A stretch of DNA of 64,000 nucleotides, from positions 625,477-689,476 of the forward strand of contig NZ_BMWT01000002.1 in the NCBI RefSeq assembly GCF_014651375.1. Direction: 5' to 3'. The stretch is from Tateyamaria omphalii (lineage in GTDB: Bacteria; Pseudomonadota; Alphaproteobacteria; Rhodobacterales; Rhodobacteraceae). The notes under the pieces are model-generated. The model worked only from the letters and a program-made list of their open reading frames with translations, ran no database searches and was not told where the DNA came from. Below are positions 1 through 64,000 of the stretch, one piece after another. A program made the translations under genes and the position numbers. How positions within the stretch are numbered: position 1 is the first letter of the stretch; the number at the start of each line of letters is the position of its first letter.

Positions 1-1070
1 AACCGGTGGGATCAGGGCTGGTCATTCAACCTGTCGGGCAAGCGGTTCTGGGGGCGTGCGGGGTGCTCGATCAGGTGGTGGCGACGGGCAACCGCGTGAC
101 CCGGATGCTGGGCCATGAGGCAGACAACGGCCGGCGTGTTCTTGATGTTTGGTATGACCGGCGCAAAGGCAACAACTTCGGGCTTGCCCTGCATCGCAAC
201 GCCCTGTTTTCAGCGCTTTGGGACAAAGCCACCGCCGAAGGCGCTACGATGCGCTTAAAGGCCAAGGTGATCGGTGCAGGCGACGGATGTCTAGACCTTG
301 AGGGCGGGGAGAAAGCGGCAGGTTTCGATCTGGTCATCGACGCGCTTGGTGCACGTTCCCCGGTGACACCGATCCGCTCTGTCCAGCTGTCCTACGGCGC
401 GTTGTGGGCCAACGTGGCTTGGCCCGATGGTACCGAGCTTCCATTGGACCATTTGCGCCAGAGCTACCGCAAGGCCAGCAACATGGTGGGTGTGCTGCCC
501 ATTGGCGTACCACCCGGTGCAACTGGGCCGATGGCGGCGATCTTCTGGTCTTTGCCTCGTGATGGGTACGCCGCGTGGCGCGCCGCGGGTCTGGACGCGT
601 GGAAGGAACAGGCATCCGCGCTGTGGCCAGCTTTTGCGGCCTTTGCCGATCAGATCACTGATCCCGATCAACTGACCATGGCGAGGTATGCACATGGCAC
701 ACTCAGGGTGCCTTACAGGCCCGGCGTGGTGCATATCGGGGACTCCGCGCATCGCGCCAGCCCGCAACTGGGCCAAGGCGCTAACATGGCGTTGCTGGAC
801 GCATATGCACTGGCCCGGGCCATTGAAGCGCACGGCCCGAAAGCCGCCCTGCCCGCCTATGCCAAGGCAAGGCGCTGGCATGTGCGCGCTTACCAGACGA
901 TGAGTTGGGCCTTCACGCCGCAATACCAATCCGACAGCCGTTGGTTGCCGGTCTTGCGTGACAGGGTGTTGTTTCCGGTATCGATGATCCCACCGGTGCC
1001 GCGCATCCTGTCCCACTTGGTTTGCGGCACGTTGTTGCCAGCCTTCCCGAAAGGTGATCCGCTGCGCTAG
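1..1070 (+). CDS. FAD-dependent monooxygenase, 5' end cut by the window
   Basis: Open from the window edge to a TAG at 1068-1070, so the N-terminus is missing; the first in-window GTG (6) is not credible as the native start because the N-terminal FAD Rossmann motif (GxGxxG) is absent. The remaining ~354 residues carry the two later signatures of PHBH-type flavin monooxygenases: a DG-like segment (LVIDALGARS, about residue 109) and the GDSAHR FAD ribityl-binding motif (about 245-250), followed by a Gly/Asn-rich stretch typical of the family. Such enzymes hydroxylate aromatic or related substrates using NAD(P)H and O2; the substrate cannot be read from this sequence. The gene converges on the DUF2339 gene and both stop codons share the CTAG at 1067-1070. 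Confidence 0.85.
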   Translation, partial: PVGSGLVIQPVGQAVLGACGVLDQVVATGNRVTRMLGHEADNGRRVLDVWYDRRKGNNFGLALHRNALFSALWDKATAEGATMRLKAKVIGAGDGCLDLEGGEKAAGFDLVIDALGARSPVTPIRSVQLSYGALWANVAWPDGTELPLDHLRQSYRKASNMVGVLPIGVPPGATGPMAAIFWSLPRDGYAAWRAAGLDAWKEQASALWPAFAAFADQITDPDQLTMARYAHGTLRVPYRPGVVHIGDSAHRASPQLGQGANMALLDAYALARAIEAHGPKAALPAYAKARRWHVRAYQTMSWAFTPQYQSDSRWLPVLRDRVLFPVSMIPPVPRILSHLVCGTLLPAFPKGDPLR

Positions 1071-3784
1071 TCCACGGGTGCGGATTTGCTCTGCGCCCAA
1101 CGATTGAGCCACGCGAGCCCGGACAGCGACAGGCCCAGAACCACAAGGGACAACACGCGCGTCAGCCCTTCCAGCCCGGAAATGTCGATCAGGAACACCT
1201 TGGCCACCGCCAGACCAATCACAGCCAGTCCCGCACGACGCAGGGCCGTCGCGTTGCGGGCAAGCGATTGATAGAACAGCACGGCACCGGTCAGCAGGAT
1301 TGCCACCGTGTAGCTGTAAAGCTCGGGTTGCAGGAAGCCATTGTCCAATTCCATCCCCTGCGCGCCTTGCCAAAGGTGGCGCACAGTCGCAAAGGCCCAA
1401 TAAACCGCGACGCCGACCGCCACGGTTCCCAGCCCCCAACGCAACACCTGATGCCGCAAGCGCCACACACCAAAACCAAGAAGAAGCGCGGGAAGAAGAT
1501 AGGCCGGGATCAGCGTGTTCACTACAGGGGGCCCTGCAACGTCGTCACCCCATGTACTCAGAAGAGGCGATAGAATGGTCAAACCAAGCCCCAATGCGCC
1601 AAACCCGATCAAACCAAACACAAGCGCCAACCCACCACGAACAAAGGCCAGGATACCACCCAACCCTTCGATGCGCAGAAGCTGTACCAGCATCAGGCCC
1701 AGCCAGATGACGGCAAACAGGCCCATAGCCCAGTGGCTGTCGGTGTGGTGGCCGGGCAGCACGTCATCGAGGAACCGGATGAGCAGCAACGACACCAACA
1801 TCCCTCCCGTCGACCACGCCGCCGTGTCCAAGATGAGGGTTGCTGTTTTTCGTACCATCCCGCGCAACAACGCCATTGCCGCGACAAAGGCCGCCAGTGA
1901 ACCGGCATAGGCCAGCACCATTTCCCAAAGCGGTGCGTCCAGCGCCCAAAACAATCCCGGATCGCCGACCAAGCGCGCACCGACCGCCGCAACGCCAATG
2001 GCGATGAACACTTGCATAAGTGGCAATTTGAACTGCCGATCCAGCCAGGCGGCAACCAACACAGTCACTGCAAGCGCAACAGTCAGCGCGGCCAGTGACA
2101 GGATCAAAACAAGAGCGAAGGTGATCGACGCCAACGCCGACAAGACAAATATGGACGTCCGTGTTCGATCCGGCGCGTCCACGCGGGCAAAACGCAGGGC
2201 AAAGCTGACCATCATGGCTGCCATGACGATGGCATGAAGAGCCCAAGGATATGCACCGATTGTTTCGGCGGGCCTCCATGTCAGTTCTAGGACGACCGCA
2301 AGCACCGGCGCGACCAACGCACCGCCCATCCCCCAGGCGAGGGACAGCCCCGGGCGCATCGCTCTTTGCGCTGCAACGACACTGAGCACCATTCCAACAC
2401 CCCAGAGAAGCGAGATGGCAAGCGGGAAGTCAGCCTCCGGGTTTATGTCGTAGTTCGTCAGGAACGCAGTGATGACGGGCCCCAATTCAACCCCTTCAAT
2501 CGCGATCACAGCAATGATTGCCGCAACCGGAAGCAACACCAGTTCCTGCAGCGCAGGTGCGGACAGCGTCCAGTAGACAATCGCGATCGCAAAGATCACG
2601 AGGATAACGACGGCCATCCAAAATGGTTCGGCCCCCGCACCCGCGCTCCAAACGATCGAGGCTGACGTGACAACCACCGCTGCAAGAGCCAGCAATGTTG
2701 GAAATGCAGGTCGGTCACCCTTTAGGTCCATCAAAAATACCGAAACTAGGGTGCCGCCATGATCAGGCCGGAACGACCGCGCCGGGACGAGGATCGCCAA
2801 CACCGCGAGGATCGAGACATAGACCTGGAACCCCAACACCATGGAGTCGTCACCGCTCAAGACGGTCAACCAACCCATTGCAAAGCCCAGACCAACACTC
2901 AGCACCGATACCCAAGCCCAGCGTCGGATCGTATCAATCCCCAACCCGACGGCGGCAGTGACACCAAAGTAAACGTAGAGCCAGGGGGTCGCAGGCACCG
3001 TGCTGCCCACCAGAAGCGGGGCCGTGAACGCACCAATTACCCCGACAGCGGCCAAGAGCGGGCCGTTCAGCCAGCCCAACCCAACACCCAAAAGCCCAAC
3101 CGCGGCCATACCGGCAAACGCAACCTCGACCCCGATCAGTTCATAAAGCAACCGCGCGGCGGCAATACCGCCGAACAGTGACACAAGTCCCGCCCCCGAG
3201 AACACCGATGGAATATAGGCCGTGGTCGCATCGGGGCTGTCCCCGAACCGGCGCCGGATCACTTCGCCTGCGACGATCAACGCCCCACCAAAGGCGAGGG
3301 CGGCAAGCACGCGGGCGGTGGGCGGGAACAGGTCGTTTTCGATCCCGTATTGCACAAGGAAAAGACCAGCAAGAGCCAGCGAGACTGCGGATACCGCATA
3401 AAACCAGTTGGCGGTCAGCCAGGATGCGAACCGTTGCAATGGCGTTGGTCCGGCAGGTTCTGCTGGCTTAGGAGGCTCCCCTGCCTTTCGTTGTGCAACG
3501 ACGCGCGCAGCGGCTGGTTCGGATGGCTTGGCTTCGGGGTCCGCGGGTGCTGCGGCTTCCTCCTCAGATGGGTCAGCGACCTTTTCGGACGCCTCCCATG
3601 GCGAAGGCCCTGTTTGTGCGGCACTTACCTTGGCTGCGGTTGGTGTGTCAGGCGACCGTCCGGCCAGCACCTTTTCCAGCTCGGCGATCCGACCGCGCAG
3701 GCCGCTAACCGTGACCAAGAGGTAGATAACCGCAATCGGAATCGCGAGGATTATCAAGCCTCCTAGGACAAGCATCCCTTCCAT
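1067..3784 (-). CDS. DUF2339 polytopic membrane protein
   Basis: About 905 residues. One N-terminal membrane helix is followed by a short coiled-coil-like segment (LRGRIAELEKVL) and an Ala/Pro/Glu-rich linker up to about residue 110; the rest is an almost unbroken series of hydrophobic helices, the architecture of the DUF2339 predicted membrane protein family. Function is unknown for the family. I chose ATG at 3784 (MEGMLVLG) because GAGGG lies 6 bases upstream; GTG 3799 or ATG 3790 would add 5 or 2 residues. It is convergent with the monooxygenase and its stop lies in the shared CTAG. No obvious operon partner. Confidence 0.85.
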   Translation of the reverse strand: MEGMLVLGGLIILAIPIAVIYLLVTVSGLRGRIAELEKVLAGRSPDTPTAAKVSAAQTGPSPWEASEKVADPSEEEAAAPADPEAKPSEPAAARVVAQRKAGEPPKPAEPAGPTPLQRFASWLTANWFYAVSAVSLALAGLFLVQYGIENDLFPPTARVLAALAFGGALIVAGEVIRRRFGDSPDATTAYIPSVFSGAGLVSLFGGIAAARLLYELIGVEVAFAGMAAVGLLGVGLGWLNGPLLAAVGVIGAFTAPLLVGSTVPATPWLYVYFGVTAAVGLGIDTIRRWAWVSVLSVGLGFAMGWLTVLSGDDSMVLGFQVYVSILAVLAILVPARSFRPDHGGTLVSVFLMDLKGDRPAFPTLLALAAVVVTSASIVWSAGAGAEPFWMAVVILVIFAIAIVYWTLSAPALQELVLLPVAAIIAVIAIEGVELGPVITAFLTNYDINPEADFPLAISLLWGVGMVLSVVAAQRAMRPGLSLAWGMGGALVAPVLAVVLELTWRPAETIGAYPWALHAIVMAAMMVSFALRFARVDAPDRTRTSIFVLSALASITFALVLILSLAALTVALAVTVLVAAWLDRQFKLPLMQVFIAIGVAAVGARLVGDPGLFWALDAPLWEMVLAYAGSLAAFVAAMALLRGMVRKTATLILDTAAWSTGGMLVSLLLIRFLDDVLPGHHTDSHWAMGLFAVIWLGLMLVQLLRIEGLGGILAFVRGGLALVFGLIGFGALGLGLTILSPLLSTWGDDVAGPPVVNTLIPAYLLPALLLGFGVWRLRHQVLRWGLGTVAVGVAVYWAFATVRHLWQGAQGMELDNGFLQPELYSYTVAILLTGAVLFYQSLARNATALRRAGLAVIGLAVAKVFLIDISGLEGLTRVLSLVVLGLSLSGLAWLNRWAQSKSAPVD

Positions 3785-3899
3785 ATCCATCCCTCGCACG
3801 CACTTTGGCGCGAGGATAGACCACAGTCATCTCAGACAAAAGGCAAGGATTTCCAGACCTTTGCAGCGCGGCCTTGCAGCACCATGGTACGCCGCGGTG

Positions 3900-5519
3900 T
3901 CAGACGTCCGCGATATGCGCCCAAACTGCGGACATCACAACCGATCCTTCACCCACCGCACTTGCCACCCTTTTGACAGAACCAGCGCGGACATCGCCGA
4001 CCGCAAAAATGCCGGGACGCGAGGTTTCATAACCAGTGACAGCGCCCACATCCTGTCCAGTTTTGACAAAGCCCCTGTCGTCCAACTCGACCAGATCCGA
4101 CAGCCACTTGGTATTCGGTGCGGCCCCGACCATGATGAACAGCGCTTTGGTGTTCAATTGCCAGCTTTGGCCCCCGCGCCGGTCGTGGATGGCAATGGCA
4201 TCAAGGCGATCTTCACCATGTAAAGCCCTGACCTCAGTACACAAATGGATGGTGATCCTCGGGTGGCTTTCAAGACGTTGCAACAGGTAGTCCGACATTG
4301 AGGACGACAGGGTTTCACCACGGACCAGCACATGAACGTGCTTCGCCGTCCGCGCCAGGAACATCGCGGCCTGTCCTGCCGAATTGCCGCCGCCGATCAC
4401 GGCAACCTCGGCGTCTTTGCAATAGCGCGCCTCTACATCGGTGGCGGCATAGTAGACCCCGTTGCCTTCAAGCTCTTCCAGACGATCCAGCGGCAAGCGA
4501 CGGTACTGCACACCGGTGGCCACGACCAGAGCCTTCGCCGACACCCAGTCCTCATTGTCCAATTTGATATGAAACAGATGCTTTTCGCATTGCATCAACT
4601 CGGTCGCACGCACGGGCACGGCAAAGCGTGTGCCGAACTTCATCGCCTGCACCTCGCCTCGCCCCACAAGATCGCCGCCCGAGATGCCGGTGGGAAAACC
4701 CATGTAGTTCTCTATCCTGCTTGAGGTGCCCGCCTGTCCGCCGATGGCCAAATCCTCAAGCACCACGGCGCACAGACCTTCGGCCCCGGCGTAAACGCCA
4801 GCGGCCACGCCGGCAGGCCCACCGCCCACGACGGCCACGTCATAGACATCTTCCTTGCGCAAGCTCATATCAAGGCCCAGCGTCGCAGCCACACCGCGCG
4901 GGGTGGGTGGATCAATCACCTGGTGCTTGGCAAAAACCACCGCCGGATGCGCGCGATCAATGCTGCACGTGTTGGCAAGATCCTTGCCCTCTGCGCTGTC
5001 AATCTCGACCTCGACAAAGGGGATGCGGTTGCGTGAGGCAAAGCTTGCAATGCGCCGCACGTCCCGGTTCACCTCCCCCCCGATCAGGGTTAATCCACCC
5101 TCTGACAGGTCCAGCATGCGACGACGACGCGCGGCAAAAACCGTGATGATAATGTCCGACATCTCTGGAATGTCCGACATGAGTTTCAGTATCTCATCGC
5201 GGGGAACACACAGAAGCTGCGTGTCCTGTACCGCACGCCCACCCATGAAGGCATGACCACCATTCAGAAACGCCAATTCGCCGAAGAACTGACCGGGACC
5301 CAACGTGGCATTGCCGTATCGTTTGCCCGTGGAAGAGTTTATCGCTTCCGTTTCACCCGTTAGAAGATAGTGAAAGGTCTCAATACGCTCGCCAGCTCTT
5401 TGGAAATGCTCACCCGCTTTCACCTCCATAACGGTTCCAACGCGGCGCAGTGCTTCGACATGTTCATCCGTCAGCGGCGTGCGCACCATTGTGGCAAGGT
5501 CGGGGGCAAAAGTTTCCAT
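3900..5519 (-). CDS. cyclic-nucleotide-binding domain / thioredoxin reductase-like FAD oxidoreductase
   Basis: 539 residues in three parts: a cNMP-binding (CRP-type) beta-barrel at about 15-130 (GxFFGELAFLNGG core at 76-88), a degenerate thioredoxin-like middle at about 145-215, and a TrxB-like flavoprotein domain from 225 with the FAD motif GGGPAG (232-237) and the NAD(P) motif GGGNSAG (376-382). The position where classical bacterial TrxB has its CxxC redox pair reads AATDVEARYC (358-367), so the dithiol is absent. It is therefore unlikely to reduce thioredoxin by the classical mechanism; a ligand-gated NAD(P)H oxidoreductase is inferred. The stop of the upstream gene ycjF is 2 bases from this start, suggesting co-transcription behind ycjX-GNAT-ycjF. 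Confidence 0.88.
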   Translation of the reverse strand: METFAPDLATMVRTPLTDEHVEALRRVGTVMEVKAGEHFQRAGERIETFHYLLTGETEAINSSTGKRYGNATLGPGQFFGELAFLNGGHAFMGGRAVQDTQLLCVPRDEILKLMSDIPEMSDIIITVFAARRRRMLDLSEGGLTLIGGEVNRDVRRIASFASRNRIPFVEVEIDSAEGKDLANTCSIDRAHPAVVFAKHQVIDPPTPRGVAATLGLDMSLRKEDVYDVAVVGGGPAGVAAGVYAGAEGLCAVVLEDLAIGGQAGTSSRIENYMGFPTGISGGDLVGRGEVQAMKFGTRFAVPVRATELMQCEKHLFHIKLDNEDWVSAKALVVATGVQYRRLPLDRLEELEGNGVYYAATDVEARYCKDAEVAVIGGGNSAGQAAMFLARTAKHVHVLVRGETLSSSMSDYLLQRLESHPRITIHLCTEVRALHGEDRLDAIAIHDRRGGQSWQLNTKALFIMVGAAPNTKWLSDLVELDDRGFVKTGQDVGAVTGYETSRPGIFAVGDVRAGSVKRVASAVGEGSVVMSAVWAHIADV

Positions 5520-5521
5520 TG

Positions 5522-6535
5522 TCAGTCGTTTCCCTTGTCTCTCTGGCTTTGAAATAGGCCGCCCAACGCCTGTTTCACGAGGCGGCGTGCTTTTGGCCTG
5601 TCACCGGGGAGATAGGTCAGTGGTCGACACACTTCCATGGCAGCCACACCTACGCGGGCCGTGAGAGCGCCATTTACCAGCCCCTCACCAAATCGACGCG
5701 ATAATTTGCCCAAAATTGAACCACCCAACACCGGTTCCAGCATGTCGTCACCGACCGCAACTGCACCCGTCGCCACCAAATGAGCCATCACAGCGCGGGT
5801 CAGCCGCCAACTGCCCAACAGACCGCCGCGCCCGCCGTAAATCTCGGCAATGCGTCGGATCATGCGCAGGTTCGCTGTCAACGCCGCAACCACATCTGCC
5901 AGTGCAATCGGAACAAGCGCAGTGACCGTCGCCACCTGCCGCGCGGCCGCTTCAACCTCTCGCTCGGCGGCCTTGTCCAATGGGGCCACAAGCGTATCTT
6001 CCGCCAGTTTGAGCAAACCGGCAGCATCCATCTGATCACCACGCAATTCCGTCAGTCGCGCGCGTCCCCACTCTGCGTCAGGGCGGGCCCGGTACAACAC
6101 ATCCAGCCGATCAACCACCGCGCGCGCTGCGGACAGATCATTCTGTTCAATCGCCTGTGCTGCCGCGTGGCGCAGCCCGTCAAGCCGCGCAAGCCGTCGA
6201 AGCGCCGCCAGTTCGCGTAGACAAATGACAAGCAAGGTGACGAGAAAGGCGCAAAGGAGCCCGGTAAAGGCCCAGCCCACGATCGGCGCCCGCGCAATCC
6301 AGCCCGTCACAAAATCCCATGCAGCCGCACTAAGAACAGCCGTCAGCAATGCACCGGCCAGCCCCCAAAACAATCGCCCAATCCGCGATGGTTTGCGCGC
6401 AGCCACACGCGCGACCCTCTGCATGGCTTCGCCACGTGGGGCTGCCAACGGAATGGTGTCCGGCACAGGTGGGGCATCCGCCACCTTGGGCGCCGCTTCA
6501 TCCTCGATCTCGATCAGTACGGGGCCCTTGGCCAT
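5522..6535 (-). CDS. ycjF: YcjF/UPF0283 family inner-membrane protein (TIGR01620)
   Basis: About 337 residues: a polar, basic N-terminal region, two membrane helices at about 75-125 (LLTAVLSAAAWDF and FTGLLCAFLVTLLVI), then a soluble alpha-helical region and a DUF697-like C-terminal segment (LVPIALADVVAALTANL onwards). This matches the TIGR01620/YcjF family, whose gene normally sits next to ycjX, as here (one gene apart). In enterobacteria the pair belongs to the phage-shock/envelope-stress neighbourhood; the exact role is unknown. ATG 6535 overlaps the upstream stop as TGATG; an in-frame GTG at 6538 directly precedes it and is equally possible. Confidence 0.82.
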   Translation of the reverse strand: MAKGPVLIEIEDEAAPKVADAPPVPDTIPLAAPRGEAMQRVARVAARKPSRIGRLFWGLAGALLTAVLSAAAWDFVTGWIARAPIVGWAFTGLLCAFLVTLLVICLRELAALRRLARLDGLRHAAAQAIEQNDLSAARAVVDRLDVLYRARPDAEWGRARLTELRGDQMDAAGLLKLAEDTLVAPLDKAAEREVEAAARQVATVTALVPIALADVVAALTANLRMIRRIAEIYGGRGGLLGSWRLTRAVMAHLVATGAVAVGDDMLEPVLGGSILGKLSRRFGEGLVNGALTARVGVAAMEVCRPLTYLPGDRPKARRLVKQALGGLFQSQRDKGND

Positions 6536-6981
6536 CACGTTGTCCCTCTATGCCAGTCGTAGCGGATGTCAGGCAAACCTTCGTCATTGCGGGCACCGTC
6601 CGTCCGCTCAATCTCGACAAAGCCATGCCGCAGATAAAACCGCTGCGCGCCTTTATTTGCCTGAAAGGTCCAGAGTCTCAGATGATCCGTCGCTTGCTGC
6701 ATCTGCGCCAGCAGGTCCGCGCCAACCCCCTGCCCCTGCGCGCCTTCGCCGACATAAAGCGCATGCACATCTGCCCCGTTCCGGGCGGAAAAGGCACACA
6801 CCTGATCATGTCTTTCGGCCACGGTGACCCAGCCCTGTTCGATCATGTGCCCTGCAAAAGACAGATCTTCGGCCCGGGTGTGGATGCGTGGCATCCAGTC
6901 CGTGCCATCGATGAAACCCGACAGGATCGCACCCACTGCGCCCGCATCTGTCGGCTGCGCCGCTCGGAGAAACGTGTTCAC
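6535..6981 (-). CDS. GNAT family N-acetyltransferase
   Basis: 148 residues with the GNAT layout: an N-terminal strand-helix (LRAAQPTDAGAVGAI), the acetyl-CoA pyrophosphate-binding motif A at about 74-86 (LYVGEGAQGQGVG, an R/QxxGxG/A variant) and the C-terminal motif B ending in FYLRHGFVEIERT, the common N-acetyltransferase tail. Substrate unknown. It lies between ycjX and ycjF with stop-start overlaps on both sides (GTG start at 6981 overlaps the ycjX stop), so it is translated as part of that operon even though it is not a usual member. Confidence 0.87.
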   Translation of the reverse strand: MNTFLRAAQPTDAGAVGAILSGFIDGTDWMPRIHTRAEDLSFAGHMIEQGWVTVAERHDQVCAFSARNGADVHALYVGEGAQGQGVGADLLAQMQQATDHLRLWTFQANKGAQRFYLRHGFVEIERTDGARNDEGLPDIRYDWHRGTT

Positions 6982-8390
6982 AGCTTGTCTCCGAAAAGGA
7001 ACTGTGCTGCGCGGTCGAGCCGGATATGGGGCGGGCCGTCGCCCGGGCGCAGGGTCAGGGGCGCCGGTGCAAATCGCATCACCTTATAGTCACCGTCCAA
7101 CCAATCCTGCGCTCCGTTTGCAGCCGGAGACAGGATATGAGCCGGATCATCCGGCAGTGCGCCGGGGTAGAACGCCGCCTGTTTGCCGGTGTCTAGCAAC
7201 GTGCCCCTGACAACGTCAAGTGGATCGCCATCATGCTGAACCGTGTCTTCGGTCGTGGCGCGCAGCGCGGCAAGTGCGAGCGCCTGTGTGTCGGCCCCGG
7301 CAAAACGCGCACGGTCTCGTGCTTCGCGGGTCAACGCCTCCATTATAGCTGTCAGACGGGCGTGTTGGCTGTGATGCAGATGGTCGGCCTTGGTCGCGGC
7401 GAACAGGATTTTCTCCACCCGCTTGCCCCGGAACAATTGGCTCAGGAAAACGTTTTTGCCGGGACGGAAGGCCGACAGAATTTCGGACATGGCTGCGCGC
7501 ATATCCTCAACTGCGGCGGGACCGTTGTGAATGGCACCCAGCGCGTCGACCAGCACAACCTGTCTGTCGATGCGTGCAAAGTGATCGCGAAAGAACGGGC
7601 GCACGACCTGCGACTTGTAAGCTTCAAAGCGCCGTGCCAATTCGCGGCGCAGTGACCGCCGCGGGGCATCCCCGGGCGGTAGCGGTGCAAAGGTCAGCAC
7701 GGGGGAGCCGGCTAGGTCCCCGGGCAGCAGGAACCGGCCCGGTGTGCAGTCATAGTAGCCCTCGGCACGGGCCGCGTGCAGGTATTCGGTGAACGCGGCG
7801 GCCACTGTCTTGGCCTGCACTTCGTCCAGCTTGGCGGCACCATCAACCGAATTGAGCACCGCACGAAACGCAACGGCGCTGTCGCGGTCCTGAAGACGTG
7901 CAAGCACGGAGGCTGACCACTCCTCATAACTTTGATCGAGAAGCCCTAGGTCCAACAGCCATTCGCCCGGATAATCAATGATATCCAGATGCACGGTCCG
8001 GTGCCCCTGCAACCCCGCCAGCAAACCGTTTGGTTTGACCCTCAGCGATACCCGTAACTCACTGACAGCACGTGTGCTATCAGGCCAGCTGGGTGGGCTG
8101 CCCGCCAGCGCGCCCATATGCGCCTCGTAATCGAAGCGCGGTACCGTATCGTCGGGTTGCGGTTGCAGGTATGAGGCCGCGATCCGTCCTTCGCTGGCAG
8201 CCAGCAGATGCGGCATACGCCCCTGATCCAGCAGGTTCGCGACCAGTGATGTGATGAAAACCGTCTTGCCGGATCGGGCCAGTCCGGTCACGCCCAACCG
8301 AATTGTCGTATCGCCAAACAGGTCCGCGCCGGTGTCATATATGCCTTGGGCCACATCCAGCACGCCATCGGCAATTGTCGTTAGAACCAC
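6978..8390 (-). CDS. ycjX: YcjX-family P-loop ATPase/GTPase (DUF463)
   Basis: 470 residues with a Walker A motif GLARSGKT at 36-43 and the long alpha/beta body of the YcjX/DUF463 family, including the conserved segment [16 protein letters not shown] (about 136-150) that serves as the Walker B/switch region. The family is a stress-associated P-loop NTPase of uncertain role, usually paired with the membrane protein YcjF, which lies one gene downstream. Start is GTG 8390, with AAGGGG about 8 bases upstream. First gene of a minus-strand run ycjX-GNAT-ycjF-cNMP/TrxR joined by overlaps or 2-bp gaps; divergent from truA. Confidence 0.88.
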
Positions 8391-8566
8391 GTGCGGCCCC
8401 CTTCATGTCTTGTCGACTATGTAAGGTGTTGCACGGTCTCGTACCAGTTCAGTGTCGCATAGGGTGCCAGTGCGGGAGCCTCCGGCGGGGATTTTTTGGA
8501 AACAGGGAAGACAGGACCCATTGCACGCCGTTGCGCAGTAACCGGTTTGGGGATAGGTCCGCCGTC

Positions 8567-9334
8567 ATGCCGCGCTATGCTTTGAAAGTCGAATATCATG
8601 GTGGTCCGTTTGCTGGTTGGCAAAGGCAAGCAGATCAACCGTCAGTGCAGGGCGCAATCGAAGCGGCACTGGCCAAGCTGGAGCCACGCGATCACACCAT
8701 CGCCGCCGCAGGCCGCACCGACGCGGGCGTGCATGGTCTGGCACAGGTTGCGCATTGCGATATGGAAAAGGACTGGGACCCGTTCCGGCTGTCCGAGGCG
8801 CTCAACCACCATCTCAAACCGCATCCGGTTGCGATCATCGCATGCGCCAAGGTTGCGGATGATTGGCACGCACGTTTCTCGGCCATGGAACGCCGTTACC
8901 TCTTTCGCATCCTGATGCGCCGCGCACCGGCGACACACTTGCGCGGGTTGGTGTGGCGGGTGAACAACCCGTTAGACGCCGATGCCATGCAGGCCGGAGC
9001 CGACCATCTGATCGGGCGGCATGACTTCACCACCTTCCGCTCGTCCATCTGTCAGGCAGACAGCCCATTGAAAACGCTGGACCGATTGGATGTCTCCCAT
9101 GTGGAGGGCGTACACGGCCCCGAGGTTCATTTCGATGTGCGGGCGCGATCCTTTCTCCACAACCAGGTGCGCAGCTTTGTCGGGACGTTGGAGCGTGTGG
9201 GGGCCGGGGCTTGGCACCCGGATGACGTCAAACATGCGCTTGAGGCGTGCGATCGCGCGGCTTGTGGGCCGGTCTGCCCTCCGGACGGGTTGTATCTGGC
9301 CGGTGTCGGCTACCCGGAAAATCCGTTCGCCTAG
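8567..9334 (+). CDS. truA: tRNA pseudouridine(38-40) synthase TruA
   Basis: 255 residues beginning [19 protein letters not shown], the standard TruA N-terminus; the open frame extends upstream but lacks family similarity there. The catalytic aspartate sits in GRTDAGVHG (D52), and the C-terminal signature [17 protein letters not shown] is intact. TruA isomerises uridines 38, 39 and 40 of the anticodon arm of many tRNAs in the cytoplasm. It is divergent from ycjX across about 175 bp and convergent with the DUF3726-like gene; the two stop codons share CTAG at 9331-9334. Confidence 0.97.
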
Positions 9335-9831
9335 TCCAGTTCCATCAGCCCGGCACCTGCGCCGCCGGATCGCGAAGCGTCGCTGTCGGGCACATATGTC
9401 TTCGCCGCGAGGGCATTCAACTGCTCGGAAAGCGAAGCATCAAGGTGCAGTCGCTCTGGCCGTCCCCGCGCGCTGGGTTCGGACAGTGAAAGGCTGACCC
9501 GGACCTTCGGCCCTGCGATATCCAGTTCCGCCTTGCAGGGCAAAGCCGACAGCCAACTGACCAGCATAGCGCGGGTGCCAGCATCTTCTTCCCTTGCATC
9601 GACGGGTTTGGCCGTCACCGACGCCGCTTCGACAATCGTTTCAACCCGGTGCGCCAAGGCAACAATGCTCTCGGGCTTAGACAAGGCAGCGGCAACAGCG
9701 CCCTGCGGACCTTCATCAGCGATATGGCGGGCCAACATTGCACCAAAGGCGAGCGCCTGGGCGGGCGGCACCCCCGCTCCGCTGGCGGCTTTAACCCCCA
9801 GCGTCTGCACTTCGGTCCATGACATTTTCAT
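9331..9831 (-). CDS. DUF3726-like protein
   Basis: 166 residues, soluble, no signal or membrane segment. The N-terminus ([39 protein letters not shown]) resembles the DUF3726 family of Rhodobacterales, in which an opening nEiealc-KAARGAG motif precedes an Ala-rich helical region; this is recognition from memory. Function unknown. I chose ATG 9831 because it forms an ATGA overlap with the stop of the upstream 547-aa gene; a longer start at 9855 would intrude into that gene. The pair is likely translationally coupled. Its stop overlaps that of truA. Confidence 0.7.
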
Positions 9832-11471
9832 CGCTCCATCGCCGGAAGCCACCAATCATCCATCTCGGGACGCAGTTCATCCCCTAAAGGCGCCCCCTGA
9901 GCCAGCGTGATGCGGGTCCACAGGTCGGACTTTGGATCGAACTTTGTCGCACCAAAGAAACTGAGCTTGCACCGCAGCATATCAATGGGGCGACAGGTCG
10001 CAGCAATAAGATTGTCGCGGATTTCTGCGTAAGAATAGCGGTGTAGAAGGGCAACCCGATTGATGGCATGGGCGTGATCGGGATGTTGTTTCGTGAATTC
10101 CGACACCGGCACCGCGCCATTCGTGAGATCGGCATAAAGCTGTGCAACCCGGCGGGCGATATCCAAAGGGGTTTCCAACTCAGCCCCCGGCTCGGCAAAA
10201 CGATCGCCCAGTCGCGGTTCCAGCTTGGCCTCGCTCACATACCAGAACCGCCGACATTGATCGGCGTCCTCATAATCATGCGCAAGCGCCCAGCCCCATT
10301 TGGTTTCGATGGCCATCTTGAGTGCTTCGGTGTCCGCAAAAGGCACAATCAAAGGCCCGAACCGATCCCCCATATCTTGCGCCAGGTCATCCACATCTTC
10401 GGGGCAGATTTCGATCAGTATAGAGGCCAACAGTTCCTGCAGCGTTTCACTTTCATCTGCCGCCGCGTGCCACAGCGCTGCAAAGGGTCTGTTCGCGGGC
10501 ACGGTATCAAAATGGGGTAGAAAAGACGCCCAGTCGGACTCCAGCTGCCGCAGGATGTCGTTGTGATCCTCAGCCGGTACAATCCAATCCGCCAAATGGT
10601 GCTGTGCCCGCCGTGCCAGCGTTCTCAATCGCGCGCCCTGCGCTTCGGTCATCGTCTCGCGCGCCAACACACGAGCCAGAGCCGTTTCGCGGGCCTGCAT
10701 CCAATTGTGCAGCAGGACCGGGTGGTTGACCAGGAAAGGCGCCATGCCCAGCCCGGTCGCATTGCCAATGCCGATATGGCGCGCAAGGTCTGGATCAAGG
10801 GTGCCGCCGCCCACATGCTGCACCAGATCAAGCGTGAAGTGACGGATCAGGTACACAGTTAGCATCTCGGCAGCGAAGGGACCTTCAAGCCCGGGGCGAT
10901 CTGCAATCAGCGAGCGATCTGCAATCCCGAACTTGCCATTTCCATAAACCGCAGTCGTTCGCATCAGGTAACCGATGTCGCAAACCATCCTGAGGTCGGG
11001 CTGCGCCCCTGCCCGCAGGGCTGCAACGATTGCGTCCCACATGCGTACGGATTTGTTGGCACGGCTGAGCACGAGGTCACGCGGACTGAACCTGCCTGCC
11101 TCCTGCTTTGGGGCCTGCCCTGCAATGCGGGCAATGTCATCCGGTGACGCAACCCCGTCAAACAGGACAAAGGCGGCGTCCCATGCGGTTGCGATCACCC
11201 GGTCACTGCGTTGGTCTGCAGGCAGATCATTCGAAATCGCGACCAGTGAATAGGTGTGCCCACCCAGATCCACGGCGTAGGCGGCCTGACCATGGCCTTC
11301 CGCCGACATGACCCAATGAATGCGTCGGACCTTGGCCCGTTCCGTGCACAAGCGGCGGACAAGCACGCGCAAAAAGCTCAGCCGTGTGGGCATCATTTGT
11401 CCCATACGCGCAAGGCGCATCACCGTTTCCGGCGGGCGCAACGGCTCTGTGCTTGGGACATGATCCTTCAT
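9828..11471 (-). CDS. conserved hypothetical protein, 547 aa
   Basis: I do not recognise this protein. It appears cytoplasmic (no signal peptide, no membrane helix), is alpha-helix rich, and is notable for many Trp/His/Arg residues: VRRIHWVMSAEGHGQ near 48-62, a GNATGLGMAPFLVNHPVLLHNWMQARE stretch near the middle (residues after GNATGLGM contain HPVLLHNW), and a C-terminal RYSYAEIRDNLIAATCRPIDMLR. It is not a nucleotide-binding P-loop or Rossmann protein by eye. It shares an ATGA overlap with the DUF3726-like gene downstream and lies 88 bp downstream of an acyl-CoA dehydrogenase, so a role beside acyl-CoA or beta-keto acid catabolism is a context-based guess only. Confidence 0.75.
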   Translation of the reverse strand: MKDHVPSTEPLRPPETVMRLARMGQMMPTRLSFLRVLVRRLCTERAKVRRIHWVMSAEGHGQAAYAVDLGGHTYSLVAISNDLPADQRSDRVIATAWDAAFVLFDGVASPDDIARIAGQAPKQEAGRFSPRDLVLSRANKSVRMWDAIVAALRAGAQPDLRMVCDIGYLMRTTAVYGNGKFGIADRSLIADRPGLEGPFAAEMLTVYLIRHFTLDLVQHVGGGTLDPDLARHIGIGNATGLGMAPFLVNHPVLLHNWMQARETALARVLARETMTEAQGARLRTLARRAQHHLADWIVPAEDHNDILRQLESDWASFLPHFDTVPANRPFAALWHAAADESETLQELLASILIEICPEDVDDLAQDMGDRFGPLIVPFADTEALKMAIETKWGWALAHDYEDADQCRRFWYVSEAKLEPRLGDRFAEPGAELETPLDIARRVAQLYADLTNGAVPVSEFTKQHPDHAHAINRVALLHRYSYAEIRDNLIAATCRPIDMLRCKLSFFGATKFDPKSDLWTRITLAQGAPLGDELRPEMDDWWLPAMER

Positions 11472-11559
11472 GTCTTCACTAGGGCCAAGACTTGGCCTTG
11501 TGGCAAGTTATTTTGTGCAACTCGGCCTGTTCATGCAGACGACTGCACGACTTTGGCAA

Positions 11560-12795
11560 TCACATTGGCTGTTGCGTGTATTTCTTCAGCTCGGCGCGAG
11601 CCACCTGACGGCGGTGCACGGCATCAGGCCCGTCAGCAAGGCGCAACGTGCGTTGATGGGTCCATGCAATGGCCAGAGGCGTATCCTGACTGATCCCCTG
11701 CCCGCCATGCATTTGCACAGCCTCGTCAATGACCTTGAGCGAGACACGCGGGGCGATCACCTTGATCTGGCTGATCCATGGGGCCGCGGCACGCGCATCG
11801 CCCTGGTCCATCATCCACGCGGCCTTAAGGCACAAAAGCCGCGCCATCTCGATTTCCATCCGGCATTCGGCGATGATGTCATAGTTTGCACCGAGTTGCG
11901 CCAGCGGCTTGCCAAAGGCTTCTTTGGACAGCGACCGTTTGCACATCAACTCCAATGCCGCTTCGGCCTGCCCGATGGCCCGCATGCAGTGGTGGATGCG
12001 GCCCGGCCCAAGGCGACCTTGGGCAATCTCGAACCCCCGTCCTTCGCCCAGAAGGATGTTTTCGGCAGGCACGCGGACGTTCGTAAAGCGGATGTGCATG
12101 TGCCCGTGCGGTGCATCGTCATGGCCGTAAACCATCATCGGGCGCAACACCTCGATCCCGTCTGTCCCCGCGGGGACAACGATCATCGACTGGCGCTTGT
12201 GCTTAGGCAGGTCGTCACCACCCGTTTTCACCATGACGATGTAAACCTTGCAGCGCGGGTCCCCCGCACCGGAGGCCCAATATTTTTCGCCGTTCAGTAC
12301 GTAGTCGTCGCCATCACGCACGCAGGACATCGAAATGTTGGTGGCGTCTGACGAGGCCACATCGGGCTCCGTCATCAGATAGGCTGAGCGGATTTTCCCC
12401 TCGAGCAGAGGCGCCAGCCAGTCGGCTTTCATCTTGTCGGTGCCGTAGCGCTCGAATACCTCCATGTTTCCGGTGTCGGGGGCCGAGCAATTGAAGACCT
12501 CAGCTCCAAGAGGCGTCTTGCCCATCTCCTCGGCGAAATGGGCGTATTCCACGGTGGACAGGCCAAAGCCCTTGTCGCTGTCGGTCAGCCAGAAATTCCA
12601 AAGCCCCGCCGCTTTGGCCTTGGCCTTCAACCCTTCCAGAATTTCGGTCTGTCGATCCGTGTATTGCCACCGGTCGCCCTTGGCGACTTCACCGGCGTAT
12701 TCCTCTTCGAGCGGCATGATCTCGTCCCGGATCATGGTGGCCACCCGGTCCAGAAGGTCGCGATTCTCGGGGCGTAGCGTGAATGACATGTCCAT
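11560..12795 (-). CDS. acyl-CoA dehydrogenase family flavoenzyme
   Basis: 411 residues from ATG 12795, which has a strong GGAGGAG ribosome site 6-8 bases upstream; the longer frame to 12849 lacks family similarity. The three-domain ACAD fold is evident: an alpha N-terminal domain, the FAD/substrate segment MTEPDVASSDATNI with the following NGEKYWASGAG, and the C-terminal helical domain ending with the VDEAVQMHGGQGI-type signature (here IDEAVQMHGGQGISQDT). It oxidises an acyl-CoA alpha-beta bond, passing electrons to ETF. The long variant with MDMSFTLRPENRDLL resembles the ACAD10/11-like or bacterial medium-chain group; chain length is undetermined. Probably co-transcribed with the BKACE gene 87 bp upstream. 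Confidence 0.93.
   Translation of the reverse strand: MDMSFTLRPENRDLLDRVATMIRDEIMPLEEEYAGEVAKGDRWQYTDRQTEILEGLKAKAKAAGLWNFWLTDSDKGFGLSTVEYAHFAEEMGKTPLGAEVFNCSAPDTGNMEVFERYGTDKMKADWLAPLLEGKIRSAYLMTEPDVASSDATNISMSCVRDGDDYVLNGEKYWASGAGDPRCKVYIVMVKTGGDDLPKHKRQSMIVVPAGTDGIEVLRPMMVYGHDDAPHGHMHIRFTNVRVPAENILLGEGRGFEIAQGRLGPGRIHHCMRAIGQAEAALELMCKRSLSKEAFGKPLAQLGANYDIIAECRMEIEMARLLCLKAAWMMDQGDARAAAPWISQIKVIAPRVSLKVIDEAVQMHGGQGISQDTPLAIAWTHQRTLRLADGPDAVHRRQVARAELKKYTQQPM
12163..12178. repeat. 16-bp palindrome copy 1, inside the acyl-CoA dehydrogenase gene
   Basis: TGTCCCCGCGGGGACA, encoding VPAGTD in the minus-strand gene. Confidence 0.85.
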
Positions 12796-12881
12796 GATGA
12801 TCTCCTCCTGATTAGAGGCAGGGTGGCGGATCAACCGGACCGTGTCCACCGGGTCACCGACGTGACGCTAGGGCAATTTGA

Positions 12882-13712
12882 TCATGCGGCCCGCAAACCA
12901 AGGATTGCACGGGTCTGCGTTGGGGTCGCAACCGGGCGGTCATGCTCGGCGCAGACATCGACCAACCGCTCGACCAACGCCGCGTTCGAGGGTGCCAACG
13001 TGTGTTTGTCGAGACGCACATTATCCTCAAGCCCGGTGCGCGCATGCCCGCCAGCAGCCACCGCCCACTCGTTCAACACGATCTGGTTCGCCCCGATCCC
13101 CGCCGCGCACCACGGCGCATCTGGAAACAGGCGCTGAACGGTTTGCACATAGAAATCAAAGACATGCCGATCCGCAGGCATGGCATTCTTCACCCCCATC
13201 ACGAACTGGATGTAGGGTGTATCCTTGATCTTGCCCTTTGCATGCATCTCGGCTGCGATGAGGATGTGGCTCAAATCGAACGCCTCGATCTCGGGCTTTA
13301 CCTCATAGGTGATCATCTCGGCCGCAAGCCATTCGACAAGGTCCGGCGGATTCTCGTAAACCCGTGTCGGAAAATTGTTCGACCCCACGGATAGCGACGC
13401 CATGTCAGGGCGCAACGGCAGCATTCCGCCGCGCGCCTCACCTGCCCCGGACCGCCCTCCGGTAGACAATTGCACAATCATACCGGGGCAGTGCTTTTCC
13501 ACGCCCTCTTTCAACAGCGCGAACTTGTCAGGATCAGATGTTGTCGATCCATCATCATTCCGGACATGGGCGTGGCAGATGCTTGCCCCGGCCTCGAACG
13601 CGGCATGGGTGCTTTCGACCTGTTCCGGCACCGAGATCGGCACTGCAGGGTTGTCCGATTTCTGGGGGACCGAGCCGGTGATCGCGACACAGATAATGCA
13701 GGGGTCAGACAT
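12882..13712 (-). CDS. 3-keto-5-aminohexanoate cleavage-family (BKACE) beta-keto acid cleavage enzyme
   Basis: 276 residues. The zinc-binding HAH of BKACE enzymes is present (H47, H49 in CHAHVRNDDG), as is the glycine-rich GGRSGAGEARGG substrate/CoA loop near residue 83-95 and the TIM-barrel strands ending in HTLAPSNAALVERL. BKACE enzymes condense a beta-keto acid with acetyl-CoA to give acetoacetate and a new CoA thioester; known substrates include 3-keto-5-aminohexanoate and dehydrocarnitine, and this member cannot be assigned more finely. ATG 13712 gives the canonical MSDPCIICVAITGS start. Proximity to an acyl-CoA dehydrogenase fits a product acyl-CoA being oxidised next. Confidence 0.92.
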   Translation of the reverse strand: MSDPCIICVAITGSVPQKSDNPAVPISVPEQVESTHAAFEAGASICHAHVRNDDGSTTSDPDKFALLKEGVEKHCPGMIVQLSTGGRSGAGEARGGMLPLRPDMASLSVGSNNFPTRVYENPPDLVEWLAAEMITYEVKPEIEAFDLSHILIAAEMHAKGKIKDTPYIQFVMGVKNAMPADRHVFDFYVQTVQRLFPDAPWCAAGIGANQIVLNEWAVAAGGHARTGLEDNVRLDKHTLAPSNAALVERLVDVCAEHDRPVATPTQTRAILGLRAA

Positions 13713-13932
13713 AGGGCGCCTCGTTCTGAATACTTCGCAACATCGTCCCTGAAACCCGGCAAAACGTCCAGTGCACCTGCGCACGGAATCTGTGTGTCAA
13801 TTGCGGCCCAATCTGACGTCAGTAACTCACGCAGCACAGCAAATGCCTGATTATGCGACGGGATTTCAGTCCATTCCCGGCTTTTGTCCCGTTTTAGTTG
13901 CGACATTGCGTGGAATATGCAGGCTAAAGAGT

Positions 13933-15360
13933 ATGTCTGAAAGACCAACGTATTTCGACGAGATGTTTGGCCACGGCACGGCCGCACGTGCCCCCTATGC
14001 CGACTATTCCAAATGGTTCGCGGACGAAGACACCGCCCGCCTGCTCTCCAAATCAGAAGAAGCCGAAGCGCTGTTCCGATTGATCGGCGTGACCTTCAAC
14101 GTCTACGGCGATCCGGACGCAACCGAACGGCTGATCCCTTTCGATCTGGTGCCTCGCATCATCGCTGCCCGCGAATGGGCCAAGGTGGCCAAGGGGATCG
14201 AGCAACGCGTGCGCGCCCTCAACGCCTTTCTACACGATATCTACCACCGACAAGAGATCGTGCGCGCCGGCCGCCTGCCGGCCGAGATGATTGCACGCAA
14301 TGACGCCTTCCTGCCGGAGATGATCGGCGTCTCGCCCCCCGGCGACATCTATACCCATATCGTCGGCACCGATCTTGTACGCACCGGGGACGACGAGTTT
14401 TTCGTTTTGGAAGACAATGCGCGCACCCCATCGGGTGTGAGCTACATGCTCGAAAATCGCGAGACGATGCTGCACATGTTCCCCGAACTGTTCAGCAAGA
14501 TCAAAGTGCAGTCTGTCGGCCAGTACCCTCGGTCGCTGCGCAAATCGCTTTCGGCCTGCGCACCGGATGCCTGCAACGGTCGCCCCACTATTGCGGTGCT
14601 GACACCGGGCATTCACAACTCGGCCTATTACGAGCATGCCTTCCTCGCCGATCAGATGAGCGCCGAGTTGGTCGAAGGGCATGATCTGCGCGTCGTGGAC
14701 GGGCGTGTGGCGATGCGAACGACGCGGGGCTACAAGCCCATCGATGTGCTCTATCGCAGGGTGGACGATGAGTACCTTGACCCGCTGAACTTCAACCCGG
14801 ACAGCGTTTTGGGTGTGCCGGGGATCATGGATGTTTATCGAGCTGGCGGGATCACAATCGCAAACGCGCCCGGCACAGGGATCGCGGATGACAAAGCAAT
14901 CTACAGCTACATGCCGGACATCGTTGAATTCTACACCGGCGAAAAGGCGATCCTGCAAAATGTCCCAACGCATCGTTGCTCGGAACCGCAGGACCTCAAG
15001 TACGTGCTCGACAACCTCGCCGATCTGGTGGTGAAAGAGGTGCACGGCTCGGGCGGCTACGGAATGCTTGTGGGCCCTGCAGCATCGAAGAAAGAGATCG
15101 AAGATTTCCGCGCCAAGCTGGAGGCAGCGCCCGGCAACTACATTGCCCAACCCACGCTTGCGCTGTCTACGGTCCCTATCCTGACCGATGCGGGCCTTGC
15201 GCCGCGCCACGTGGATTTGCGCCCCTTCGTCCTTGTCTCACCTGACCGGATCGACATCACGCCCGGTGGCCTGACGCGCGTGGCCCTGACCGAAGGGTCG
15301 CTGGTCGTGAACTCGTCCCAGGGCGGCGGAACCAAAGACACTTGGGTGCTGGAGGAGTAG
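13933..15360 (+). CDS. circularly permuted type 2 ATP-grasp protein
   Basis: 475 residues starting MSERPTYFDEMFG, the usual opening of this family (upstream in-frame extension has no similarity). The ATP-binding core VVKEVHGSGGYGM lies near residues 364-376, out of the usual ATP-grasp order, as expected for the circularly permuted type. The C-terminus has DLRPFVLVSPDRI and the family ending GGGTKDTWVLEE. Such enzymes are predicted carboxylate-amine ligases making short peptide or peptide-like bonds; no substrate is known. It heads a four-gene operon with alpha-E, transglutaminase and Anbu, a combination repeatedly found in proteobacteria. Confidence 0.92.
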   Translation: MSERPTYFDEMFGHGTAARAPYADYSKWFADEDTARLLSKSEEAEALFRLIGVTFNVYGDPDATERLIPFDLVPRIIAAREWAKVAKGIEQRVRALNAFLHDIYHRQEIVRAGRLPAEMIARNDAFLPEMIGVSPPGDIYTHIVGTDLVRTGDDEFFVLEDNARTPSGVSYMLENRETMLHMFPELFSKIKVQSVGQYPRSLRKSLSACAPDACNGRPTIAVLTPGIHNSAYYEHAFLADQMSAELVEGHDLRVVDGRVAMRTTRGYKPIDVLYRRVDDEYLDPLNFNPDSVLGVPGIMDVYRAGGITIANAPGTGIADDKAIYSYMPDIVEFYTGEKAILQNVPTHRCSEPQDLKYVLDNLADLVVKEVHGSGGYGMLVGPAASKKEIEDFRAKLEAAPGNYIAQPTLALSTVPILTDAGLAPRHVDLRPFVLVSPDRIDITPGGLTRVALTEGSLVVNSSQGGGTKDTWVLEE

Positions 15361-15364
15361 CGCG

Positions 15365-16306
15365 ATGCTGGGCAAGACCGCAGGCGGGCTCTTTTGGATG
15401 TTCCGCTACCTTGAACGGGCCGAAAACACCGCGCGTATGATCGATGCGGGGCTGCGCATTTCCCTGACACGCTCAAGCGCGGCAGAAAGTGAATGGACGT
15501 CCATCCTGTCTTCGACCGGCCTTAGCCGCGCCTATGCGGATGTTCATGGCGCGCCCGATGGTCCAAAGGTCATCGATTTCCTACTGCGCGACCCGAACAA
15601 CCCCGGCTCGATCATGGCCGGAATCGAGGCCGCGCGCATGAATGCGCGTGTCGTCCGTACGGCGCTGACGCGCGAGGTGTGGGAGGCCGTAAACGAGTGC
15701 TACATGGTCCTTAAAAGGCTCTTGGCCCAACAGGTCGAAGACCGCGATCTGCCGCGTGTGCTGCAAGTGATCCGACAACGCAGCGCCTTCGTGCGCGGTG
15801 CGCTGCACGGTACGATGGTGCGCAACGACATCTACAACTTTGCGCGCATCGGTACTTTTTTCGAACGCGCAGACAACACGGCCCGAATTCTTGATCAGAA
15901 GTATTACATTCTTTTGCCCTCGGTCCGGCTGGTGGGCAGCCCATCGGACAATGTGCAGTGGGACACGATTCTGCGCGCCACGTCTACGACGCGGGCTTAC
16001 CAAACCCTGCACGATGGGGACGTGGACCCCAAAGCCATCGCCGAGTTCCTGATCCTCGACGGTCGCCTGCCGCGCAGCCTTGCCTTTTGCTATGGCAAGA
16101 TCGGCGACAACTTGGGCTACCTTGAGCAGGAATATGCAACCCGGCACACCTGCCACTCCCTCTCTGACGCGCTCTGCTCGAAATTCAAAGCGCACGACAT
16201 GAACGCCATCTTTGACTATGGTCTGCACGAATTCATCACGGACTTCCTGCGGGACAGCGCGGCATTGGGCCGTCAGATCGAGATTGATTACCGCTTTATT
16301 GAATGA
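15365..16306 (+). CDS. alpha-E domain-containing protein (DUF403)
   Basis: 313 residues, almost entirely alpha-helical, beginning MLGKTAGGLFWMFRYLERAENTARMID, the signature N-terminus of the alpha-E family; a second internal copy of the helix motif (FFERADNTARILDQKYY) falls in the middle of the protein. Start lies 4 bases after the ATP-grasp stop. Function unknown; the family almost always accompanies a circularly permuted ATP-grasp and a transglutaminase-like protein, and is thought to act as a partner of that ligase. Confidence 0.93.
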   Translation: MLGKTAGGLFWMFRYLERAENTARMIDAGLRISLTRSSAAESEWTSILSSTGLSRAYADVHGAPDGPKVIDFLLRDPNNPGSIMAGIEAARMNARVVRTALTREVWEAVNECYMVLKRLLAQQVEDRDLPRVLQVIRQRSAFVRGALHGTMVRNDIYNFARIGTFFERADNTARILDQKYYILLPSVRLVGSPSDNVQWDTILRATSTTRAYQTLHDGDVDPKAIAEFLILDGRLPRSLAFCYGKIGDNLGYLEQEYATRHTCHSLSDALCSKFKAHDMNAIFDYGLHEFITDFLRDSAALGRQIEIDYRFIE

Positions 16307-16310
16307 CCAC

Positions 16311-17111
16311 ATGCGCCTGAACGTTCTTCACAAAACTCACTACACCTATGACGCGCCTGTTCCATACGGGCTGCAGCAGGTTCGCCTGCGCCCCAAGTCA
16401 CGCCCCGGCCAATTGGTCGAAGACTGGCGTATTGATGTGACCGGCGGACAGGTCGAGGTGTCCTTCGAGGACGAACACGCCAATGCCGTTGATTTGGTCA
16501 GCTTTGCCCCCGGCCAGACCGAGATTGAGATCACCTGTGCCGGTATCGTCGACGTTGAAGACAAGGCTGGTGTCGTTGGGCCGCAAGGTGGTTACGTTCC
16601 CCTGTGGCTGTTTCGCCGCAGCACCGCACTGACCAAGCCGGGAGAACGTGTTCAGAGACTTGTGGACAGCACACCGGGAAATGGCGGTGATCTGGACCGA
16701 CTGCATGGCCTGTCCGCCCATGTTCTTGAACAGGTGCCCTATTCAACCGATCAGGCTTCCTCGGACCTAACGGCGGAAGACGTGATGGAGGCCGGTCACG
16801 GCGTATGCCAGGACCATGCCCATGTGTTCATCACGGCCGCCCGCATGCTCGGGTTTCCGGCACGGTATGTGTCGGGATACCTTATGATGGATGACCGGGT
16901 CGATCAGGACGCCAGCCATGCCTGGGCAGAAGCCCATGTCGAAGGCTTGGGTTGGGTGGGGTTCGACATCTCAAACGGTATCTCGCCCGACGCGCGTTAT
17001 GTACGTGTCGCCACGGGCCTCGACTATCGCGGGGCAGCCCCGATTTCCGGTTTACGCTATGGTAACGCAGGGGAAGATATGTCTGTGACCTTGCAGGTAC
17101 AGCAGCAATAG
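16311..17111 (+). CDS. transglutaminase-like cysteine protease family protein
   Basis: 266 residues. N-terminal beta domain (MRLNVLHKTHYTYDAPVPYG, the standard bacterial transglutaminase N-region) then the catalytic core with the expected triad: C166 in HGVCQDHAHVF, H203 in DASHAWAEAHV and D219 in GFDISNG. Start at 16311, 4 bases after the alpha-E stop. Family members hydrolyse or transfer peptide amide bonds; in this context it may act on the product of the ATP-grasp ligase (inference). No signal peptide, so a cytoplasmic location is expected. Confidence 0.93.
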   Translation: MRLNVLHKTHYTYDAPVPYGLQQVRLRPKSRPGQLVEDWRIDVTGGQVEVSFEDEHANAVDLVSFAPGQTEIEITCAGIVDVEDKAGVVGPQGGYVPLWLFRRSTALTKPGERVQRLVDSTPGNGGDLDRLHGLSAHVLEQVPYSTDQASSDLTAEDVMEAGHGVCQDHAHVFITAARMLGFPARYVSGYLMMDDRVDQDASHAWAEAHVEGLGWVGFDISNGISPDARYVRVATGLDYRGAAPISGLRYGNAGEDMSVTLQVQQQ

Positions 17112-17150
17112 CGCAGATTTGCCGCGACTCGGGGCGGGGACACACAAAAT

Positions 17151-17885
17151 ATGACCTATTGCGTAGGGATGCGGTTGGATGCCGGACTGATCTTTATGTC
17201 CGACACGCGCACCAATGCGGGCGTCGACAACATCTCGACCGTGAAGAAGATGCACACCTGGGAGGTGCCGGGGGAACGCGTGATCGTGATTATGACCGCC
17301 GGGAACCTCGCAACCACGCAATCGGTGATCTCGCTTCTGGATGAGCGGTCAAAAGCTCCCGAAGATCGCAGCCCCTCGATCCTTGAAGCACCATCGATGT
17401 TTCAGGTGGCCCGTGAGGTCGGGCGCACTCTGAAAGAGGTGATCGCATCCAATGCCACGACGGGCATGGAGGCCGATGGCGCGTTTGGCGCGACCATGAT
17501 CATTGGTGGGCAGATCAAAGGGTCGGACCCCCGCCTGTTCCTTGTCTATCCGGAGGGGAATTTTATCGAAGCGTCAGATGACACTCCGTTTTTCCAGATT
17601 GGGGAAGCCAAGTACGGCAAACCCATCATCGTGCGCGCGCATGATCCGGCGATGCGCTTCGAGGATGCGGTGAAGTTGCTGATGGTCAGTTTTGATTCGA
17701 CCATTAAGTCGAACCTGTCCGTGGGCCTGCCGCTTGATTACGTGACCTATGATCGAGACAGCCTGTCCATCACCCATGCCGAACGGATCGAAGCTGATGA
17801 CCCCTATTTCCAGACGGTATCGAATGGATGGGGGCAAGCATTGAAAGTGGCCTTCGATCAGTTGCCCGAATTTGCCTTCGAGTGA
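17151..17885 (+). CDS. Anbu, proteasome-related peptidase
   Basis: 244 residues. After removal of Met1 the N-terminus is TYCVGMRL, giving the catalytic Thr1 expected of Ntn hydrolases of the proteasome beta-subunit type, with SDTRTNAGVDNIST downstream as in Anbu (ancestral beta subunit). The fold then continues through FGATMIIGGQIKG and the C-terminal DQLPEFAFE. Anbu forms large open helical or ring-like assemblies; its physiological substrate is unknown. It is the last gene of the ATP-grasp/alpha-E/transglutaminase operon, 39 bp after the transglutaminase. A hairpin-rich stretch follows before the convergent tautomerase gene. Confidence 0.93.
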   Translation: MTYCVGMRLDAGLIFMSDTRTNAGVDNISTVKKMHTWEVPGERVIVIMTAGNLATTQSVISLLDERSKAPEDRSPSILEAPSMFQVAREVGRTLKEVIASNATTGMEADGAFGATMIIGGQIKGSDPRLFLVYPEGNFIEASDDTPFFQIGEAKYGKPIIVRAHDPAMRFEDAVKLLMVSFDSTIKSNLSVGLPLDYVTYDRDSLSITHAERIEADDPYFQTVSNGWGQALKVAFDQLPEFAFE

Positions 17886-17916
17886 TCCAGCGGACGCTGC
17901 GCGACAACATGTTTTA

Positions 17917-17952
17917 GGGGGCTCCGCCCCCGCCCTGCGGGCTCCCCCGCAG
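17917..17952. terminator. double GC hairpin between convergent genes
   Basis: Two adjacent inverted repeats: GGGGGC-TCC-GCCCCC at 17917-17931 and CTGCGGG/CCCGCAG at 17935-17952. They lie between the stops of anbu (17885) and the convergent tautomerase gene (17975). The pattern resembles the GC-rich palindromic element that often closes genes in Rhodobacterales, so it may be a terminator, a dispersed repeat or both. The T-run after it is short (GTATTT). Confidence 0.5.
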
Positions 17953-17974
17953 TATTTCCAGTCAGAAGAAACTT

Positions 17975-18367
17975 CTAGTGCATGTCCGGCGGCAAGTAGC
18001 TGCGGATCGAGCTGGTTTTGCGGCTGTGGTTTGGGTCGAGCTCTCGAAGCTCAAGCGACAGCATGAAAGGGTGATGCGCCATGTAATCTGCGGTGAAGGC
18101 CTTGGCCGCCTCAAAGACAGCATCTGTTGCCAGAGTTTTCTGCTCCTCAGTCCGCCCCTCAGCCAACCGGATCACGATATCGATGAAACCGTGTTTTGTA
18201 TCGCCGTCGGCGATCACGCTGTATTGTGCAGCATGCGCGCGCACCCGAATGCCCGCGGCGGGGAACACACCAGTCGCCGCCGCCGCATTTTTCAAAGCAA
18301 CGCAGAGGCCATGCATGTCCAACTGATCTTCGAGATTGGCAGAATAGTCGATCACGATATGAGGCAT
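17975..18367 (-). CDS. 5-carboxymethyl-2-hydroxymuconate delta-isomerase family tautomerase
   Basis: 130 residues starting MPHIVIDYSANLED; after Met removal Pro1 is the catalytic base of the tautomerase superfamily. The rest (GLCVALKNAAAATGVFPAAGIRVRAH, then HGFIDIVIRLAEGR and SLELRELDP) matches the CHMI/HpaF family, whose classical reaction is isomerisation in homoprotocatechuate degradation. No other hpa gene is nearby, so the substrate here is uncertain. It lies 22 bp downstream of cobQ on the same strand and may be co-transcribed. Confidence 0.85.
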   Translation of the reverse strand: MPHIVIDYSANLEDQLDMHGLCVALKNAAAATGVFPAAGIRVRAHAAQYSVIADGDTKHGFIDIVIRLAEGRTEEQKTLATDAVFEAAKAFTADYMAHHPFMLSLELRELDPNHSRKTSSIRSYLPPDMH

Positions 18368-18389
18368 GTGCCAACTCTGTGCCTGCGCC

Positions 18390-19838
18390 CTATCGTGCGC
18401 AAGCCAAAAGCGCGTCGATGTCGAGATGGGTTTCGAGATGATCCGCCAATGCATCAAGCGTTGTTTCCACGGTATCGGCGTAGGACGCGTTGCCGTGGCT
18501 CACGCCAAAGCCCGCAAGCCAGGCCCGCCGAAAACCATCGTCGCGGAACATGCCGTGCAAGTAGCTGCCTGCAATCCGCCCATCCGCGCTGATGGCACCT
18601 TCGTCCTGCCCCGCTACCTGCGCGAAGGGGCGCGCGCGATCAGGTCCTTCGCTGCGTCCGATGTGAATTTCGTACCCTTGAAAGGCTTGTCCCGTGGGCA
18701 CATGAACCGCCTCTACGGTGGTCAACCGCTTATCATCGGTCATCGTGGTCTGGACATCCAGCAGTCCGATCCCATCCGTGGCGCCGGCCGGCCCTTCAAT
18801 GCCTTCAGGGTCATCCACCACGCGCCCCAGCATCTGGAACCCGCCGCAGATCCCCAGCACGGCCCCACCGCGCCGCGTGTGGGCACGGATATCCTCGTCC
18901 CATCCCTGGCCCTTGAGAAACTGCAGATCGCCCCGTGTTGACTTGCTACCCGGGATGATCACCACATCCGTATCCGCTGGCAACGCTTGGCCCGCATGCA
19001 ACATGGTCAACCGCACACCCGGTTCCTGCGCAAGCGGATCAAGGTCATCGAAATTGGCGATGCGTGACAGTTTGAGGCAGACGATATGTAGGCCATCAGC
19101 CCGACGTGGTGTCGCGATATCCAGCGCATCCTCTGCTGGCAGTTTCCAGGCATCCGAAAACCAAGGCACCATGCCAAAGCCACGCCACCCTGTGTATTTT
19201 TCAATCAGGGCGTAGCCGTCGTCAAACAGGCGCGGATCACCACGAAAGCGGTTGATCAGGAAGCCCTTGATCAGCGCCTCGTCCTCCGGATCGATCACGG
19301 CCTGCGTTCCAACAACCTGTGCAATCACCCCGCCCCGATCGATGTCACCGGCCAAGACCACAGGGCAGTCAGCGGCGCGGGCAAAGCCCATATTTGCAAT
19401 GTCGCCCGGGCGCAGGTTCACCTCAGCCGGGCTGCCCGCCCCTTCAACCAGCACCAGATCATGCGCCTGCTTCAACCGGCCAAAGCTGTCGAGGACATGT
19501 TCCATGAGCTGCGGCTTTAGCGCAGCGTATTCCCGCGCCTTCACCGTGGTCAGACGTTTGCCCTGCACGACGACCTGGCTGCCCACGTCTGTTTCGGGTT
19601 TCAGCAGCACGGGGTTCATGTCCGTATGGGGTTGTAACCCGGACGCCATGGCCTGCAGCGCCTGGGCGCGACCAATTTCGCCGCCGTCCGTTGTCACGGC
19701 GGCATTGTTCGACATGTTTTGCGGCTTGAACGGGGCCACTGAGAGGCCTCGGCGTTTTGCCGCGCGGCACAGTCCGGATACCAGCATCGACTTGCCGACA
19801 TTGGAGCCAGTGCCTTGAAACATGAGGGCTTTCGCCAT
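18390..19838 (-). CDS. cobQ: cobyric acid synthase CobQ
   Basis: 482 residues. N-terminal dethiobiotin-synthetase-like ATPase domain with P-loop GTGSNVGKS (9-17), and a C-terminal class I glutamine amidotransferase domain with the nucleophile in [11 protein letters not shown] and the late His in SYLHGMF. The enzyme amidates the b, d, e and g carboxyls of adenosylcobyrinic acid a,c-diamide. ATG 19838 ([11 protein letters not shown]) has GGAGGT upstream. It sits apart from the main cob cluster, in the opposite orientation, near cobO. Confidence 0.96.
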
Positions 19839-19935
19839 GATACCTCCATCCTGACATCGCAGAAATGCCAGATTCGTCGCGCAAGCTGATGCGACGATCA
19901 CTTACATGACACCACGCAAAAGAAACGGAAAGATC

Positions 19936-20085
19936 ATGTTGGATTTCACAAACACACCGGAACGCCGCAAGCGTGCGGCCAAGGCGCGGGCGCGCAAAAC
20001 GATGATCCTTATGGGGCTGGCGATTGCAGTACCGGCTGCTGCTTGGGCAATTGACCTTGGAACAGTTGCAACACTGCTGAACTGA
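19936..20085 (+). CDS. small single-helix membrane protein, 49 aa
   Basis: ATG 19936 to TGA 20085 gives 49 residues: a polar, strongly basic N-terminus (ERRKRAAKARARK) followed by one hydrophobic helix (MILMGLAIAVPAAAWAI) and a short tail, as in small single-pass inner-membrane proteins with cytoplasmic N-termini. GGAAAG precedes the start. The divergent arrangement with cobQ leaves 97 bp for promoters. No family recognised; called on composition and a plausible ribosome site. Confidence 0.5.
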   Translation: MLDFTNTPERRKRAAKARARKTMILMGLAIAVPAAAWAIDLGTVATLLN

Positions 20086-20264
20086 GCATCTAAGAATCAG
20101 GTTGGTAACGGCAATACTCAACGTACTTGCTAGCAGCGCCTTTAAAGCAGTTGCCTAAGCGACTTGAACACATGCGGGTTCAACACTTCGCAGATTTGGG
20201 AAACCGACCTGCCGCACCCAAAATCCGTCGGTACAACCAATTTTCCCACAGGCATTGTGAGGAA

Positions 20265-20281
20265 GCGTTTTGCGAAAACGC
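20265..20281 (-). terminator. short hairpin downstream of the 67-aa gene
   Basis: GCGTTTT-GCG-AAAACGC, a 7-bp perfect stem with a 3-nt loop, 34 bp past the stop of the minus-strand 67-aa gene. There is no clear U-run, so a terminator role is weakly supported. The rest of 20086-20314 holds no gene I can support. Confidence 0.3.
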
Positions 20282-20314
20282 GACTGTCGCAGTCCGCGGC
20301 TGCGCGCCAAATGA

Positions 20315-20518
20315 CTACGGATCGTGGTGTTTGGCTACAACATCGCTTGGAAGCATTGCGCTTGCATACTTCGCAGCCGTCGCAATTCGCCCGTAGTAGT
20401 CTCGCGCAATCCTTTGAAAATCCTGCAGCTCGTTGGACTCTTGGTGCATCAAATATCTCAAGTCGCTCAGCACCCGATAGATTTCCTCTAGTTTTTCTTG
20501 ATCACTGGGGTCGCTCAC
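20315..20518 (-). CDS. small hypothetical protein, 67 aa
   Basis: 67 residues from a GTG start at 20518 with AGGAAG 4-5 bases upstream. Acidic N-terminus, then a helix with heptad-like spacing (LEEIYRVLSDLRYLMHQESNELQDFQRI) suggesting a short coiled coil, then a more hydrophobic C-terminal segment (IATAAKYASAMLP). No family recognised. It follows cobO on the same strand at a distance of about 110 bp. Confidence 0.55.
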   Translation of the reverse strand: MSDPSDQEKLEEIYRVLSDLRYLMHQESNELQDFQRIARDYYGRIATAAKYASAMLPSDVVAKHHDP

Positions 20519-20629
20519 AACACTTCCTTGCTTGACGCTTCTTCAAAAGGCGAACCATCTGCTTCGGTAGCAGAGGCTCCAAAACCGCCATCGTCTTACT
20601 ACTCAACGGCCGAGATTGGCCCTTGCCTG

Positions 20630-21241
20630 TCAGAACTCAACGCCCTTCTGCGCTTTCACACCCAAATCTTTGAAAGGGTGCTTGACCAGCGTCATCTCGG
20701 TTACGAGATCCGCCGCCTCGATCAACTCGGGCTTGGCATTCCGACCCGTCAGCACCACGTGAGTCATCTCGGGTTTCTTCGTTAGAAGAAACTCAACCAC
20801 TTCGTCGATATCCAAATAGTCGTAGCGCAGCGCGATGTTGATCTCGTCGAGCAGAACAAACTGGATTTCGGGATCGAGAATCTGTTCCTTGGCAATCTTC
20901 CAGCCGTTCTGTGCCGCCGCGATGTCCCGCTCGCGGTCCTGGGTTTCCCAAGTGAACCCTTCTCCGGACACAAAAAACCGGCACTCATCCGCGAACCGAT
21001 CCCGCAGAAACGTCTTTTCCCCGGTGTCCCAGTTGCCCTTGATGAACTGCACCACCGCGCAAGGCATCCCGTGCGAGATACACCGCATGATCATCCCGAA
21101 CCCGGAGGATGACTTTCCCTTGCCCGGCCCGGTATGGACCATGATCAGACCCTTCTCCTCGGTCTTGGTCTCCATCATCTTGTCGCGGGCGGCCTTGATC
21201 TTTTTCATCTTGGCATTGTGGCGTTCGGTGATGTCGTCCAT
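20630..21241 (-). CDS. cobO: cob(I)yrinic acid a,c-diamide adenosyltransferase CobO
   Basis: 203 residues with the CobO/BtuR P-loop GPGKGKSSSGFG (38-49), the FIKGNWDTGE segment and LDEINIALRYDYLD, all characteristic of CobA/CobO-type corrinoid adenosyltransferases. It adds the 5'-deoxyadenosyl ligand to the cobalt of cob(I)yrinic acid a,c-diamide. ATG 21241 (MDDITERHNAKMKK) is the family start; the upstream extension is spurious. Upstream on the same strand is the HAD gene, 71 bp away. Confidence 0.96.
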   Translation of the reverse strand: MDDITERHNAKMKKIKAARDKMMETKTEEKGLIMVHTGPGKGKSSSGFGMIMRCISHGMPCAVVQFIKGNWDTGEKTFLRDRFADECRFFVSGEGFTWETQDRERDIAAAQNGWKIAKEQILDPEIQFVLLDEINIALRYDYLDIDEVVEFLLTKKPEMTHVVLTGRNAKPELIEAADLVTEMTLVKHPFKDLGVKAQKGVEF

Positions 21242-21312
21242 GGCGTCCTCCGGTATATTTCGGCCAAGTCGTGCCACTATTTGCGCCGCGCGACCAGAGG
21301 CGTTTCTTGCAA

Positions 21313-21921
21313 TCAACCCAAGCGGTCCAGAAACGCCCCAAGACCATCGCGTGTGTCATCCACAAAATGGTAGGCCAGCCAGCCGCGCGCCCGCACCGCC
21401 TCAACGTTTCGTTTCGTGTCGTCCACCAGCACGTGCATAGACGCAGGCGCACCTGTCCAATCCTCGATCTGCGCGAAATAGGCCTCCTCGGGTTTTGCGC
21501 ACCCCATGCGTCCGGAGGCAAAGATCCGTTCGACCCGATCGGCAAACCCCATCTCCGTCTCGATGTAAGCTGCGCGACGCGCCTCGTTATTCGTGCCGAT
21601 GACATGTCGGAATGCTGAACGCTCTAGGTGCGGCAGGACAGCCAGGTCAGGACGGGCATCCTTGGCAAACCAGTAGGCCAGAAAGGCGTCCACATCGATC
21701 TCTTGCTCCAACCCGGCGATCCACTCTGACACGGCGTCGCGCAAGTCCCGCTCGCCCCGGATGATGGGGCGAATGCGTTCGGGTCGGAACAGGTGCGATT
21801 GCAGGCTGTCCAAGTGCACACCCCAATCGTCAAACAGGTCATCCGCCCAGACAAATCGTCCATCCACGATGTTTCCGTTCAGAACACCGTCAAAATCCCA
21901 AACAATGACTCGTTCCGTCAT
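21313..21921 (-). CDS. HAD-like hydrolase
   Basis: 202 residues starting MTERVIVWDFDGVLNGN: D9 and D11 of the DxDG motif I are in place. The cap segment is helical; motif II Thr/Ser is in HVIGTNNEA, and motif III/IV is GCAKPEEAYF with VDDTKRNVEAV. Haloacid-dehalogenase-family phosphatases of this size act on small phosphometabolites; substrate unknown. Motif positions resemble the FMN/sugar-phosphatase type. Probably co-transcribed with cobO; divergent from the riboswitch-controlled DUF1636-cobW operon. Confidence 0.9.
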   Translation of the reverse strand: MTERVIVWDFDGVLNGNIVDGRFVWADDLFDDWGVHLDSLQSHLFRPERIRPIIRGERDLRDAVSEWIAGLEQEIDVDAFLAYWFAKDARPDLAVLPHLERSAFRHVIGTNNEARRAAYIETEMGFADRVERIFASGRMGCAKPEEAYFAQIEDWTGAPASMHVLVDDTKRNVEAVRARGWLAYHFVDDTRDGLGAFLDRLG

Positions 21922-22027
21922 GACAAGCTCCAGCCTCCTGAATTTGGCGCACCGTAACGCGACGCCCTGCTGTTCTCCATCGCGTTCCCGCTTGACTCTG
22001 TTTCCTCGCCCGCGCACTACGGTCGGG

Positions 22028-22225
22028 CTGGTGCCCGGGGTCCGCTTCGGGTGAAAAGGGAATGCCGCGCAAGATTTTTCGACGAAAAATCTCGCCAACG
22101 CAGCCGCCCCCGCGACCGTGACCGGAGAGGTCGCCCCACGCCACTGGCCAAAGGCCGGGAAGGCAGGGCAACCGCAGAGGCCAACAGCCTCGGAATCCGC
22201 AAGCCGGGAGACCTGCCAGCAGACG
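22028..22225 (+). promoter_or_regulatory. cobalamin riboswitch upstream of DUF1636-cobW-cobN
   Basis: The core conserved elements of the AdoCbl aptamer occur in order: GGTGCC-like GTGCCCGGGGTCC at the start, GGGTGAAAAGGGAATGCCG, the GCCGCCCCCGCGACCGTGA box near 22094-22112, GCCACTGG, GGGAAGGC and the B12-box-like AAGCCGGGAGACCTGCC at 22201-22217. After the aptamer, TCCCT (22308-22312) can pair with AGGGA (22316-22320), the apparent ribosome site of the first gene, which suggests a translational expression platform. B12 would repress the cob operon. Confidence 0.93.
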
Positions 22226-22326
22226 TGACGAAACCGGACGGGGTGTGCCGGGTGTCGGGAAGCCACGGCCCCCAATTGTCTTGGGCCGCCCGTCATCTGC
22301 CATGCTGTCCCTAACAGGGAAAGAAC

Positions 22327-22701
22327 ATGGCCAATTTGCCCCCCGTGGAACTCTTGGTCTGCGTGAAATGCCGCCGCGAAATGGACGTGCCCGAGGGCGG
22401 TACCCGCCCCGGCGAAGCGCTTCATGCAGAGCTTGCCAATCGCACCATGCCCGAAGGCGTAACGCTCAAGGCCGTGGAATGCTTGTCCAACTGCTCCTCC
22501 GGGTGCTCGGTCGCCGTGCGCGGTGGCGCGCAGCGCTGGACCTATGTCTACGGCAACCTGATGGAAGACCGGGACGCCGACATGGTCGTTGACGGCATCG
22601 GCAAATATGCCGCCACCACCGATGGCATCGTGCCTTGGCGCGAGCGCCCCGAACATTTCCGCAAAAACTGCATCGCCCGCATCCCCCCGCAGGAGTTTTG
22701 A
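22327..22701 (+). CDS. DUF1636 cysteine-rich (thioredoxin-like ferredoxin type) protein
   Basis: 124 residues with CVKC (14-17) and a second cluster CLSNCSSGC (about 56-64), the spacing seen in DUF1636 proteins related to thioredoxin-like [2Fe-2S] ferredoxins. It is cytoplasmic and has no signal. It is the first gene under the cobalamin riboswitch, 3 bases before cobW, and is a regular member of cobW-cobN operons. A metal or redox role in cobalt handling is inferred from context; the function is not established. Confidence 0.85.
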   Translation: MANLPPVELLVCVKCRREMDVPEGGTRPGEALHAELANRTMPEGVTLKAVECLSNCSSGCSVAVRGGAQRWTYVYGNLMEDRDADMVVDGIGKYAATTDGIVPWRERPEHFRKNCIARIPPQEF

Positions 22702-22704
22702 TCC

Positions 22705-23760
22705 ATGACAAACCTGAACAAAGTCCCCGTCACCGTCATCACCGGCTTTCTCGGCTCGGGCAAGACGACCCTTGTGCGCCACCTGATGCAGAACCCGCAG
22801 GGCAAGCGCCTTGCCGTTGTCGTCAACGAATTTGGCGACGTGGGCGTTGATGGCGAAATCCTCAAGAGCTGCGCCATCCCTGATTGCCCTGCCGAAAACA
22901 TCATGGAGCTTGCCAATGGCTGCATCTGCTGCACCGTTGCCGATGACTTCATCCCGACGATCGAGGCGCTTATGGCACTTGATCCGCAACCAGAACACAT
23001 CCTGATCGAAACGTCGGGCCTCGCCCTGCCGAAACCGCTGCTCAAGGCGTTTGACTGGCCCGATATCCGCAGCCGCATCACCGTTGATGGCGTGATCGCG
23101 CTGGCTGACGCCGAAGCTGTCGCCTCGGGCCGTTTCGCCCCGGACGTGGCCGCCGTCGATGCCCAGCGCGAAGCCGACGACAGCCTTGATCACGAAACAC
23201 CGCTGTCCGAGGTGTTCGAAGACCAGATCAGCTGCGCCGACATCATCCTGCTGACCAAACCCGACCTTGCGGGCCCGGACGGTATTGCGAAGGCTAAGGC
23301 AGTGATCGAAGCAGAAGCCCCTCGCACCCTGCCTGTTGTTGAAGTCGCCGAAGGTGTGGTTGATCCCCGCGTGATCCTCGGGCTTGAAGCCGCCGCTGAA
23401 GATGACATGGACGCGCGGCCCAGCCACCACGACGGGCATGACGACCACGAACATGACGACTTCGAAAGCGTCATCATCGACATCCCCGAAATCAGCGACC
23501 CCGCCGAACTGGTTGCCCGCATCGAAGCGATGGCCAAGACGCAGAACATCCTGCGCGTCAAAGGCTACGCCGCCGTCATAGGCAAACCCATGCGCCTGCT
23601 GGTCCAGGCCGTCGGTGCCCGAGTCCGTCACCAATTCGACCGCCCTTGGGCCGCGAATGAGGCGCGACAGGGTCGTTTGGTCGTGATTGCAGAACATGAC
23701 GACGTGAACGAAGCAGCCATTCGCGCCGCTCTGGTCCAAGTCACCGAAGCTGCCGAGTAA
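22705..23760 (+). CDS. cobW: CobW-type metallochaperone GTPase
   Basis: 351 residues: Walker A GFLGSGKTT (14-22), NEFGDVGVDG, the metal-binding CICC motif (73-76), a TKPD variant of the NKxD guanine motif, a His/Asp-rich run (SHHDGHDDHEHDD, about 232-245) and the C-terminal CobW domain with VRHQFDRPW. CobW is thought to deliver cobalt to the cobaltochelatase CobNST, consistent with its position directly before cobN. It is 3 bases after DUF1636 and under the same riboswitch. Confidence 0.96.
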   Translation: MTNLNKVPVTVITGFLGSGKTTLVRHLMQNPQGKRLAVVVNEFGDVGVDGEILKSCAIPDCPAENIMELANGCICCTVADDFIPTIEALMALDPQPEHILIETSGLALPKPLLKAFDWPDIRSRITVDGVIALADAEAVASGRFAPDVAAVDAQREADDSLDHETPLSEVFEDQISCADIILLTKPDLAGPDGIAKAKAVIEAEAPRTLPVVEVAEGVVDPRVILGLEAAAEDDMDARPSHHDGHDDHEHDDFESVIIDIPEISDPAELVARIEAMAKTQNILRVKGYAAVIGKPMRLLVQAVGARVRHQFDRPWAANEARQGRLVVIAEHDDVNEAAIRAALVQVTEAAE

Positions 23761-23783
23761 CAAAACCGCACCAGGCCAACGCC

Positions 23784-26700
23784 ATGCACGTCGTCTTTCG
23801 CGAAAGCCACGGGCTCGAAGAGACCGAAACACCCACCGATCTGGGGCAGACGCCCGCAGATCTGGTGGTGCTGTCGTTCTCCGACAGCGACCTCGGGGCC
23901 TTCGCGGCGGCGTATCACCGGGCGGACGGCAAACTGCCGACGCTGCGGCTGGCCAACCTTGTCGGCCTTAAACACCCGCTTTCGGTCGACACCTATGTCG
24001 AACAGACGCTGGAGGGGGCCAAGGGCATCCTGATCCGCCTGATTGGCGGCGTGCCTTATTGGGCCTATGGCTTGCAACAGGTCGAGGCCCTGTGCCGCCA
24101 AAAGGGCATCGCGCTCGCCGTCCTGCCGGCTGATGGGCGGCCCGATCCACGGCTGGATGAAGTCTCTACCCTTCCAACCTCCACACTGCGGCGCCTTGCC
24201 CACCTGTGCGACACAGGCGGCGCCGTCGCCGCCCAAGCGGCACTGGCGCAAATGGCCCTCGCCTCCGGCCTCTATGCAGGCCCGGTCAAAGGCTGCAAAG
24301 CTTTACCGACGGTCGGTGCATGGACGCCCGAAAATGGCGTTGCCTGCCCCCTGATCCATGGCGCCGACAACAAACCGCTGATCCTCGTCACATTCTATCG
24401 CGCCTACCTCGCCGCCGCCGACCTGTCCCCGATCGAAGCGACCTTCCAAGCTCTGCGCGCTCGCGGCTTCCGCGTCCTCGGCCTCTTCGCCCCATCGCTC
24501 AAGGCGCCCGAGGCCGCCGCGTGGATGGCCCGCCAAGTCGCACATCTGAAACCTGCCGCCATCGTCAACGCCACCGCCTTCTCCGGCATCGGTGCAAATG
24601 GCGCGTCACCTTTGGACGCAGGCGATGTCCCGGTCTTCCAGATCGCCCTTGCCACCTCGACCCGTGAGGCGTGGGCTGAGGCTGAACGCGGCCTGTCACC
24701 CGCCGACCTTGCCATGCACGTCGTGCTTCCCGAGGTCGATGGCCGCCTCCTTGCTGGTGTCGCGTCCTTCAAGGAACCCCAACCGCAGGACAAGGCCCTG
24801 CAATTCGCGCGCTACGCCCATGCCGCAGACGCCCAGCGCATCGACATGGTGGCAGATCGGGTGAAGGCGTGGACCGACCTCGCTGCCACCCCCGCCGCCG
24901 ACCGGTCACTTGCATTGGTGCTCAGCACCTACCCCGGCAAGGACTGGAACATGGCTCATGCCGTGGGACTGGACGCGCTTGCTTCGACCGAGGCCATACT
25001 GTCGGACCTCAAGGCGGCTGGTCACACCACCGATCCTACTCCTGTTACATCTGCGCTCGAAACCGAAACAATCGAATGGCCGCTTGAGGTCTACAAGGCT
25101 ACATTGGTGCAGCTTCCCGCGAGCTTGCAGGATGATCTGCAAGCCGCTTGGGGAGATCCAGCCGCTGACACCATTGACGGGGTATTCCACTTCCCCGCCA
25201 CACGGCGCGGCAAGGTTTTGGTGGCCCTGCAACCCGAGCGCGGCACACCGGACGCGCGGGATGACGACTACCACGACCTCAGCCGAGTGCCGCGCCACGC
25301 CTATGTCGCCTTCTACCTCTGGCTTCAGACCCAGACACAAGCGCTGATCCATATCGGTGCGCACGGCACGCTCGAATGGCTGCCGGGCAAGGCGGTTGCC
25401 CTGTCCGACACCTGTTGGCCCGAAGCGCTCACTGGCACACTGCCCGTCATCTACCCCTTCATCGTGAACGACCCGGGCGAAGCCGCGCAGGCCAAACGCC
25501 GCATCGGCGCTGTCACCCTCGGCCACCTGCCGCCCCCGATGAAGGACAGCGCCACGCCGGACCGCTTTGTCCGGCTTGAGTCGCTGCTCGACGAGTTTTC
25601 GAACGCCGATGGCCTCGACCCGAAACGCCGCGACCGGCTGCAAGAGGACATCCGCGCCGAAGCCCAAGCAATCGGCGTCGAAAACGACCTCGGCCTTGAC
25701 CGCGCGGCGTGCAGCGCCGAGGCGATCACCCGGATCGACCGCTTTGTCTGTGACATCAAGGAAAGCCAGTTCGGCGACGGCCTGCACATCTGGGGCCAGG
25801 ACGCCGACACCGAACGCACCGCCCTGATCGACGCTCTGAACGGCAAACGCATCGCCGGTGGCCCTTCCGGCTCTCCCCATCGCGGGCGGCGTGACGTACT
25901 GCCCACGGGCCGCAATCTCTACACCACCGATCCGCGCGGCGTTCCCACCCGTGCCGCCTACGCCCAAGGCTTCAAGCTGGCCGAGGAACTGGTGCGCCGC
26001 CATCTGCAAGAAGAAGGCGACTGGCCCCGCGGCCTGATCGTGGACCTCTGGGGATCGGCGACCATGCGCACGGCGGGCGAGGAATTCGCCATGGCGCTGC
26101 ACCTTCTCGGCGTGAAGCCGGTCTGGGACCAAGGGTCAGAGCGGGTGTCAGGCATCGAAGTGTTGCCCATCACCGACCTCGACCGCCCGCGCATCGACGT
26201 GACACTGCGCGTGTCTGGCCTGTTCCGTGACGTGTTCCCAACGCTCTCAGCCCTGTTCGGTCAAGCTGTCCGTGCACTGTCCGCCCGCGACGAAGCACCG
26301 GATTGGAACCCTTATGCAGGCCAAGCGCCTGCCGCCCGCGTCTACGGCCCGGCCCCAGGCAGCTTTGGCCTTGGCATGGGTGCCGACATCGAAACCTTCA
26401 CCGACGACGCCCGCGCAGCGGCGGGCGAGGCATGGCTTGCCGCCAGCGCATACGCCTTAGACGGAGACAAAACGGAAAAGGATGAGGCCGGTATCCGCGC
26501 CCGCGTGGCTGCAGCCGATAGCTTCGTTCACTTGCAAGACCTGCCGGAAACCGACGTCCTGCTGGCCTCTGACTACGCCGCGCACGAGGCAGGCTTCGCC
26601 GCAGCCCAAGCCGTGACAGGCGGCAAGGCCGCCCTCTACCATCTCGACAGCACGCAACCCGACCGCCCCCGCGCACGCACCCTACCCGAGGAAATCGCCC

Positions 26701-27017
26701 GTGTTGTTCAGGCGCGCGCCACCCAGCCCCACTGGCTGCGCGGCATGATGCGCCATGGTTTCCGTGGCGGGGCCGAGATTGCCGCGACGCTCGACCACAT
26801 GGCCTCTTTCGCGCATCTGGCAGGCGTCGTCGGCCCGCACCTGTTCGACGCCTACCACGATGCGACATTGGGCGATCCGGAAGTCGCCGCCTTCCTCCAA
26901 GACGCCAACCCCGGCGCCTACCAAGCCATGCAAGACCAGTTCGCCGCCCTCGACGCTGCTGGTCTCTGGCACACCCGCCGCAACTCCATCCGCGCCTCAC
27001 TTGAGGCGGCCCAATGA
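23784..27017 (+). CDS. cobN: cobaltochelatase subunit CobN
   Basis: 1077 residues of the CobN/magnesium-chelatase H family: it inserts Co2+ into hydrogenobyrinic acid a,c-diamide with CobS and CobT. The conserved core is visible (for example YLWLQTQTQALIHIGAHGTLEWLPGKAVALS, quoted in part: HIGAHGTLEWLPGK, and DLWGSATMRTAGEEFA). It is somewhat shorter than the Pseudomonas prototype. CobS and CobT are not in this window. ATG 23784 follows cobW by 23 bp; the stop overlaps cobG by 4 bases (ATGA). Confidence 0.96.
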   Translation: MHVVFRESHGLEETETPTDLGQTPADLVVLSFSDSDLGAFAAAYHRADGKLPTLRLANLVGLKHPLSVDTYVEQTLEGAKGILIRLIGGVPYWAYGLQQVEALCRQKGIALAVLPADGRPDPRLDEVSTLPTSTLRRLAHLCDTGGAVAAQAALAQMALASGLYAGPVKGCKALPTVGAWTPENGVACPLIHGADNKPLILVTFYRAYLAAADLSPIEATFQALRARGFRVLGLFAPSLKAPEAAAWMARQVAHLKPAAIVNATAFSGIGANGASPLDAGDVPVFQIALATSTREAWAEAERGLSPADLAMHVVLPEVDGRLLAGVASFKEPQPQDKALQFARYAHAADAQRIDMVADRVKAWTDLAATPAADRSLALVLSTYPGKDWNMAHAVGLDALASTEAILSDLKAAGHTTDPTPVTSALETETIEWPLEVYKATLVQLPASLQDDLQAAWGDPAADTIDGVFHFPATRRGKVLVALQPERGTPDARDDDYHDLSRVPRHAYVAFYLWLQTQTQALIHIGAHGTLEWLPGKAVALSDTCWPEALTGTLPVIYPFIVNDPGEAAQAKRRIGAVTLGHLPPPMKDSATPDRFVRLESLLDEFSNADGLDPKRRDRLQEDIRAEAQAIGVENDLGLDRAACSAEAITRIDRFVCDIKESQFGDGLHIWGQDADTERTALIDALNGKRIAGGPSGSPHRGRRDVLPTGRNLYTTDPRGVPTRAAYAQGFKLAEELVRRHLQEEGDWPRGLIVDLWGSATMRTAGEEFAMALHLLGVKPVWDQGSERVSGIEVLPITDLDRPRIDVTLRVSGLFRDVFPTLSALFGQAVRALSARDEAPDWNPYAGQAPAARVYGPAPGSFGLGMGADIETFTDDARAAAGEAWLAASAYALDGDKTEKDEAGIRARVAAADSFVHLQDLPETDVLLASDYAAHEAGFAAAQAVTGGKAALYHLDSTQPDRPRARTLPEEIARVVQARATQPHWLRGMMRHGFRGGAEIAATLDHMASFAHLAGVVGPHLFDAYHDATLGDPEVAAFLQDANPGAYQAMQDQFAALDAAGLWHTRRNSIRASLEAAQ

Positions 27018-28123
27018 CGGTCAAAGGCTGGTGCCCTGGCGCATGGCGCCCCATGATGTCAGGTGACGGGCTGATCATGCGTATCCGCCCCCGCCTTGGG
27101 CGGTTGGACCGCGCACAAATCCTGGGCCTCTGCGCGCTGTCACAGTCCGAGGGCAACGGCATTCTCGATCTTACTAGCCGCGCCAACCTGCAGATGCGCG
27201 GTGTGCAGGAAAGCCGTCACGAACAGGTCCTGAGCGCCCTCTTTGATCTTGGCCTGCTCGACGGCACGGCTGAGGAAGAAGCACGACGCAACATCGTCGT
27301 GACACCATCATGGGAAACCGGTGACCTCACAACTAGACTGCACGACACTCTCTTGTGCGCACTGCCAGAGATGCCAGATCTGCCCGCCAAGATGGGAATC
27401 GCGATCGACACCGGCCCCAATCCGCTTCTGTCCGACACATCAGCCGACTTCCGGTTCGAACGCACCACCGCTGGCACCCTCATCCTGCGGGCCGACGGCG
27501 CGGATAAAGGCAAAGAGATTACGGCAGCAAACGCGCCAGCCGCCCTTATCGCGCTTGCCAACTGGTTTGTTGCCTCAGACGGACGCACCGCCGGGCGCAT
27601 GTCAAAGCACCTGAAAACAACCACCCTACCCCCGGAATGGACACAGCAGCCCCCCGCAGCGACAGCCCTGCGCGTTTCCCCCGGTCCAGTGGGTCAAGGC
27701 CACGTCTACGGCGCACCCTTCGGCAGCATGGATGCGAGCGCCCTGGCCGCGCTGATCCAAGACAGCCAAGCCACCGCCCTACGCGTCACACCATGGCGCC
27801 TGCTCCTGCTGGAAAACGCACAACACTGCGACGCCCGCGACTTCATCACCCAAGCAAGCGATCCGCTGCTGTACACCCACGCCTGCCCGGGCGCACCCGC
27901 CTGCGCTTCCGCCACCGTGGACACACGCAGCCTCGCCCGCGCCCTCGCCAAACCCGGTTTGCACGTCTCGGGCTGCGCCAAGGGATGCGCGCACCCCCGC
28001 CCCGCCACCACCACGCTTGTGGGCCGTGACGGCGCGTATGACCTTGTAGAAAACGGTCATCCATGGGATGCCCCGCGCGCGACCGGCCTCACAGCCACAG
28101 ATCTCCTGACGCCAGCGAGCTAA
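27014..28123 (+). CDS. cobG: precorrin-3B synthase CobG
   Basis: 369 residues of the nitrite/sulfite reductase-like fold. Four cysteines for a [4Fe-4S] cluster lie in the C-terminal half (HACPGAPACAS about 289-299 and GCAKGCAHP about 320-328). CobG uses O2 to convert precorrin-3A to precorrin-3B, so the aerobic route is used here. ATGA overlap with cobN; the stop is one base before cobH. Position and order (N-G-H-I-J) are standard for alphaproteobacteria. Confidence 0.94.
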   Translation: MTVKGWCPGAWRPMMSGDGLIMRIRPRLGRLDRAQILGLCALSQSEGNGILDLTSRANLQMRGVQESRHEQVLSALFDLGLLDGTAEEEARRNIVVTPSWETGDLTTRLHDTLLCALPEMPDLPAKMGIAIDTGPNPLLSDTSADFRFERTTAGTLILRADGADKGKEITAANAPAALIALANWFVASDGRTAGRMSKHLKTTTLPPEWTQQPPAATALRVSPGPVGQGHVYGAPFGSMDASALAALIQDSQATALRVTPWRLLLLENAQHCDARDFITQASDPLLYTHACPGAPACASATVDTRSLARALAKPGLHVSGCAKGCAHPRPATTTLVGRDGAYDLVENGHPWDAPRATGLTATDLLTPAS

Positions 28124-28124
28124 A

Positions 28125-28754
28125 ATGCCCTACGAATACGAAACCGATGGCGCGGCCATCTACCTGCAAAGCTTCGCCACGATCCGCGCGGAAGCCGACC
28201 TGAAACACTTCGACAAGGACGAAGAGCAAGTGGCCGTGCGCATGATCCACGCCGCTGGCATGGTCGGGCTTGAACAGCACTGCCGCTTCTCCCACGGCTT
28301 CGTCCCTGCCGCCCGCACTGCCCTCGAGAACGGCGCACCCATCCTTTGCGATGCGCGCATGGTCAGCGAAGGCATCACGCGGCCACGCCTGCCCGCAAAC
28401 AACGAAGTGATCTGCACGTTGCACAATGACGGCGTGCGTGAACTGGCCGCCCAAATGAGCAACACCCGCTCCGCCGCCGCCCTCGAGCTTTGGCGGCCCC
28501 ATCTCGAAGGTGCTGTCGTCGCCATCGGCAACGCCCCCACAGCACTCTTTCACCTTTTGAACATGCTCGAAGACCCCGTCTGCCCCCGCCCCGCCGCCAT
28601 CATCGGCTGCCCTGTAGGTTTCGTGGGTGCTGTCGAAAGTAAGGACGCACTCTGGGCCGACCAACCCGTCCCCTGCTGCATCGTCCAAGGGCGGCTGGGC
28701 GGCAGCGCAATCACCGTTGCCGCCGTCAACGCCATCGCGAGCCGGAAAGAATAA
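28125..28754 (+). CDS. cobH: precorrin-8X methylmutase CobH
   Basis: 209 residues matching the CobH/CbiC fold, with the catalytic histidine in MIHAAGMVGLE (H42) and the C-terminal GCPVGFVGAVESK substrate loop. It moves the C-11 methyl to C-12 of precorrin-8X, forming hydrogenobyrinic acid. ATG 28125 is one base after the cobG stop. Confidence 0.95.
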   Translation: MPYEYETDGAAIYLQSFATIRAEADLKHFDKDEEQVAVRMIHAAGMVGLEQHCRFSHGFVPAARTALENGAPILCDARMVSEGITRPRLPANNEVICTLHNDGVRELAAQMSNTRSAAALELWRPHLEGAVVAIGNAPTALFHLLNMLEDPVCPRPAAIIGCPVGFVGAVESKDALWADQPVPCCIVQGRLGGSAITVAAVNAIASRKE

Positions 28755-28759
28755 CTGCG

Positions 28760-29500
28760 ATGCGCAGCTCAGATACCCCTGGAACCGTCCACGGCGTCGG
28801 CCTCGGCCCCGGCGCGCAGGACCTGCTCAGCGTCCGCGCAGACCGACTGGTGCGCAACGCCAAACACGTGGCCTTCTTCCGCAAGGCGGGCCGTCCGGGC
28901 CAGGCCCGGCGCATTATCGACGGGATGCTGGCGGATCACGCCGTCGAATTCCCCATGGAATACCCGGTCACCACGGAAATCCCGCTGACCGACCCGCGCT
29001 ACAACGAAATCCTCAGCGCCTTCTACGCCGACTGTACCACCCACCTGCGCCAACTGGCCGAACAGGGCGAAGACGTGGTTGTGCTGTGCGAAGGCGACCC
29101 GTTCTTTTATGGCTCGTTCATGCACCTCTACACGCGGCTCGAACCACACGTTCCGGTGCAGGTTGTGCCTGCGATCACCGGCATGTCCGGCGCATGGACG
29201 GCGACAGGCGCACCGATCACATGGGGCGACGACATCCTCACCGTTCTGATGGGCACGCTGGACGAAGACACGCTTGTGCAGGGCATGGAGCAAGCCGACG
29301 CGCTTGTGGTGATGAAGATCGGACGCAATATCGACAAGGTGCGCAACGCCCTGCGCTGCGCCGGGAAATACGAAGACGCCTACCTGATCGAATTTGCCGC
29401 CATGCCAAACCAGAACGTGCAAAAACTGTGCGAGGCTGAAGGGAAAGTAACGCCCTACTTCTCGATCATCGTGGTGCACGGACAGGGCCGCCGCCCATGA
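28760..29500 (+). CDS. cobI: precorrin-2 C(20)-methyltransferase CobI
   Basis: 246 residues of the tetrapyrrole methylase family: N-terminal SAM motif GVGLGPGAQDLLSVRA, the second SAM region CEGDPFFYGSFMHLY, and VVPAITGMSGAWTATG in the substrate domain. It methylates precorrin-2 at C-20 to give precorrin-3A. 5 bases after cobH. Confidence 0.95.
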   Translation: MRSSDTPGTVHGVGLGPGAQDLLSVRADRLVRNAKHVAFFRKAGRPGQARRIIDGMLADHAVEFPMEYPVTTEIPLTDPRYNEILSAFYADCTTHLRQLAEQGEDVVVLCEGDPFFYGSFMHLYTRLEPHVPVQVVPAITGMSGAWTATGAPITWGDDILTVLMGTLDEDTLVQGMEQADALVVMKIGRNIDKVRNALRCAGKYEDAYLIEFAAMPNQNVQKLCEAEGKVTPYFSIIVVHGQGRRP

Positions 29501-30249
29501 CCGGCTGGGTGCGCATCGCGGGCCTCGGGCCGGGCGATGACGCCCTGATCACGCCCGAGGTGTCGGATGTGCTGACCGAAGCCACGGACATCGTTGGCTA
29601 CATTCCTTACGTCGCCCGCATCACGGAACGGCTCGGCCTGACACTGCACGCCAGCGAAAACCGCGTCGAAATCGACCGCTCCCGCCACGCCCTCGAAATG
29701 GCAAGCGACGGCAGACGCGTCGTCGTCGTGTCCTCCGGCGATCCCGGCGTCTTCGCCATGGCCGCTGCCGTGTTTGAAGCAGTCGAGGCCGGCCCCGATC
29801 ACTGGCGCAATCTCGACATCTCCGTTTTGCCCGGCATCACCGCCATGCTCGCGGCCTCCGCCCGCTGCGGCGCACCACTGGGCCACGACTTCTGCGCCAT
29901 CAACCTGAGCGACAATCTCAAACCGTGGAGCCTCATCGAAAAACGCCTGCGCCTCGCGGCCGAGGGTGACTTTGCCATGGCGTTCTACAATCCGCGCTCC
30001 AAGTCGCGGCCTGAAGGGTTTGTGCGGACTTTGGAGGTGCTCAAAGACGCATGTGGTGATGACCGCCCTGTCATCTTCGCCCGCAACGTCACGCGACCGG
30101 ATGAAGAGATCAGAATTGTTCCCCTGCCCGACACGACGCCAGACATGGCCGACATGCGTACCATGGTCATCGTCGGCTCGTCCCGCACCCGGATCATCAA
30201 ACGGGACGGCGCGCCAATTGTCTACACGCCAAGGTCGACGCCGGAATGA
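29497..30249 (+). CDS. cobJ: precorrin-3B C(17)-methyltransferase CobJ
   Basis: 250 residues with GLGPGDDALITPE at the N-terminus, SSGDPGVFAMAAAVFEA and LPGITAMLAASARCGAPLGHDF, the tetrapyrrole methylase signature sequences; the substrate helix is FAMAFYNPRSKSRP, which is specific to CobJ/CbiH. It methylates C-17 and contracts the ring of precorrin-3B. ATGA overlap with cobI. Its last 28 bases are antisense to the end of cobK. Confidence 0.95.
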   Translation: MTGWVRIAGLGPGDDALITPEVSDVLTEATDIVGYIPYVARITERLGLTLHASENRVEIDRSRHALEMASDGRRVVVVSSGDPGVFAMAAAVFEAVEAGPDHWRNLDISVLPGITAMLAASARCGAPLGHDFCAINLSDNLKPWSLIEKRLRLAAEGDFAMAFYNPRSKSRPEGFVRTLEVLKDACGDDRPVIFARNVTRPDEEIRIVPLPDTTPDMADMRTMVIVGSSRTRIIKRDGAPIVYTPRSTPE

Positions 30250-30977
30250 CGCAACCAGTCCATCACCTCGGCCACGCTATGCGCCTCTTGCCGGTCCGGC
30301 ACAGCCGGTCGGTCGATCATGATCACCGGCAGGCCCAATGCGCGGGCGGCGGCGATCTTGGCATAGGCTCCGGTGCCACCCGCATTTTTCGACACAACCA
30401 GATCAATGCGATGCTCTTGCATCAGCGCGCGGTCGTCCGCCTCGTTAAACGGCCCGCGCGACACCAGCACATGGTGATCGGGAAAGGGTGGCGGGTCCTT
30501 GGGCGGATCAACCAGACGCAACAGGTAAAAATGCTGCGGATTGGGCGCAAACTCTGCCAGATGCATGCGCCCGACGGCCAACATGACGCGTTTGGCCGGT
30601 TGGTCCAACGCATCCACGGCCCCCGCGATGTCGGGCACATGGGTCCAGCGATCTCCATCCTGCGCCGTCCACGGCTTTCGGGTCAGTGCCAGCAGCGGCA
30701 CATCCGCCTCTGTGCAGGCTGCAACCGCATTCCGGCTCATCTGTGCGGCAAAGGGGTGGGTCGCGTCGATCACATGTGTGATTTGCTCGGCACGCAGATG
30801 CTCAACCAATCCATAAACACCGCCAAAGCCCCCGATGCGCTGCGGCAAGGGCTGACGCTTGGGCCGGTCCACGCGTCCGGCAAAGCTGACCGTGCCAGCC
30901 ACACCCGCCTCTGCAGCAGCATTGGCAAAAGCCGTGGCCTCGGTCGTCCCGGCGAGGATCAGGAGGTTGGCGCGCAT
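30222..30977 (-). CDS. cobK: precorrin-6A reductase CobK, reversed inside the operon
   Basis: 251 residues: LLILAGTTEATAFANAAAEAG at the N-terminus (quoted in part: AGTTEATAF), SFAGRV, HVIDATHPFAAQMSRNA and the C-terminal PVIMIDRPAVPDR all match CobK/CbiJ, which reduces precorrin-6A with NADPH. It is the only cob gene in the cluster on the minus strand. Its 3' end overlaps cobJ by 28 bp, and its ATG (30975-30977) overlaps the cobL ATG (30976-30978) within CATG, so there is no intergenic space on either side. Confidence 0.95.
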   Translation of the reverse strand: MRANLLILAGTTEATAFANAAAEAGVAGTVSFAGRVDRPKRQPLPQRIGGFGGVYGLVEHLRAEQITHVIDATHPFAAQMSRNAVAACTEADVPLLALTRKPWTAQDGDRWTHVPDIAGAVDALDQPAKRVMLAVGRMHLAEFAPNPQHFYLLRLVDPPKDPPPFPDHHVLVSRGPFNEADDRALMQEHRIDLVVSKNAGGTGAYAKIAAARALGLPVIMIDRPAVPDRQEAHSVAEVMDWLRHSGVDLGV

Positions 30978-32193
30978 GTCTGACCCTTGGTTGACGATCA
31001 TCGGAATAGGCGAGGACGGGGTTGCCGGTCTCAGTGCCGCAAGTCAAGCAGCCCTTTCCAAGGCAGAGGTCATCATGGGACCGCAACGCCACCTCGATCT
31101 TGTGGTTAACAACCCGTTAAGCACAAGTGTCCCCGCGGGGACAGATCTCATCCCATGGCCCGTTCCCTTCGCTGACGGCATCGCCATCCTCGCCTCCCTG
31201 CGGGGCCAAAGGGTTGCGGTGCTGGCCTCCGGCGACCCGTTCTGGTTCGGTGCCGGCTCAACGATTGCGCGCAGTTTCGGCAGGGACGAATGGACCGCTT
31301 TGCCTGGCCCATCGTCGTTCACATGCGCTGCCAATCGGTTGGGTTGGGCGCTGGAGCATGTCATCTGCCTCGGGCTGCACGCCGCCCCGTTTGCGCGGAT
31401 ATGCAAACACCTCGCACCAGCGCAACAATTGCTTGTCACGGTGCGCGACGGTGCGGCTGTTCTGGAACTTGCAAGATACTTGACTGAATTGGACTTAGGT
31501 CGTAGCGATGTACACGTGATGGAACGGCTTGGCGGCCCACTGGAACGTGTCTCGAGCTACCGCGCAGAAAGTATCGCCGGCACGTTCGAACACCCCGTGC
31601 TGGTTGGCCTGTATATTGCGGGTAATGGTCCAGTTCTCACGACGGCGACCGGGCAGTCTGATGACACGTTCGACCACGATGGCCAGATCACCAAACGTCC
31701 CATCCGTGCCATCACGCTGTCGACACTTGCGCCCCGACCTGGCGAGCACCTCTGGGATGTCGGCGCCGGGTCCGGTTCTGTCGCGCTGGAATGGCTGCTC
31801 AGTGCGCCCATGTCTACGGCGACATGTTTCGAAATTCGACGCGACCGGGCCGATCGCATTCGCGCAAATGCCGCGAAACTGGGGGTCGAAAACGCGTTGC
31901 GGGTGATCGAAGCACCGATCCCGGACGTGCCTGAGAACAGCGGTATAACGCCTCCTGATGCAGTCTTTATCGGCGGCGGCCTGACGTCGGAAACGCTCGA
32001 CAGAGCGGTTGGAACCTTGGCACGGATCGTCGTCAACGCAGTAACGCTAGAAGGTGAAGCGCTTCTGGCGCAAGCCCATGCTAAACATGGCGGGAGCTTG
32101 ACGCGCATTGCCTTGAGCCACGCCGCGCCATTGGGTCCGAAACGGGGATGGCAATCGTCCTACCCGGTGGTGCAGTGGAGCCTAGAGCAATGA
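30976..32193 (+). CDS. cobL: precorrin-6Y C(5,15)-methyltransferase/decarboxylase CobL
   Basis: 405 residues with both fused domains: a tetrapyrrole methylase N-half (TIIGIGEDGVAGLS, SGDPFWFGAGS, GPSSFTCAANRLGW) and a CbiT-type class I SAM methyltransferase C-half (LWDVGAGSGSVALEWLL). It methylates C-5 and C-15 and decarboxylates the C-12 acetate. ATG 30976 is fixed by the SAM motif directly after it; an in-frame extension upstream runs antisense through cobK and has no similarity. Start is in the CATG shared with cobK; ATGA overlap with cobE. Confidence 0.96.
   Translation: MSDPWLTIIGIGEDGVAGLSAASQAALSKAEVIMGPQRHLDLVVNNPLSTSVPAGTDLIPWPVPFADGIAILASLRGQRVAVLASGDPFWFGAGSTIARSFGRDEWTALPGPSSFTCAANRLGWALEHVICLGLHAAPFARICKHLAPAQQLLVTVRDGAAVLELARYLTELDLGRSDVHVMERLGGPLERVSSYRAESIAGTFEHPVLVGLYIAGNGPVLTTATGQSDDTFDHDGQITKRPIRAITLSTLAPRPGEHLWDVGAGSGSVALEWLLSAPMSTATCFEIRRDRADRIRANAAKLGVENALRVIEAPIPDVPENSGITPPDAVFIGGGLTSETLDRAVGTLARIVVNAVTLEGEALLAQAHAKHGGSLTRIALSHAAPLGPKRGWQSSYPVVQWSLEQ
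31128..31143. repeat. 16-bp palindrome copy 2, inside cobL
   Basis: TGTCCCCGCGGGGACA, encoding VPAGTD in cobL with the same codons as copy 1. Confidence 0.85.
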
Positions 32194-32546
32194 TCGTAGC
32201 CGGATTTGGATTTAGTAAGAGGGCCACGCAGGCCAGTCTTAAAGATGCGCTGGCACAACACAATGTGGAGCCAGATGCCGTGGCAACACTTGAAGGCAAG
32301 GTAACTACGTTGAAGCGCCTCGCTTTGTCCAACGGCGTCAGAGTGATCGTCGTCAGTGATGCCGATGCCAAGGCGCAGAAAACGCACACCCAATCGGTCC
32401 GCAGCAGCACCGAAAAAGGCACGCCAAGCGTGGCCGAGGCGACGGCCCTTGCCGCCGCAGGCCCCGGCGCGAGGTTGATCAGCACCCGCACCATATCCCA
32501 AGATCGCATGGCCACCTGTGCCATAGCCCAAGGACCCGACACATGA
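32190..32546 (+). CDS. cobE: CobE-like cobalamin biosynthesis protein
   Basis: 118 residues from ATG 32190 (ATGA overlap with the cobL stop). [36 protein letters not shown] and the closing KxxxxxxTCAIA are typical of the CobE/CbiG C-terminal domain family. CobE is associated with the precorrin pathway but has no settled catalytic role. Overlaps cobM by 4 bases. Confidence 0.88.
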
Positions 32547-33337
32547 CCGTTCACTTCATTGGCGCAGGCCCTGGTGCGCCCGACCTTCTGACCCTGCGGG
32601 GACGCGACCTGATCGCATCCTGCCCGGTGTGCCTCTATGCCGGGTCGCTGGTGCCCGAGGCGATCCTTGGTCACTGCCCGGAGGGGGCAAAGATCGTGAA
32701 CACGGCGTCCATGGACCTCTACACGATCATGGGCGAGATCGAGGCGGCCCATGCGGCAGGGCAAGACATTGCGCGGCTACACTCGGGGGACTTGTCCGTA
32801 TGGTCGGCCATGGGCGAACAGCTACGGCGGATCAAGGCGGCGGGCATCCCGTTCACCGTGACCCCCGGCGTGCCATCCTTCTCCGCTGCCGCCGCTGCAC
32901 TGGGGGCAGAGCTGACCCTGCCCGGCGTTGCGCAATCCGTGGTGCTGACCCGAACACCGGGCCGAGCCACATCCATGCCGGACGGTGAGACCCTGACGAA
33001 CTTTGCCGCCACCGGCGCAACACTGGCCATCCATCTCAGCATTGGCAATCTGGATCAGGTCATCACCGACTTGACGCCAGCGTATGGTGCGGACTGTCCT
33101 GTTGCCGTGGTCTATCGCGCCAGCTGGCCTGATGAGCAGATCATCCACGCCACCTTGTCGACACTGAAGGATGCCATGAACGAAGGCATCAGCCGCACGG
33201 CCCTGATCCTTGTGGGTCACGCCATCGGTGCCGAAAGGTTTGACGAAAGCTGTTTGTATTCAACAGACTATGACCGCCGGTACCGCCCACAAAGTGCGGA
33301 CAGCCCATGGGCCAGCTGGAGCCACGGCGATGATTAA
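32543..33337 (+). CDS. cobM: precorrin-4 C(11)-methyltransferase CobM
   Basis: 264 residues with [31 protein letters not shown] and [22 protein letters not shown], diagnostic of CobM/CbiF. It methylates C-11 of precorrin-4. ATG 32543 overlaps the cobE stop (ATGA) and the 3' end overlaps cobB by 8 bp. Confidence 0.95.
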
Positions 33338-34637
33338 GGGCCTGATGATCTCCGCCCCGGCCTCTGGCACGGGCAAGACGACGGTGATGCTGGGCCTTCT
33401 GCGGGCCTTGCGGGATGACGGCATGGTCGTGCAGCCCTACAAAAGCGGGCCGGACTATATCGACCCCGCCTTTCACCTTGCCGCTGCCGGGCGCGCCTCG
33501 TTCAACTTTGACACCTGGGCAATGGATGGCAACCTGCTGGGTGGCATTGCGGCACAATCGCAGCGGGCCGATATCTGTGTGGCCGAGGGGTCCATGGGCC
33601 TGTTCGATGGGGTTGCCACACGCGGCCAGTCAGGCTTTGGGTCCAGCGCAGAAACCGCGCTCTCCATGGGTTGGCCGGTCATTCTGGTCATCGACGTGGG
33701 CGGACAGGCGCAATCGGCGGCGGCCACAGCGCTAGGATTCAAGAGCTACAATCCCGATCTGCCCTTTGCCGGGGTGATCCTGAACCGGGTCGCCAGCCCC
33801 CGACATGAGCGCCTGACCCGGCTGGGAATGGAACGCGCAGGCGTCAAGGTCTTGGGCAGCCTGCCCCGGCGCGGCGACCTGAAATTGCCCGAGCGGCATC
33901 TGGGCCTGATCCAGGCGGTTGAGCATCCTGATCTGGAAGCCGCCATTGCCGGATATGCAGAATTCCTGCGGGACAACGTTGATCTGGACGCGGTCAAGGC
34001 CGCGGCGCAAGCCGGACCATCCATGGTTCAGCATCCTTTGCCAACGCCGCCCGCGCAGCGGATCGCATTGGCGCGGGATGCCGCGTTTTCCTTTACCTAC
34101 CCACACCTGCTGGAAGGCTGGCGCGCGGCGGGGGCGGAAATCCTGCCGTTCTCTCCGCTGGCCGATGAAGCACCGGCACCGGATGCCGATCTGGTTTGGC
34201 TGCCCGGCGGCTACCCCGAATTGCACGGCGGTACGTTGACAGCCGCCTCCAACTTCCTGTCAGGACTGCGCAAGCACGCCGAAACGCGTCCGGTACATGG
34301 CGAATGCGGTGGCTACATGGTGCTGGGCGCGGGGTTGACTGACAAAGAGGGCACGCGGCACGAAATGGCGGGCCTGTTTGGCCTCGAGACCAGCTTTGAA
34401 AAGCGGAAATTCCACCTTGGCTACCGGCGGGCGGTGCTGGATGCGCCCATGCCCGGCTTTGCGGCGGGAGCGGCTTTGCGCGGGCACGAATTCCACTACA
34501 CCACCATTCTGGATGAACCCGATGAACCCCTCGCGCAGGTGTCTGATGCGGACGGAAATCCTGTGCCCGAAACAGGCTCGCGCCGTGGCCATGTCACTGG
34601 CACGTTCTTTCACCTGATTACCGGGGAAACGGTATGA
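33330..34637 (+). CDS. cobB: hydrogenobyrinic acid a,c-diamide synthase CobB
   Basis: 435 residues: P-loop [13 protein letters not shown] (8-20), [16 protein letters not shown], then a C-terminal glutamine amidotransferase domain with GGYPELHGG and the nucleophile in [11 protein letters not shown]. It amidates the a and c carboxylates using glutamine and ATP. ATG 33330 is set by [12 protein letters not shown]; it overlaps the cobM stop by 8 bases. The stop overlaps cobA by 4 bases. Confidence 0.95.
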
Positions 34638-35353
34638 CCGGGTTTGTCAGCTTTGTGGGCTCAGGCCCTGGCGATCCAGAGCTTTTGACGCTGAAGGCGG
34701 TGGATCGGTTGAAGCGCGCGGATGCGGTTCTGTTCGATGATCTGAGTGCCGGCCTCATCCTCAGCCATGCGCGCAGCGGTGCGGACCTTGTGGGTGTGGG
34801 CAAGCGTGCGGGGCGGCCATCGCCCAAGCAGCATCATGTCAGCCAGCTTTTGGTCGACTATGCGCAGGAAGATCAACGCATTGTGCGCCTGAAGTCGGGC
34901 GACGGCGGCACATTCGGGCGGTTAGAAGAGGAAACCGATGCGCTCAAGGCCGCCGGTATCCCGTTCGAGATCATTCCCGGTGTGCCTTCGGCCTGTGCGG
35001 CTGCCGCTGCGGCGGGTATTCCGCTGACCCGCAGGCTGACCGCGCGCCGCGTGCAATTTGTCACCGGCCACGATGTGCGCGGCGCGCTGCCCGAGGACCT
35101 GAACATGGCGGCCCTCGCCGATGCGCAGGCCACCACGGTGGTGTTCATGGGACAGCGCACATTTCCTGCCTTCGCCGAGATGTTGATGCAGGCCGGACTG
35201 CCTGCCGGGACACCGGCGCTGCTGGCCGAGGGCGTGTCCACGGACGCGCAGCAACTGCACCGCACAACGGTAGACAAGCTTGCTGAAAAATTGAACCAGG
35301 GTGTCAGCGACGCGCCTGCCCTGATCCTCTATGGCGCGCTGGCCGAGGGGTGA
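34634..35353 (+). CDS. cobA: uroporphyrinogen-III C-methyltransferase CobA
   Basis: 239 residues of the SUMT family: FVGSGPGDPELLTLKAVDRL, RLKSGDGGTFGRLEEE and VPSACAAAAAAGIPLTRR. It methylates C-2 and C-7 of uroporphyrinogen III to precorrin-2, the first committed step. It stands last in the cob operon before the second riboswitch. The enzyme has no CysG-type fused oxidase/ferrochelatase. Confidence 0.95.
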   Translation: MTGFVSFVGSGPGDPELLTLKAVDRLKRADAVLFDDLSAGLILSHARSGADLVGVGKRAGRPSPKQHHVSQLLVDYAQEDQRIVRLKSGDGGTFGRLEEETDALKAAGIPFEIIPGVPSACAAAAAAGIPLTRRLTARRVQFVTGHDVRGALPEDLNMAALADAQATTVVFMGQRTFPAFAEMLMQAGLPAGTPALLAEGVSTDAQQLHRTTVDKLAEKLNQGVSDAPALILYGALAEG

Positions 35354-35433
35354 CCTTACCCCGCGCCCTTTCCGCGCCGTCAAATGCCGCATCCGGACTT
35401 GTCGGGCTTGGGAATCAATGTAAACGTGAGTTG

Positions 35434-35595
35434 ACGATGGTGGCCCCGAAAGGGGTCTGAAAAGGGAACCGGGTGAAAATCCCGGACTGCCCCCGCAACT
35501 GTGACCGGCGAGCGGTGCCGGCAGACACCACTGGTGCGATGCACTGGGAAGGTCTGGCCCCGCAGCGACCCGGCAGTCAGGAGACCTGCCATCGG
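35434..35595 (+). promoter_or_regulatory. second cobalamin riboswitch, upstream of the CbiM-like gene
   Basis: AdoCbl aptamer elements in order: GGTGGCCCCGAAAGGGG, TGAAAAGGGAACCGGGTG, the highly conserved GCCCCCGCAACTGTGACCGG (35489-35508), ACCACTGG, ACTGGGAAGGTCTGG, CCGCAGCGACCCGG and GTCAGGAGACCTGCC at its 3' end. The match to the consensus is closer than in the first copy. A GAGGAG ribosome site and the ATG of the transporter (35659) lie about 60 bp downstream. Confidence 0.95.
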
Positions 35596-35658
35596 CAAAT
35601 GAAACCTGCCGGGTCACCGGCCGCAATGCCGCCGGGGTGGTGGCGAGGAGACAAAAAG

Positions 35659-36336
35659 ATGCATATCGAACCGGGCGTCGTGGATGGCGCAAAAATGGCA
35701 TTGGCCTATGGCACAGCCACCGCTGCAGCAGGCTATTCCTTTAAACTAGCTTTCGACGATCTGAAGCAGCACAGCGTGCCGTCTTTCGTTCTGCGCACCG
35801 TCATGGCAACCGTTGGCACATTTGTCTTCTTCGAAGTGCTGCCTCATTTCGCGGTTGGCGTGTCAGAAGTGCACTTCATCCTTGGTACGACCTTGTTCCT
35901 GCTACTGGGACCTGCCACCGCCGCTTTTGGCCTTGTGTTTGGCTTGCTGATTCAAGGGGCTTTCTTTGCGCCGTCCGATATGCCCATGTTCTTCGTCAAC
36001 GTGACAACCCTGCTGTTCCCGCTGTTTGCTGTGCACGCGCTGGCCAGGCGGATCGTTCCGCAGGCAACAGCCTATGTGGATCTCGACTACACTCAGGTGC
36101 TCAAGATGTCCGCTGTGTATCAAGGCGGTGTCGTGGCGTGGGTTGCATTCTGGGCCATTTACGGTCAGGGCGTTGGGGCCGAGAACATCCAATCCGTGCT
36201 GGCCTTTGGCGGTGCATATCTGCTGGTAATCCTGATCGAACCCATTGCCGATCTGGCCGTTTTGGCCGGGGCAAAGGCGTTGCGCGGTGCGCAGGGCAGC
36301 GGCATCTTCACCAACCGGCTTTATGAGGCCGCCTGA
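35659..36336 (+). CDS. CbiM-like cobalt ECF-transporter membrane component
   Basis: 225 residues beginning MHIEPGVVDGAK; the N-terminal Met-His-Ile with the following helix recalls the metal-binding N-terminus of CbiM/NikM (MHIxxG). About six hydrophobic helices follow (for example FLLLGPATAAFGLVFGLLIQG). Start at ATG 35659 after GAGGAG. The riboswitch directly upstream argues for cobalt or corrinoid-precursor import. No cbiN, cbiQ or cbiO is seen in this window, so the energising module must be elsewhere or absent. Confidence 0.82.
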   Translation: MHIEPGVVDGAKMALAYGTATAAAGYSFKLAFDDLKQHSVPSFVLRTVMATVGTFVFFEVLPHFAVGVSEVHFILGTTLFLLLGPATAAFGLVFGLLIQGAFFAPSDMPMFFVNVTTLLFPLFAVHALARRIVPQATAYVDLDYTQVLKMSAVYQGGVVAWVAFWAIYGQGVGAENIQSVLAFGGAYLLVILIEPIADLAVLAGAKALRGAQGSGIFTNRLYEAA

Positions 36337-36361
36337 TCGCGCGACACTGGAACAAGGAAGG

Positions 36362-36384
36362 GGCCGCCACTGCGCGGCCTTTTT
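36362..36384 (+). terminator. rho-independent terminator after the CbiM-like gene
   Basis: Perfect 6-bp stem GGCCGC (36362-36367) and GCGGCC (36374-36379) with a 6-nt loop, followed by TTTTT (36380-36384). It ends 6 bases before the cobF start, so cobF either needs read-through or has its own promoter upstream. Confidence 0.75.
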
Positions 36385-36389
36385 ACATT

Positions 36390-37133
36390 ATGACTCAGCT
36401 TTTTCTGATTGGCATCGGCACCGGCAACCCTGACCACCTGACGGGAGAGGCGCAGCGCGTGATGGCTGAGGCCGACCTGTTTCTGGTTCCGCACAAGGGT
36501 GCTGGCAAATCCGATCTTGCCGATCTGCGGACCCGGATCATTGCCGAGCTGCGCGAGGATGTCCCCGTTGCACTTTTCGACATGCCGGTCCGAGACGACA
36601 CCTTGCCCTACATTGCCCGTGTGGATGCCTGGCATGATGAGATTGCAGCGCTCTGGACCACTACAATGGCGCAACATCCCCACGCCCGAAAGGTGGCCCT
36701 TCTGGTGTGGGGCGACCCGTCGCTTTATGACAGCACCCTGCGCATTGCCGCCCGGCTGGATCCGATGCCAGAGGTCCGCGTGGTCGCCGGGATCACGTCG
36801 ATACAGGCCCTGACAGCGGCCCATGCCATTCCGCTCAACACGTTAAACGCGCCCGTCACCATCTCAACCGGGCGGCGTCTGCGCGATCATGGTTGGCCTG
36901 AGGGGTGCGAGACGCTGGTGGTGATGCTGGACGGCGATTGCACATTCCAGCGTCTTAATGGCGACGCCTATGACATCTGGTGGGGGGCCTATCTGGGCAT
37001 GCCGGAACAGATCCTTGAGCATGGGCGGCTCGCCGATGTCGCGGACCGTATCGTCCAACGCCGTGCCGAGGCGCGTGCCGACCACGGCTGGATCATGGAC
37101 ACGTACCTACTGCGAAAACTGCCTGAAATTTAG
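36390..37133 (+). CDS. cobF: precorrin-6A synthase (deacetylating) CobF
   Basis: 247 residues: LFLIGIGTGNPDHLTGEAQ SAM motif, LLVWGDPSLYDSTLRIA, and VVAGITSIQALTAAHAIPLN. CobF methylates C-1 of precorrin-5 with loss of the acetate and is specific to the aerobic route. It is separated from the other cob genes by the second riboswitch, the transporter gene and a terminator. Confidence 0.95.
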   Translation: MTQLFLIGIGTGNPDHLTGEAQRVMAEADLFLVPHKGAGKSDLADLRTRIIAELREDVPVALFDMPVRDDTLPYIARVDAWHDEIAALWTTTMAQHPHARKVALLVWGDPSLYDSTLRIAARLDPMPEVRVVAGITSIQALTAAHAIPLNTLNAPVTISTGRRLRDHGWPEGCETLVVMLDGDCTFQRLNGDAYDIWWGAYLGMPEQILEHGRLADVADRIVQRRAEARADHGWIMDTYLLRKLPEI

Positions 37134-37231
37134 GCAACCCGCCCAGAAAGAGGACGCAGGTCGCGGCGATAGGCTGGCTGAATACGTTCGGGAATGGTCA
37201 TATCCATCGGTATGAACCACCACGATGCTGC

Positions 37232-38065
37232 ATGACTGCCCACCTGCCCCTGACCCCAGCGACACCCCTCGTGCAACCGCGCGCCATCGGGTCCGTCCGC
37301 TTGTCGACCAAGCCCGTTGCAGGGCAAACGCTCATTGACGGGCTGTACCAGCAAGGCGCGGCGAAAGCCGTCTTTCCGCGTGCCGCCCGCGGCATGACGG
37401 CCGTGCTTTTGAACACGTCCGGCGGCGTGACCGGGGGCGACCGGTTCGACTACGCGGCTACCGCCGGCGCCAGCACGCATTTGACGATGACGACACAAGC
37501 CTGCGAACGCGCCTATCGCGCGCAACCGGGCGAAGTTGGGCGGGTCGAGACCCGCCTTACCGTCAAAGACAACGCGACCCTATGGTGGTTGCCGCAGGAA
37601 ACGCTGATCTTTGACGGCTGCGCGATGACCCGGCGGCTGTCCTGCGACCTTGCCCCAACCGCCCGCGCACTGATCGTGGAACCCATGTGCCTGGGCCGTA
37701 TCGCCATGGGCGAAGACGCGGTGCAGGGCCATTTCGCGGACCGCATCTCGATCATCCGCGATGGTGCGCCTCTGGTGCTGGATGCGTGGACCCTATCCGG
37801 GGATATGACCGCGCAGATGTCCCGCTCGGCCATTGGTGACCAAGCGACTGCGATGGTCAGCCTGACCTATATCGCGCCAGATGCCGAGGCGCATCTGCCC
37901 CCCATCCGTGCCCTCCTGCCCGAAACGGGTGGTGCCAGCCTGCTGACCGACGACACGCTTGTTCTGCGCGCCCTCGCCCCCTCGGGCTATTACCTGCGCA
38001 AGGCGCTTCTGCCCATTCTCGACCACCTCACCGGTGGTCACCTGCCCATCTGCTGGAGACTTTGA
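37232..38065 (+). CDS. ureD: urease accessory protein UreD
   Basis: 277 residues with the UreD/UreH pattern: FPRAARGMTAVLLNTSGGVTGGDRF (in part: NTSGGVTGGD), TLWWLPQETLIFDGC and PTARALIVEPMCLGRIAMGE. UreD forms the Ni-loading complex UreD-UreF-UreG on urease. A 7-codon frame (37212-37235, MNHHDAA) ends across the ureD ATG as ATGA. First gene of the urease operon, about 100 bp after cobF. Confidence 0.95.
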   Translation: MTAHLPLTPATPLVQPRAIGSVRLSTKPVAGQTLIDGLYQQGAAKAVFPRAARGMTAVLLNTSGGVTGGDRFDYAATAGASTHLTMTTQACERAYRAQPGEVGRVETRLTVKDNATLWWLPQETLIFDGCAMTRRLSCDLAPTARALIVEPMCLGRIAMGEDAVQGHFADRISIIRDGAPLVLDAWTLSGDMTAQMSRSAIGDQATAMVSLTYIAPDAEAHLPPIRALLPETGGASLLTDDTLVLRALAPSGYYLRKALLPILDHLTGGHLPICWRL

Positions 38066-38068
38066 GCC

Positions 38069-38371
38069 ATGCAACTCACCCCGAGAGAGAAAGATAAGCT
38101 GCTGGTCGCTATGGCCGCCGAAGTGGCCCGCAAACGGCTAGCGCGGGGCGTCAAGCTGAACCACCCCGAAGCGATCGCACTGATCACCGACGCAGTGGTC
38201 GAAGGTGCCCGCGACGGACGCTCGGTCGCCGACATGATGGAGGCCGGTGCGCAAGTCATCACCCGCGACCAGTGTATGGAAGGCGTGCCCGAGATGATCC
38301 ACGACGTACAAGTCGAAGCGACCTTTCCCGACGGCACCAAACTGGTCACAGTCCACAATCCCATCCGCTGA
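38069..38371 (+). CDS. ureA: urease gamma subunit UreA
   Basis: 100 residues, the family length: [44 protein letters not shown], and C-terminal VTVHNPI(R). It forms the (alpha-beta-gamma)3 apoenzyme with UreB and UreC. 3 bases after ureD. Confidence 0.97.
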
Positions 38372-38391
38372 CACTCCCGGAAGGAACATCC

Positions 38392-38556
38392 ATGAAAACT
38401 CCACTTGTCACTCTCGTCGCCCTGTTTCCCATGGCTACCCCGGCCCTCGCGCACTCGGGCGCTCACGCGCACCCGCATGGATCAGAGCCTTGGATCGTTG
38501 CCATGGGCCTCGCGCTGGTTGTCGGGGCAGCACTGGTGGCATGGAGGCGCAAATGA
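38392..38556 (+). CDS. small His-rich membrane/periplasmic protein inside the urease operon
   Basis: 54 residues from ATG 38392: an N-terminal hydrophobic signal-like segment ([18 protein letters not shown]), a short His-rich loop [14 protein letters not shown] and a second hydrophobic helix ([17 protein letters not shown]) ending RRK. It may bind nickel or another metal in the periplasm, but no function is assigned. Stop overlaps the ureB start as ATGA, so translation is coupled with urease. Confidence 0.75.
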
Positions 38557-38858
38557 TCCCCGGCGAAGTGATCACGGCAGAGGGCGATATCGAGCTGAAC
38601 ACGGGCGCGCAGGCCATCACGCTGCATGTGGCCAACACGGGCGACCGTCCCGTGCAGGTCGGAAGCCACTACCATTTTGGCGAGGCCAACAGCGCACTGC
38701 AGTTCGACCGGGACGCCTCGCGCGGCATGCGCCTTGATATCGCTGCGGGCACCGCCGTGCGGTTCGAGCCGGGACAAGCACGAGATGTTCAGTTGATCCC
38801 GATTGGCGGCGCGCGCAAGGTATACGGGTTCAACCAGCAGGTTATGGGCGACCTTTGA
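38553..38858 (+). CDS. ureB: urease beta subunit UreB
   Basis: 101 residues from ATG 38553: [37 protein letters not shown], and [12 protein letters not shown], all diagnostic. ATGA overlap with the small His-rich gene. Confidence 0.96.
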
Positions 38859-38887
38859 GCAGGGCAAACCCTTAGGGAGGAAAGACG

Positions 38888-39709
38888 ATGTGTGATGTAT
38901 GTGTGATGAACGCGGTGAAAGAGCGGATGCTCTCACGCCGGGATTTTTTCAAAACCAGCGCCGCAGTGGGCGCGGCAGCCACGGTCGGTATGGCAACCGC
39001 CCCTGCGGCGATGGCGGCGGGGCACGGTGGTGTCGTGGACATGAGTCACAAGCTGAGCCCCGACTTCCCGACCTTTTTCGGCGTGCCCGGCATTTCGATG
39101 GAGCAGACGTTCAACTTTGCGGAACACGGTTTCAACCTGATGAACCTGGCCGTCAATGAACACACGGCGACCCATATCGACGCGCCGTTGCACTTTTCGG
39201 CGGATGGCAACTCGGTGGACGAGATCCCGGTAAGCGATCTGGTCATCCCACTGTGTGTCGTCGACATCGCGGCCAAGGCGGCCGAGGATGCGGATGCCCA
39301 AGTGACACCGGATGATCTGAAGGCGTGGATCGCAGCCAATGGGGACATCCCCGACAAGGCGTGCATCGCTATGCATTCCGGTTGGGCGGCCAAGTCCGGC
39401 GATGCGGCGGCCTATGTTGGGAACGACGCGGACGACGTCAAACACTTCCCTGGCTTCCATATCGAGGCCACGCAAATGCTGCTCGAGGAAACCACGGCTG
39501 TTGCCATGGCCGTAGACACCCTGTCGCTCGATCATGGGCCGTCTCCTGATTTCGCCACTCATTACGCGTGGTTGCCGTCGGGCCGCTATGGGATCGAAAA
39601 CCTAGCTGGGCTAGATAATGTGCCGGCTGCCGGAGCGACGCTTGTGGTGGGTGCGCCCAACCATGTCGGCGGCACCGGTGGTCCGGCCCGCATCTTTGCG
39701 ATGGTCTGA
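38888..39709 (+). CDS. Tat-exported cyclase family protein (kynurenine-formamidase-like fold)
   Basis: 273 residues. The N-terminus has a twin-arginine signal (SRRDFFKTSAAVGAAATVGMATAPAAMA quoted in part: SRRDFF at 16-21), so the protein should be exported folded. Cyclase-family metal motif HTATHIDAPLH supplies H92, H96, D98 and H102. Family members are Mn/Zn amidohydrolases or lactonases acting on formamides and cyclic amides. Positioned between ureB and ureC; it may release an amide or urea precursor for urease (inference). An unusual CDVC lies before the Tat motif. Confidence 0.88.
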   Translation: MCDVCVMNAVKERMLSRRDFFKTSAAVGAAATVGMATAPAAMAAGHGGVVDMSHKLSPDFPTFFGVPGISMEQTFNFAEHGFNLMNLAVNEHTATHIDAPLHFSADGNSVDEIPVSDLVIPLCVVDIAAKAAEDADAQVTPDDLKAWIAANGDIPDKACIAMHSGWAAKSGDAAAYVGNDADDVKHFPGFHIEATQMLLEETTAVAMAVDTLSLDHGPSPDFATHYAWLPSGRYGIENLAGLDNVPAAGATLVVGAPNHVGGTGGPARIFAMV

Positions 39710-40104
39710 TGGCGACCCTGCCACTCATATCGGACGAGGAGGCCAGCGCCGAGGTGCTGGCCGTCTTCGACGACATCCGCGCAACCCGTGGGACGGACTT
39801 CATCAACAACTTCTGGCGGGCGTTGGCGAATGATCCGGCCTTGCTGGCGTCGACATGGGGGCGGTTGAAAGAGGTGATGGGCCCGGGCGAGCTCGATCCG
39901 CTGGTCAAGGAGATGCTCTATATCGCTGTGTCCGTGGCGAACGGGTGTGAATATTGCATCCACTCCCACACGGCGGCAGCAAATGCAAAGGGGATGACGC
40001 TGGCGCAACATAGCGAGTTGATGAGCGTCATCGGCATGGCGATGCAGACCAACGGGCTGGTGACCGCGATGCAGGTGCCGGTGGATGAGGTGTTCCAAGC
40101 ATGA
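39709..40104 (+). CDS. carboxymuconolactone decarboxylase/AhpD-like family protein
   Basis: 131 residues with the AhpD-type redox/proton-relay motif CEYCIHSH (C80, C83, H87) preceded by a conserved glutamate in LVKEMLYIAVS. The fold is the all-alpha CMD family, either AhpD-like peroxidase or unknown. TGATGG overlap with the cyclase; ATGA overlap with the next gene. Not a standard urease gene. Confidence 0.85.
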   Translation: MATLPLISDEEASAEVLAVFDDIRATRGTDFINNFWRALANDPALLASTWGRLKEVMGPGELDPLVKEMLYIAVSVANGCEYCIHSHTAAANAKGMTLAQHSELMSVIGMAMQTNGLVTAMQVPVDEVFQA

Positions 40105-40520
40105 TCTCAACCACGCCCAACACAGGATCGCGCCCGGCCCGAGGGTGGGCGTATCACGCCCGCCCTGGGGGGCGGGTCGGGCGTGATTCGGTCCGCTGCG
40201 CGACCCGGTGTGGTTTGGCAATCGGCATCGTCGCGCTTTCATCCTGCGCGCCAACAATCGAGGTTCGCTCGCCGGATGCCATGCTCTTGATGACAGGCAA
40301 ACGCGGTTTTTGTTTCGTGGGGTGCAGTGTCAACTTCACGCTATTCGATGGATCTAAATGCCGAGGCTACGCACCCGGCCTTGATGAAGGGTTTGGCCTT
40401 GGCGCATCAGTCTACTGCGACGGACGGCCCGAAAAGCTTCTGGGAGCAGAACCTCTCAGGAAACGAATTGCGGTTTCGGGAACGCTAGATGGCGAACCTG
40501 TCACTGTTACGCTGAAGTAA
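40101..40520 (+). CDS. putative lipoprotein, 139 aa
   Basis: Unrecognised. An N-terminal signal-like segment ([12 protein letters not shown]) ends in a possible lipobox LSSC with Cys49, followed by a Cys-rich ([18 protein letters not shown]) mature domain and a C-terminal beta-rich end. The 40 residues before the signal are unusual; this N-terminal part is encoded by a GC-rich palindrome-containing sequence (40153-40187). The native start may be a TTG near GLAIG. ATG 40101 overlaps the AhpD-like stop. Confidence 0.6.
40153..40187. repeat. long GC-rich palindrome inside the lipoprotein reading frame
   Basis: ATCACGCCCG (40153-40162) and CGGGCGTGAT (40178-40187) form a perfect 10-bp stem, extended by CCC/GGG. 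The 13 bases just upstream, GCCCGGCCCGAGG, recur after ureC (42317-). A dispersed palindromic element inserted into the start of the gene is plausible. Confidence 0.5.
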
Positions 40521-40531
40521 GGAAGTTCACC

Positions 40532-42292
40532 ATGCCCACATCCATCTCCCGCCGCGACTATGCCGCCATGTTCGGCCCCACCACGGGCGACAAGGTGCGG
40601 CTCGCTGACACCGACCTGATCATCGAAGTTGAGCGAGACCTGACCGCCGAGGCTGCGGGCCAAGCGGCCACTGGCGGCAGCGGTGACAATGCCATGCTCT
40701 ACGGCGAAGAGGTCAAGTTCGGCGGCGGCAAGGTCATTCGCGACGGGATGGGACAGTCTCAGGTCACGCGCGCCGACGGGGCGGTTGATACCGTCATCAC
40801 CAATGCGCTGATTGTGGACTGGACGGGCATCTACAAGGCCGATGTGGGTCTAACGGACGGGCGGATTGCGGCCATCGGCAAGGCGGGCAACCCCGACACG
40901 CAGCCGGGCGTCAACATCATCATCGGACCGGGGACGGAGGCCATCGCGGGCGAGGGCAAGATCCTGACCGCGGGCGGGTTTGACAGCCACATCCACTTCA
41001 TCTGCCCGCAACAGATCGAGGATGCACTGCACTCCGGCCTCACCACCATGCTGGGCGGCGGCACCGGGCCTGCACACGGGACACTTGCCACGACCGTGAC
41101 CCCCGGGCCGTGGCATCTGGGCCGGATGCTGCAAGCCGCCGACGCCTTCCCGATGAACCTCGCCTTTGCGGGCAAAGGCAACGCCTCCCTCCCCGCCGCC
41201 TTGGAAGAACAGGTCAAGGCAGGCGCCTGCGCGATGAAGCTGCACGAAGATTGGGGCACGACACCGGGGGCCATTGATTGCTGCCTGTCCGTGGCCGATG
41301 ACATGGACGTGCAGGTGATGATCCACACTGACACGCTCAACGAATCCGGTTTTGTCGAGAACACGGTCGCCGCCATGAAGGGGCGCACCATCCACGCCTT
41401 CCACACTGAAGGTGCGGGCGGCGGCCACGCCCCGGATATCATCAAGATCTGCGGGGAAGAGCATGTGCTGCCCTCCTCCACCAACCCAACACGCCCCTTC
41501 ACCGTGAACACGCTCGAAGAGCACCTCGACATGCTGATGGTCTGCCACCACCTCGACAAATCGATCCCCGAGGACGTGGCATTCGCCGAAAGCCGCATCC
41601 GGCGCGAGACCATCGCGGCCGAGGATATCCTGCACGACATGGGTGCATTCTCGATCATCGCGTCCGACAGCCAAGCCATGGGCCGCGTGGGCGAGGTGCT
41701 GATCCGCACATGGCAAACCGCCGACAAGATGAAGAAACAGCGCGGCACCCTACCCGAGGAAACCGGTGACAACGACAATGTACGCGTGCGCCGCTACATC
41801 GCAAAGTACACGATAAACCCGGCCATCGCCCATGGGATCAGCCACGAGATTGGCAGCATCGAAGTCGGCAAACGCGCCGACCTGTGCCTGTGGAACACGG
41901 CCTTCTTCGGGGTGAAGCCCGAGATGGTCTTGCTAGGCGGCACTATCGCCTGCGCGCAGATGGGCGATCCGAATGCCTCTATCCCGACACCGCAGCCGGT
42001 CTATACCCGTCCGATGTTCGGGGCCTATGGCCGGTCAGTGGAACGCTCCGCTGTGACCTTCGTGTCGGCGGCGGCGCAGGCCGAGGGGATTGGGGCGTCA
42101 CTGGGGCTCGCCAAAGACACGGTGGCGGTTCAGAACACCCGCAACATCGGCAAGAAAGACCTCAAGCTGAACGACGCCACGCCAGAGGTCGAGGTTCACC
42201 CGGAAACTTACGAGGTGCGGGCGGATGGAGAACTGCTGACCTGTCAACCGGCAGAGGTTTTGCCGATGGCGCAGCGGTACTTTCTGTTTTGA
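40532..42292 (+). CDS. ureC: urease alpha subunit UreC with an extra N-terminal loop
   Basis: 586 residues against a usual ~570. Active-site elements are intact: [14 protein letters not shown] (Ni His pair), the carbamylated lysine in [26 protein letters not shown], and the flap histidine in [29 protein letters not shown] (in part: VCHHLDK). The ~17 residues [20 protein letters not shown] between ERD and [12 protein letters not shown] are absent from classical UreC, where ERDLTTYGEEV is contiguous. The nickel enzyme hydrolyses urea to ammonia and carbamate. Confidence 0.97.
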
Positions 42293-42316
42293 GGCGCACC
42301 AGCCCTTATCCCTCAC

Positions 42317-42360
42317 GCCCGGCCCGAGGCCGGGCAGCCCCCCACCGCCCCCATGGGCGG
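42317..42360 (+). terminator. two GC hairpins after ureC
   Basis: GCCCGGCC-CGA-GGCCGGGC at 42317-42335 (8-bp perfect stem, triloop) then CCGCCC-CCAT-GGGCGG at 42345-42360. No U-run follows. May attenuate or protect the ureC messenger, or be the same dispersed element as at 40131-40187. Confidence 0.4.
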
Positions 42361-42514
42361 GGGCTACTCCCCCGCCCGCGGTCGAGTGCTGCCCTTCGCG
42401 CAATGCACCGATTTTCAGACTTGCAAGACGCGCAAAGCGGCAATGCAAAACCTCGCCTGACTGGCCCAACTGAAAAACACTACCTGTCGAGAGGAGAAAC
42501 AAAACAGGTGTCCC

Positions 42515-42685
42515 ATGACCCTTTTCCAGCGGCTCGCCGCGTTCCTCAGTTCCATCAGCCTGCCGCACGGCGCGCTGGCGCAAACACAGGCGGTCTACGC
42601 CCTCACGGATGCGGAACTGAAAGCTCGTGGATTGAAGCGACGCGATGCGGCGCATCAGATCATGATCAACGGGGATTGGTCGTAA
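42515..42685 (+). CDS. small protein, 56 aa, DUF1127-like
   Basis: ATG 42515 to TAA 42685 encodes 56 residues: MTLFQRLAAFLSSISLPHGA, then YALTDAELKARGLKRRDAAHQ, resembling the short arginine-rich DUF1127/YjiS pattern (L-D-EL--RGL-R-D) though incomplete. It lies between ureC and ureE. A GAGGAG is about 18 bases upstream, farther than ideal. Function unknown. Confidence 0.5.
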   Translation: MTLFQRLAAFLSSISLPHGALAQTQAVYALTDAELKARGLKRRDAAHQIMINGDWS

Positions 42686-42701
42686 GCACGGGGGCCACCC
42701 C

Positions 42702-43169
42702 ATGCTGACAGCCCAACACTACCACAGTCACACTCACGGTCAGGTGAGCGACCACGTGTCGCTCACCTACGAAGACCGCTTTTTGCGGCGCAAAGTCCTA
42801 ACACTCGCCTCCGGTGCCCAGCTTTTGGTGGACCTGCCCCAGACGACATCGCTCGATCACGGCGGAGCCCTCATCGCCACGGACAAGTCCGAGATCAGGA
42901 TCGAGGCCGCCCCCGAACCCCTTCTCGAAGTCACCGGCGAAAGCCTGCACCGTATCGCGTGGCATATCGGCAACCGCCACACCCCCTGCCAGATCGAAGC
43001 GGACCGCCTGCTGATCCAACGCGATCACGTGATGGCAGACATGCTGGCCAAGATCGGAGCGACCACGCACGAAGTGGTGGAACCATTCACCCCCGAAGGC
43101 GGCGCTTATGGCCATGGGCGCACCCACGGGCACGATCATTCGCACGTGCATGATCACGGGCACACATGA
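42702..43169 (+). CDS. ureE: urease accessory nickel chaperone UreE
   Basis: 155 residues. UreE N-domain (DHVSLTYEDRFLRRKVLTLASG) and C-domain with HIGNRHTPCQIEADRLLIQRDHVM (in part: GNRHTPCQIE) and a His-rich C-terminal tail [18 protein letters not shown] for nickel binding. It feeds Ni to UreG. ATGA overlap with ureF. Confidence 0.96.
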   Translation: MLTAQHYHSHTHGQVSDHVSLTYEDRFLRRKVLTLASGAQLLVDLPQTTSLDHGGALIATDKSEIRIEAAPEPLLEVTGESLHRIAWHIGNRHTPCQIEADRLLIQRDHVMADMLAKIGATTHEVVEPFTPEGGAYGHGRTHGHDHSHVHDHGHT

Positions 43170-43795
43170 GCCACGCGTTGACCCTCATGCAATGGCTGTC
43201 GCCTGCCTTTCCGGTGGGCGCCTTTGCCTATTCGCATGGGTTGGAACAGGTCATCGCGGATGGGACGGTCACGGACGCCGATACGCTGCAAGACTGGTTG
43301 GAGGTGCTGCTGACCCATGGTTCGGGTCGTGCAGACGCTATCCTGCTAGCCGCCGCTCACGGCACCGATGATCCGGCACGTGTTGATGCGACAGCCCGTG
43401 CCTTTGCCGCCGGTGCAGAACGGCTCAAGGAAACCGACTTGCAAGGTGCGGCATTCTGCAACACCGCGCACAGCGTCTGGGGGATTGAGATCGCGAACCT
43501 CACCTACCCCGTTGCCGTCGGCACAGCCGCCCGCGCCATGACCATACCGCTTGCCGAGGCTCTGCCGCTCTACCTGCACGCCTTCGTGTCAAACCTTGTC
43601 TCGGTCGCCCAACGCGCCCTGCCCCTTGGCCAAACCGACGGCCAGCGGGTGCTGGCGGCCCTTGCCCCCACCATCGCTGCCACCGCAAAAGACGCGCAAG
43701 TGACCCCGCTTGATGCGCTCACCTCCACCAGCTTTGCCGCCGACATCGCGGCCATGCGCCACGAAACCCTCCAGCCAAGGATCTTTCGCACATGA
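43166..43795 (+). CDS. ureF: urease accessory protein UreF
   Basis: 209 residues, helical, [23 protein letters not shown] (in part: [13 protein letters not shown]) at the N-terminus is the family hallmark. Binds UreD and UreG. ATGA overlaps on both sides. Confidence 0.95.
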
Positions 43796-44418
43796 CACAG
43801 CTCAACGGCCCCCTTCGCATCGGCATCGGCGGTCCCGTGGGCGCGGGCAAGACAACGCTGACTGCCGCCCTCGCCGCTGCCCTCAAGGACCAACACTCCA
43901 TTGGTGTGATCACCAACGATATCTACACGCAGGAGGATGCCGAGGAACTGATGCGCCGTCAGATCCTGCCGCAGGACCGGATCATCGGTGTGGAAACCGG
44001 CGGCTGTCCGCATACGGCCATCCGCGAGGATGCCTCAATCAACCTCGCCGCCGTGGCCGAGATGCGAGACCGGCACCCGGATGTCGAAGCCATCCTTATT
44101 GAATCCGGCGGCGACAACCTGTCGGCCACCTTCTCGCCGGAGCTTGCGGACATCACGCTCTATGTCATCGACACAGCAGCGGGCGAGGAAATCCCGCGCA
44201 AGGGCGGACCGGCGATCACGAAATCCGACTTACTGATCATCAACAAGACGGACCTCGCCCCCCATGTGGGCGCGTCGCTTGAGGTTATGGAGCGGGATGC
44301 AAAGCGGATGCGGGGCACGCGGCCTTTCGTCTTCGCCGCGCTACGGCATGGCAAAGGGGTGGAGGATATCATTGGGCATATCCGCGCTCTGTCCGGCTTG
44401 GGACTGACGCCAGCATGA
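43792..44418 (+). CDS. ureG: urease accessory GTPase UreG
   Basis: 208 residues: P-loop [11 protein letters not shown] (13-23), [25 protein letters not shown] and [15 protein letters not shown]. UreG hydrolyses GTP to drive Ni insertion. ATGA overlap with ureF. Last gene of the urease operon. Confidence 0.97.
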
Positions 44419-44481
44419 CGCGGCTGTTTCTCCTGCGCCGCTTACACTGACAACGCATCACTGCTCGCCTAGGTGAACTGT

Positions 44482-44518
44482 CGAAGGCACTGACACTTCG
44501 CGGCAGTCAGTGCCTTCG
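44482..44518. terminator. 13-bp perfect inverted repeat between ureG and phaR
   Basis: CGAAGGCACTGAC (44482-44494) and GTCAGTGCCTTCG (44506-44518) with an 11-nt loop. It lies between convergent genes ureG (ends 44418) and phaR (ends 44523). No U-tract on either strand, but the symmetric stem suggests a bidirectional transcription end. Confidence 0.6.
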
Positions 44519-44522
44519 GGTA

Positions 44523-45080
44523 TCAGGACAGCTTCGACAGTTTGTCCTGCAATTCGGCCAGTTGTTTCTTGATGGCGTCAAGGTCCTCGCCATCGTCTTT
44601 GTCGTCGGCGTCCGGGGCAGGTCCGGATGCGCCCCAGGCGGTCCCCAACCCACCGGTCATAGCCTTCATGAACGCTTCCTGCTGCGCCTGCATCAAATCG
44701 AAGCCGGGCATCTTGGCCATGGGGTTCATGGCATTCATGTTTTCCATGACCTTGCTCTGCCCATCGCGCAGCATTTCAAATGAGGCTTGCAGGAACTGCG
44801 GCACCACGGACGCCCCACCGCCCATGTAGCTGCGCACCAGGTCGTTCAAAACATCCACCGGCAGAACGCTCTCGCCCCGGCTCTCATGTTCGGCGATGAT
44901 CTGCAGCAGGTACTGGCGGGTCAGGTCATCCCCTGTCTTGAGGTCCACAATCTGTACCTCGCGCCCATCGCGGATGAATCCAGAGATATCCTCAAGCGTT
45001 ACATAGTCGCTTGTTTCGGTGTTGTAGAGCCGCCGACTGGCATAGCGCTTGATCAACAATGGTGCTGGTTTGTCTGTCAC
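44523..45080 (-). CDS. phaR: polyhydroxyalkanoate synthesis repressor PhaR
   Basis: 185 residues. DNA-binding PHB_acc_N domain LIKRYASRRLYNTETSDYVTLEDI at about 8-32 and a central PHB_acc region, with a Gln/Met-rich linker and acidic C-terminus ending in a coiled coil (LDAIKKQLAELQDKLSKL). PhaR represses phasin and pha genes when no PHB is present by binding CTGC-N3/4-GCAG. GTG 45080 is preceded by GGGGAG; longer starts have no similarity. Candidate targets are at 47671-47712. Confidence 0.93.
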   Translation of the reverse strand: MTDKPAPLLIKRYASRRLYNTETSDYVTLEDISGFIRDGREVQIVDLKTGDDLTRQYLLQIIAEHESRGESVLPVDVLNDLVRSYMGGGASVVPQFLQASFEMLRDGQSKVMENMNAMNPMAKMPGFDLMQAQQEAFMKAMTGGLGTAWGASGPAPDADDKDDGEDLDAIKKQLAELQDKLSKLS

Positions 45081-45166
45081 GTGCGTGATCTCCCCGGTGC
45101 CGCGTGCTGCAACGCAGCTTAGGCGTGACATCACAAAAAAGAAAGGGTGTGTGCACTTGCGGCAAT

Positions 45167-46096
45167 TCAGGCGGTTTTAGGCACCCTTACATACGCACCC
45201 GTATTTTTAGTTAAGTAAACGGCAAGGGCCTTCTCAGCAGGCGTCGCATGGAACCCCGGCAATGCTGCGCGCAGCTTGGACCCGTCAATCGCATGCGGCC
45301 TTCGCCACAGGTATCTCATTTCAAACACCTCTCGCATCAACGGCGACCACAGCCCCATCAGCCAGACCCCGATCCACGGCAATCGCGACACACGCATAGG
45401 CTTGCCAACAATCCGTTCCACATGGGCGATCAGTTCGTCTCCGGTCAGGGCATATCCTTCAAAGGAAAACTCCTCGAACGGGCTGAACTGATCCCGCTTC
45501 TCTGCCAGCCCCACCATGGCGCGTGCCATGTCCGGCAAGTAGGCCCAGGCATGTACGCGGTCGCGGGGGCCGGGATAGGTCAGCTTGCCCTGTGACGCTT
45601 TGGGCGCGATGTAGCTTTCGAACCAATTGCCTGACTGCACGGTGTCAATAAAATCGCCGCCGCGCAGCACGATGGTCCGCACGCCGCTGTCACGATAGGC
45701 CCGCTCCATACGAATGCGAATGTGGCCCTTGCGCGTGTTCGCAACCCATGGCGTGTCCTCGCGCAGCACAGGCGGCAAGAGACGTCCGTAGTTGTAGATA
45801 TTGCCCGGGATCATCACGGTCGCCCCGGTGGCGCGCGCGACGGCAATCACTGCATCGGTCAGTTTGGGAATGGTCCGCTGCCACTGATCATAGGGCGGGT
45901 TCACGGCATTCACGATCACATCCTGCTCCGTGCAGACCGCCTGCAGTGCCTGTGCATCCGTCGCATACACCTCAACGCAATCCGCACCGCTGAGCCCACG
46001 ACCCGCCCGTGTCACGGTCCAACCCGCTTCGGTAAAGGCCTGCACGGCTGCGCATCCGAACCGGCCCTTTGCGCCCAAAACAATGACTGACGCCAT
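45167..46096 (-). CDS. NAD-dependent epimerase/dehydratase (atypical SDR) family protein
   Basis: 309 residues with Rossmann start SVIVLGAKGRFGCAAVQAF (GxxGxxG), NAVNPPYDQW, an IYNYGR active-site-like YxxxR region and the usual C-terminal part. NADP specificity is not determined. Divergent from a LysR gene that likely regulates it. Confidence 0.88.
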   Translation of the reverse strand: MASVIVLGAKGRFGCAAVQAFTEAGWTVTRAGRGLSGADCVEVYATDAQALQAVCTEQDVIVNAVNPPYDQWQRTIPKLTDAVIAVARATGATVMIPGNIYNYGRLLPPVLREDTPWVANTRKGHIRIRMERAYRDSGVRTIVLRGGDFIDTVQSGNWFESYIAPKASQGKLTYPGPRDRVHAWAYLPDMARAMVGLAEKRDQFSPFEEFSFEGYALTGDELIAHVERIVGKPMRVSRLPWIGVWLMGLWSPLMREVFEMRYLWRRPHAIDGSKLRAALPGFHATPAEKALAVYLTKNTGAYVRVPKTA

Positions 46097-46143
46097 GAAT
46101 CCATCCTCTCGATTGTGAAGTGGGCCCTATCTAGACGAACGAA

Positions 46144-46171
46144 ATTCGAATATGATCCACGTCAATTCGAA
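46144..46171. promoter_or_regulatory. candidate LysR operator between the SDR and LysR genes
   Basis: ATTCGAA occurs at 46144-46150 and 46165-46171, each containing the palindrome TTCGAA, with centres 21 bp apart (two helical turns). It lies in the 98-bp gap between divergent starts, the usual place for a LysR-type site. Confidence 0.4.
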
Positions 46172-46194
46172 ACAACCCATCCAAATATGAATAG

Positions 46195-47067
46195 ATGAAC
46201 CAACCAGACTGGTCCCAGATCCAATCCTTCGCCGCTGTCGCGGAACATGGCTCTCTCTCGGCCGCCGCCCGGGCGCAGAACAGCAGCCAACCAACACTCA
46301 GCCGCCATATCGCACAACTCGAGGCGACGCTGGGCACCCGGCTTTTCGACCGCTCAAGCGGCGGCATGGTCCTGACGGATGAGGGCGCCGACCTGCTGGC
46401 ACATGCCACAACGATGGTCGATGCCGCCGCCCGGTTTGGCACAGACCGCGATGGTCACGGTAAAGAAATTGCGGGCACCGTCCGACTGACAGCCAGCCAC
46501 GTGGTTGCGAACTTCATCCTGCCCCCGATCCTGTGCGATCTGCACGCGACCTATCCGGGGATCGAAATCGAGGTGATGGCCTCGGACACAACCGAGAACC
46601 TGCTGCGACGCGAGGCGGATATCGCGCTCCGCATGTACCGCCCCACCCAGCCTGACGTAATCGCCAAACATATCGCGGACCTGCCGCTTGGGGCATATGC
46701 CGCCCCCAGCTACATCGAAAAACACGGCGCGCCGGACACGCTCGACGACCTGATGGACCACAGCATCATTGGATATGATCGCAGCCAACTGATCATCGAC
46801 GGCTTTGCCCAGCGCGGGTTCAAGGTCGGCCGCGACTTCTTTGCCTTCCGCAGCGATGACCAGGTGCTGTGCTGGCACATGGTGGTCGCCGGGTACGGCA
46901 TCGGCTTTGGTCAACGGCGCGTGGGGGATGCGGATTCACGTGTGATCCGGGTCTCAAAGGATATGGATGTGGGCAGCATGCCGCTTTGGCTCACCGCCCA
47001 TCCGGACTTGCGACGCATCCCGCGCGTGCGCAGGGTCTATGACTGGCTGGCCAAACACTTGGCCTGA
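46195..47067 (+). CDS. LysR family transcriptional regulator
   Basis: 290 residues: winged HTH at about 7-65 (FAAVAEHGSLSAAARAQNSSQPTLSRHIAQLEATLGTRLF in part: GSLSAAARAQNSSQP) followed by the periplasmic-binding-like effector domain. Likely controls the divergent SDR gene. The C-terminus is followed by the phaP terminator on the other strand. Confidence 0.93.
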   Translation: MNQPDWSQIQSFAAVAEHGSLSAAARAQNSSQPTLSRHIAQLEATLGTRLFDRSSGGMVLTDEGADLLAHATTMVDAAARFGTDRDGHGKEIAGTVRLTASHVVANFILPPILCDLHATYPGIEIEVMASDTTENLLRREADIALRMYRPTQPDVIAKHIADLPLGAYAAPSYIEKHGAPDTLDDLMDHSIIGYDRSQLIIDGFAQRGFKVGRDFFAFRSDDQVLCWHMVVAGYGIGFGQRRVGDADSRVIRVSKDMDVGSMPLWLTAHPDLRRIPRVRRVYDWLAKHLA

Positions 47068-47069
47068 CC

Positions 47070-47102
47070 AAAAAGAAAAAGGCGGGCCACGTAGGACCCG
47101 CC
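47070..47102 (-). terminator. rho-independent terminator for phaP
   Basis: Read on the minus strand, GGCGGG (47102-47097) pairs with CCCGCC (47086-47081) and is followed by TTTTTCTTTTT (47080-47070). It lies just past the convergent LysR stop. Confidence 0.75.
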
Positions 47103-47155
47103 GTAGTCACCGCGCCTTTCAGGGAGGAAAGTTGGCGCGATATGTCGTGTGCGAC

Positions 47156-47605
47156 TTACTTCGCAGCAGCAGCTTTCTTGGCAGCGGCGGTCATGTCACC
47201 GGTCGCTTTTTTGACGGCTGCTTGCGCGTCTTCGCTCATGTCCTTGCCTGCGGCCATCATCAGTTCGACGGTGTCCATTTGGACTTTCTTGGCAACCTCA
47301 GCGAAAGCGGCCATGTGCTCGGCTGTAACTTCAGCATAGGACGACGCGAAGTCTGTCATCGCTTTGGCGTAGTCGGCGGGCTCTGCCTTGGCTTTGGACA
47401 TGTCGCCCAGTTTCGCCAGAGTTTCTTTGGTCCACTTCGAGGAGATTTCGGTGGACTTCTCAGCCGCGTCGATTGCGACGTGGCTCAGTTTTTCGTTCAG
47501 CGTGGTCGCTGTCTTGAATGCGTCTTCCATTGCCGCTGTGTCGACGGGGAATGCACCCATCATGTCTTTGAACATTGCGGTCATGTCTTGTGCTTGCTTG
47601 GCCAT
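47156..47605 (-). CDS. phaP: phasin PhaP
   Basis: 149 residues of low-complexity, Ala/Lys/Met-rich amphipathic helix, with MAKQAQDMTAMFKDMMGAFPVDTAAMEDAFKT (in part: FKDMMGAFPVD) at the start and KKATGDMTAAAKKAAAAK at the end. Phasins coat PHB granules. ATG 47605 fits the family; GGATCGAAGAC lies upstream. Two PhaR-type palindromes lie 66-107 bp upstream. Downstream terminator at 47070-47102. Confidence 0.9.
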   Translation of the reverse strand: MAKQAQDMTAMFKDMMGAFPVDTAAMEDAFKTATTLNEKLSHVAIDAAEKSTEISSKWTKETLAKLGDMSKAKAEPADYAKAMTDFASSYAEVTAEHMAAFAEVAKKVQMDTVELMMAAGKDMSEDAQAAVKKATGDMTAAAKKAAAAK

Positions 47606-47670
47606 TGTCTTCGATCCTTGTGAGCGCTGCGGGCCCATCCCCACGTTTCTGCGTCTGCACAAGATATACA

Positions 47671-47712
47671 TGCTGCACTGCAGCAAATCAACCCTTTTGC
47701 TGCAGTGCAGCA
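47671..47712 (-). promoter_or_regulatory. two PhaR-type operator palindromes upstream of phaP
   Basis: TGCTGCACTGCAGCA at 47671-47685 and TGCTGCAGTGCAGCA at 47698-47712. Each is palindromic but for its central base, and the second is the exact reverse complement of the first. Both contain CTGC-N3-GCAG, close to the CTGC-N3/4-GCAG motif reported for Rhodobacter/Paracoccus PhaR. Centres are 27 bp apart. Confidence 0.8.
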
Positions 47713-47747
47713 AAAATAGCTTTCCGTTGCGGAAAGGGTGTGAGAAA

Positions 47748-49553
47748 TCAGGGCCTTGCCTTGACGGTCACATAGGATCCGGGGGCATCTTCAAGCACGG
47801 GATGGGCAGAATCACCCGGTTTACGTGCATTCACCATCGCCCCACCCTGCTTTTTCAGCCAGGCACCCCAGCGCGGCCACCACGACCCTTCATGGAAATC
47901 GGCAGCCTTCAACCACGCTTCGTGATCAAGGCTCAGATCTTCATTGGTGTAGTGACCGTATTTGTTCTTGCTGGGCGGGTTCACGATCCCGGCGATATGG
48001 CCCGATTGGGTCATGATGAAGGTCTTGTCCTTGGACCCCATCTGCTGCACGCCGCGATAACTGTCTTTCCACGGGGCGATGTGATCCGTCTCGCAGGCGA
48101 TTGCGCAGAGCGGCACGTCGATATCGCCCAGTTGAAGGTGATGCCCCATCAGGTCGAACCCACCCTCTGCCAGCTCATTGCGCTGACACAGACCGCGCAA
48201 ATACTGCATCGCCATCTTAGCTGGCAGATTGGCCCCGTCCCCATTCCAATAAAGCAGATCAAAGGCAGGTGGCGTCTCGCCCATCATATAGCTCTTGATT
48301 GCGGGCGTATAGACAAGGTCGGTGGACCGCAGGAACGTGAAAGTTCGCGCCATGATGACCGAGGGCAAAATCCCTTTGTCGGCGCATTCCGCTTCGATCC
48401 CGTCAATGAAGTCATCCGTCAAGAACGGCGTGAACTCTCCCTGATCGCTGAAATCTGTCAGCGCGGTAAAGAACGTGGCGGACTTGATCGACTTGTCCTT
48501 GCGCTGCTTCAGCAGGCTGAGGGTCAGGGACAGCGTGGTGCCAGCGATGCAATAGCCGATGGCGTTGACCTGCTTCTGGCCGGCGATGGCCTTGGCCTCG
48601 CGGATCGCGGCCAGGTATCCGTCCTCGATGTAGTCTTCCATCCCGACCCCGGCATAGGTGGCATCGGGGTTCACCCAGGACACCACAAACAGAGTGTGCC
48701 CCTGTTCGACCAGCCACTTCACCAGCGAATTCTGCTGCTTGAGATCAAGGATGTAGAACTTGTTGATCCACGGCGGGAACAGCACGATCGGGGTCTTGTG
48801 CACCTTTTCGGTAGTGGGCGTGTACTGGATCAGCTCCATCATCCGGTTGCGGTAGATGACCTTGCCTGGCGTCGTGGCGATGTTGTCGCCAAGTTTGAAT
48901 GCTTTGTCGTCGGCCAGCTTTACAATCAGCTCGCCATTGTTTGCCTCGAGATCGGAAATCAGGTTCTCAAGCCCGTCGATCAGGCTTTGTCCTTCTGTCG
49001 CGACTGCCTTTTCCAACGCATCAGGGTTCGTCGCCAGAAAATTCGTCGGCGCCATCATGTCCACGATCTGGCGCGAGAAATAAGCGAGGCGCTGCTTTTC
49101 TTTCGGCTCAAGGTCAGACACGGACTCGACTGCCTGCTCAACTGCATCAGCGTTTATTAGGTACTGCTGCTTGACGTAATTGAAGTAAGGATGCGTGTCC
49201 CACAGCGGGTTGGCAAAGCGGCGATCCTTCGGCCCGGGATTGGCAGGCGCCTGCAACTTACCCTGCGCCAGCGCCTGCTGCGCTTCAACAAAATGGGTCA
49301 CGGATTTCGACCAGAATTGCAGCTGGTGTTCCATCACTTTGGCCGGATCACGGAACGCTTCGTGCCAATAAGCCGTGGCCGCCTTGGTGAACAGTTCCTG
49401 ATTCGGGCCGTCGAGTGCAGCATTATGCGTGCTGCGGTGCGTCAAAACCTGAGTGAGTCGTTGCGTCAACTCCTCAACCTTACGGAGATTCGTATTCAAT
49501 TTATCGAGGTTTTCCCCCGAGACAGCACCACCGGTTGTGTCGTTGGTTGTCAT
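47748..49553 (-). CDS. phaC: class I poly(3-hydroxyalkanoate) synthase PhaC
   Basis: 601 residues with the synthase box GYCIAG (catalytic Cys335, in place of the lipase GxSxG), NPDATYAGVGMEDYIEDGYLA in the core (part) and the conserved HIAPWKDSYRGVQ (Asp/His region). It polymerises (R)-3-hydroxybutyryl-CoA. The gene runs opposite to phaZ and precedes phaP on the same strand. Confidence 0.97.
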   Translation of the reverse strand: MTTNDTTGGAVSGENLDKLNTNLRKVEELTQRLTQVLTHRSTHNAALDGPNQELFTKAATAYWHEAFRDPAKVMEHQLQFWSKSVTHFVEAQQALAQGKLQAPANPGPKDRRFANPLWDTHPYFNYVKQQYLINADAVEQAVESVSDLEPKEKQRLAYFSRQIVDMMAPTNFLATNPDALEKAVATEGQSLIDGLENLISDLEANNGELIVKLADDKAFKLGDNIATTPGKVIYRNRMMELIQYTPTTEKVHKTPIVLFPPWINKFYILDLKQQNSLVKWLVEQGHTLFVVSWVNPDATYAGVGMEDYIEDGYLAAIREAKAIAGQKQVNAIGYCIAGTTLSLTLSLLKQRKDKSIKSATFFTALTDFSDQGEFTPFLTDDFIDGIEAECADKGILPSVIMARTFTFLRSTDLVYTPAIKSYMMGETPPAFDLLYWNGDGANLPAKMAMQYLRGLCQRNELAEGGFDLMGHHLQLGDIDVPLCAIACETDHIAPWKDSYRGVQQMGSKDKTFIMTQSGHIAGIVNPPSKNKYGHYTNEDLSLDHEAWLKAADFHEGSWWPRWGAWLKKQGGAMVNARKPGDSAHPVLEDAPGSYVTVKARP

Positions 49554-49705
49554 GTTAAGGTCTTCCCCGTAGTGTTCGCATGTGCAGCAATGTTTGCGCG
49601 CGGCAATCGCCGCCTATCTATGGTCGCATGTTTCAGGGGGCAAAGCGACAAACCGTCCGACGCGGGACTGTGCGTACCCGCCCCTAAAGAGTGAAGGAGA
49701 GCGCG

Positions 49706-50980
49706 ATGCGCTACATGATCAGCTACGACTTCATGGAAACCATGCGAAACACCAACCAATGGCTCGGCGCGACCGCCCGCGCAATCGGGGCCTACCCCGC
49801 CTTTGCCGCCCTGCCCAACCCGGCGCTGCAAATGATGTCTGCCTGGGGCGAGGTGACGGAGCGCACTTTCGAACGGATGGTGGCCAAACCCGATTGGGGC
49901 ATTCGCACCTTCACCTGCGAGGATGGCCGCGACCACCTCGTCAGTATCGACAAAGTGGTTGAAAAACCTTTTGGTGACCTGATCCACTTCAATGTCTCGG
50001 GCCGCGAAACGCAGCCGCGGAAAATCCTGCTCGTGGCGCCGATGTCCGGCCACTACGCCACGCTCCTCCGCTCGACCGTCAAATCGCTATTGGTAAATTG
50101 CGAGGTCTACATCACCGACTGGCACAACGCCCGCGACATCCCCGTCAGCGCCGGCAAGTTCGATGTGGAGGATTACACCCTTTACCTTGTCGACTTCATG
50201 CGTGAATTGGGTCCCGACACCCACGTGATCGCCGTCTGCCAGCCCGCCCCACTGACACTCGCCGCGACCGCCTATCTGGCCGAGGAAGACCCCAAGGCGC
50301 AGCCCCGTTCGCTCACCCTGATCGGTGGACCCATCGACCCGGACGCGACACCAACCGAAGTCACCGACTTTGGCCGTCGCGTGACCATGGGGCAACTTGA
50401 GGAAACAATGATCCAACGCGTGGGTTTCAAATATCCCGGCGTCGGTCGCCTCGTCTATCCAGGCCTGCTGCAACTGGCCTCGTTCATGTCGATGAACGCC
50501 GAAAAACACTCCAAGGCCTTCAGCGACCAGATCGGGCGCGCGGCGCGTGGAGAGTCCAGTGATCACGACAAGCACAACCGCTTCTACGACGAATACCTCG
50601 CCGTGATGGACATGACAGCCGAATTTTACCTGTCGACCGTCGATCGCATCTTCAAACGCTGTGAGATTGCCAAGAACATCTTTTCCGTGAACGGCAAACA
50701 GATCGACATCGGCAAGATCACGACCGTCGCGGTCAAAACCGTCGAAGGTGCGAATGACGACATCTCGGCCCCCGGCCAATGCGTGGCTGCGCTTGATCTT
50801 TGCACGGGCCTGCCGGACGAGAAAAAGGCAAGCCACGTCGAACCCGGCGCGGGCCACTACGGCATCTTTGCCGGGAAAAGCTGGCGCAACAACATCCGCC
50901 CCCTTGTGCTTGAGTTCATTGATGCGAACTCGCCGAAGACACCTCCGAAGAAGGCCGCCAACAAGAACAAGGCGGCGTAA
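49706..50980 (+). CDS. phaZ: intracellular poly(3-hydroxybutyrate) depolymerase PhaZ
   Basis: 424 residues from ATG 49706 (AAGGAGA 6-7 bases upstream). The nucleophile elbow is VCQPAP with a cysteine (C178), typical of intracellular PhaZ, not the GxSxG of extracellular enzymes. C-terminus is Lys-rich. It mobilises native PHB granules. Divergent from phaC. Confidence 0.95.
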   Translation: MRYMISYDFMETMRNTNQWLGATARAIGAYPAFAALPNPALQMMSAWGEVTERTFERMVAKPDWGIRTFTCEDGRDHLVSIDKVVEKPFGDLIHFNVSGRETQPRKILLVAPMSGHYATLLRSTVKSLLVNCEVYITDWHNARDIPVSAGKFDVEDYTLYLVDFMRELGPDTHVIAVCQPAPLTLAATAYLAEEDPKAQPRSLTLIGGPIDPDATPTEVTDFGRRVTMGQLEETMIQRVGFKYPGVGRLVYPGLLQLASFMSMNAEKHSKAFSDQIGRAARGESSDHDKHNRFYDEYLAVMDMTAEFYLSTVDRIFKRCEIAKNIFSVNGKQIDIGKITTVAVKTVEGANDDISAPGQCVAALDLCTGLPDEKKASHVEPGAGHYGIFAGKSWRNNIRPLVLEFIDANSPKTPPKKAANKNKAA

Positions 50981-50983
50981 GCC

Positions 50984-51565
50984 TTGGCAGGCGTGGATCT
51001 CCCCTTCGCCTGTGACTGCGGAAAGCTGCGGGGGACACTTCTGGGCGTGTCCCCGACAAATGGCACCCGTGCCGAATGCTATTGCCATGATTGCCGCGCA
51101 GCTGAACTTTATGCCGGACAACCCGACCCGGCACCTGGGGGCGTACAAGTCTATCAATCCGTGCCTGACCGCGTCCGGTTCGACTTGGGCGAAGATCAAC
51201 TTGCGGCCTTCTCCCTCTCCGAAAAGGGCCTGTTGCAATGGCAGGCAAGCTGCTGCGGTGCCCTTCTTTTCAAAACCGCCCGCACCCCCAAATTGCCATT
51301 TGTCTCGTTCCGTACGGACAGACTCGAGGATGACAACCCGCTCGGCCCGATCGTCGCCCGCGCGTTTGTCCGCAAACCAAACGGCAAACGAGGGCACGAA
51401 GGTGGCCTGAAATTCATGTTCGGTTTTGCCGTTCGGGCGCTGTCACGGCGGATGACCGGGCTTTGGAAACAAACGCCCTTCTTCCATGCCGACGGCACAC
51501 CCGTCCGGGATATCCACATTGTCCCGGAAAATGATCGAAAAAAGTTCTACCCCGCCCGGAGCTAG
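50984..51565 (+). CDS. DUF6151/GFA-like zinc-binding family protein
   Basis: About 193 residues. CDCG near the start, CYCHDCRA (about 32-39) and CCGA further along give the cysteine pattern of glutathione-dependent formaldehyde-activating (GFA)-like zinc folds, and the length and C-terminal IHIVPENDRKKFY match the DUF6151 group. Start is TTG 50984 or GTG 50993; 3 bases after phaZ. Function unknown. Confidence 0.75.
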   Translation: MAGVDLPFACDCGKLRGTLLGVSPTNGTRAECYCHDCRAAELYAGQPDPAPGGVQVYQSVPDRVRFDLGEDQLAAFSLSEKGLLQWQASCCGALLFKTARTPKLPFVSFRTDRLEDDNPLGPIVARAFVRKPNGKRGHEGGLKFMFGFAVRALSRRMTGLWKQTPFFHADGTPVRDIHIVPENDRKKFYPARS

Positions 51566-51697
51566 ACAACGCCAACTCGGAAGAAGCCCGGATGTTAAGG
51601 CATTTCTGAGCAGGTTCGGTTGTCCAGATGTGCCCATGTCACATCATCCTTTCTGGTCAAAGTGTCAGCCCGGCAAGCCACCCCTTTGATGCCGCTG

Positions 51698-52525
51698 TCA
51701 CGCACCGTTGCGCTCAGACCCCAGCGCCGCTGACAATCCCCGCGCAGCTTCCATGACCGCCTGTGCAAGAGCAGGAATATCACCGTCTCCGATCCGTGCC
51801 ACAGGGCCAGAGATGGATATCCCGGCAACCGTGTCCCCGGTCCAGTTCAAAACCGGTGCTGCAATGCAGCGCATACCGATGTTCTTTTCCTGATCGTCAA
51901 TGGCAAAGCCGCGCGTCCGGGTACGCTTCAACTCCGTCATCAACATGTCTCGATCCGCCATGGTGTGTTCAGTGAATCGTTCAAGCGTGCCATCACCCAA
52001 AACACGCTCGAGCATGGCCGCTGGCATTTCAGCAAGAAGCGCCTTGCCGACTCCGGACGCATGCATGGGTGATGCAGACCCGGGTGGAAAGAATGCGCGA
52101 ATGGAGTGATGACATTCGACCTGGCTGACAAACACAACCGATCCATCCCGAGGGACCGCGAGGTTCGCCGTTTCTCCTGTCTTGGCCATGAGCTGACGCA
52201 GGACAGACGCCGCCCGGTCGACCAGCGATGTGCGCCGCAGGTAACGCGCGCCGATGACAAAGGCCTGCGATCCAACATGCCAAAGCTGCGCCTCTGCATC
52301 GAACTCCACCAGCCCCCGTCCTTCCAGAGTGACCAGCACACGGTAGACGGTCGCGGGTGACTGATCGAGATTGCTTGCCAACTCCGACAGCGTCACCCCG
52401 GGCAGCGTCGAAAGATGCTCAAGCACGTCCATTGCGCGATCCAATGACTTAATGGTGTTCTGCTCGGTTTTGTCGGCCCAGGCCTTGGGTCTGCCCCGAC
52501 TGCGGCGGGGTTGAGAGTCTTGCAT
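51698..52525 (-). CDS. bhcR: IclR-family regulator BhcR
   Basis: 275 residues: winged HTH at about 28-90 (RAMDVLEHLSTLPGVTLSELASNLDQSPATVYRVLVTLE in part: SELASNLDQSPATVYRVL) and the IclR effector domain. It is divergent from bhcA, as in Paracoccus denitrificans, where BhcR responds to glyoxylate and controls bhcABCD. ATG 52525 after GGAAGAGC. Confidence 0.92.
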   Translation of the reverse strand: MQDSQPRRSRGRPKAWADKTEQNTIKSLDRAMDVLEHLSTLPGVTLSELASNLDQSPATVYRVLVTLEGRGLVEFDAEAQLWHVGSQAFVIGARYLRRTSLVDRAASVLRQLMAKTGETANLAVPRDGSVVFVSQVECHHSIRAFFPPGSASPMHASGVGKALLAEMPAAMLERVLGDGTLERFTEHTMADRDMLMTELKRTRTRGFAIDDQEKNIGMRCIAAPVLNWTGDTVAGISISGPVARIGDGDIPALAQAVMEAARGLSAALGSERNGA

Positions 52526-52546
52526 AATTTTGCTCTTCCTGAAATT

Positions 52547-52636
52547 TTGAAAATCAATTTCAACATATGAAAAATTCTACATCACTGTAAACAAGTAATT
52601 TTTCATGCTCCGCCCATTTTTGAAAAACGATTTCAA
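52547..52636. promoter_or_regulatory. candidate BhcR operators in the bhcR-bhcA gap
   Basis: Two copies of TTGAAA-N5-TTTCAA, at 52547-52563 and 52620-52636, with centres 73 bp apart (about seven helical turns), flanking a wider inverted repeat TGAAAAATT (52568-52576)/AATTTTTCA (52597-52605). The segment is AT-rich, unlike its surroundings. Repeated binding of one regulator with looping is an attractive inference; binding is unproven. Confidence 0.6.
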
Positions 52637-52697
52637 AAAAATTGCATCCGTATCGCATGGCGTCCTACACCTAAGCAACCCAAACGGAGGCGAAACG

Positions 52698-53888
52698 ATG
52701 AGTTTGCAAAACCCAGTGTTTATTCCCGGTCCAACCAACATGCCCGAAGCATTGCGGCGGGCCTGCGACCTGCCGACGATTGACCACCGTTCCGCAACGT
52801 TCCCCAACCTCCTCAACGCCGCGCGATCCGGCGTCCGCGATGTCCTCAAATCCCAGGTGGCTGACGTCTTTATCTTCCCGTCCACTGGAACCGGTGGTTG
52901 GGAAACCGCCATCGCAAACACTCTGCGACCCGGTGACACCGTTCTCGCCGCCCGAAACGGTATGTTCAGTCACAAATGGATCAAGATGTGCCAGGATTTC
53001 GGCCTCAGACCCATCTTCAAGGACGTCACCTGGGGGGAAGGCTTTCCCACCGATTGGGCGGAAGACCAGCTTGCAAAGGACACCGGACACCGGATCAAGG
53101 CCGTCCTGATCACCCACAATGAAACCGCGACCGGTGTGACTTCGAACGTGGCCGCACTGCGCAAAGCGCTCAGCGACACCAACCACCCCGCACTGCTCTT
53201 TGTCGATGGCGTCAGCTCCATCGGGTCCATGGATTTCCGTTTTGACGATTGGGGCGTCGACGTCGCCGTCACAGGGTCGCAAAAAGGGTTCATGCTGCCA
53301 GCGGGGCTGGGCATCGCGGCCTTTTCTCCAAAGGCGATGCGCGCCACGGAACAAGGCGGGTTGCCACGCGGGTATTTCAACATTCAGGACATGGCCGCCA
53401 GCTACAAGACGGGTGGGTATCCATACACCCCCTCTGTCGGCATGCTGAACGGCTTAAAAGAATCCTGCGACATGTTGATGGGCGAGGGATTGGAAGCGGT
53501 TTTCGCGCGCCATCGCCGCATCGCGGACGGGGTACGCGCCGCCGTCCGGGCCTGGGGGCTCGACATCTGTGCTGCGCATCCGGACCTGTATTCCGATACG
53601 GTGACCGCCATCAAAACACCCGCGGGCTTTGACGCGGGGCAGATCGTTGCCCATGCCGAGCACGCCTATGGCGTATCTTTCGGTGCTGGCCTTGGGGACG
53701 TTGCGGGCAAAGTGTTCCGCATCGGTCACCTCGGCAGTTTGACCGATGTGATGACATTAAGCGGGATTGCCACGGCTGAAATGGCCATGGTTGATCTGGG
53801 CCTCGACATCACGCCGGGCTCAGGCGTGGCCGCAGCCCAAAACGTATACCGAAAAGGAAAATCATCCACACTGTCGGAGGCCGCGTAA
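52698..53888 (+). CDS. bhcA: aspartate-glyoxylate aminotransferase BhcA
   Basis: 396 residues of the class V aminotransferase family: FIPGPTNMPEALR, DHRSATFPNL, and the PLP lysine in GSQKGFML (K196). The first step of the beta-hydroxyaspartate cycle: transamination of glyoxylate to glycine with aspartate as donor. ATG 52698 after GGAGG. Stop overlaps bhcB by one base. Confidence 0.94.
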   Translation: MSLQNPVFIPGPTNMPEALRRACDLPTIDHRSATFPNLLNAARSGVRDVLKSQVADVFIFPSTGTGGWETAIANTLRPGDTVLAARNGMFSHKWIKMCQDFGLRPIFKDVTWGEGFPTDWAEDQLAKDTGHRIKAVLITHNETATGVTSNVAALRKALSDTNHPALLFVDGVSSIGSMDFRFDDWGVDVAVTGSQKGFMLPAGLGIAAFSPKAMRATEQGGLPRGYFNIQDMAASYKTGGYPYTPSVGMLNGLKESCDMLMGEGLEAVFARHRRIADGVRAAVRAWGLDICAAHPDLYSDTVTAIKTPAGFDAGQIVAHAEHAYGVSFGAGLGDVAGKVFRIGHLGSLTDVMTLSGIATAEMAMVDLGLDITPGSGVAAAQNVYRKGKSSTLSEAA

Positions 53889-54853
53889 TGAAAGACCTGA
53901 TCACCGATATTCCCACCTACGACGACATGCTCAAGGCGCATGACCGCATCAAGCCGCACATCCGGCGCACGCCTGTGCGGACGTCGGACTACTTGAACGA
54001 GCTGTCCAGCGCCCAACTGTTTTTCAAATGCGAGAACTTTCAGGAACCCGGTGCCTTCAAGGTGCGCGGTGCGTGCAATGCGGTGTTTGGGCTGGACGAT
54101 GCCCAGGCGAAACGGGGCGTCGCCACGCATTCGTCAGGCAACCACGCGTCTTGCCTGAGTTACGCGGCAATGAAACGCGGCATCCCCTGCAATGTCGTAA
54201 TGCCCAGAACCGCGCCACAGGCCAAGAAAGACACCGTACGTCGTTATGGTGGCGTGATTACCGAATGCGACCCGTCGACAACCAGCCGCGAGGCAACATT
54301 TGCCAAAGTGCAGGGCGCGACCGGAGGGGATTTTGTCCATCCCTACAACGATCCTCGCGTGATCGCCGGTCAAGGCACCTGTTCCAGGGAATTCATCGAG
54401 CAGACCGATGGGCTTGACGTTGTTGTTGCGCCGATTGGCGGTGGCGGGATGGTGTCTGGCACCTGCCTGACCCTGTCTACGTTGGCGCCTGAAACACAAA
54501 TCGTGGCGGCCGAACCCGAACAGGCGGATGATGCCTATCGCAGCTTCAAGGCAGGACACATCATTGCCGATGACGCTCCCAAGACCATTGCCGACGGGCT
54601 GTTGGTGCCACTCAAAGAACGCACCTGGCATTTCGTGTCGAACCACGTCACCGAGATGTTCACCGCCTCCGAGCAAGAGATCATCGACGCGATGAAGCTG
54701 ACCTGGAAGCACCTGCGCATCGTGATGGAACCGTCCAGCGCCGTGCCACTGGCCTGTGTTCTCAAGAACCCCGACTTTTTTGCCGGCAAGCGTGTCGGCC
54801 TGATCATCACCGGCGGCAATGTTGACCTTGACCGCCTGCCCTGGACCACCTGA
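53888..54853 (+). CDS. bhcB: beta-hydroxyaspartate dehydratase BhcB
   Basis: 321 residues of the threonine/serine dehydratase fold: KCENFQEPGAFKVRGA with PLP Lys58, SSGNHASCLSYAA, and GGGGMVSGT phosphate loop. Converts (2R,3S)-beta-hydroxyaspartate to iminosuccinate, with loss of water. TAATG overlap with bhcA; 15 bases to bhcC start. Confidence 0.94.
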   Translation: MKDLITDIPTYDDMLKAHDRIKPHIRRTPVRTSDYLNELSSAQLFFKCENFQEPGAFKVRGACNAVFGLDDAQAKRGVATHSSGNHASCLSYAAMKRGIPCNVVMPRTAPQAKKDTVRRYGGVITECDPSTTSREATFAKVQGATGGDFVHPYNDPRVIAGQGTCSREFIEQTDGLDVVVAPIGGGGMVSGTCLTLSTLAPETQIVAAEPEQADDAYRSFKAGHIIADDAPKTIADGLLVPLKERTWHFVSNHVTEMFTASEQEIIDAMKLTWKHLRIVMEPSSAVPLACVLKNPDFFAGKRVGLIITGGNVDLDRLPWTT

Positions 54854-54868
54854 GTGAGGAGACCCGAG

Positions 54869-56032
54869 ATGAAAGACACGACCCAATTGAGCGACCTGGA
54901 AGTTGGTTTTGACGTCCCGGCCCTGCCGGGTATGGACGAAACGGACATCCAGACCCCATGTCTGGTGCTGGATCTCGATGCACTGGAATACAACGTCAAG
55001 AAGATGGGCGATTACGCCAAGGCCCACGGCATGCGACACCGCGTGCACGGCAAGATGCACAAATCCGTGGACGTGGCCAAGCTGCAGGTTGAGCTGGGCG
55101 GCGCCTGTGGCGTGTGTTGTCAGAAAGTGTCGGAAGCAGAGGTGTTTGCACGCGGCGGTATCTCTGATGTCCTGGTGTCCAATCAGGTCCGCGATCCAGC
55201 CAAGATTGACCGGCTTGCCCGGATGCCAAAGCTGGGCGCGCGCACGATCTGCTGTGTGGATGACATCTCGAATGTCGCAGATTTGTCTGCGGGTGCGCAG
55301 CGGCACGGCACCGAAATCGAATGCCTGGTCGAAATTGATTGCGGCGCAGGGCGTTGTGGGGTGACGACCACGCCCGACGTTGTGGCCATCGCCAAGGCCA
55401 TCGACGCAGCGCCCGGTCTGAAATTTGCTGGCATTCAAGCCTACCAGGGTGCGATGCAGCATCTGGACAGCTTCGAGGATCGCAAGGCCAAGATCGACAT
55501 TGCCGTTGCCCAGGTCCAAGACGCTGTGGCCGGGCTCAGCGCCGAAGGACTGGAATGCGACATCGTCGGCGGGGGCGGCACCGGCTCCTATTACTTCGAG
55601 TCCAATTCCGGCGTCTACAACGAGCTGCAATGCGGGTCATATGCCTTCATGGACGCGGATTACGGCCGCATCCTCGATCAGGATGGCAAGCGGATCGACC
55701 AGGGTGAATGGATGAACGCACTTTTCATTCTGACCAGTGTCATGAGCCACGCCAAGGCAGACAAAGCTATCGTGGATGCCGGGCTCAAGGCGCAATCCGT
55801 TGACAGCGGCCTGCCATTCATTTTCGGGCGCACCGACGTGGAATACGTCAAATGCTCGGACGAGCACGGTGTTGTAGCAGATCCTGACGGTGTGCTTGCC
55901 ATCAACGACAAGCTCAAGCTGGTGCCGGGTCACTGTGACCCGACCTGCAATGTGCACGATTGGTATGTCGGCGTGCGCGGCGGCAAAGTAGAAACCCTTT
56001 GGCCCGTTTCTGCCCGCGGAAAGGCATATTGA
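54869..56032 (+). CDS. bhcC: beta-hydroxyaspartate aldolase BhcC
   Basis: 387 residues of the D-threonine aldolase family: CLVLDLDALEYNVKKM, HGKMHKSVDVAKLQ with the PLP lysine region, and the C-terminal metal site PGHCDPTCNVHDWYV. Condenses glycine and glyoxylate. ATG 54869 after GAGGAG. Stop overlaps bhcD as TGATG. Confidence 0.95.
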   Translation: MKDTTQLSDLEVGFDVPALPGMDETDIQTPCLVLDLDALEYNVKKMGDYAKAHGMRHRVHGKMHKSVDVAKLQVELGGACGVCCQKVSEAEVFARGGISDVLVSNQVRDPAKIDRLARMPKLGARTICCVDDISNVADLSAGAQRHGTEIECLVEIDCGAGRCGVTTTPDVVAIAKAIDAAPGLKFAGIQAYQGAMQHLDSFEDRKAKIDIAVAQVQDAVAGLSAEGLECDIVGGGGTGSYYFESNSGVYNELQCGSYAFMDADYGRILDQDGKRIDQGEWMNALFILTSVMSHAKADKAIVDAGLKAQSVDSGLPFIFGRTDVEYVKCSDEHGVVADPDGVLAINDKLKLVPGHCDPTCNVHDWYVGVRGGKVETLWPVSARGKAY

Positions 56033-57027
56033 TGGACGGCGCTCAGATGACACAACACGAACTGGTGATCGTCCCCGAGGGGATGATCGCCGACATGCTC
56101 ACCCGCAAATCCGCATTCGACGCCGTCGAGAATGTCTTTGCCGCCATGGCGGCTGGCGACGCCTACAACTTCCCCGTGGTGCGCGAAGCAATCGGCCACG
56201 AGGATGCGCTATACGGCTTCAAGGGCGGCTTTGATCGCGCAGGCGGTGTGTTGGGATTGAAAGCCGGAGGGTACTGGCCACACAACCTGGAACGGCGTGG
56301 CCTGATCAATCACCAGTCCACGGTGTTCCTGTTCGATCCCGATAGCGGACGGGTCAAGGCCATGGTGGGCGGCAACCTTTTGACCGCGCTGCGCACAGCC
56401 GCTGCGTCTTCGGTGTCGATCCGGCATCTGGCGCGCAAGGACGCAAGGGTTCTCGGCATGATTGGCGCGGGCCACCAGGCCACGTTCCAACTGCGCGCGG
56501 CCCTTGAAACCCATGGCTTCGAAAAGGTGATCGGTTGGAATTACCACCCCGAAATGCTGTCGAACCTTGCCAGTGTCGCAGAAGAGATGGATGTGCCTTT
56601 CGAGGCCGTCGACCTGCCTGACATGATCCGGGCCGACGCGATCATCACGATCACGTCGTCCTTCGCACCAACGCTACTGGCAGAGCATGTCAGCCCAGGC
56701 ACACATATTGCCTGCATGGGCACGGACACGACTGGCAAGCAGGAGGTCTCGGCAGACCTGCTGGCAGGGGCAACAGTCTTTGCCGACGAAGTCGCGCAGT
56801 CGGTCTCGATCGGCGAAGCCCAGCACGCGATCAAGGACGGGCTTCTGGCAGACACCGACATTCACCAACTGGGCAGCGTCATAAACAGCGCACATCCCGG
56901 CCGCATCTCGGACGAACAGATCACCGTATTCGACGGCACCGGCGTTGGCTTGCAGGACCTCGCCGTGGCGGCATCCATCGTGGATGCGGCGGTCTCGTCC
57001 GGGCAAGCAACTGTCGTTCCGATTTGA
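56032..57027 (+). CDS. bhcD: iminosuccinate reductase BhcD
   Basis: 331 residues of the ornithine cyclodeaminase/mu-crystallin family; the NAD-binding motif GMIGAGHQATFQ is present at about 140-151. Reduces iminosuccinate to aspartate. ATG 56032 gives a TGATG overlap; ATG 56047 (MTQHEL) is an alternative. Last gene of bhcABCD. Confidence 0.92.
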   Translation: MDGAQMTQHELVIVPEGMIADMLTRKSAFDAVENVFAAMAAGDAYNFPVVREAIGHEDALYGFKGGFDRAGGVLGLKAGGYWPHNLERRGLINHQSTVFLFDPDSGRVKAMVGGNLLTALRTAAASSVSIRHLARKDARVLGMIGAGHQATFQLRAALETHGFEKVIGWNYHPEMLSNLASVAEEMDVPFEAVDLPDMIRADAIITITSSFAPTLLAEHVSPGTHIACMGTDTTGKQEVSADLLAGATVFADEVAQSVSIGEAQHAIKDGLLADTDIHQLGSVINSAHPGRISDEQITVFDGTGVGLQDLAVAASIVDAAVSSGQATVVPI

Positions 57028-57067
57028 GGCACATCACACTGACCTGACCCTCCCAAGCAGGCCAGAG

Positions 57068-57112
57068 GCCCGTCGCGCCGAACACGCTCCGGCGCGGCGG
57101 GCAGTGTTTTTT
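57068..57112 (+). terminator. strong rho-independent terminator after bhcD
   Basis: Arms GCCCGTCGCGCCG (57068-57080) and CGGCGCGGCGGGC (57090-57102): 13 bp with one G-U wobble; 9-nt loop; TTTTTT at 57107-57112. Confidence 0.88.
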
Positions 57113-57278
57113 AGTGGCCGGTTCGACCATTGTCGTCATCACCTCACCGTCCCCACGCATCGAAATCACATTGGTCAGGGAAGGACCAATTCCCCCGCCC
57201 ATCTGGCAAAGTGCAAAAACCCAGAATAGACGCCCGATCACAGGCGGCATGCCTTTCTGCGTGTGATATCAAGCGGCC

Positions 57279-58364
57279 ATGCTCTTCGATTTGCCAGACC
57301 ACGACACCCTGTACAGGGCACTGATAAACCGCGATGCCGCCTTTGACGGACGCGCTTATGTCTGCGTGTCGAGCACAGGCGTGTTCTGCCGACTGACCTG
57401 CCCCGCACGCAAACCCAAACCAGAGAATTGCAGCTTCTTCGGCACGGTGGGCGAATGTATCGAAGCCGGGTATCGCGCCTGCAAACGGTGCCATCCCCTT
57501 GCCCCGATGGCCATGGCCGACCCAGCCATTGCAAGCCTGCTGGCCGCGCTCGATGAACGCCCCGACTACCGCTGGCGGGAAAGCGATGTCGAAAAACTGG
57601 GGTTTGACCTGTCCACCGTGCGCCGCAGTTTCAAACGACAATTCGGAATGACATTTCTTGAAATGGCCCGCCAACGTCGGCTCCGAGACGGGTTCGAAAC
57701 CATGGCCCAAGGGGGCGCGGTGATCGAGGGTCAGCTCGATGCCGGTTTTGAGTCCGCAAGCGCCTTTCGCACCGCGTTTTCGAACCTGGTTGGCAAGGCC
57801 CCCGGCACCCTGTCGCGCAAACCGCTTTTGTTTGCAGACTGGATCACCACTCCGCTCGGCGACATGATCTCGATCACCAGCCAGTCCCAGCTTCACCTGC
57901 TGGAATTTTTCGACCGCAAGGCGCTGCACGGTGAAATCGCGAAACTGGATACATTCGCGAAAGGAAAGATTGGCATTGGCCGCACCAACCTCTCTGACCA
58001 GATCAGAGAGGAACTGGCCGCCTTCTTTGCCGGCACATCTGACGCATTCAAAACGCCCGTCGCCCTGCGCGGTTCAGAATTCACCAAACAGGTCTGGGAC
58101 GCCCTGCGCGAGATTCCGGCCGGACAAATCCGCAGCTACTCTGACATCGCCAGACGCATCGGCCGACCCGCCGCCGTCCGTGCAGTGGCGCGGGCAAATG
58201 GTGCCAACCAAATCGCGCTGGTCATCCCATGCCATCGCGTCATTGGCGTCGATGGGTCCCTGACCGGTTATGGCGGCGGCCTCTGGCGCAAACAGAAGCT
58301 CTTGGAAATCGAACGGCAGTTTCTGCCATCCGCACTGCAAGGAAACAACCATGTCTCAGACTGA
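57279..58364 (+). CDS. ada: bifunctional Ada: DNA alkylation repair and regulator
   Basis: 361 residues. Ada Zn domain with C37, C41, C68 and C71 (C37 is the likely methylphosphotriester acceptor), an AraC-type HTH in the middle (DVEKLGFDLSTVRRSFKRQFGMT in part), and an MGMT domain with PCHRVIG (C318). It removes O6-alkylguanine and phosphotriester adducts and activates the adaptive response. Starts at ATG 57279; overlaps the next gene's frame by 14 bp. Confidence 0.95.
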   Translation: MLFDLPDHDTLYRALINRDAAFDGRAYVCVSSTGVFCRLTCPARKPKPENCSFFGTVGECIEAGYRACKRCHPLAPMAMADPAIASLLAALDERPDYRWRESDVEKLGFDLSTVRRSFKRQFGMTFLEMARQRRLRDGFETMAQGGAVIEGQLDAGFESASAFRTAFSNLVGKAPGTLSRKPLLFADWITTPLGDMISITSQSQLHLLEFFDRKALHGEIAKLDTFAKGKIGIGRTNLSDQIREELAAFFAGTSDAFKTPVALRGSEFTKQVWDALREIPAGQIRSYSDIARRIGRPAAVRAVARANGANQIALVIPCHRVIGVDGSLTGYGGGLWRKQKLLEIERQFLPSALQGNNHVSD

Positions 58365-59124
58365 CAAAGCCAAGCACTTTCACGCACTGCACCGAAGAGA
58401 TGATCCGCTCGTTCTTTACAACATATGGGATGCGGCGGGCGCCAAGACCATCGCCAAGGCGGGCGCGCCAGCTGTGGCAACAGGAAGTTGGTCGGTGGCA
58501 GCGGCCCATGGGTTTGACGACGGGCAGGCCATCCCCCTCGACCTTGTGCTCACCATCGTCTCCCGTATCTGCGCCAGCGTCGACCTGCCGGTCAGTGTCG
58601 ATTTCGAAGGCGGCTATGCGATCGCTCCGAAGGATGTCGCGGAAAACGTTCGACGCGTCATTCGGGCAGGCGCAATCGGCATAAACTTTGAAGACAGAGT
58701 GGTGAACGGCACCGGTCTGCATCCCATCTCCGAGCAAGCAGAACGCATTGCAGCAATCCGGACCATGGCAAATGAAGAAGGCGTGCCGATCTTTATCAAC
58801 GCACGCACGGATCTGTTTCTGGGAACAGACCCCGGAATACATGAGGGCCAGATATCCGAAGCCTTGGAACGCGAAGCGGCCTACGCGGACGCCGGTGCAA
58901 GTGGCTTTTTTGTCCCCGGTCTGACCGACCTTGGCCTTTTGAGCAAAATCACGACCGCGGCCAGCCTGCCGGTCAACGCAATGATGCTGGGTGATCTTGC
59001 TTCGGTCGACGACTGTAAGGGCTGCAATGTGTCCCGCTTCAGTTTTGGGCCCGCACCGTTCGCCCGTGCCATGTTAGACTTGCAAACCCGGTTCAGCAAA
59101 ATTTCTGGGTCCGGCAGCCACTAA
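58351..59124 (+). CDS. isocitrate lyase/PEP mutase family protein
   Basis: 257 residues of the TIM-barrel ICL/PEPM superfamily: YNIWDAAGAKTIAKAG, VDFEGGYA (metal-binding D/E segment), and INFEDRVVNG. It lacks the KKCGH of isocitrate lyase. Could be an oxaloacetate decarboxylase-like or 2-methylisocitrate lyase-like enzyme. ATG 58351 with AGGAAAC upstream; overlaps the end of ada by 14 bp. Confidence 0.88.
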   Translation: MSQTDKAKHFHALHRRDDPLVLYNIWDAAGAKTIAKAGAPAVATGSWSVAAAHGFDDGQAIPLDLVLTIVSRICASVDLPVSVDFEGGYAIAPKDVAENVRRVIRAGAIGINFEDRVVNGTGLHPISEQAERIAAIRTMANEEGVPIFINARTDLFLGTDPGIHEGQISEALEREAAYADAGASGFFVPGLTDLGLLSKITTAASLPVNAMMLGDLASVDDCKGCNVSRFSFGPAPFARAMLDLQTRFSKISGSGSH

Positions 59125-59193
59125 GCGATTCCGTCGCTGTCGGGGATGTGTCGCGCGTATGCGCGATGCGGGGCGTTGCGTACGGGCGAACGT

Positions 59194-59539
59194 TCAATTT
59201 TCGCTGGTACGCACGCTGTCGGGGGTCGAGGCCGCCAGCAAACGCTCTTTCAAAACATTGATAACATCCTGCGCCGTTTCAATATCGGCGGGGGATAAAC
59301 CCTTAGACAAATCGTTCACCCAATGGGTCTGTATTGCGATCGCGTCGTCATACAGGTGTTTGCCTTTTACTGTGACGCCGACAAGATGCGCCTGCTTGTG
59401 ATGCGGGTTTTGGGTGGACTTCAACGATCCCCTCTTTCTTGAGTTCGCTGACGATGCGGTGAACGCCCATCGTACGCGCATGCCATGCAAAGGTCTGTTG
59501 ATCCTGTTGCCAGCGGCATGATTTCTCGCTGGCAAGGCT
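59194..59539 (-). pseudogene. decayed MarR-family regulator
   Basis: Two reading frames together spell a MarR C-terminus: HARTMGVHRIVSELKKEG followed after a frameshift by NPHHKQAHLVGVT and GLSPADIETAQDVINVLKERL. Removing one base from the T-run at 59408-59411 would join them. The N-terminal third is missing (in-frame stop at 59540-59542), as is a short part of the recognition helix. Confidence 0.65.
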
Positions 59540-59842
59540 TCAGCCGCCGCATTTGACGGGACATTCTGCATCGTTCAGGCAGTTGAATTGGTCGCCGGTT
59601 CCGTAAGCCTGACCATGATGGGATTGAACATCCGCGATGGTCTGAAAATGACTGGCAAGATCAAGCGCTACACCTGACAACTTGTCTTGAGGCGCATTCC
59701 TTAAAGAAACCGAACTCCTTCGAGGCTCAGCCTATCTTTCCACCGGTTAAAATTCACACAAGGCAACGCGCGCAGGGTCAGTCCGTTGATATCATGGGAC
59801 ATTGTCAAAATCCTTGAAATGTCATCACCGCATCGCACCCGT
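59540..59842. other. no intact gene
   Basis: Only short open frames. A 33-codon frame on the minus strand begins at ATG 59807. Likely a decayed intergenic region next to the MarR remnant. Confidence 0.5.
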
Positions 59843-59858
59843 TGTCCCCGCGGGGACA
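59843..59858. repeat. 16-bp palindrome copy 3
   Basis: TGTCCCCGCGGGGACA, a perfect 16-bp palindrome located 9 bp past the stop of the minus-strand hydrolase. Identical copies are at 12163-12178 and 31128-31143. Confidence 0.85.
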
Positions 59859-59867
59859 AACCCGGTC

Positions 59868-60578
59868 TCAGCGCAATACCAACGGCTGTTTCAGCCAGTC
59901 TCGCAGCGCTTGTGTCGTCTCCGCCGGTGCTTCAAGCGTCGGCAGGTGCCCGGCATCGTCCAAGACTTTCAGTTCGGCCCCCGGGATTAATTCCGCCATG
60001 AATGTATGGCGTTTGACCGGACATAATTCATCATGCGCCCCGCACAGAACAAGCGTTGGAACCTTGCACTTCCGCAGTGTCCCCTGCTGGTCCCGGCGGC
60101 GTTGCAGCGCACGGGACTGGCGGACGAATACCTCTGGCCCAAGGGCCTCTGCCATGTCCATCACCAGATCCAGGATCTCGTTCACGTAGGGACCGGGCGC
60201 GAGGTAGTTCGGCTTCATCTCGTCCCGCATCACGTCATGCATCCGCCCCGTCCGGACCTTCACGATCTGCGGTTCACGAGCAGCCGCGACCTGCGGCGTT
60301 TCAGCCAGCGGGTTCGTATCCATCAACGCCAACCGGGTCACACGGTCGGGCGCACGGCGCAGGATTTCCATCGCAACGATCCCGCCCATCGACAACCCCG
60401 CCAACGCAAAGCGCTGGGGAAGTTCATCCAGCAGACCGCTTGCGATCTCTTCGATCCGTTCCCCGCGGGTAACGGGCGACACCATCACCGAAAACTCGGA
60501 GGACAATTCGGCGATCTGCGGGCCAAAGAGCCGCGCGTCACACATCATTCCGGGAAGAAAAACAAGGGGCTCAGCCAT
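59868..60578 (-). CDS. alpha/beta hydrolase
   Basis: 236 residues. The nucleophile elbow is GLSMGG (S63); Asp in GAHDELCP and His in DAGHLPTLE complete a triad. LVFLPGMMCDARLF at the start is the oxyanion-hole HG-like region. Substrate unknown. Confidence 0.9.
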   Translation of the reverse strand: MAEPLVFLPGMMCDARLFGPQIAELSSEFSVMVSPVTRGERIEEIASGLLDELPQRFALAGLSMGGIVAMEILRRAPDRVTRLALMDTNPLAETPQVAAAREPQIVKVRTGRMHDVMRDEMKPNYLAPGPYVNEILDLVMDMAEALGPEVFVRQSRALQRRRDQQGTLRKCKVPTLVLCGAHDELCPVKRHTFMAELIPGAELKVLDDAGHLPTLEAPAETTQALRDWLKQPLVLR

Positions 60579-60674
60579 GCCCCTGCCCTGCCATTCGCGC
60601 CATCTGCTGCCTGCTGATTAACGTTTTGTTTACCATGGCCTGCCACGCGAGCGGCGGCAAGCCCTGCCGGTCCG

Positions 60675-61724
60675 TCAACTCTTGATTTGGTCCCAAAAGA
60701 GCGCGAGGTGGCGGCTGACAATCTCGTTGTAGCGGTCGCTTTGTTTGAGTTTCGCAAGCCCCGCGTTGAACCGGTATAGATGCGCGGTCCCGCGCCAGTG
60801 TTTCTTGGAAATCAGCACATGCAGCCCCTCGATGGACACGGGCCGGGACAAGGGCGCGACCTTGTCCGTCAGTCCCATCTCGAACATCTTTTGCACGCCC
60901 AAAAACTCATTCAAGGCCACGGCATCCACCTCACCCGCAACAAGCATGTCGAAGCAATCATCCGGTGTGGCAGGTTGCTCCAACGTCACCAGCCCATCGC
61001 TCAGCCAGCGGCGATCGGCGCGATCCAAGTCGTGGGTGAAATACCCGGCAGGCCGGCACAGGGTTTTTCCGTGCAAGTCCGCGTCCTGCGCGAAGGTGAA
61101 CCTGTCGTCGGCACGGGCAAACAGAAGGATGACCAGATCAACAAGCGGTTCGGAGAAATGGAAATTCGCGCACCGTTCATTGGACGGATTCCCTGCGCAG
61201 TCCGGCTTGAACCACGGGAACCCCATGTCAAACTCCTTGCTGTCGAGCATCGGAAAGAGGTGTTTGGACCAGTCATTTTCCCACTCAATGGAATAGGTGA
61301 GCGGGTTCGGCGTCTCCTCAAACGCGGCATTGACCAGCTCGGTCAACATCCCCTGCCCCGGCCAATCCAGATCGGTGAAAGGGGCGTAGTTCGAGGCGGT
61401 GACCAGCTTGATCTCGGCCTCGTCTTTTTGCTGTAGGGGTTTGGGGTCCGCCTGAACTGTTGGCGCTGGCGCCTGAGGTTGTGCGGCACCTTCGGGGCAC
61501 GGGATCGTCAGCACCGTGCCTGCGGGCAGATCCAGCAGGCTGCCGCCCTGAATGTCCGGGTTGTTATAGAAGATCAGCGACCAGCGTGACAGATCGCCAA
61601 GCTGCTCTTCGGCAATCGAAAAAAGCGTATCCCCCGGCGCCACGACCAGAGACGGCTGGCACGCCATGGCCGCCGAGCCAAATCCCAAAAACGCGACTGT
61701 CGAGACAGCGAGACGACCCGACAT
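60675..61724 (-). CDS. LysM plus periplasmic solute-binding (SBP_bac_3-like) fusion, copy 2
   Basis: 349 residues: signal peptide, LysM at about 27-76 (VVAPGDTLFSIAEEQLGDLSRW then LPAGTVLTIP), a Pro/Ala/Gln linker, then an amino-acid-type solute-binding domain from about 105 (VTASNYAPFTDLDWPGQGMLTELV in part). It is a paralogue of the upstream gene, sharing CRPAGYFTHDLDRADRRW and RPVSIEGLHVL. TGATG overlap between the two. No transporter permease or ATPase adjoins. Confidence 0.9.
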   Translation of the reverse strand: MSGRLAVSTVAFLGFGSAAMACQPSLVVAPGDTLFSIAEEQLGDLSRWSLIFYNNPDIQGGSLLDLPAGTVLTIPCPEGAAQPQAPAPTVQADPKPLQQKDEAEIKLVTASNYAPFTDLDWPGQGMLTELVNAAFEETPNPLTYSIEWENDWSKHLFPMLDSKEFDMGFPWFKPDCAGNPSNERCANFHFSEPLVDLVILLFARADDRFTFAQDADLHGKTLCRPAGYFTHDLDRADRRWLSDGLVTLEQPATPDDCFDMLVAGEVDAVALNEFLGVQKMFEMGLTDKVAPLSRPVSIEGLHVLISKKHWRGTAHLYRFNAGLAKLKQSDRYNEIVSRHLALFWDQIKS

Positions 61725-62791
61725 CAGAAATCAGCCCAAATCTTTGACATGTGCCGGTCAATGACCTGCTGGTACTCACCTGAGAGCTTGATCGCATCCA
61801 GCCCACCGTTGATCGTGGACAAGAGCGCATCAGCATTTGGGTGATCCTTGTGTACGAGGACGTGTAGCCCTTCGATAGACACCGGGCGGCCCTGCACCAC
61901 TTCAACCTGATCCTTCAGGCCCAGATCCTTGATCGCGGCGCGGCCCGTGAATTCGTTCATCGCAACGGCGTCCACTTCACCTGCGACCAGCATGTCAAAG
62001 CAGCCTTTCACCGTTTGAGGCTGCTTCAGGGTGATCTTGCCATCTGTGATCCAGCGCCGGTCGGCGCGGTCCAGATCGTGGGTGAAGTATCCTGCGGGAC
62101 GACACAGCGTGCGCCCTTCGATATCGCTATCCTGCGCAAAGGGGATGGGCCGCGTTTTGTCCACGAAGAGCAGGATCAGCATCTCGAACATCGGGTCCGA
62201 GAAGTGGAAATTCGTGCAGCGGTAATTGTCCGGAGAACCTGCGCAATCGGGTTTGTACCAGGGAAAGGCCATGTCCATCATGGCGCTGCTCATCAGCGGG
62301 TCCAGATGCGAAGACCAATCATTGACCCAGTGCACACGGAAATTGTCATTTGATTGCGAACTGCGCATCGCTGTGTGGACGACATCCGTAATGAGCCCTT
62401 CGTTTTCAAGGGCTTGGTCGGTGAAAGGGGCAAAGTCACCGGCCGTGACGATATTGATCGACTGTTCGAGTTTACGCCGCGTGGGTGCTGCCGCCGCCTG
62501 TGCGACCGGGGCGGCGGTTGCCGTCGCCCCCGGAAGACCGACCGGCAGACCGTCGATACAGCCCAGCCGCAACTCCATTCCCACCCGTAGGGCGTCTGGG
62601 TTCTCACCGATGACAGACAGGTTGTTGCGGTGCACCTCGGTCCACTTGGTCGCGTTCTTGTACTGCTGATCCGCGATCACAGACAGGCTGTCGCCCCGTT
62701 CCACTGTGTAGACGCCGCCGCATGCCTGTGCAGCAACCGTTGTGGCCGTCGCTGCAAATGCCAGCGCCGCCGCCCCCAAGAATCGTTTCAT
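61724..62791 (-). CDS. LysM plus periplasmic solute-binding fusion, copy 1
   Basis: 355 residues with signal peptide (FLGAAALAFAATATTVAAQA), LysM at about 27-77 (YTVERGDSLSVIADQQYKNATKW), an Ala/Pro linker, and an SBP domain from about 110 (IVTAGDFAPFTDQALENEGLI). Paired Cys in both copies (DCAGSPDNYRC) suggest a disulfide. LysM may tether the binding protein to peptidoglycan. First gene of the tandem. Confidence 0.9.
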   Translation of the reverse strand: MKRFLGAAALAFAATATTVAAQACGGVYTVERGDSLSVIADQQYKNATKWTEVHRNNLSVIGENPDALRVGMELRLGCIDGLPVGLPGATATAAPVAQAAAAPTRRKLEQSINIVTAGDFAPFTDQALENEGLITDVVHTAMRSSQSNDNFRVHWVNDWSSHLDPLMSSAMMDMAFPWYKPDCAGSPDNYRCTNFHFSDPMFEMLILLFVDKTRPIPFAQDSDIEGRTLCRPAGYFTHDLDRADRRWITDGKITLKQPQTVKGCFDMLVAGEVDAVAMNEFTGRAAIKDLGLKDQVEVVQGRPVSIEGLHVLVHKDHPNADALLSTINGGLDAIKLSGEYQQVIDRHMSKIWADF

Positions 62792-62913
62792 TGCCTGTTC
62801 CCCCAGGTGTATTAGGGCGCAAAATCCCTTATTTTGCTGGGCTCCGTCAACTCACAAACCAGATATTGGGCCAAAGTATACAGGTTGACAGTCTGGGCGT
62901 GGTGCCCACCGCA

Positions 62914-63546
62914 TCAGGGGTAAGCGATTCCGCGGAATGGTGGGAAGTCGGCATAGCGGCGCTGCCTTTGCTCCAGCGGCTCTGCCGGGTCGTTCCCGCG
63001 CCGCAGAAGCAGACCCTTGGGCGCGATATAGCTGCCAATCATGCGGTGTGGCGTTGGGCGCCAATCGAGATTGAAGGCGCAGAGTTTTGGAAAGAACCAC
63101 ATGCCGGAATAGGGCAAATAGTCATGAACCCACCATGCCAGATCGCGCCAGTCACGCCCCTGTTCGTATTGGTCGGTGAACCATGGTATCACCAGTGATG
63201 TGCCCGCGATGGCCGCATCCCCCTGCCCCCAATCCCAGATGTGGCATTCGATCGGGTTGTCGTTGCGGGCGCAGTTCAGCCTGTTTTCATTGCCGTACTG
63301 GTTGAGTTCCGGCGAGCGGTAGCCGGAGCGGATGGCAAGCCTGCCAAAGGTTTCTTCGAGCGGGTCGAGCAATTGGGTGCAGAGCTGTTTGCCATGGGCG
63401 ATTGCAAGGTCCGGGTCCCGGGGCAGGTTCTGGATTTCGTGGTAGTTGCCGATTTCCGAGTAGAGGAAGTCGCGCATGTAGAAGTGTTTGGACAGCCGCA
63501 CGCGGCCAAGGCTTTCAAGGCTCCACATGCTGCCGGGGCGGCGCAT
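62914..63546 (-). CDS. M15 peptidase-like hypothetical protein
   Basis: 210 residues. FYMRDFLYSEIGNYHEIQN, then RLAIRSGYRSPELN and CHIWDWGQGDAA suggest the M15/D,D-peptidase-like fold (SGYRSPxxN plus H-x-G-A), though the full zinc triad is not certain. Strong aromatic content in the C-half. Starts directly after the VOC gene stop (no gap). Function unproven. Confidence 0.65.
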   Translation of the reverse strand: MRRPGSMWSLESLGRVRLSKHFYMRDFLYSEIGNYHEIQNLPRDPDLAIAHGKQLCTQLLDPLEETFGRLAIRSGYRSPELNQYGNENRLNCARNDNPIECHIWDWGQGDAAIAGTSLVIPWFTDQYEQGRDWRDLAWWVHDYLPYSGMWFFPKLCAFNLDWRPTPHRMIGSYIAPKGLLLRRGNDPAEPLEQRQRRYADFPPFRGIAYP

Positions 63547-63975
63547 TCAGGCGGCCCCGTTCCATTGGAATTCGCCGTTTGGCCCAAGCGGGGAGAACGG
63601 GTTGTAGGCGATTTCCCAGATGTGCCCTTCGGGATCAGCGAAGTAGCCGTGGTGGCCGCCCCAGAACACGTCCTGGGTCGGTTTGAGGATCTTGGCCCCT
63701 GCTGCCTCGGCCCGCGCGAGGAGCGGTGCAACGTCGGTCTTTTCCGGTACGTTGTGTGCAAGGGTTATGGCGCCGCGCCCAAGTTGATCGATGGGCAGTC
63801 CGATCTCGTCTGCCAGAGCTTGCAGCGGGTATAGGCCGAGCGTCTGTCCGATCAGGTTGAAAGCGATAACCCCATCGGGGCTGTCGACCCTTTGCCAGCC
63901 CAGCGCCTCGTAAAACGCCGCCAGCTTTTCCATGTCGCGGGCACCGAGTGTGATGAGCGAGACGCGTTGGTCCAT
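63547..63975 (-). CDS. VOC family (glyoxalase/dioxygenase fold) protein
   Basis: 142 residues from ATG 63975 with GGAGA upstream: VSLITLGARDMEKLAAFYEALGW, and the second beta-alpha unit DVFWGGHHGYFADPEGHIWEIAYNPF. Metal ligands can be read as His/Glu at the ends. Substrate unknown. Likely co-transcribed with the M15-like gene. Confidence 0.9.
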   Translation of the reverse strand: MDQRVSLITLGARDMEKLAAFYEALGWQRVDSPDGVIAFNLIGQTLGLYPLQALADEIGLPIDQLGRGAITLAHNVPEKTDVAPLLARAEAAGAKILKPTQDVFWGGHHGYFADPEGHIWEIAYNPFSPLGPNGEFQWNGAA

Positions 63976-64000
63976 ATCAGTTCTCCAATGTGGCAATCCA

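Follow-up and report, generated by a model that had tools for sequence, protein, structure and literature searches.

The bhc locus

The window, that is, the whole 64,000-nt stretch of Tateyamaria omphalii DNA that we analyzed, contains a complete β-hydroxyaspartate-cycle cluster with its own IclR-family regulator, because bhcR and bhcA to bhcD all pass the NCBIfam equivalog cut-offs; the genes and the gap between the first two are:

51698–52525, minus strand: bhcR, IclR-family regulator (NF045644, 385.6 bits against a cut-off of 350; Pfam IclR_C and HTH_IclR above cut-off)
52526–52697: divergent promoter-operator gap of 172 bp, AT-rich, between bhcR and bhcA
52698–53888, plus strand: bhcA, L-aspartate--glyoxylate aminotransferase (NF045640, 674.4 bits against a cut-off of 650)
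53888–54853, plus strand: bhcB, β-hydroxyaspartate dehydratase (NF045641, above cut-off)
54866–56032, plus strand: bhcC, 3-hydroxy-D-aspartate aldolase (NF045642, above cut-off)
56032–57027, plus strand: bhcD, iminosuccinate reductase (NF045643, above cut-off)

In the window, the bhcR ortholog is divergent from bhcABCD, the arrangement that marks a BhcR-regulated bhc promoter. The initial annotation had described the gap as AT-rich and about 170 bp long; it measures 172 bp, and the GC content of segments inside it is 28–44%, as compared with 54–68% inside the two flanking genes. We took 52698 as the start of bhcA because GGAGG precedes it and because it agrees with the annotated start of Ruegeria pomeroyi bhcA; an alternative, longer in-frame ATG is located at 52605, and reading from there crosses the proximal box described below.

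Two divergent genes in the neighborhood of the cluster (47748–50980) encode a PHB polymerase (PhaC_N, minus strand) and a PHB depolymerase (PHB_depo_C); the end of the depolymerase gene is located approximately 0.7 kb from bhcR, so that carbon storage is encoded next to glyoxylate assimilation. A DUF6151 protein (50984–51565) is encoded between the depolymerase gene and bhcR. Downstream of bhcD (57279–59124) are genes for an Ada-type O6-methylguanine methyltransferase and a member of the PEP mutase family.

Two boxes in the bhcR–bhcA gap

The motif TTGAAA-N5-TTTCAA had been noticed twice in the gap, 73 bp apart from start to start, and this is exact: TTGAAANNNNNTTTCAA is found at 52547–52563 and again at 52620–52636. 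When as many as two mismatches are allowed, the window contains four matches to TTGAAANNNNNTTTCAA, the remaining two carrying two mismatches each; dinucleotide shuffles of the window contain 1.26 matches on average and reach four in 3 of 100 cases. Considered as a direct repeat, the two copies of the box extend over 19 nt and are 89% alike. We refer to the copies as distal and proximal and to their arms as half-sites:

52547–52563: distal box, with half-sites H1 (TGAAA, 52548–52552) and H2 (TTTCA, 52558–52562); exact match and consensus
52620–52636: proximal box, with half-sites P1 (TGAAA, 52621–52625) and P2 (TTTCA, 52631–52635); exact match and consensus

Conservation and spacing of the boxes

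Our first set of relatives was collected from contigs as BhcA-encoding loci, that is, the best 80 of 417, in 70 of which bhcR is divergent and next to bhcA. To these 70 gaps and that of the window we added 24 others (16 from a phylum sample and eight from named plasmids); removal of six near-duplicates (L026, L049, L055, L082, L112, and L116) from the resulting 95 left 89 gaps. The phylum sample consisted of 30 matches kept as loci, one of which is the window itself; 13 of the 30 (L098–L110; BhcA identity 51–55%) were set aside, unscored, as doubtful BhcA, and no BhcR match was found in the stretches fetched for them. The S. meliloti Rm41 locus (L118) had no BhcA match and was left out.

In 84 of the 89 gaps (a set built on the best 80 of 417), the proximal box starts 71–75 bp after the start of the distal box (71 bp in 25 gaps, 72 in seven, 73 in 36, 74 in 12, and 75 in four). 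The separation of about seven helical turns proposed in the initial annotation is thus held among relatives, and its reading of the two boxes as operators agrees with the alignment, in which both putative operators are conserved across Rhodobacterales. The boxes are also conserved into Hyphomicrobiales; the distal box is good in Roseibium and more degenerate in Rhizobium, Sinorhizobium, Aminobacter, and Methylobacterium. Ten of the 84 gaps score poorly (L018, L033, L061, L072, L078, L079, L091, L097, L111, and L113), and the box pair is unconvincing in L078 and L097. The gap of Paracoccus denitrificans (L111) is degenerate, with TTGAAAATCACTCTTTGGCTTTGGAAAAG as the distal box (H2 lost) and GCGAAATATTTTTCAGAAAAATTG as an imperfect proximal box. 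In four of the five gaps outside 71–75 bp (L008, L025, L056, and L088) the script was mis-anchored, and by eye a third half-site (H3, described below) is located 51–53 bp from the proximal box; the fifth (L011) lacks a clear proximal box.

Over the 84 gaps, the standard deviation of the distance between the distal and proximal elements is 1.19 bp, a value conditioned by the selection of these gaps for that spacing; for the distance between the start of bhcR and the distal element it is 13.3 bp, and for that between the proximal element and bhcA 2.7 bp. No clear spacing class at another whole number of turns was found among the gaps examined, so influences other than helical phase, e.g., promoter packing, may fix the spacing.

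A second sample was chosen by BhcA alone from 295 genomes of the same family; 103 have a BhcA match at an E value of 1e-150 or better, at 104 places, and the upstream region was taken at all 104. With orientation checked, bhcR is divergent at 98 of the places and absent alongside at six. Five or fewer mismatches over the 27 specified bases of the two elements together are found in 75 of the 98 family gaps and in 0 of 980 dinucleotide shuffles. By a strict two-box rule (≤2 of 10 mismatches in the proximal box, ≤3 of 17 in the distal, spacing 69–77 bp), 65 of the 98 gaps pass, as compared with 0 of 4,900 shuffles; the 33 failures are commoner when BhcR is less than 54% identical to that of the window (49 of 62 gaps pass at ≥54% identity and 16 of 36 below). 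The proximal box alone (≤2 mismatches) is found in 84 of the 98 gaps and also in 898 of the 4,900 shuffles, and on its own is weak evidence in AT-rich DNA. As an unconditioned test of the spacing, we allowed any distance from 30 to 140 bp; 78 family loci then match with ≤5 mismatches, 69 of them at 71–74 bp and the other nine scattered (37, 37, 41, 45, 47, 63, 84, 84, and 114 bp).

A third half-site

The initial annotation had also reported a wider inverted repeat. Its perfect 10-nt arms, ATGAAAAATT at 52567–52576 and AATTTTTCAT at 52597–52606, are present; however, the repeat is located between the boxes rather than around them, and only one of its arms is conserved. The additional elements are:

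52568–52574, plus strand: third half-site H3, TGAAAAA (A-tract-anchored count; columns 0.89–1.00 conserved over 84 loci)
52597–52606: unconserved right arm of this repeat, which might belong to an A/T-rich element upstream of bhcR
52635–52641, plus strand: A-tract overlapping the end of P2, nearly invariant (columns 0.95–1.00 conserved over 84 loci)

For counting H3, 85 of the 89 gaps were anchored solely on the bhcA-side A-tract, avoiding circular alignment (four could not be anchored). An exact TGAAAAA begins 66–70 nt upstream of the A-tract in 73 of the 85 gaps and in none in the adjacent 5-nt bins. The right arm, TTTTTCA, is exact at its offset in just 2 of the 85 loci, and with one mismatch in 15, as compared with 0 to 10 of 85 in two flanking bins; we therefore rejected the wider inverted repeat as a functional unit. 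Judged from the aligned gaps, it is the candidate half-site H3 (left arm) together with an unconserved right arm. H3, which the initial annotation had overlooked, is the best conserved part of the putative distal operator, so that the distal element is a predicted three-half-site operator of the PcaU/PobR kind.

Over the 84 regularly spaced gaps, the distal consensus is TGAAA-N5-TTTCA-N5-TGAAAAA, which is present exactly in the window, and the proximal consensus is TGAAA-N5-TTTCAAAAAAATT. The half-site columns are conserved; the spacer is mostly variable, apart from the AA that follows H3 and from a TGACAA-like and a T-rich stretch. In the family sample, anchoring on the proximal TTTC and the A-tract was possible for 77 gaps (21 could not be anchored); [TC]GAAAA is located 51–54 bp from P1 in 72 of these and is missing there in five. 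Several of the poorest family loci have lost H1 and H2 and keep one TGAAAAA and the proximal box. At four loci (L131, L133, L138, and L144) the distal triple is exact yet the proximal box is poor. At three loci (L132, L134, and L141), it is the proximal site, read from the opposite direction, that matches the triple exactly: an extra half-site on the inner side of its palindrome mirrors the distal triple; because these proximal sites carry an inner third half-site, the ancestral layout may have consisted of two mirror-image triple operators.

Occurrence of the motif in whole genomes

The pattern TGAAA-N5-TTTCA occurs at six places in the whole 4.75-Mb genome, two of them in this gap (the reversed control pattern occurs once); TTTCA-N5-TGAAAAA occurs exactly once, in this gap. 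In the 295 family genomes the exact triple site has 18 matches, 17 of which are between bhcR and bhcA, and the reversed control has none. The eighteenth (L140) is next to an IclR-like gene other than bhcR, the product of which is 29% identical to BhcR, in a stretch with no BhcA match.

The four further genome places with TGAAA-N5-TTTCA were dismissed as BhcR targets, nothing tying them to glyoxylate; the third half-site, within one mismatch, is at none of them. From our own reading of the frames, made independently of family searches, L148 is by a NusA-like frame, L149 immediately precedes an XRE/cupin-like frame, itself preceded by thiolase-like and GAF-like frames, L150 is inside a frame that follows a resolvase-like one, and L151 is inside a sulfotransferase-like frame.

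Loci where bhcR and bhcA are parted

Among the best 80 of 417 loci, bhcA is without a neighboring bhcR at ten, and all ten genomes contain one BhcR match elsewhere. At nine of these loci (L010, L014, L017, L022, L030, L034, L037, L047, and L051) bhcA is preceded by a gene for (S)-ureidoglycine aminohydrolase, which scores above NCBIfam cut-offs, and at the tenth (L012) by a gene for a sugar-nucleotide dehydratase/epimerase-like protein. The neighborhood of ureidoglycine aminohydrolase and bhcA may link purine breakdown, a source of glyoxylate, to the cycle.

Upstream of the relocated bhcR, the triple site is found with ≤3 of 17 mismatches in 10 of 10 genomes (again from the best 80 of 417), and for each of the ten none of 500 mononucleotide shuffles is as good. 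The family sample provided five additional relocated bhcR genes: L250 has the triple with one mismatch; L251 has five mismatches, its site resembling a reversed proximal box plus a half-site, that is, a different arrangement; and in L252–L254 the triple site was not found, so it is missing in three of the 15 relocated genes overall.

On the other side, 16 bhcA loci are without an adjacent bhcR (the ten from the best-80 set and six from the family sample). H3, as [TC]GAAAA, is located 50–54 bp from P1 in 12 of the 13 that were anchored; in L215 the third half-site is not at the kept position, and in L210, which was not anchored, both elements are visible at 71 bp. The distal element is kept and the proximal lost in L047, and little of H1 and H2 is left in L231 and L238. 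At eight Marivita-type loci, all without bhcR, the H2–H3 and proximal elements remain, at a spacing of 70 bp (H3 to P1, 50 bp); the half-sites are 0.85–1.00 identical in pairwise comparisons and the H3–P1 spacer 0.47, and H1 is off consensus by at least two bases at seven of the eight loci and by one base at the eighth. These Marivita cases probably stem from one rearrangement because their gene contexts are shared.

Because the distal element is kept at bhcA without bhcR, and mostly also at bhcR without bhcA, the distal operator probably serves both genes; this is the main new point of this work.

At another of the 16 loci (L194, genome G511), bhcA has an internal stop and neither operator element, that is, the system has decayed; this is the only one of these genomes in which no BhcR match at an E value of 1e-40 or better was found.

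Predicted promoters

The positions of the elements relative to the genes were compared with predicted promoters on both strands:

52562–52567, minus strand: predicted bhcR −10, TATGTT, in the H2–H3 gap (promoter scan; position in consensus)
52586–52591, minus strand: predicted bhcR −35, TTTACA (promoter scan and consensus; the 71-bp class has TTGTCA)
52642–52647, plus strand: predicted bhcA −35, TTGCAT, abutting the A-tract (T, T, and G conserved 0.99, 0.81, and 0.55; assigned by hand)
52666–52671, plus strand: predicted bhcA −10, TACACC, weak (T 0.79, A 0.87, T 0.56; assigned by hand)

The scan identified a promoter-like match for bhcR, TTTACA-18-TATGTT, on the minus strand from 52591 to 52562; in the consensus columns of the 71-bp class, the −35 is TTGTCA, 17 bp from a TA..(.)T-like −10, and a T-rich stretch near the right arm of the inverted repeat could be an A/T-rich element located upstream of the bhcR −35. 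A plus-strand match, TTGAAA-17-AAAAAT at 52547, was taken for chance. For bhcA, the consensus contains TTG straight after the A-tract and TAnnnT 17 bp on (18 bp in the window); the TTGCAT/TACACC pair was not reported by the promoter scan of the gap, hence we consider it a weak match. With these assignments, transcription of bhcA is predicted to start near 52678, placing the center of the proximal box near −50; the distal site would cover the predicted bhcR −10, and the proximal site would adjoin the predicted bhcA −35.

A probable two-part operator and its alternatives

In ubiquitous Alpha- and Gammaproteobacteria, glyoxylate that derives from algal glycolate is assimilated by the β-hydroxyaspartate cycle (PMC11323563); among the matches listed in our literature searches, this is the only paper on BhcR. 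Its data on the P. denitrificans protein, from EMSA and a reporter, are that BhcR binds a 238-bp fragment of the gap, with glyoxylate weakening and pyruvate strengthening the binding, and that the Pbhc reporter needs BhcR; a bhcR deletion mutant does not grow on glycolate or glyoxylate (PMC11323563). The authors hypothesize a repression site upstream of bhcR and an activation site upstream of bhcA, and the puzzle that they leave is that glyoxylate weakens the binding of BhcR to DNA yet activates expression (PMC11323563).

In the gap described here, BhcR very probably binds both boxes; from the aligned letters we infer which half-sites it would touch. We consider it reasonably likely that the gap is a two-part BhcR operator that serves two back-to-back promoters, with both sites acting jointly, and likely that the distal site is important not only for bhcR but also for bhcA. 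BhcR bound to H1–H2–H3 would shut off bhcR, that is, autorepression, because the predicted bhcR −10 lies in the H2–H3 gap. The proximal palindrome with its A-tract, centered near −50, might place the regulator in contact with RNA polymerase. The two operators would face the same side of the DNA, mostly 71–75 bp (about seven turns) apart, where a BhcR tetramer or two cooperating dimers could hold both. Looping by a tetramer, as suggested in the initial annotation, would fit the fixed spacing; physical bridging of both operators by BhcR is possible, although we lean slightly against it. Glyoxylate would alter the BhcR complex, freeing bhcR and activating bhcA, presumably in this order.

We prefer joint action on bhcA to one site per gene because of the relocation cases and the tight spacing. 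If each box served its own gene and the two did not interact, the distal would only repress bhcR and the proximal only activate bhcA; the boxes would be placed suitably for this, one over the predicted bhcR −10 and the other next to the predicted bhcA −35, the authors proposed for Paracoccus that each gene has its own upstream site (PMC11323563), and the relocated bhcR keeps its triple site in 10 of 10 genomes. However, bhcA without bhcR keeps H3 at 50–54 bp from P1 (12 of the 13 anchored of 16 loci) although the spacer has decayed, and the family gaps cluster at 71–74 bp when the spacing is left free, so we regard the separate action of the boxes as rather unlikely. The fixed spacing might also be the mere packing of back-to-back promoters, with no contact between BhcR molecules; the −35 and −10 positions of both promoters are conserved between and beside the boxes, and the spacing varies by 1–4 bp with no clear whole-turn class, as packing would allow, but the eight Marivita-type loci hold their H2–H3 and proximal elements at 70 bp although bhcR is not there, which makes packing alone an unlikely explanation.

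That the two boxes are chance repeats in AT-rich DNA might be argued from the composition of the gap and from the ease with which shuffles yield a proximal-like match alone (898 of 4,900); because 65 of 98 real gaps and none of the 4,900 shuffles carry both boxes at 69–77 bp, the boxes are not chance, and we regard this explanation as refuted. It is very improbable that another regulator uses one of the boxes, e.g., CceR, which we take to be a LacI-family protein. A central CG is typical of LacI-family sites and is present in some proximal boxes; however, it is unconserved (columns 0.46 and 0.33), and we rejected a LacI-type reading of the proximal box because its center is not conserved. For P. 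denitrificans, CceR has been reported as a regulator of carbon metabolism (PMC11323563), but the triple site accompanies the relocated bhcR in 10 of 10 genomes, and the boxes are gone in G511, which has no BhcR match at 1e-40 or better (one genome only).

Returning to joint action by BhcR, we tentatively suggest one bridged complex that spans seven turns on five half-sites, three of which cover the bhcR promoter while the other two adjoin the bhcA −35; by loosening the distal contacts, glyoxylate would both relieve bhcR and convert the proximal BhcR into an activator. If true, this would explain how an inducer weakens binding in vitro and BhcR is nevertheless an activator in vivo. The relocated-gene cases predict that the distal operator is important for bhcA, unlike the published hypothesis of one site per gene (PMC11323563). 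The conserved layout supplies the exact letters and positions for mutation, and it is a ready design for a glyoxylate biosensor, a goal named in the discussion of PMC11323563.

Comparison with known systems

The closest known system is BhcR–Pbhc of P. denitrificans, which shares the regulator family model, the divergent gap, and the pathway. The boxes had been called not known in the initial annotation, which holds only in part, because one palindrome has been predicted upstream of the bhcA −35 in P. denitrificans (PMC11323563). A palindrome is likewise located upstream of the predicted bhcA −35 in the window (52620–52636, with the −35 at 52642–52647); the published palindrome fits the proximal box by its stated position (PMC11323563). 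The triple operator over the bhcR promoter, the spacing, and the conservation are not described for Paracoccus in the available portion of PMC11323563.

E. coli AllR and IclR are regulators of a sister clade that also respond to glyoxylate (PMC11323563). The five-base gap of TTGAAA-N5-TTTCAA is found also in the AllR motif, KTTGGAAWAWTWTTCCAAC, which differs in one base per half-site, whereas the IclR motif, TGGAAATNATTTCCA, has a shorter gap than the boxes here (PMC8222616). Our consensus scan of E. coli aceB returned one IclR-like box only and provides no spacing comparison. Two IclR boxes at aceBAK were reportedly described by Yamamoto and Ishihama in 2003.

Suvorova and Gelfand predict three-box sites for 32 IclR-family groups, citing PcaU, PobR, and HmgR, and the third half-site is needed for binding by PcaU (PMC8222616). 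In the three-box operators of these proteins the half-sites alternate in direction, as they do here, and both half-site spacings are shared; the H2–H3 consensus fits their group 1 (WTT-11-AAW), from which the window differs at two inner positions, and H1–H2 has the half-site spacing of group 2 but is without its inner CA...TG (PMC8222616). Tandem sites in the family are commonly 18–22 nt apart, and distances of three and four turns are also over-represented (PMC8222616); the palindromes in the gap, at 73 bp, are farther apart than tandem sites with centers 18–22 nt apart, and the direct repeat formed by H1 and H3 has a spacing of 20 bp. Unlike the groups in the available portion of PMC8222616, the triple at the bhc locus has as its partner a separate palindrome at a distance of about seven turns.
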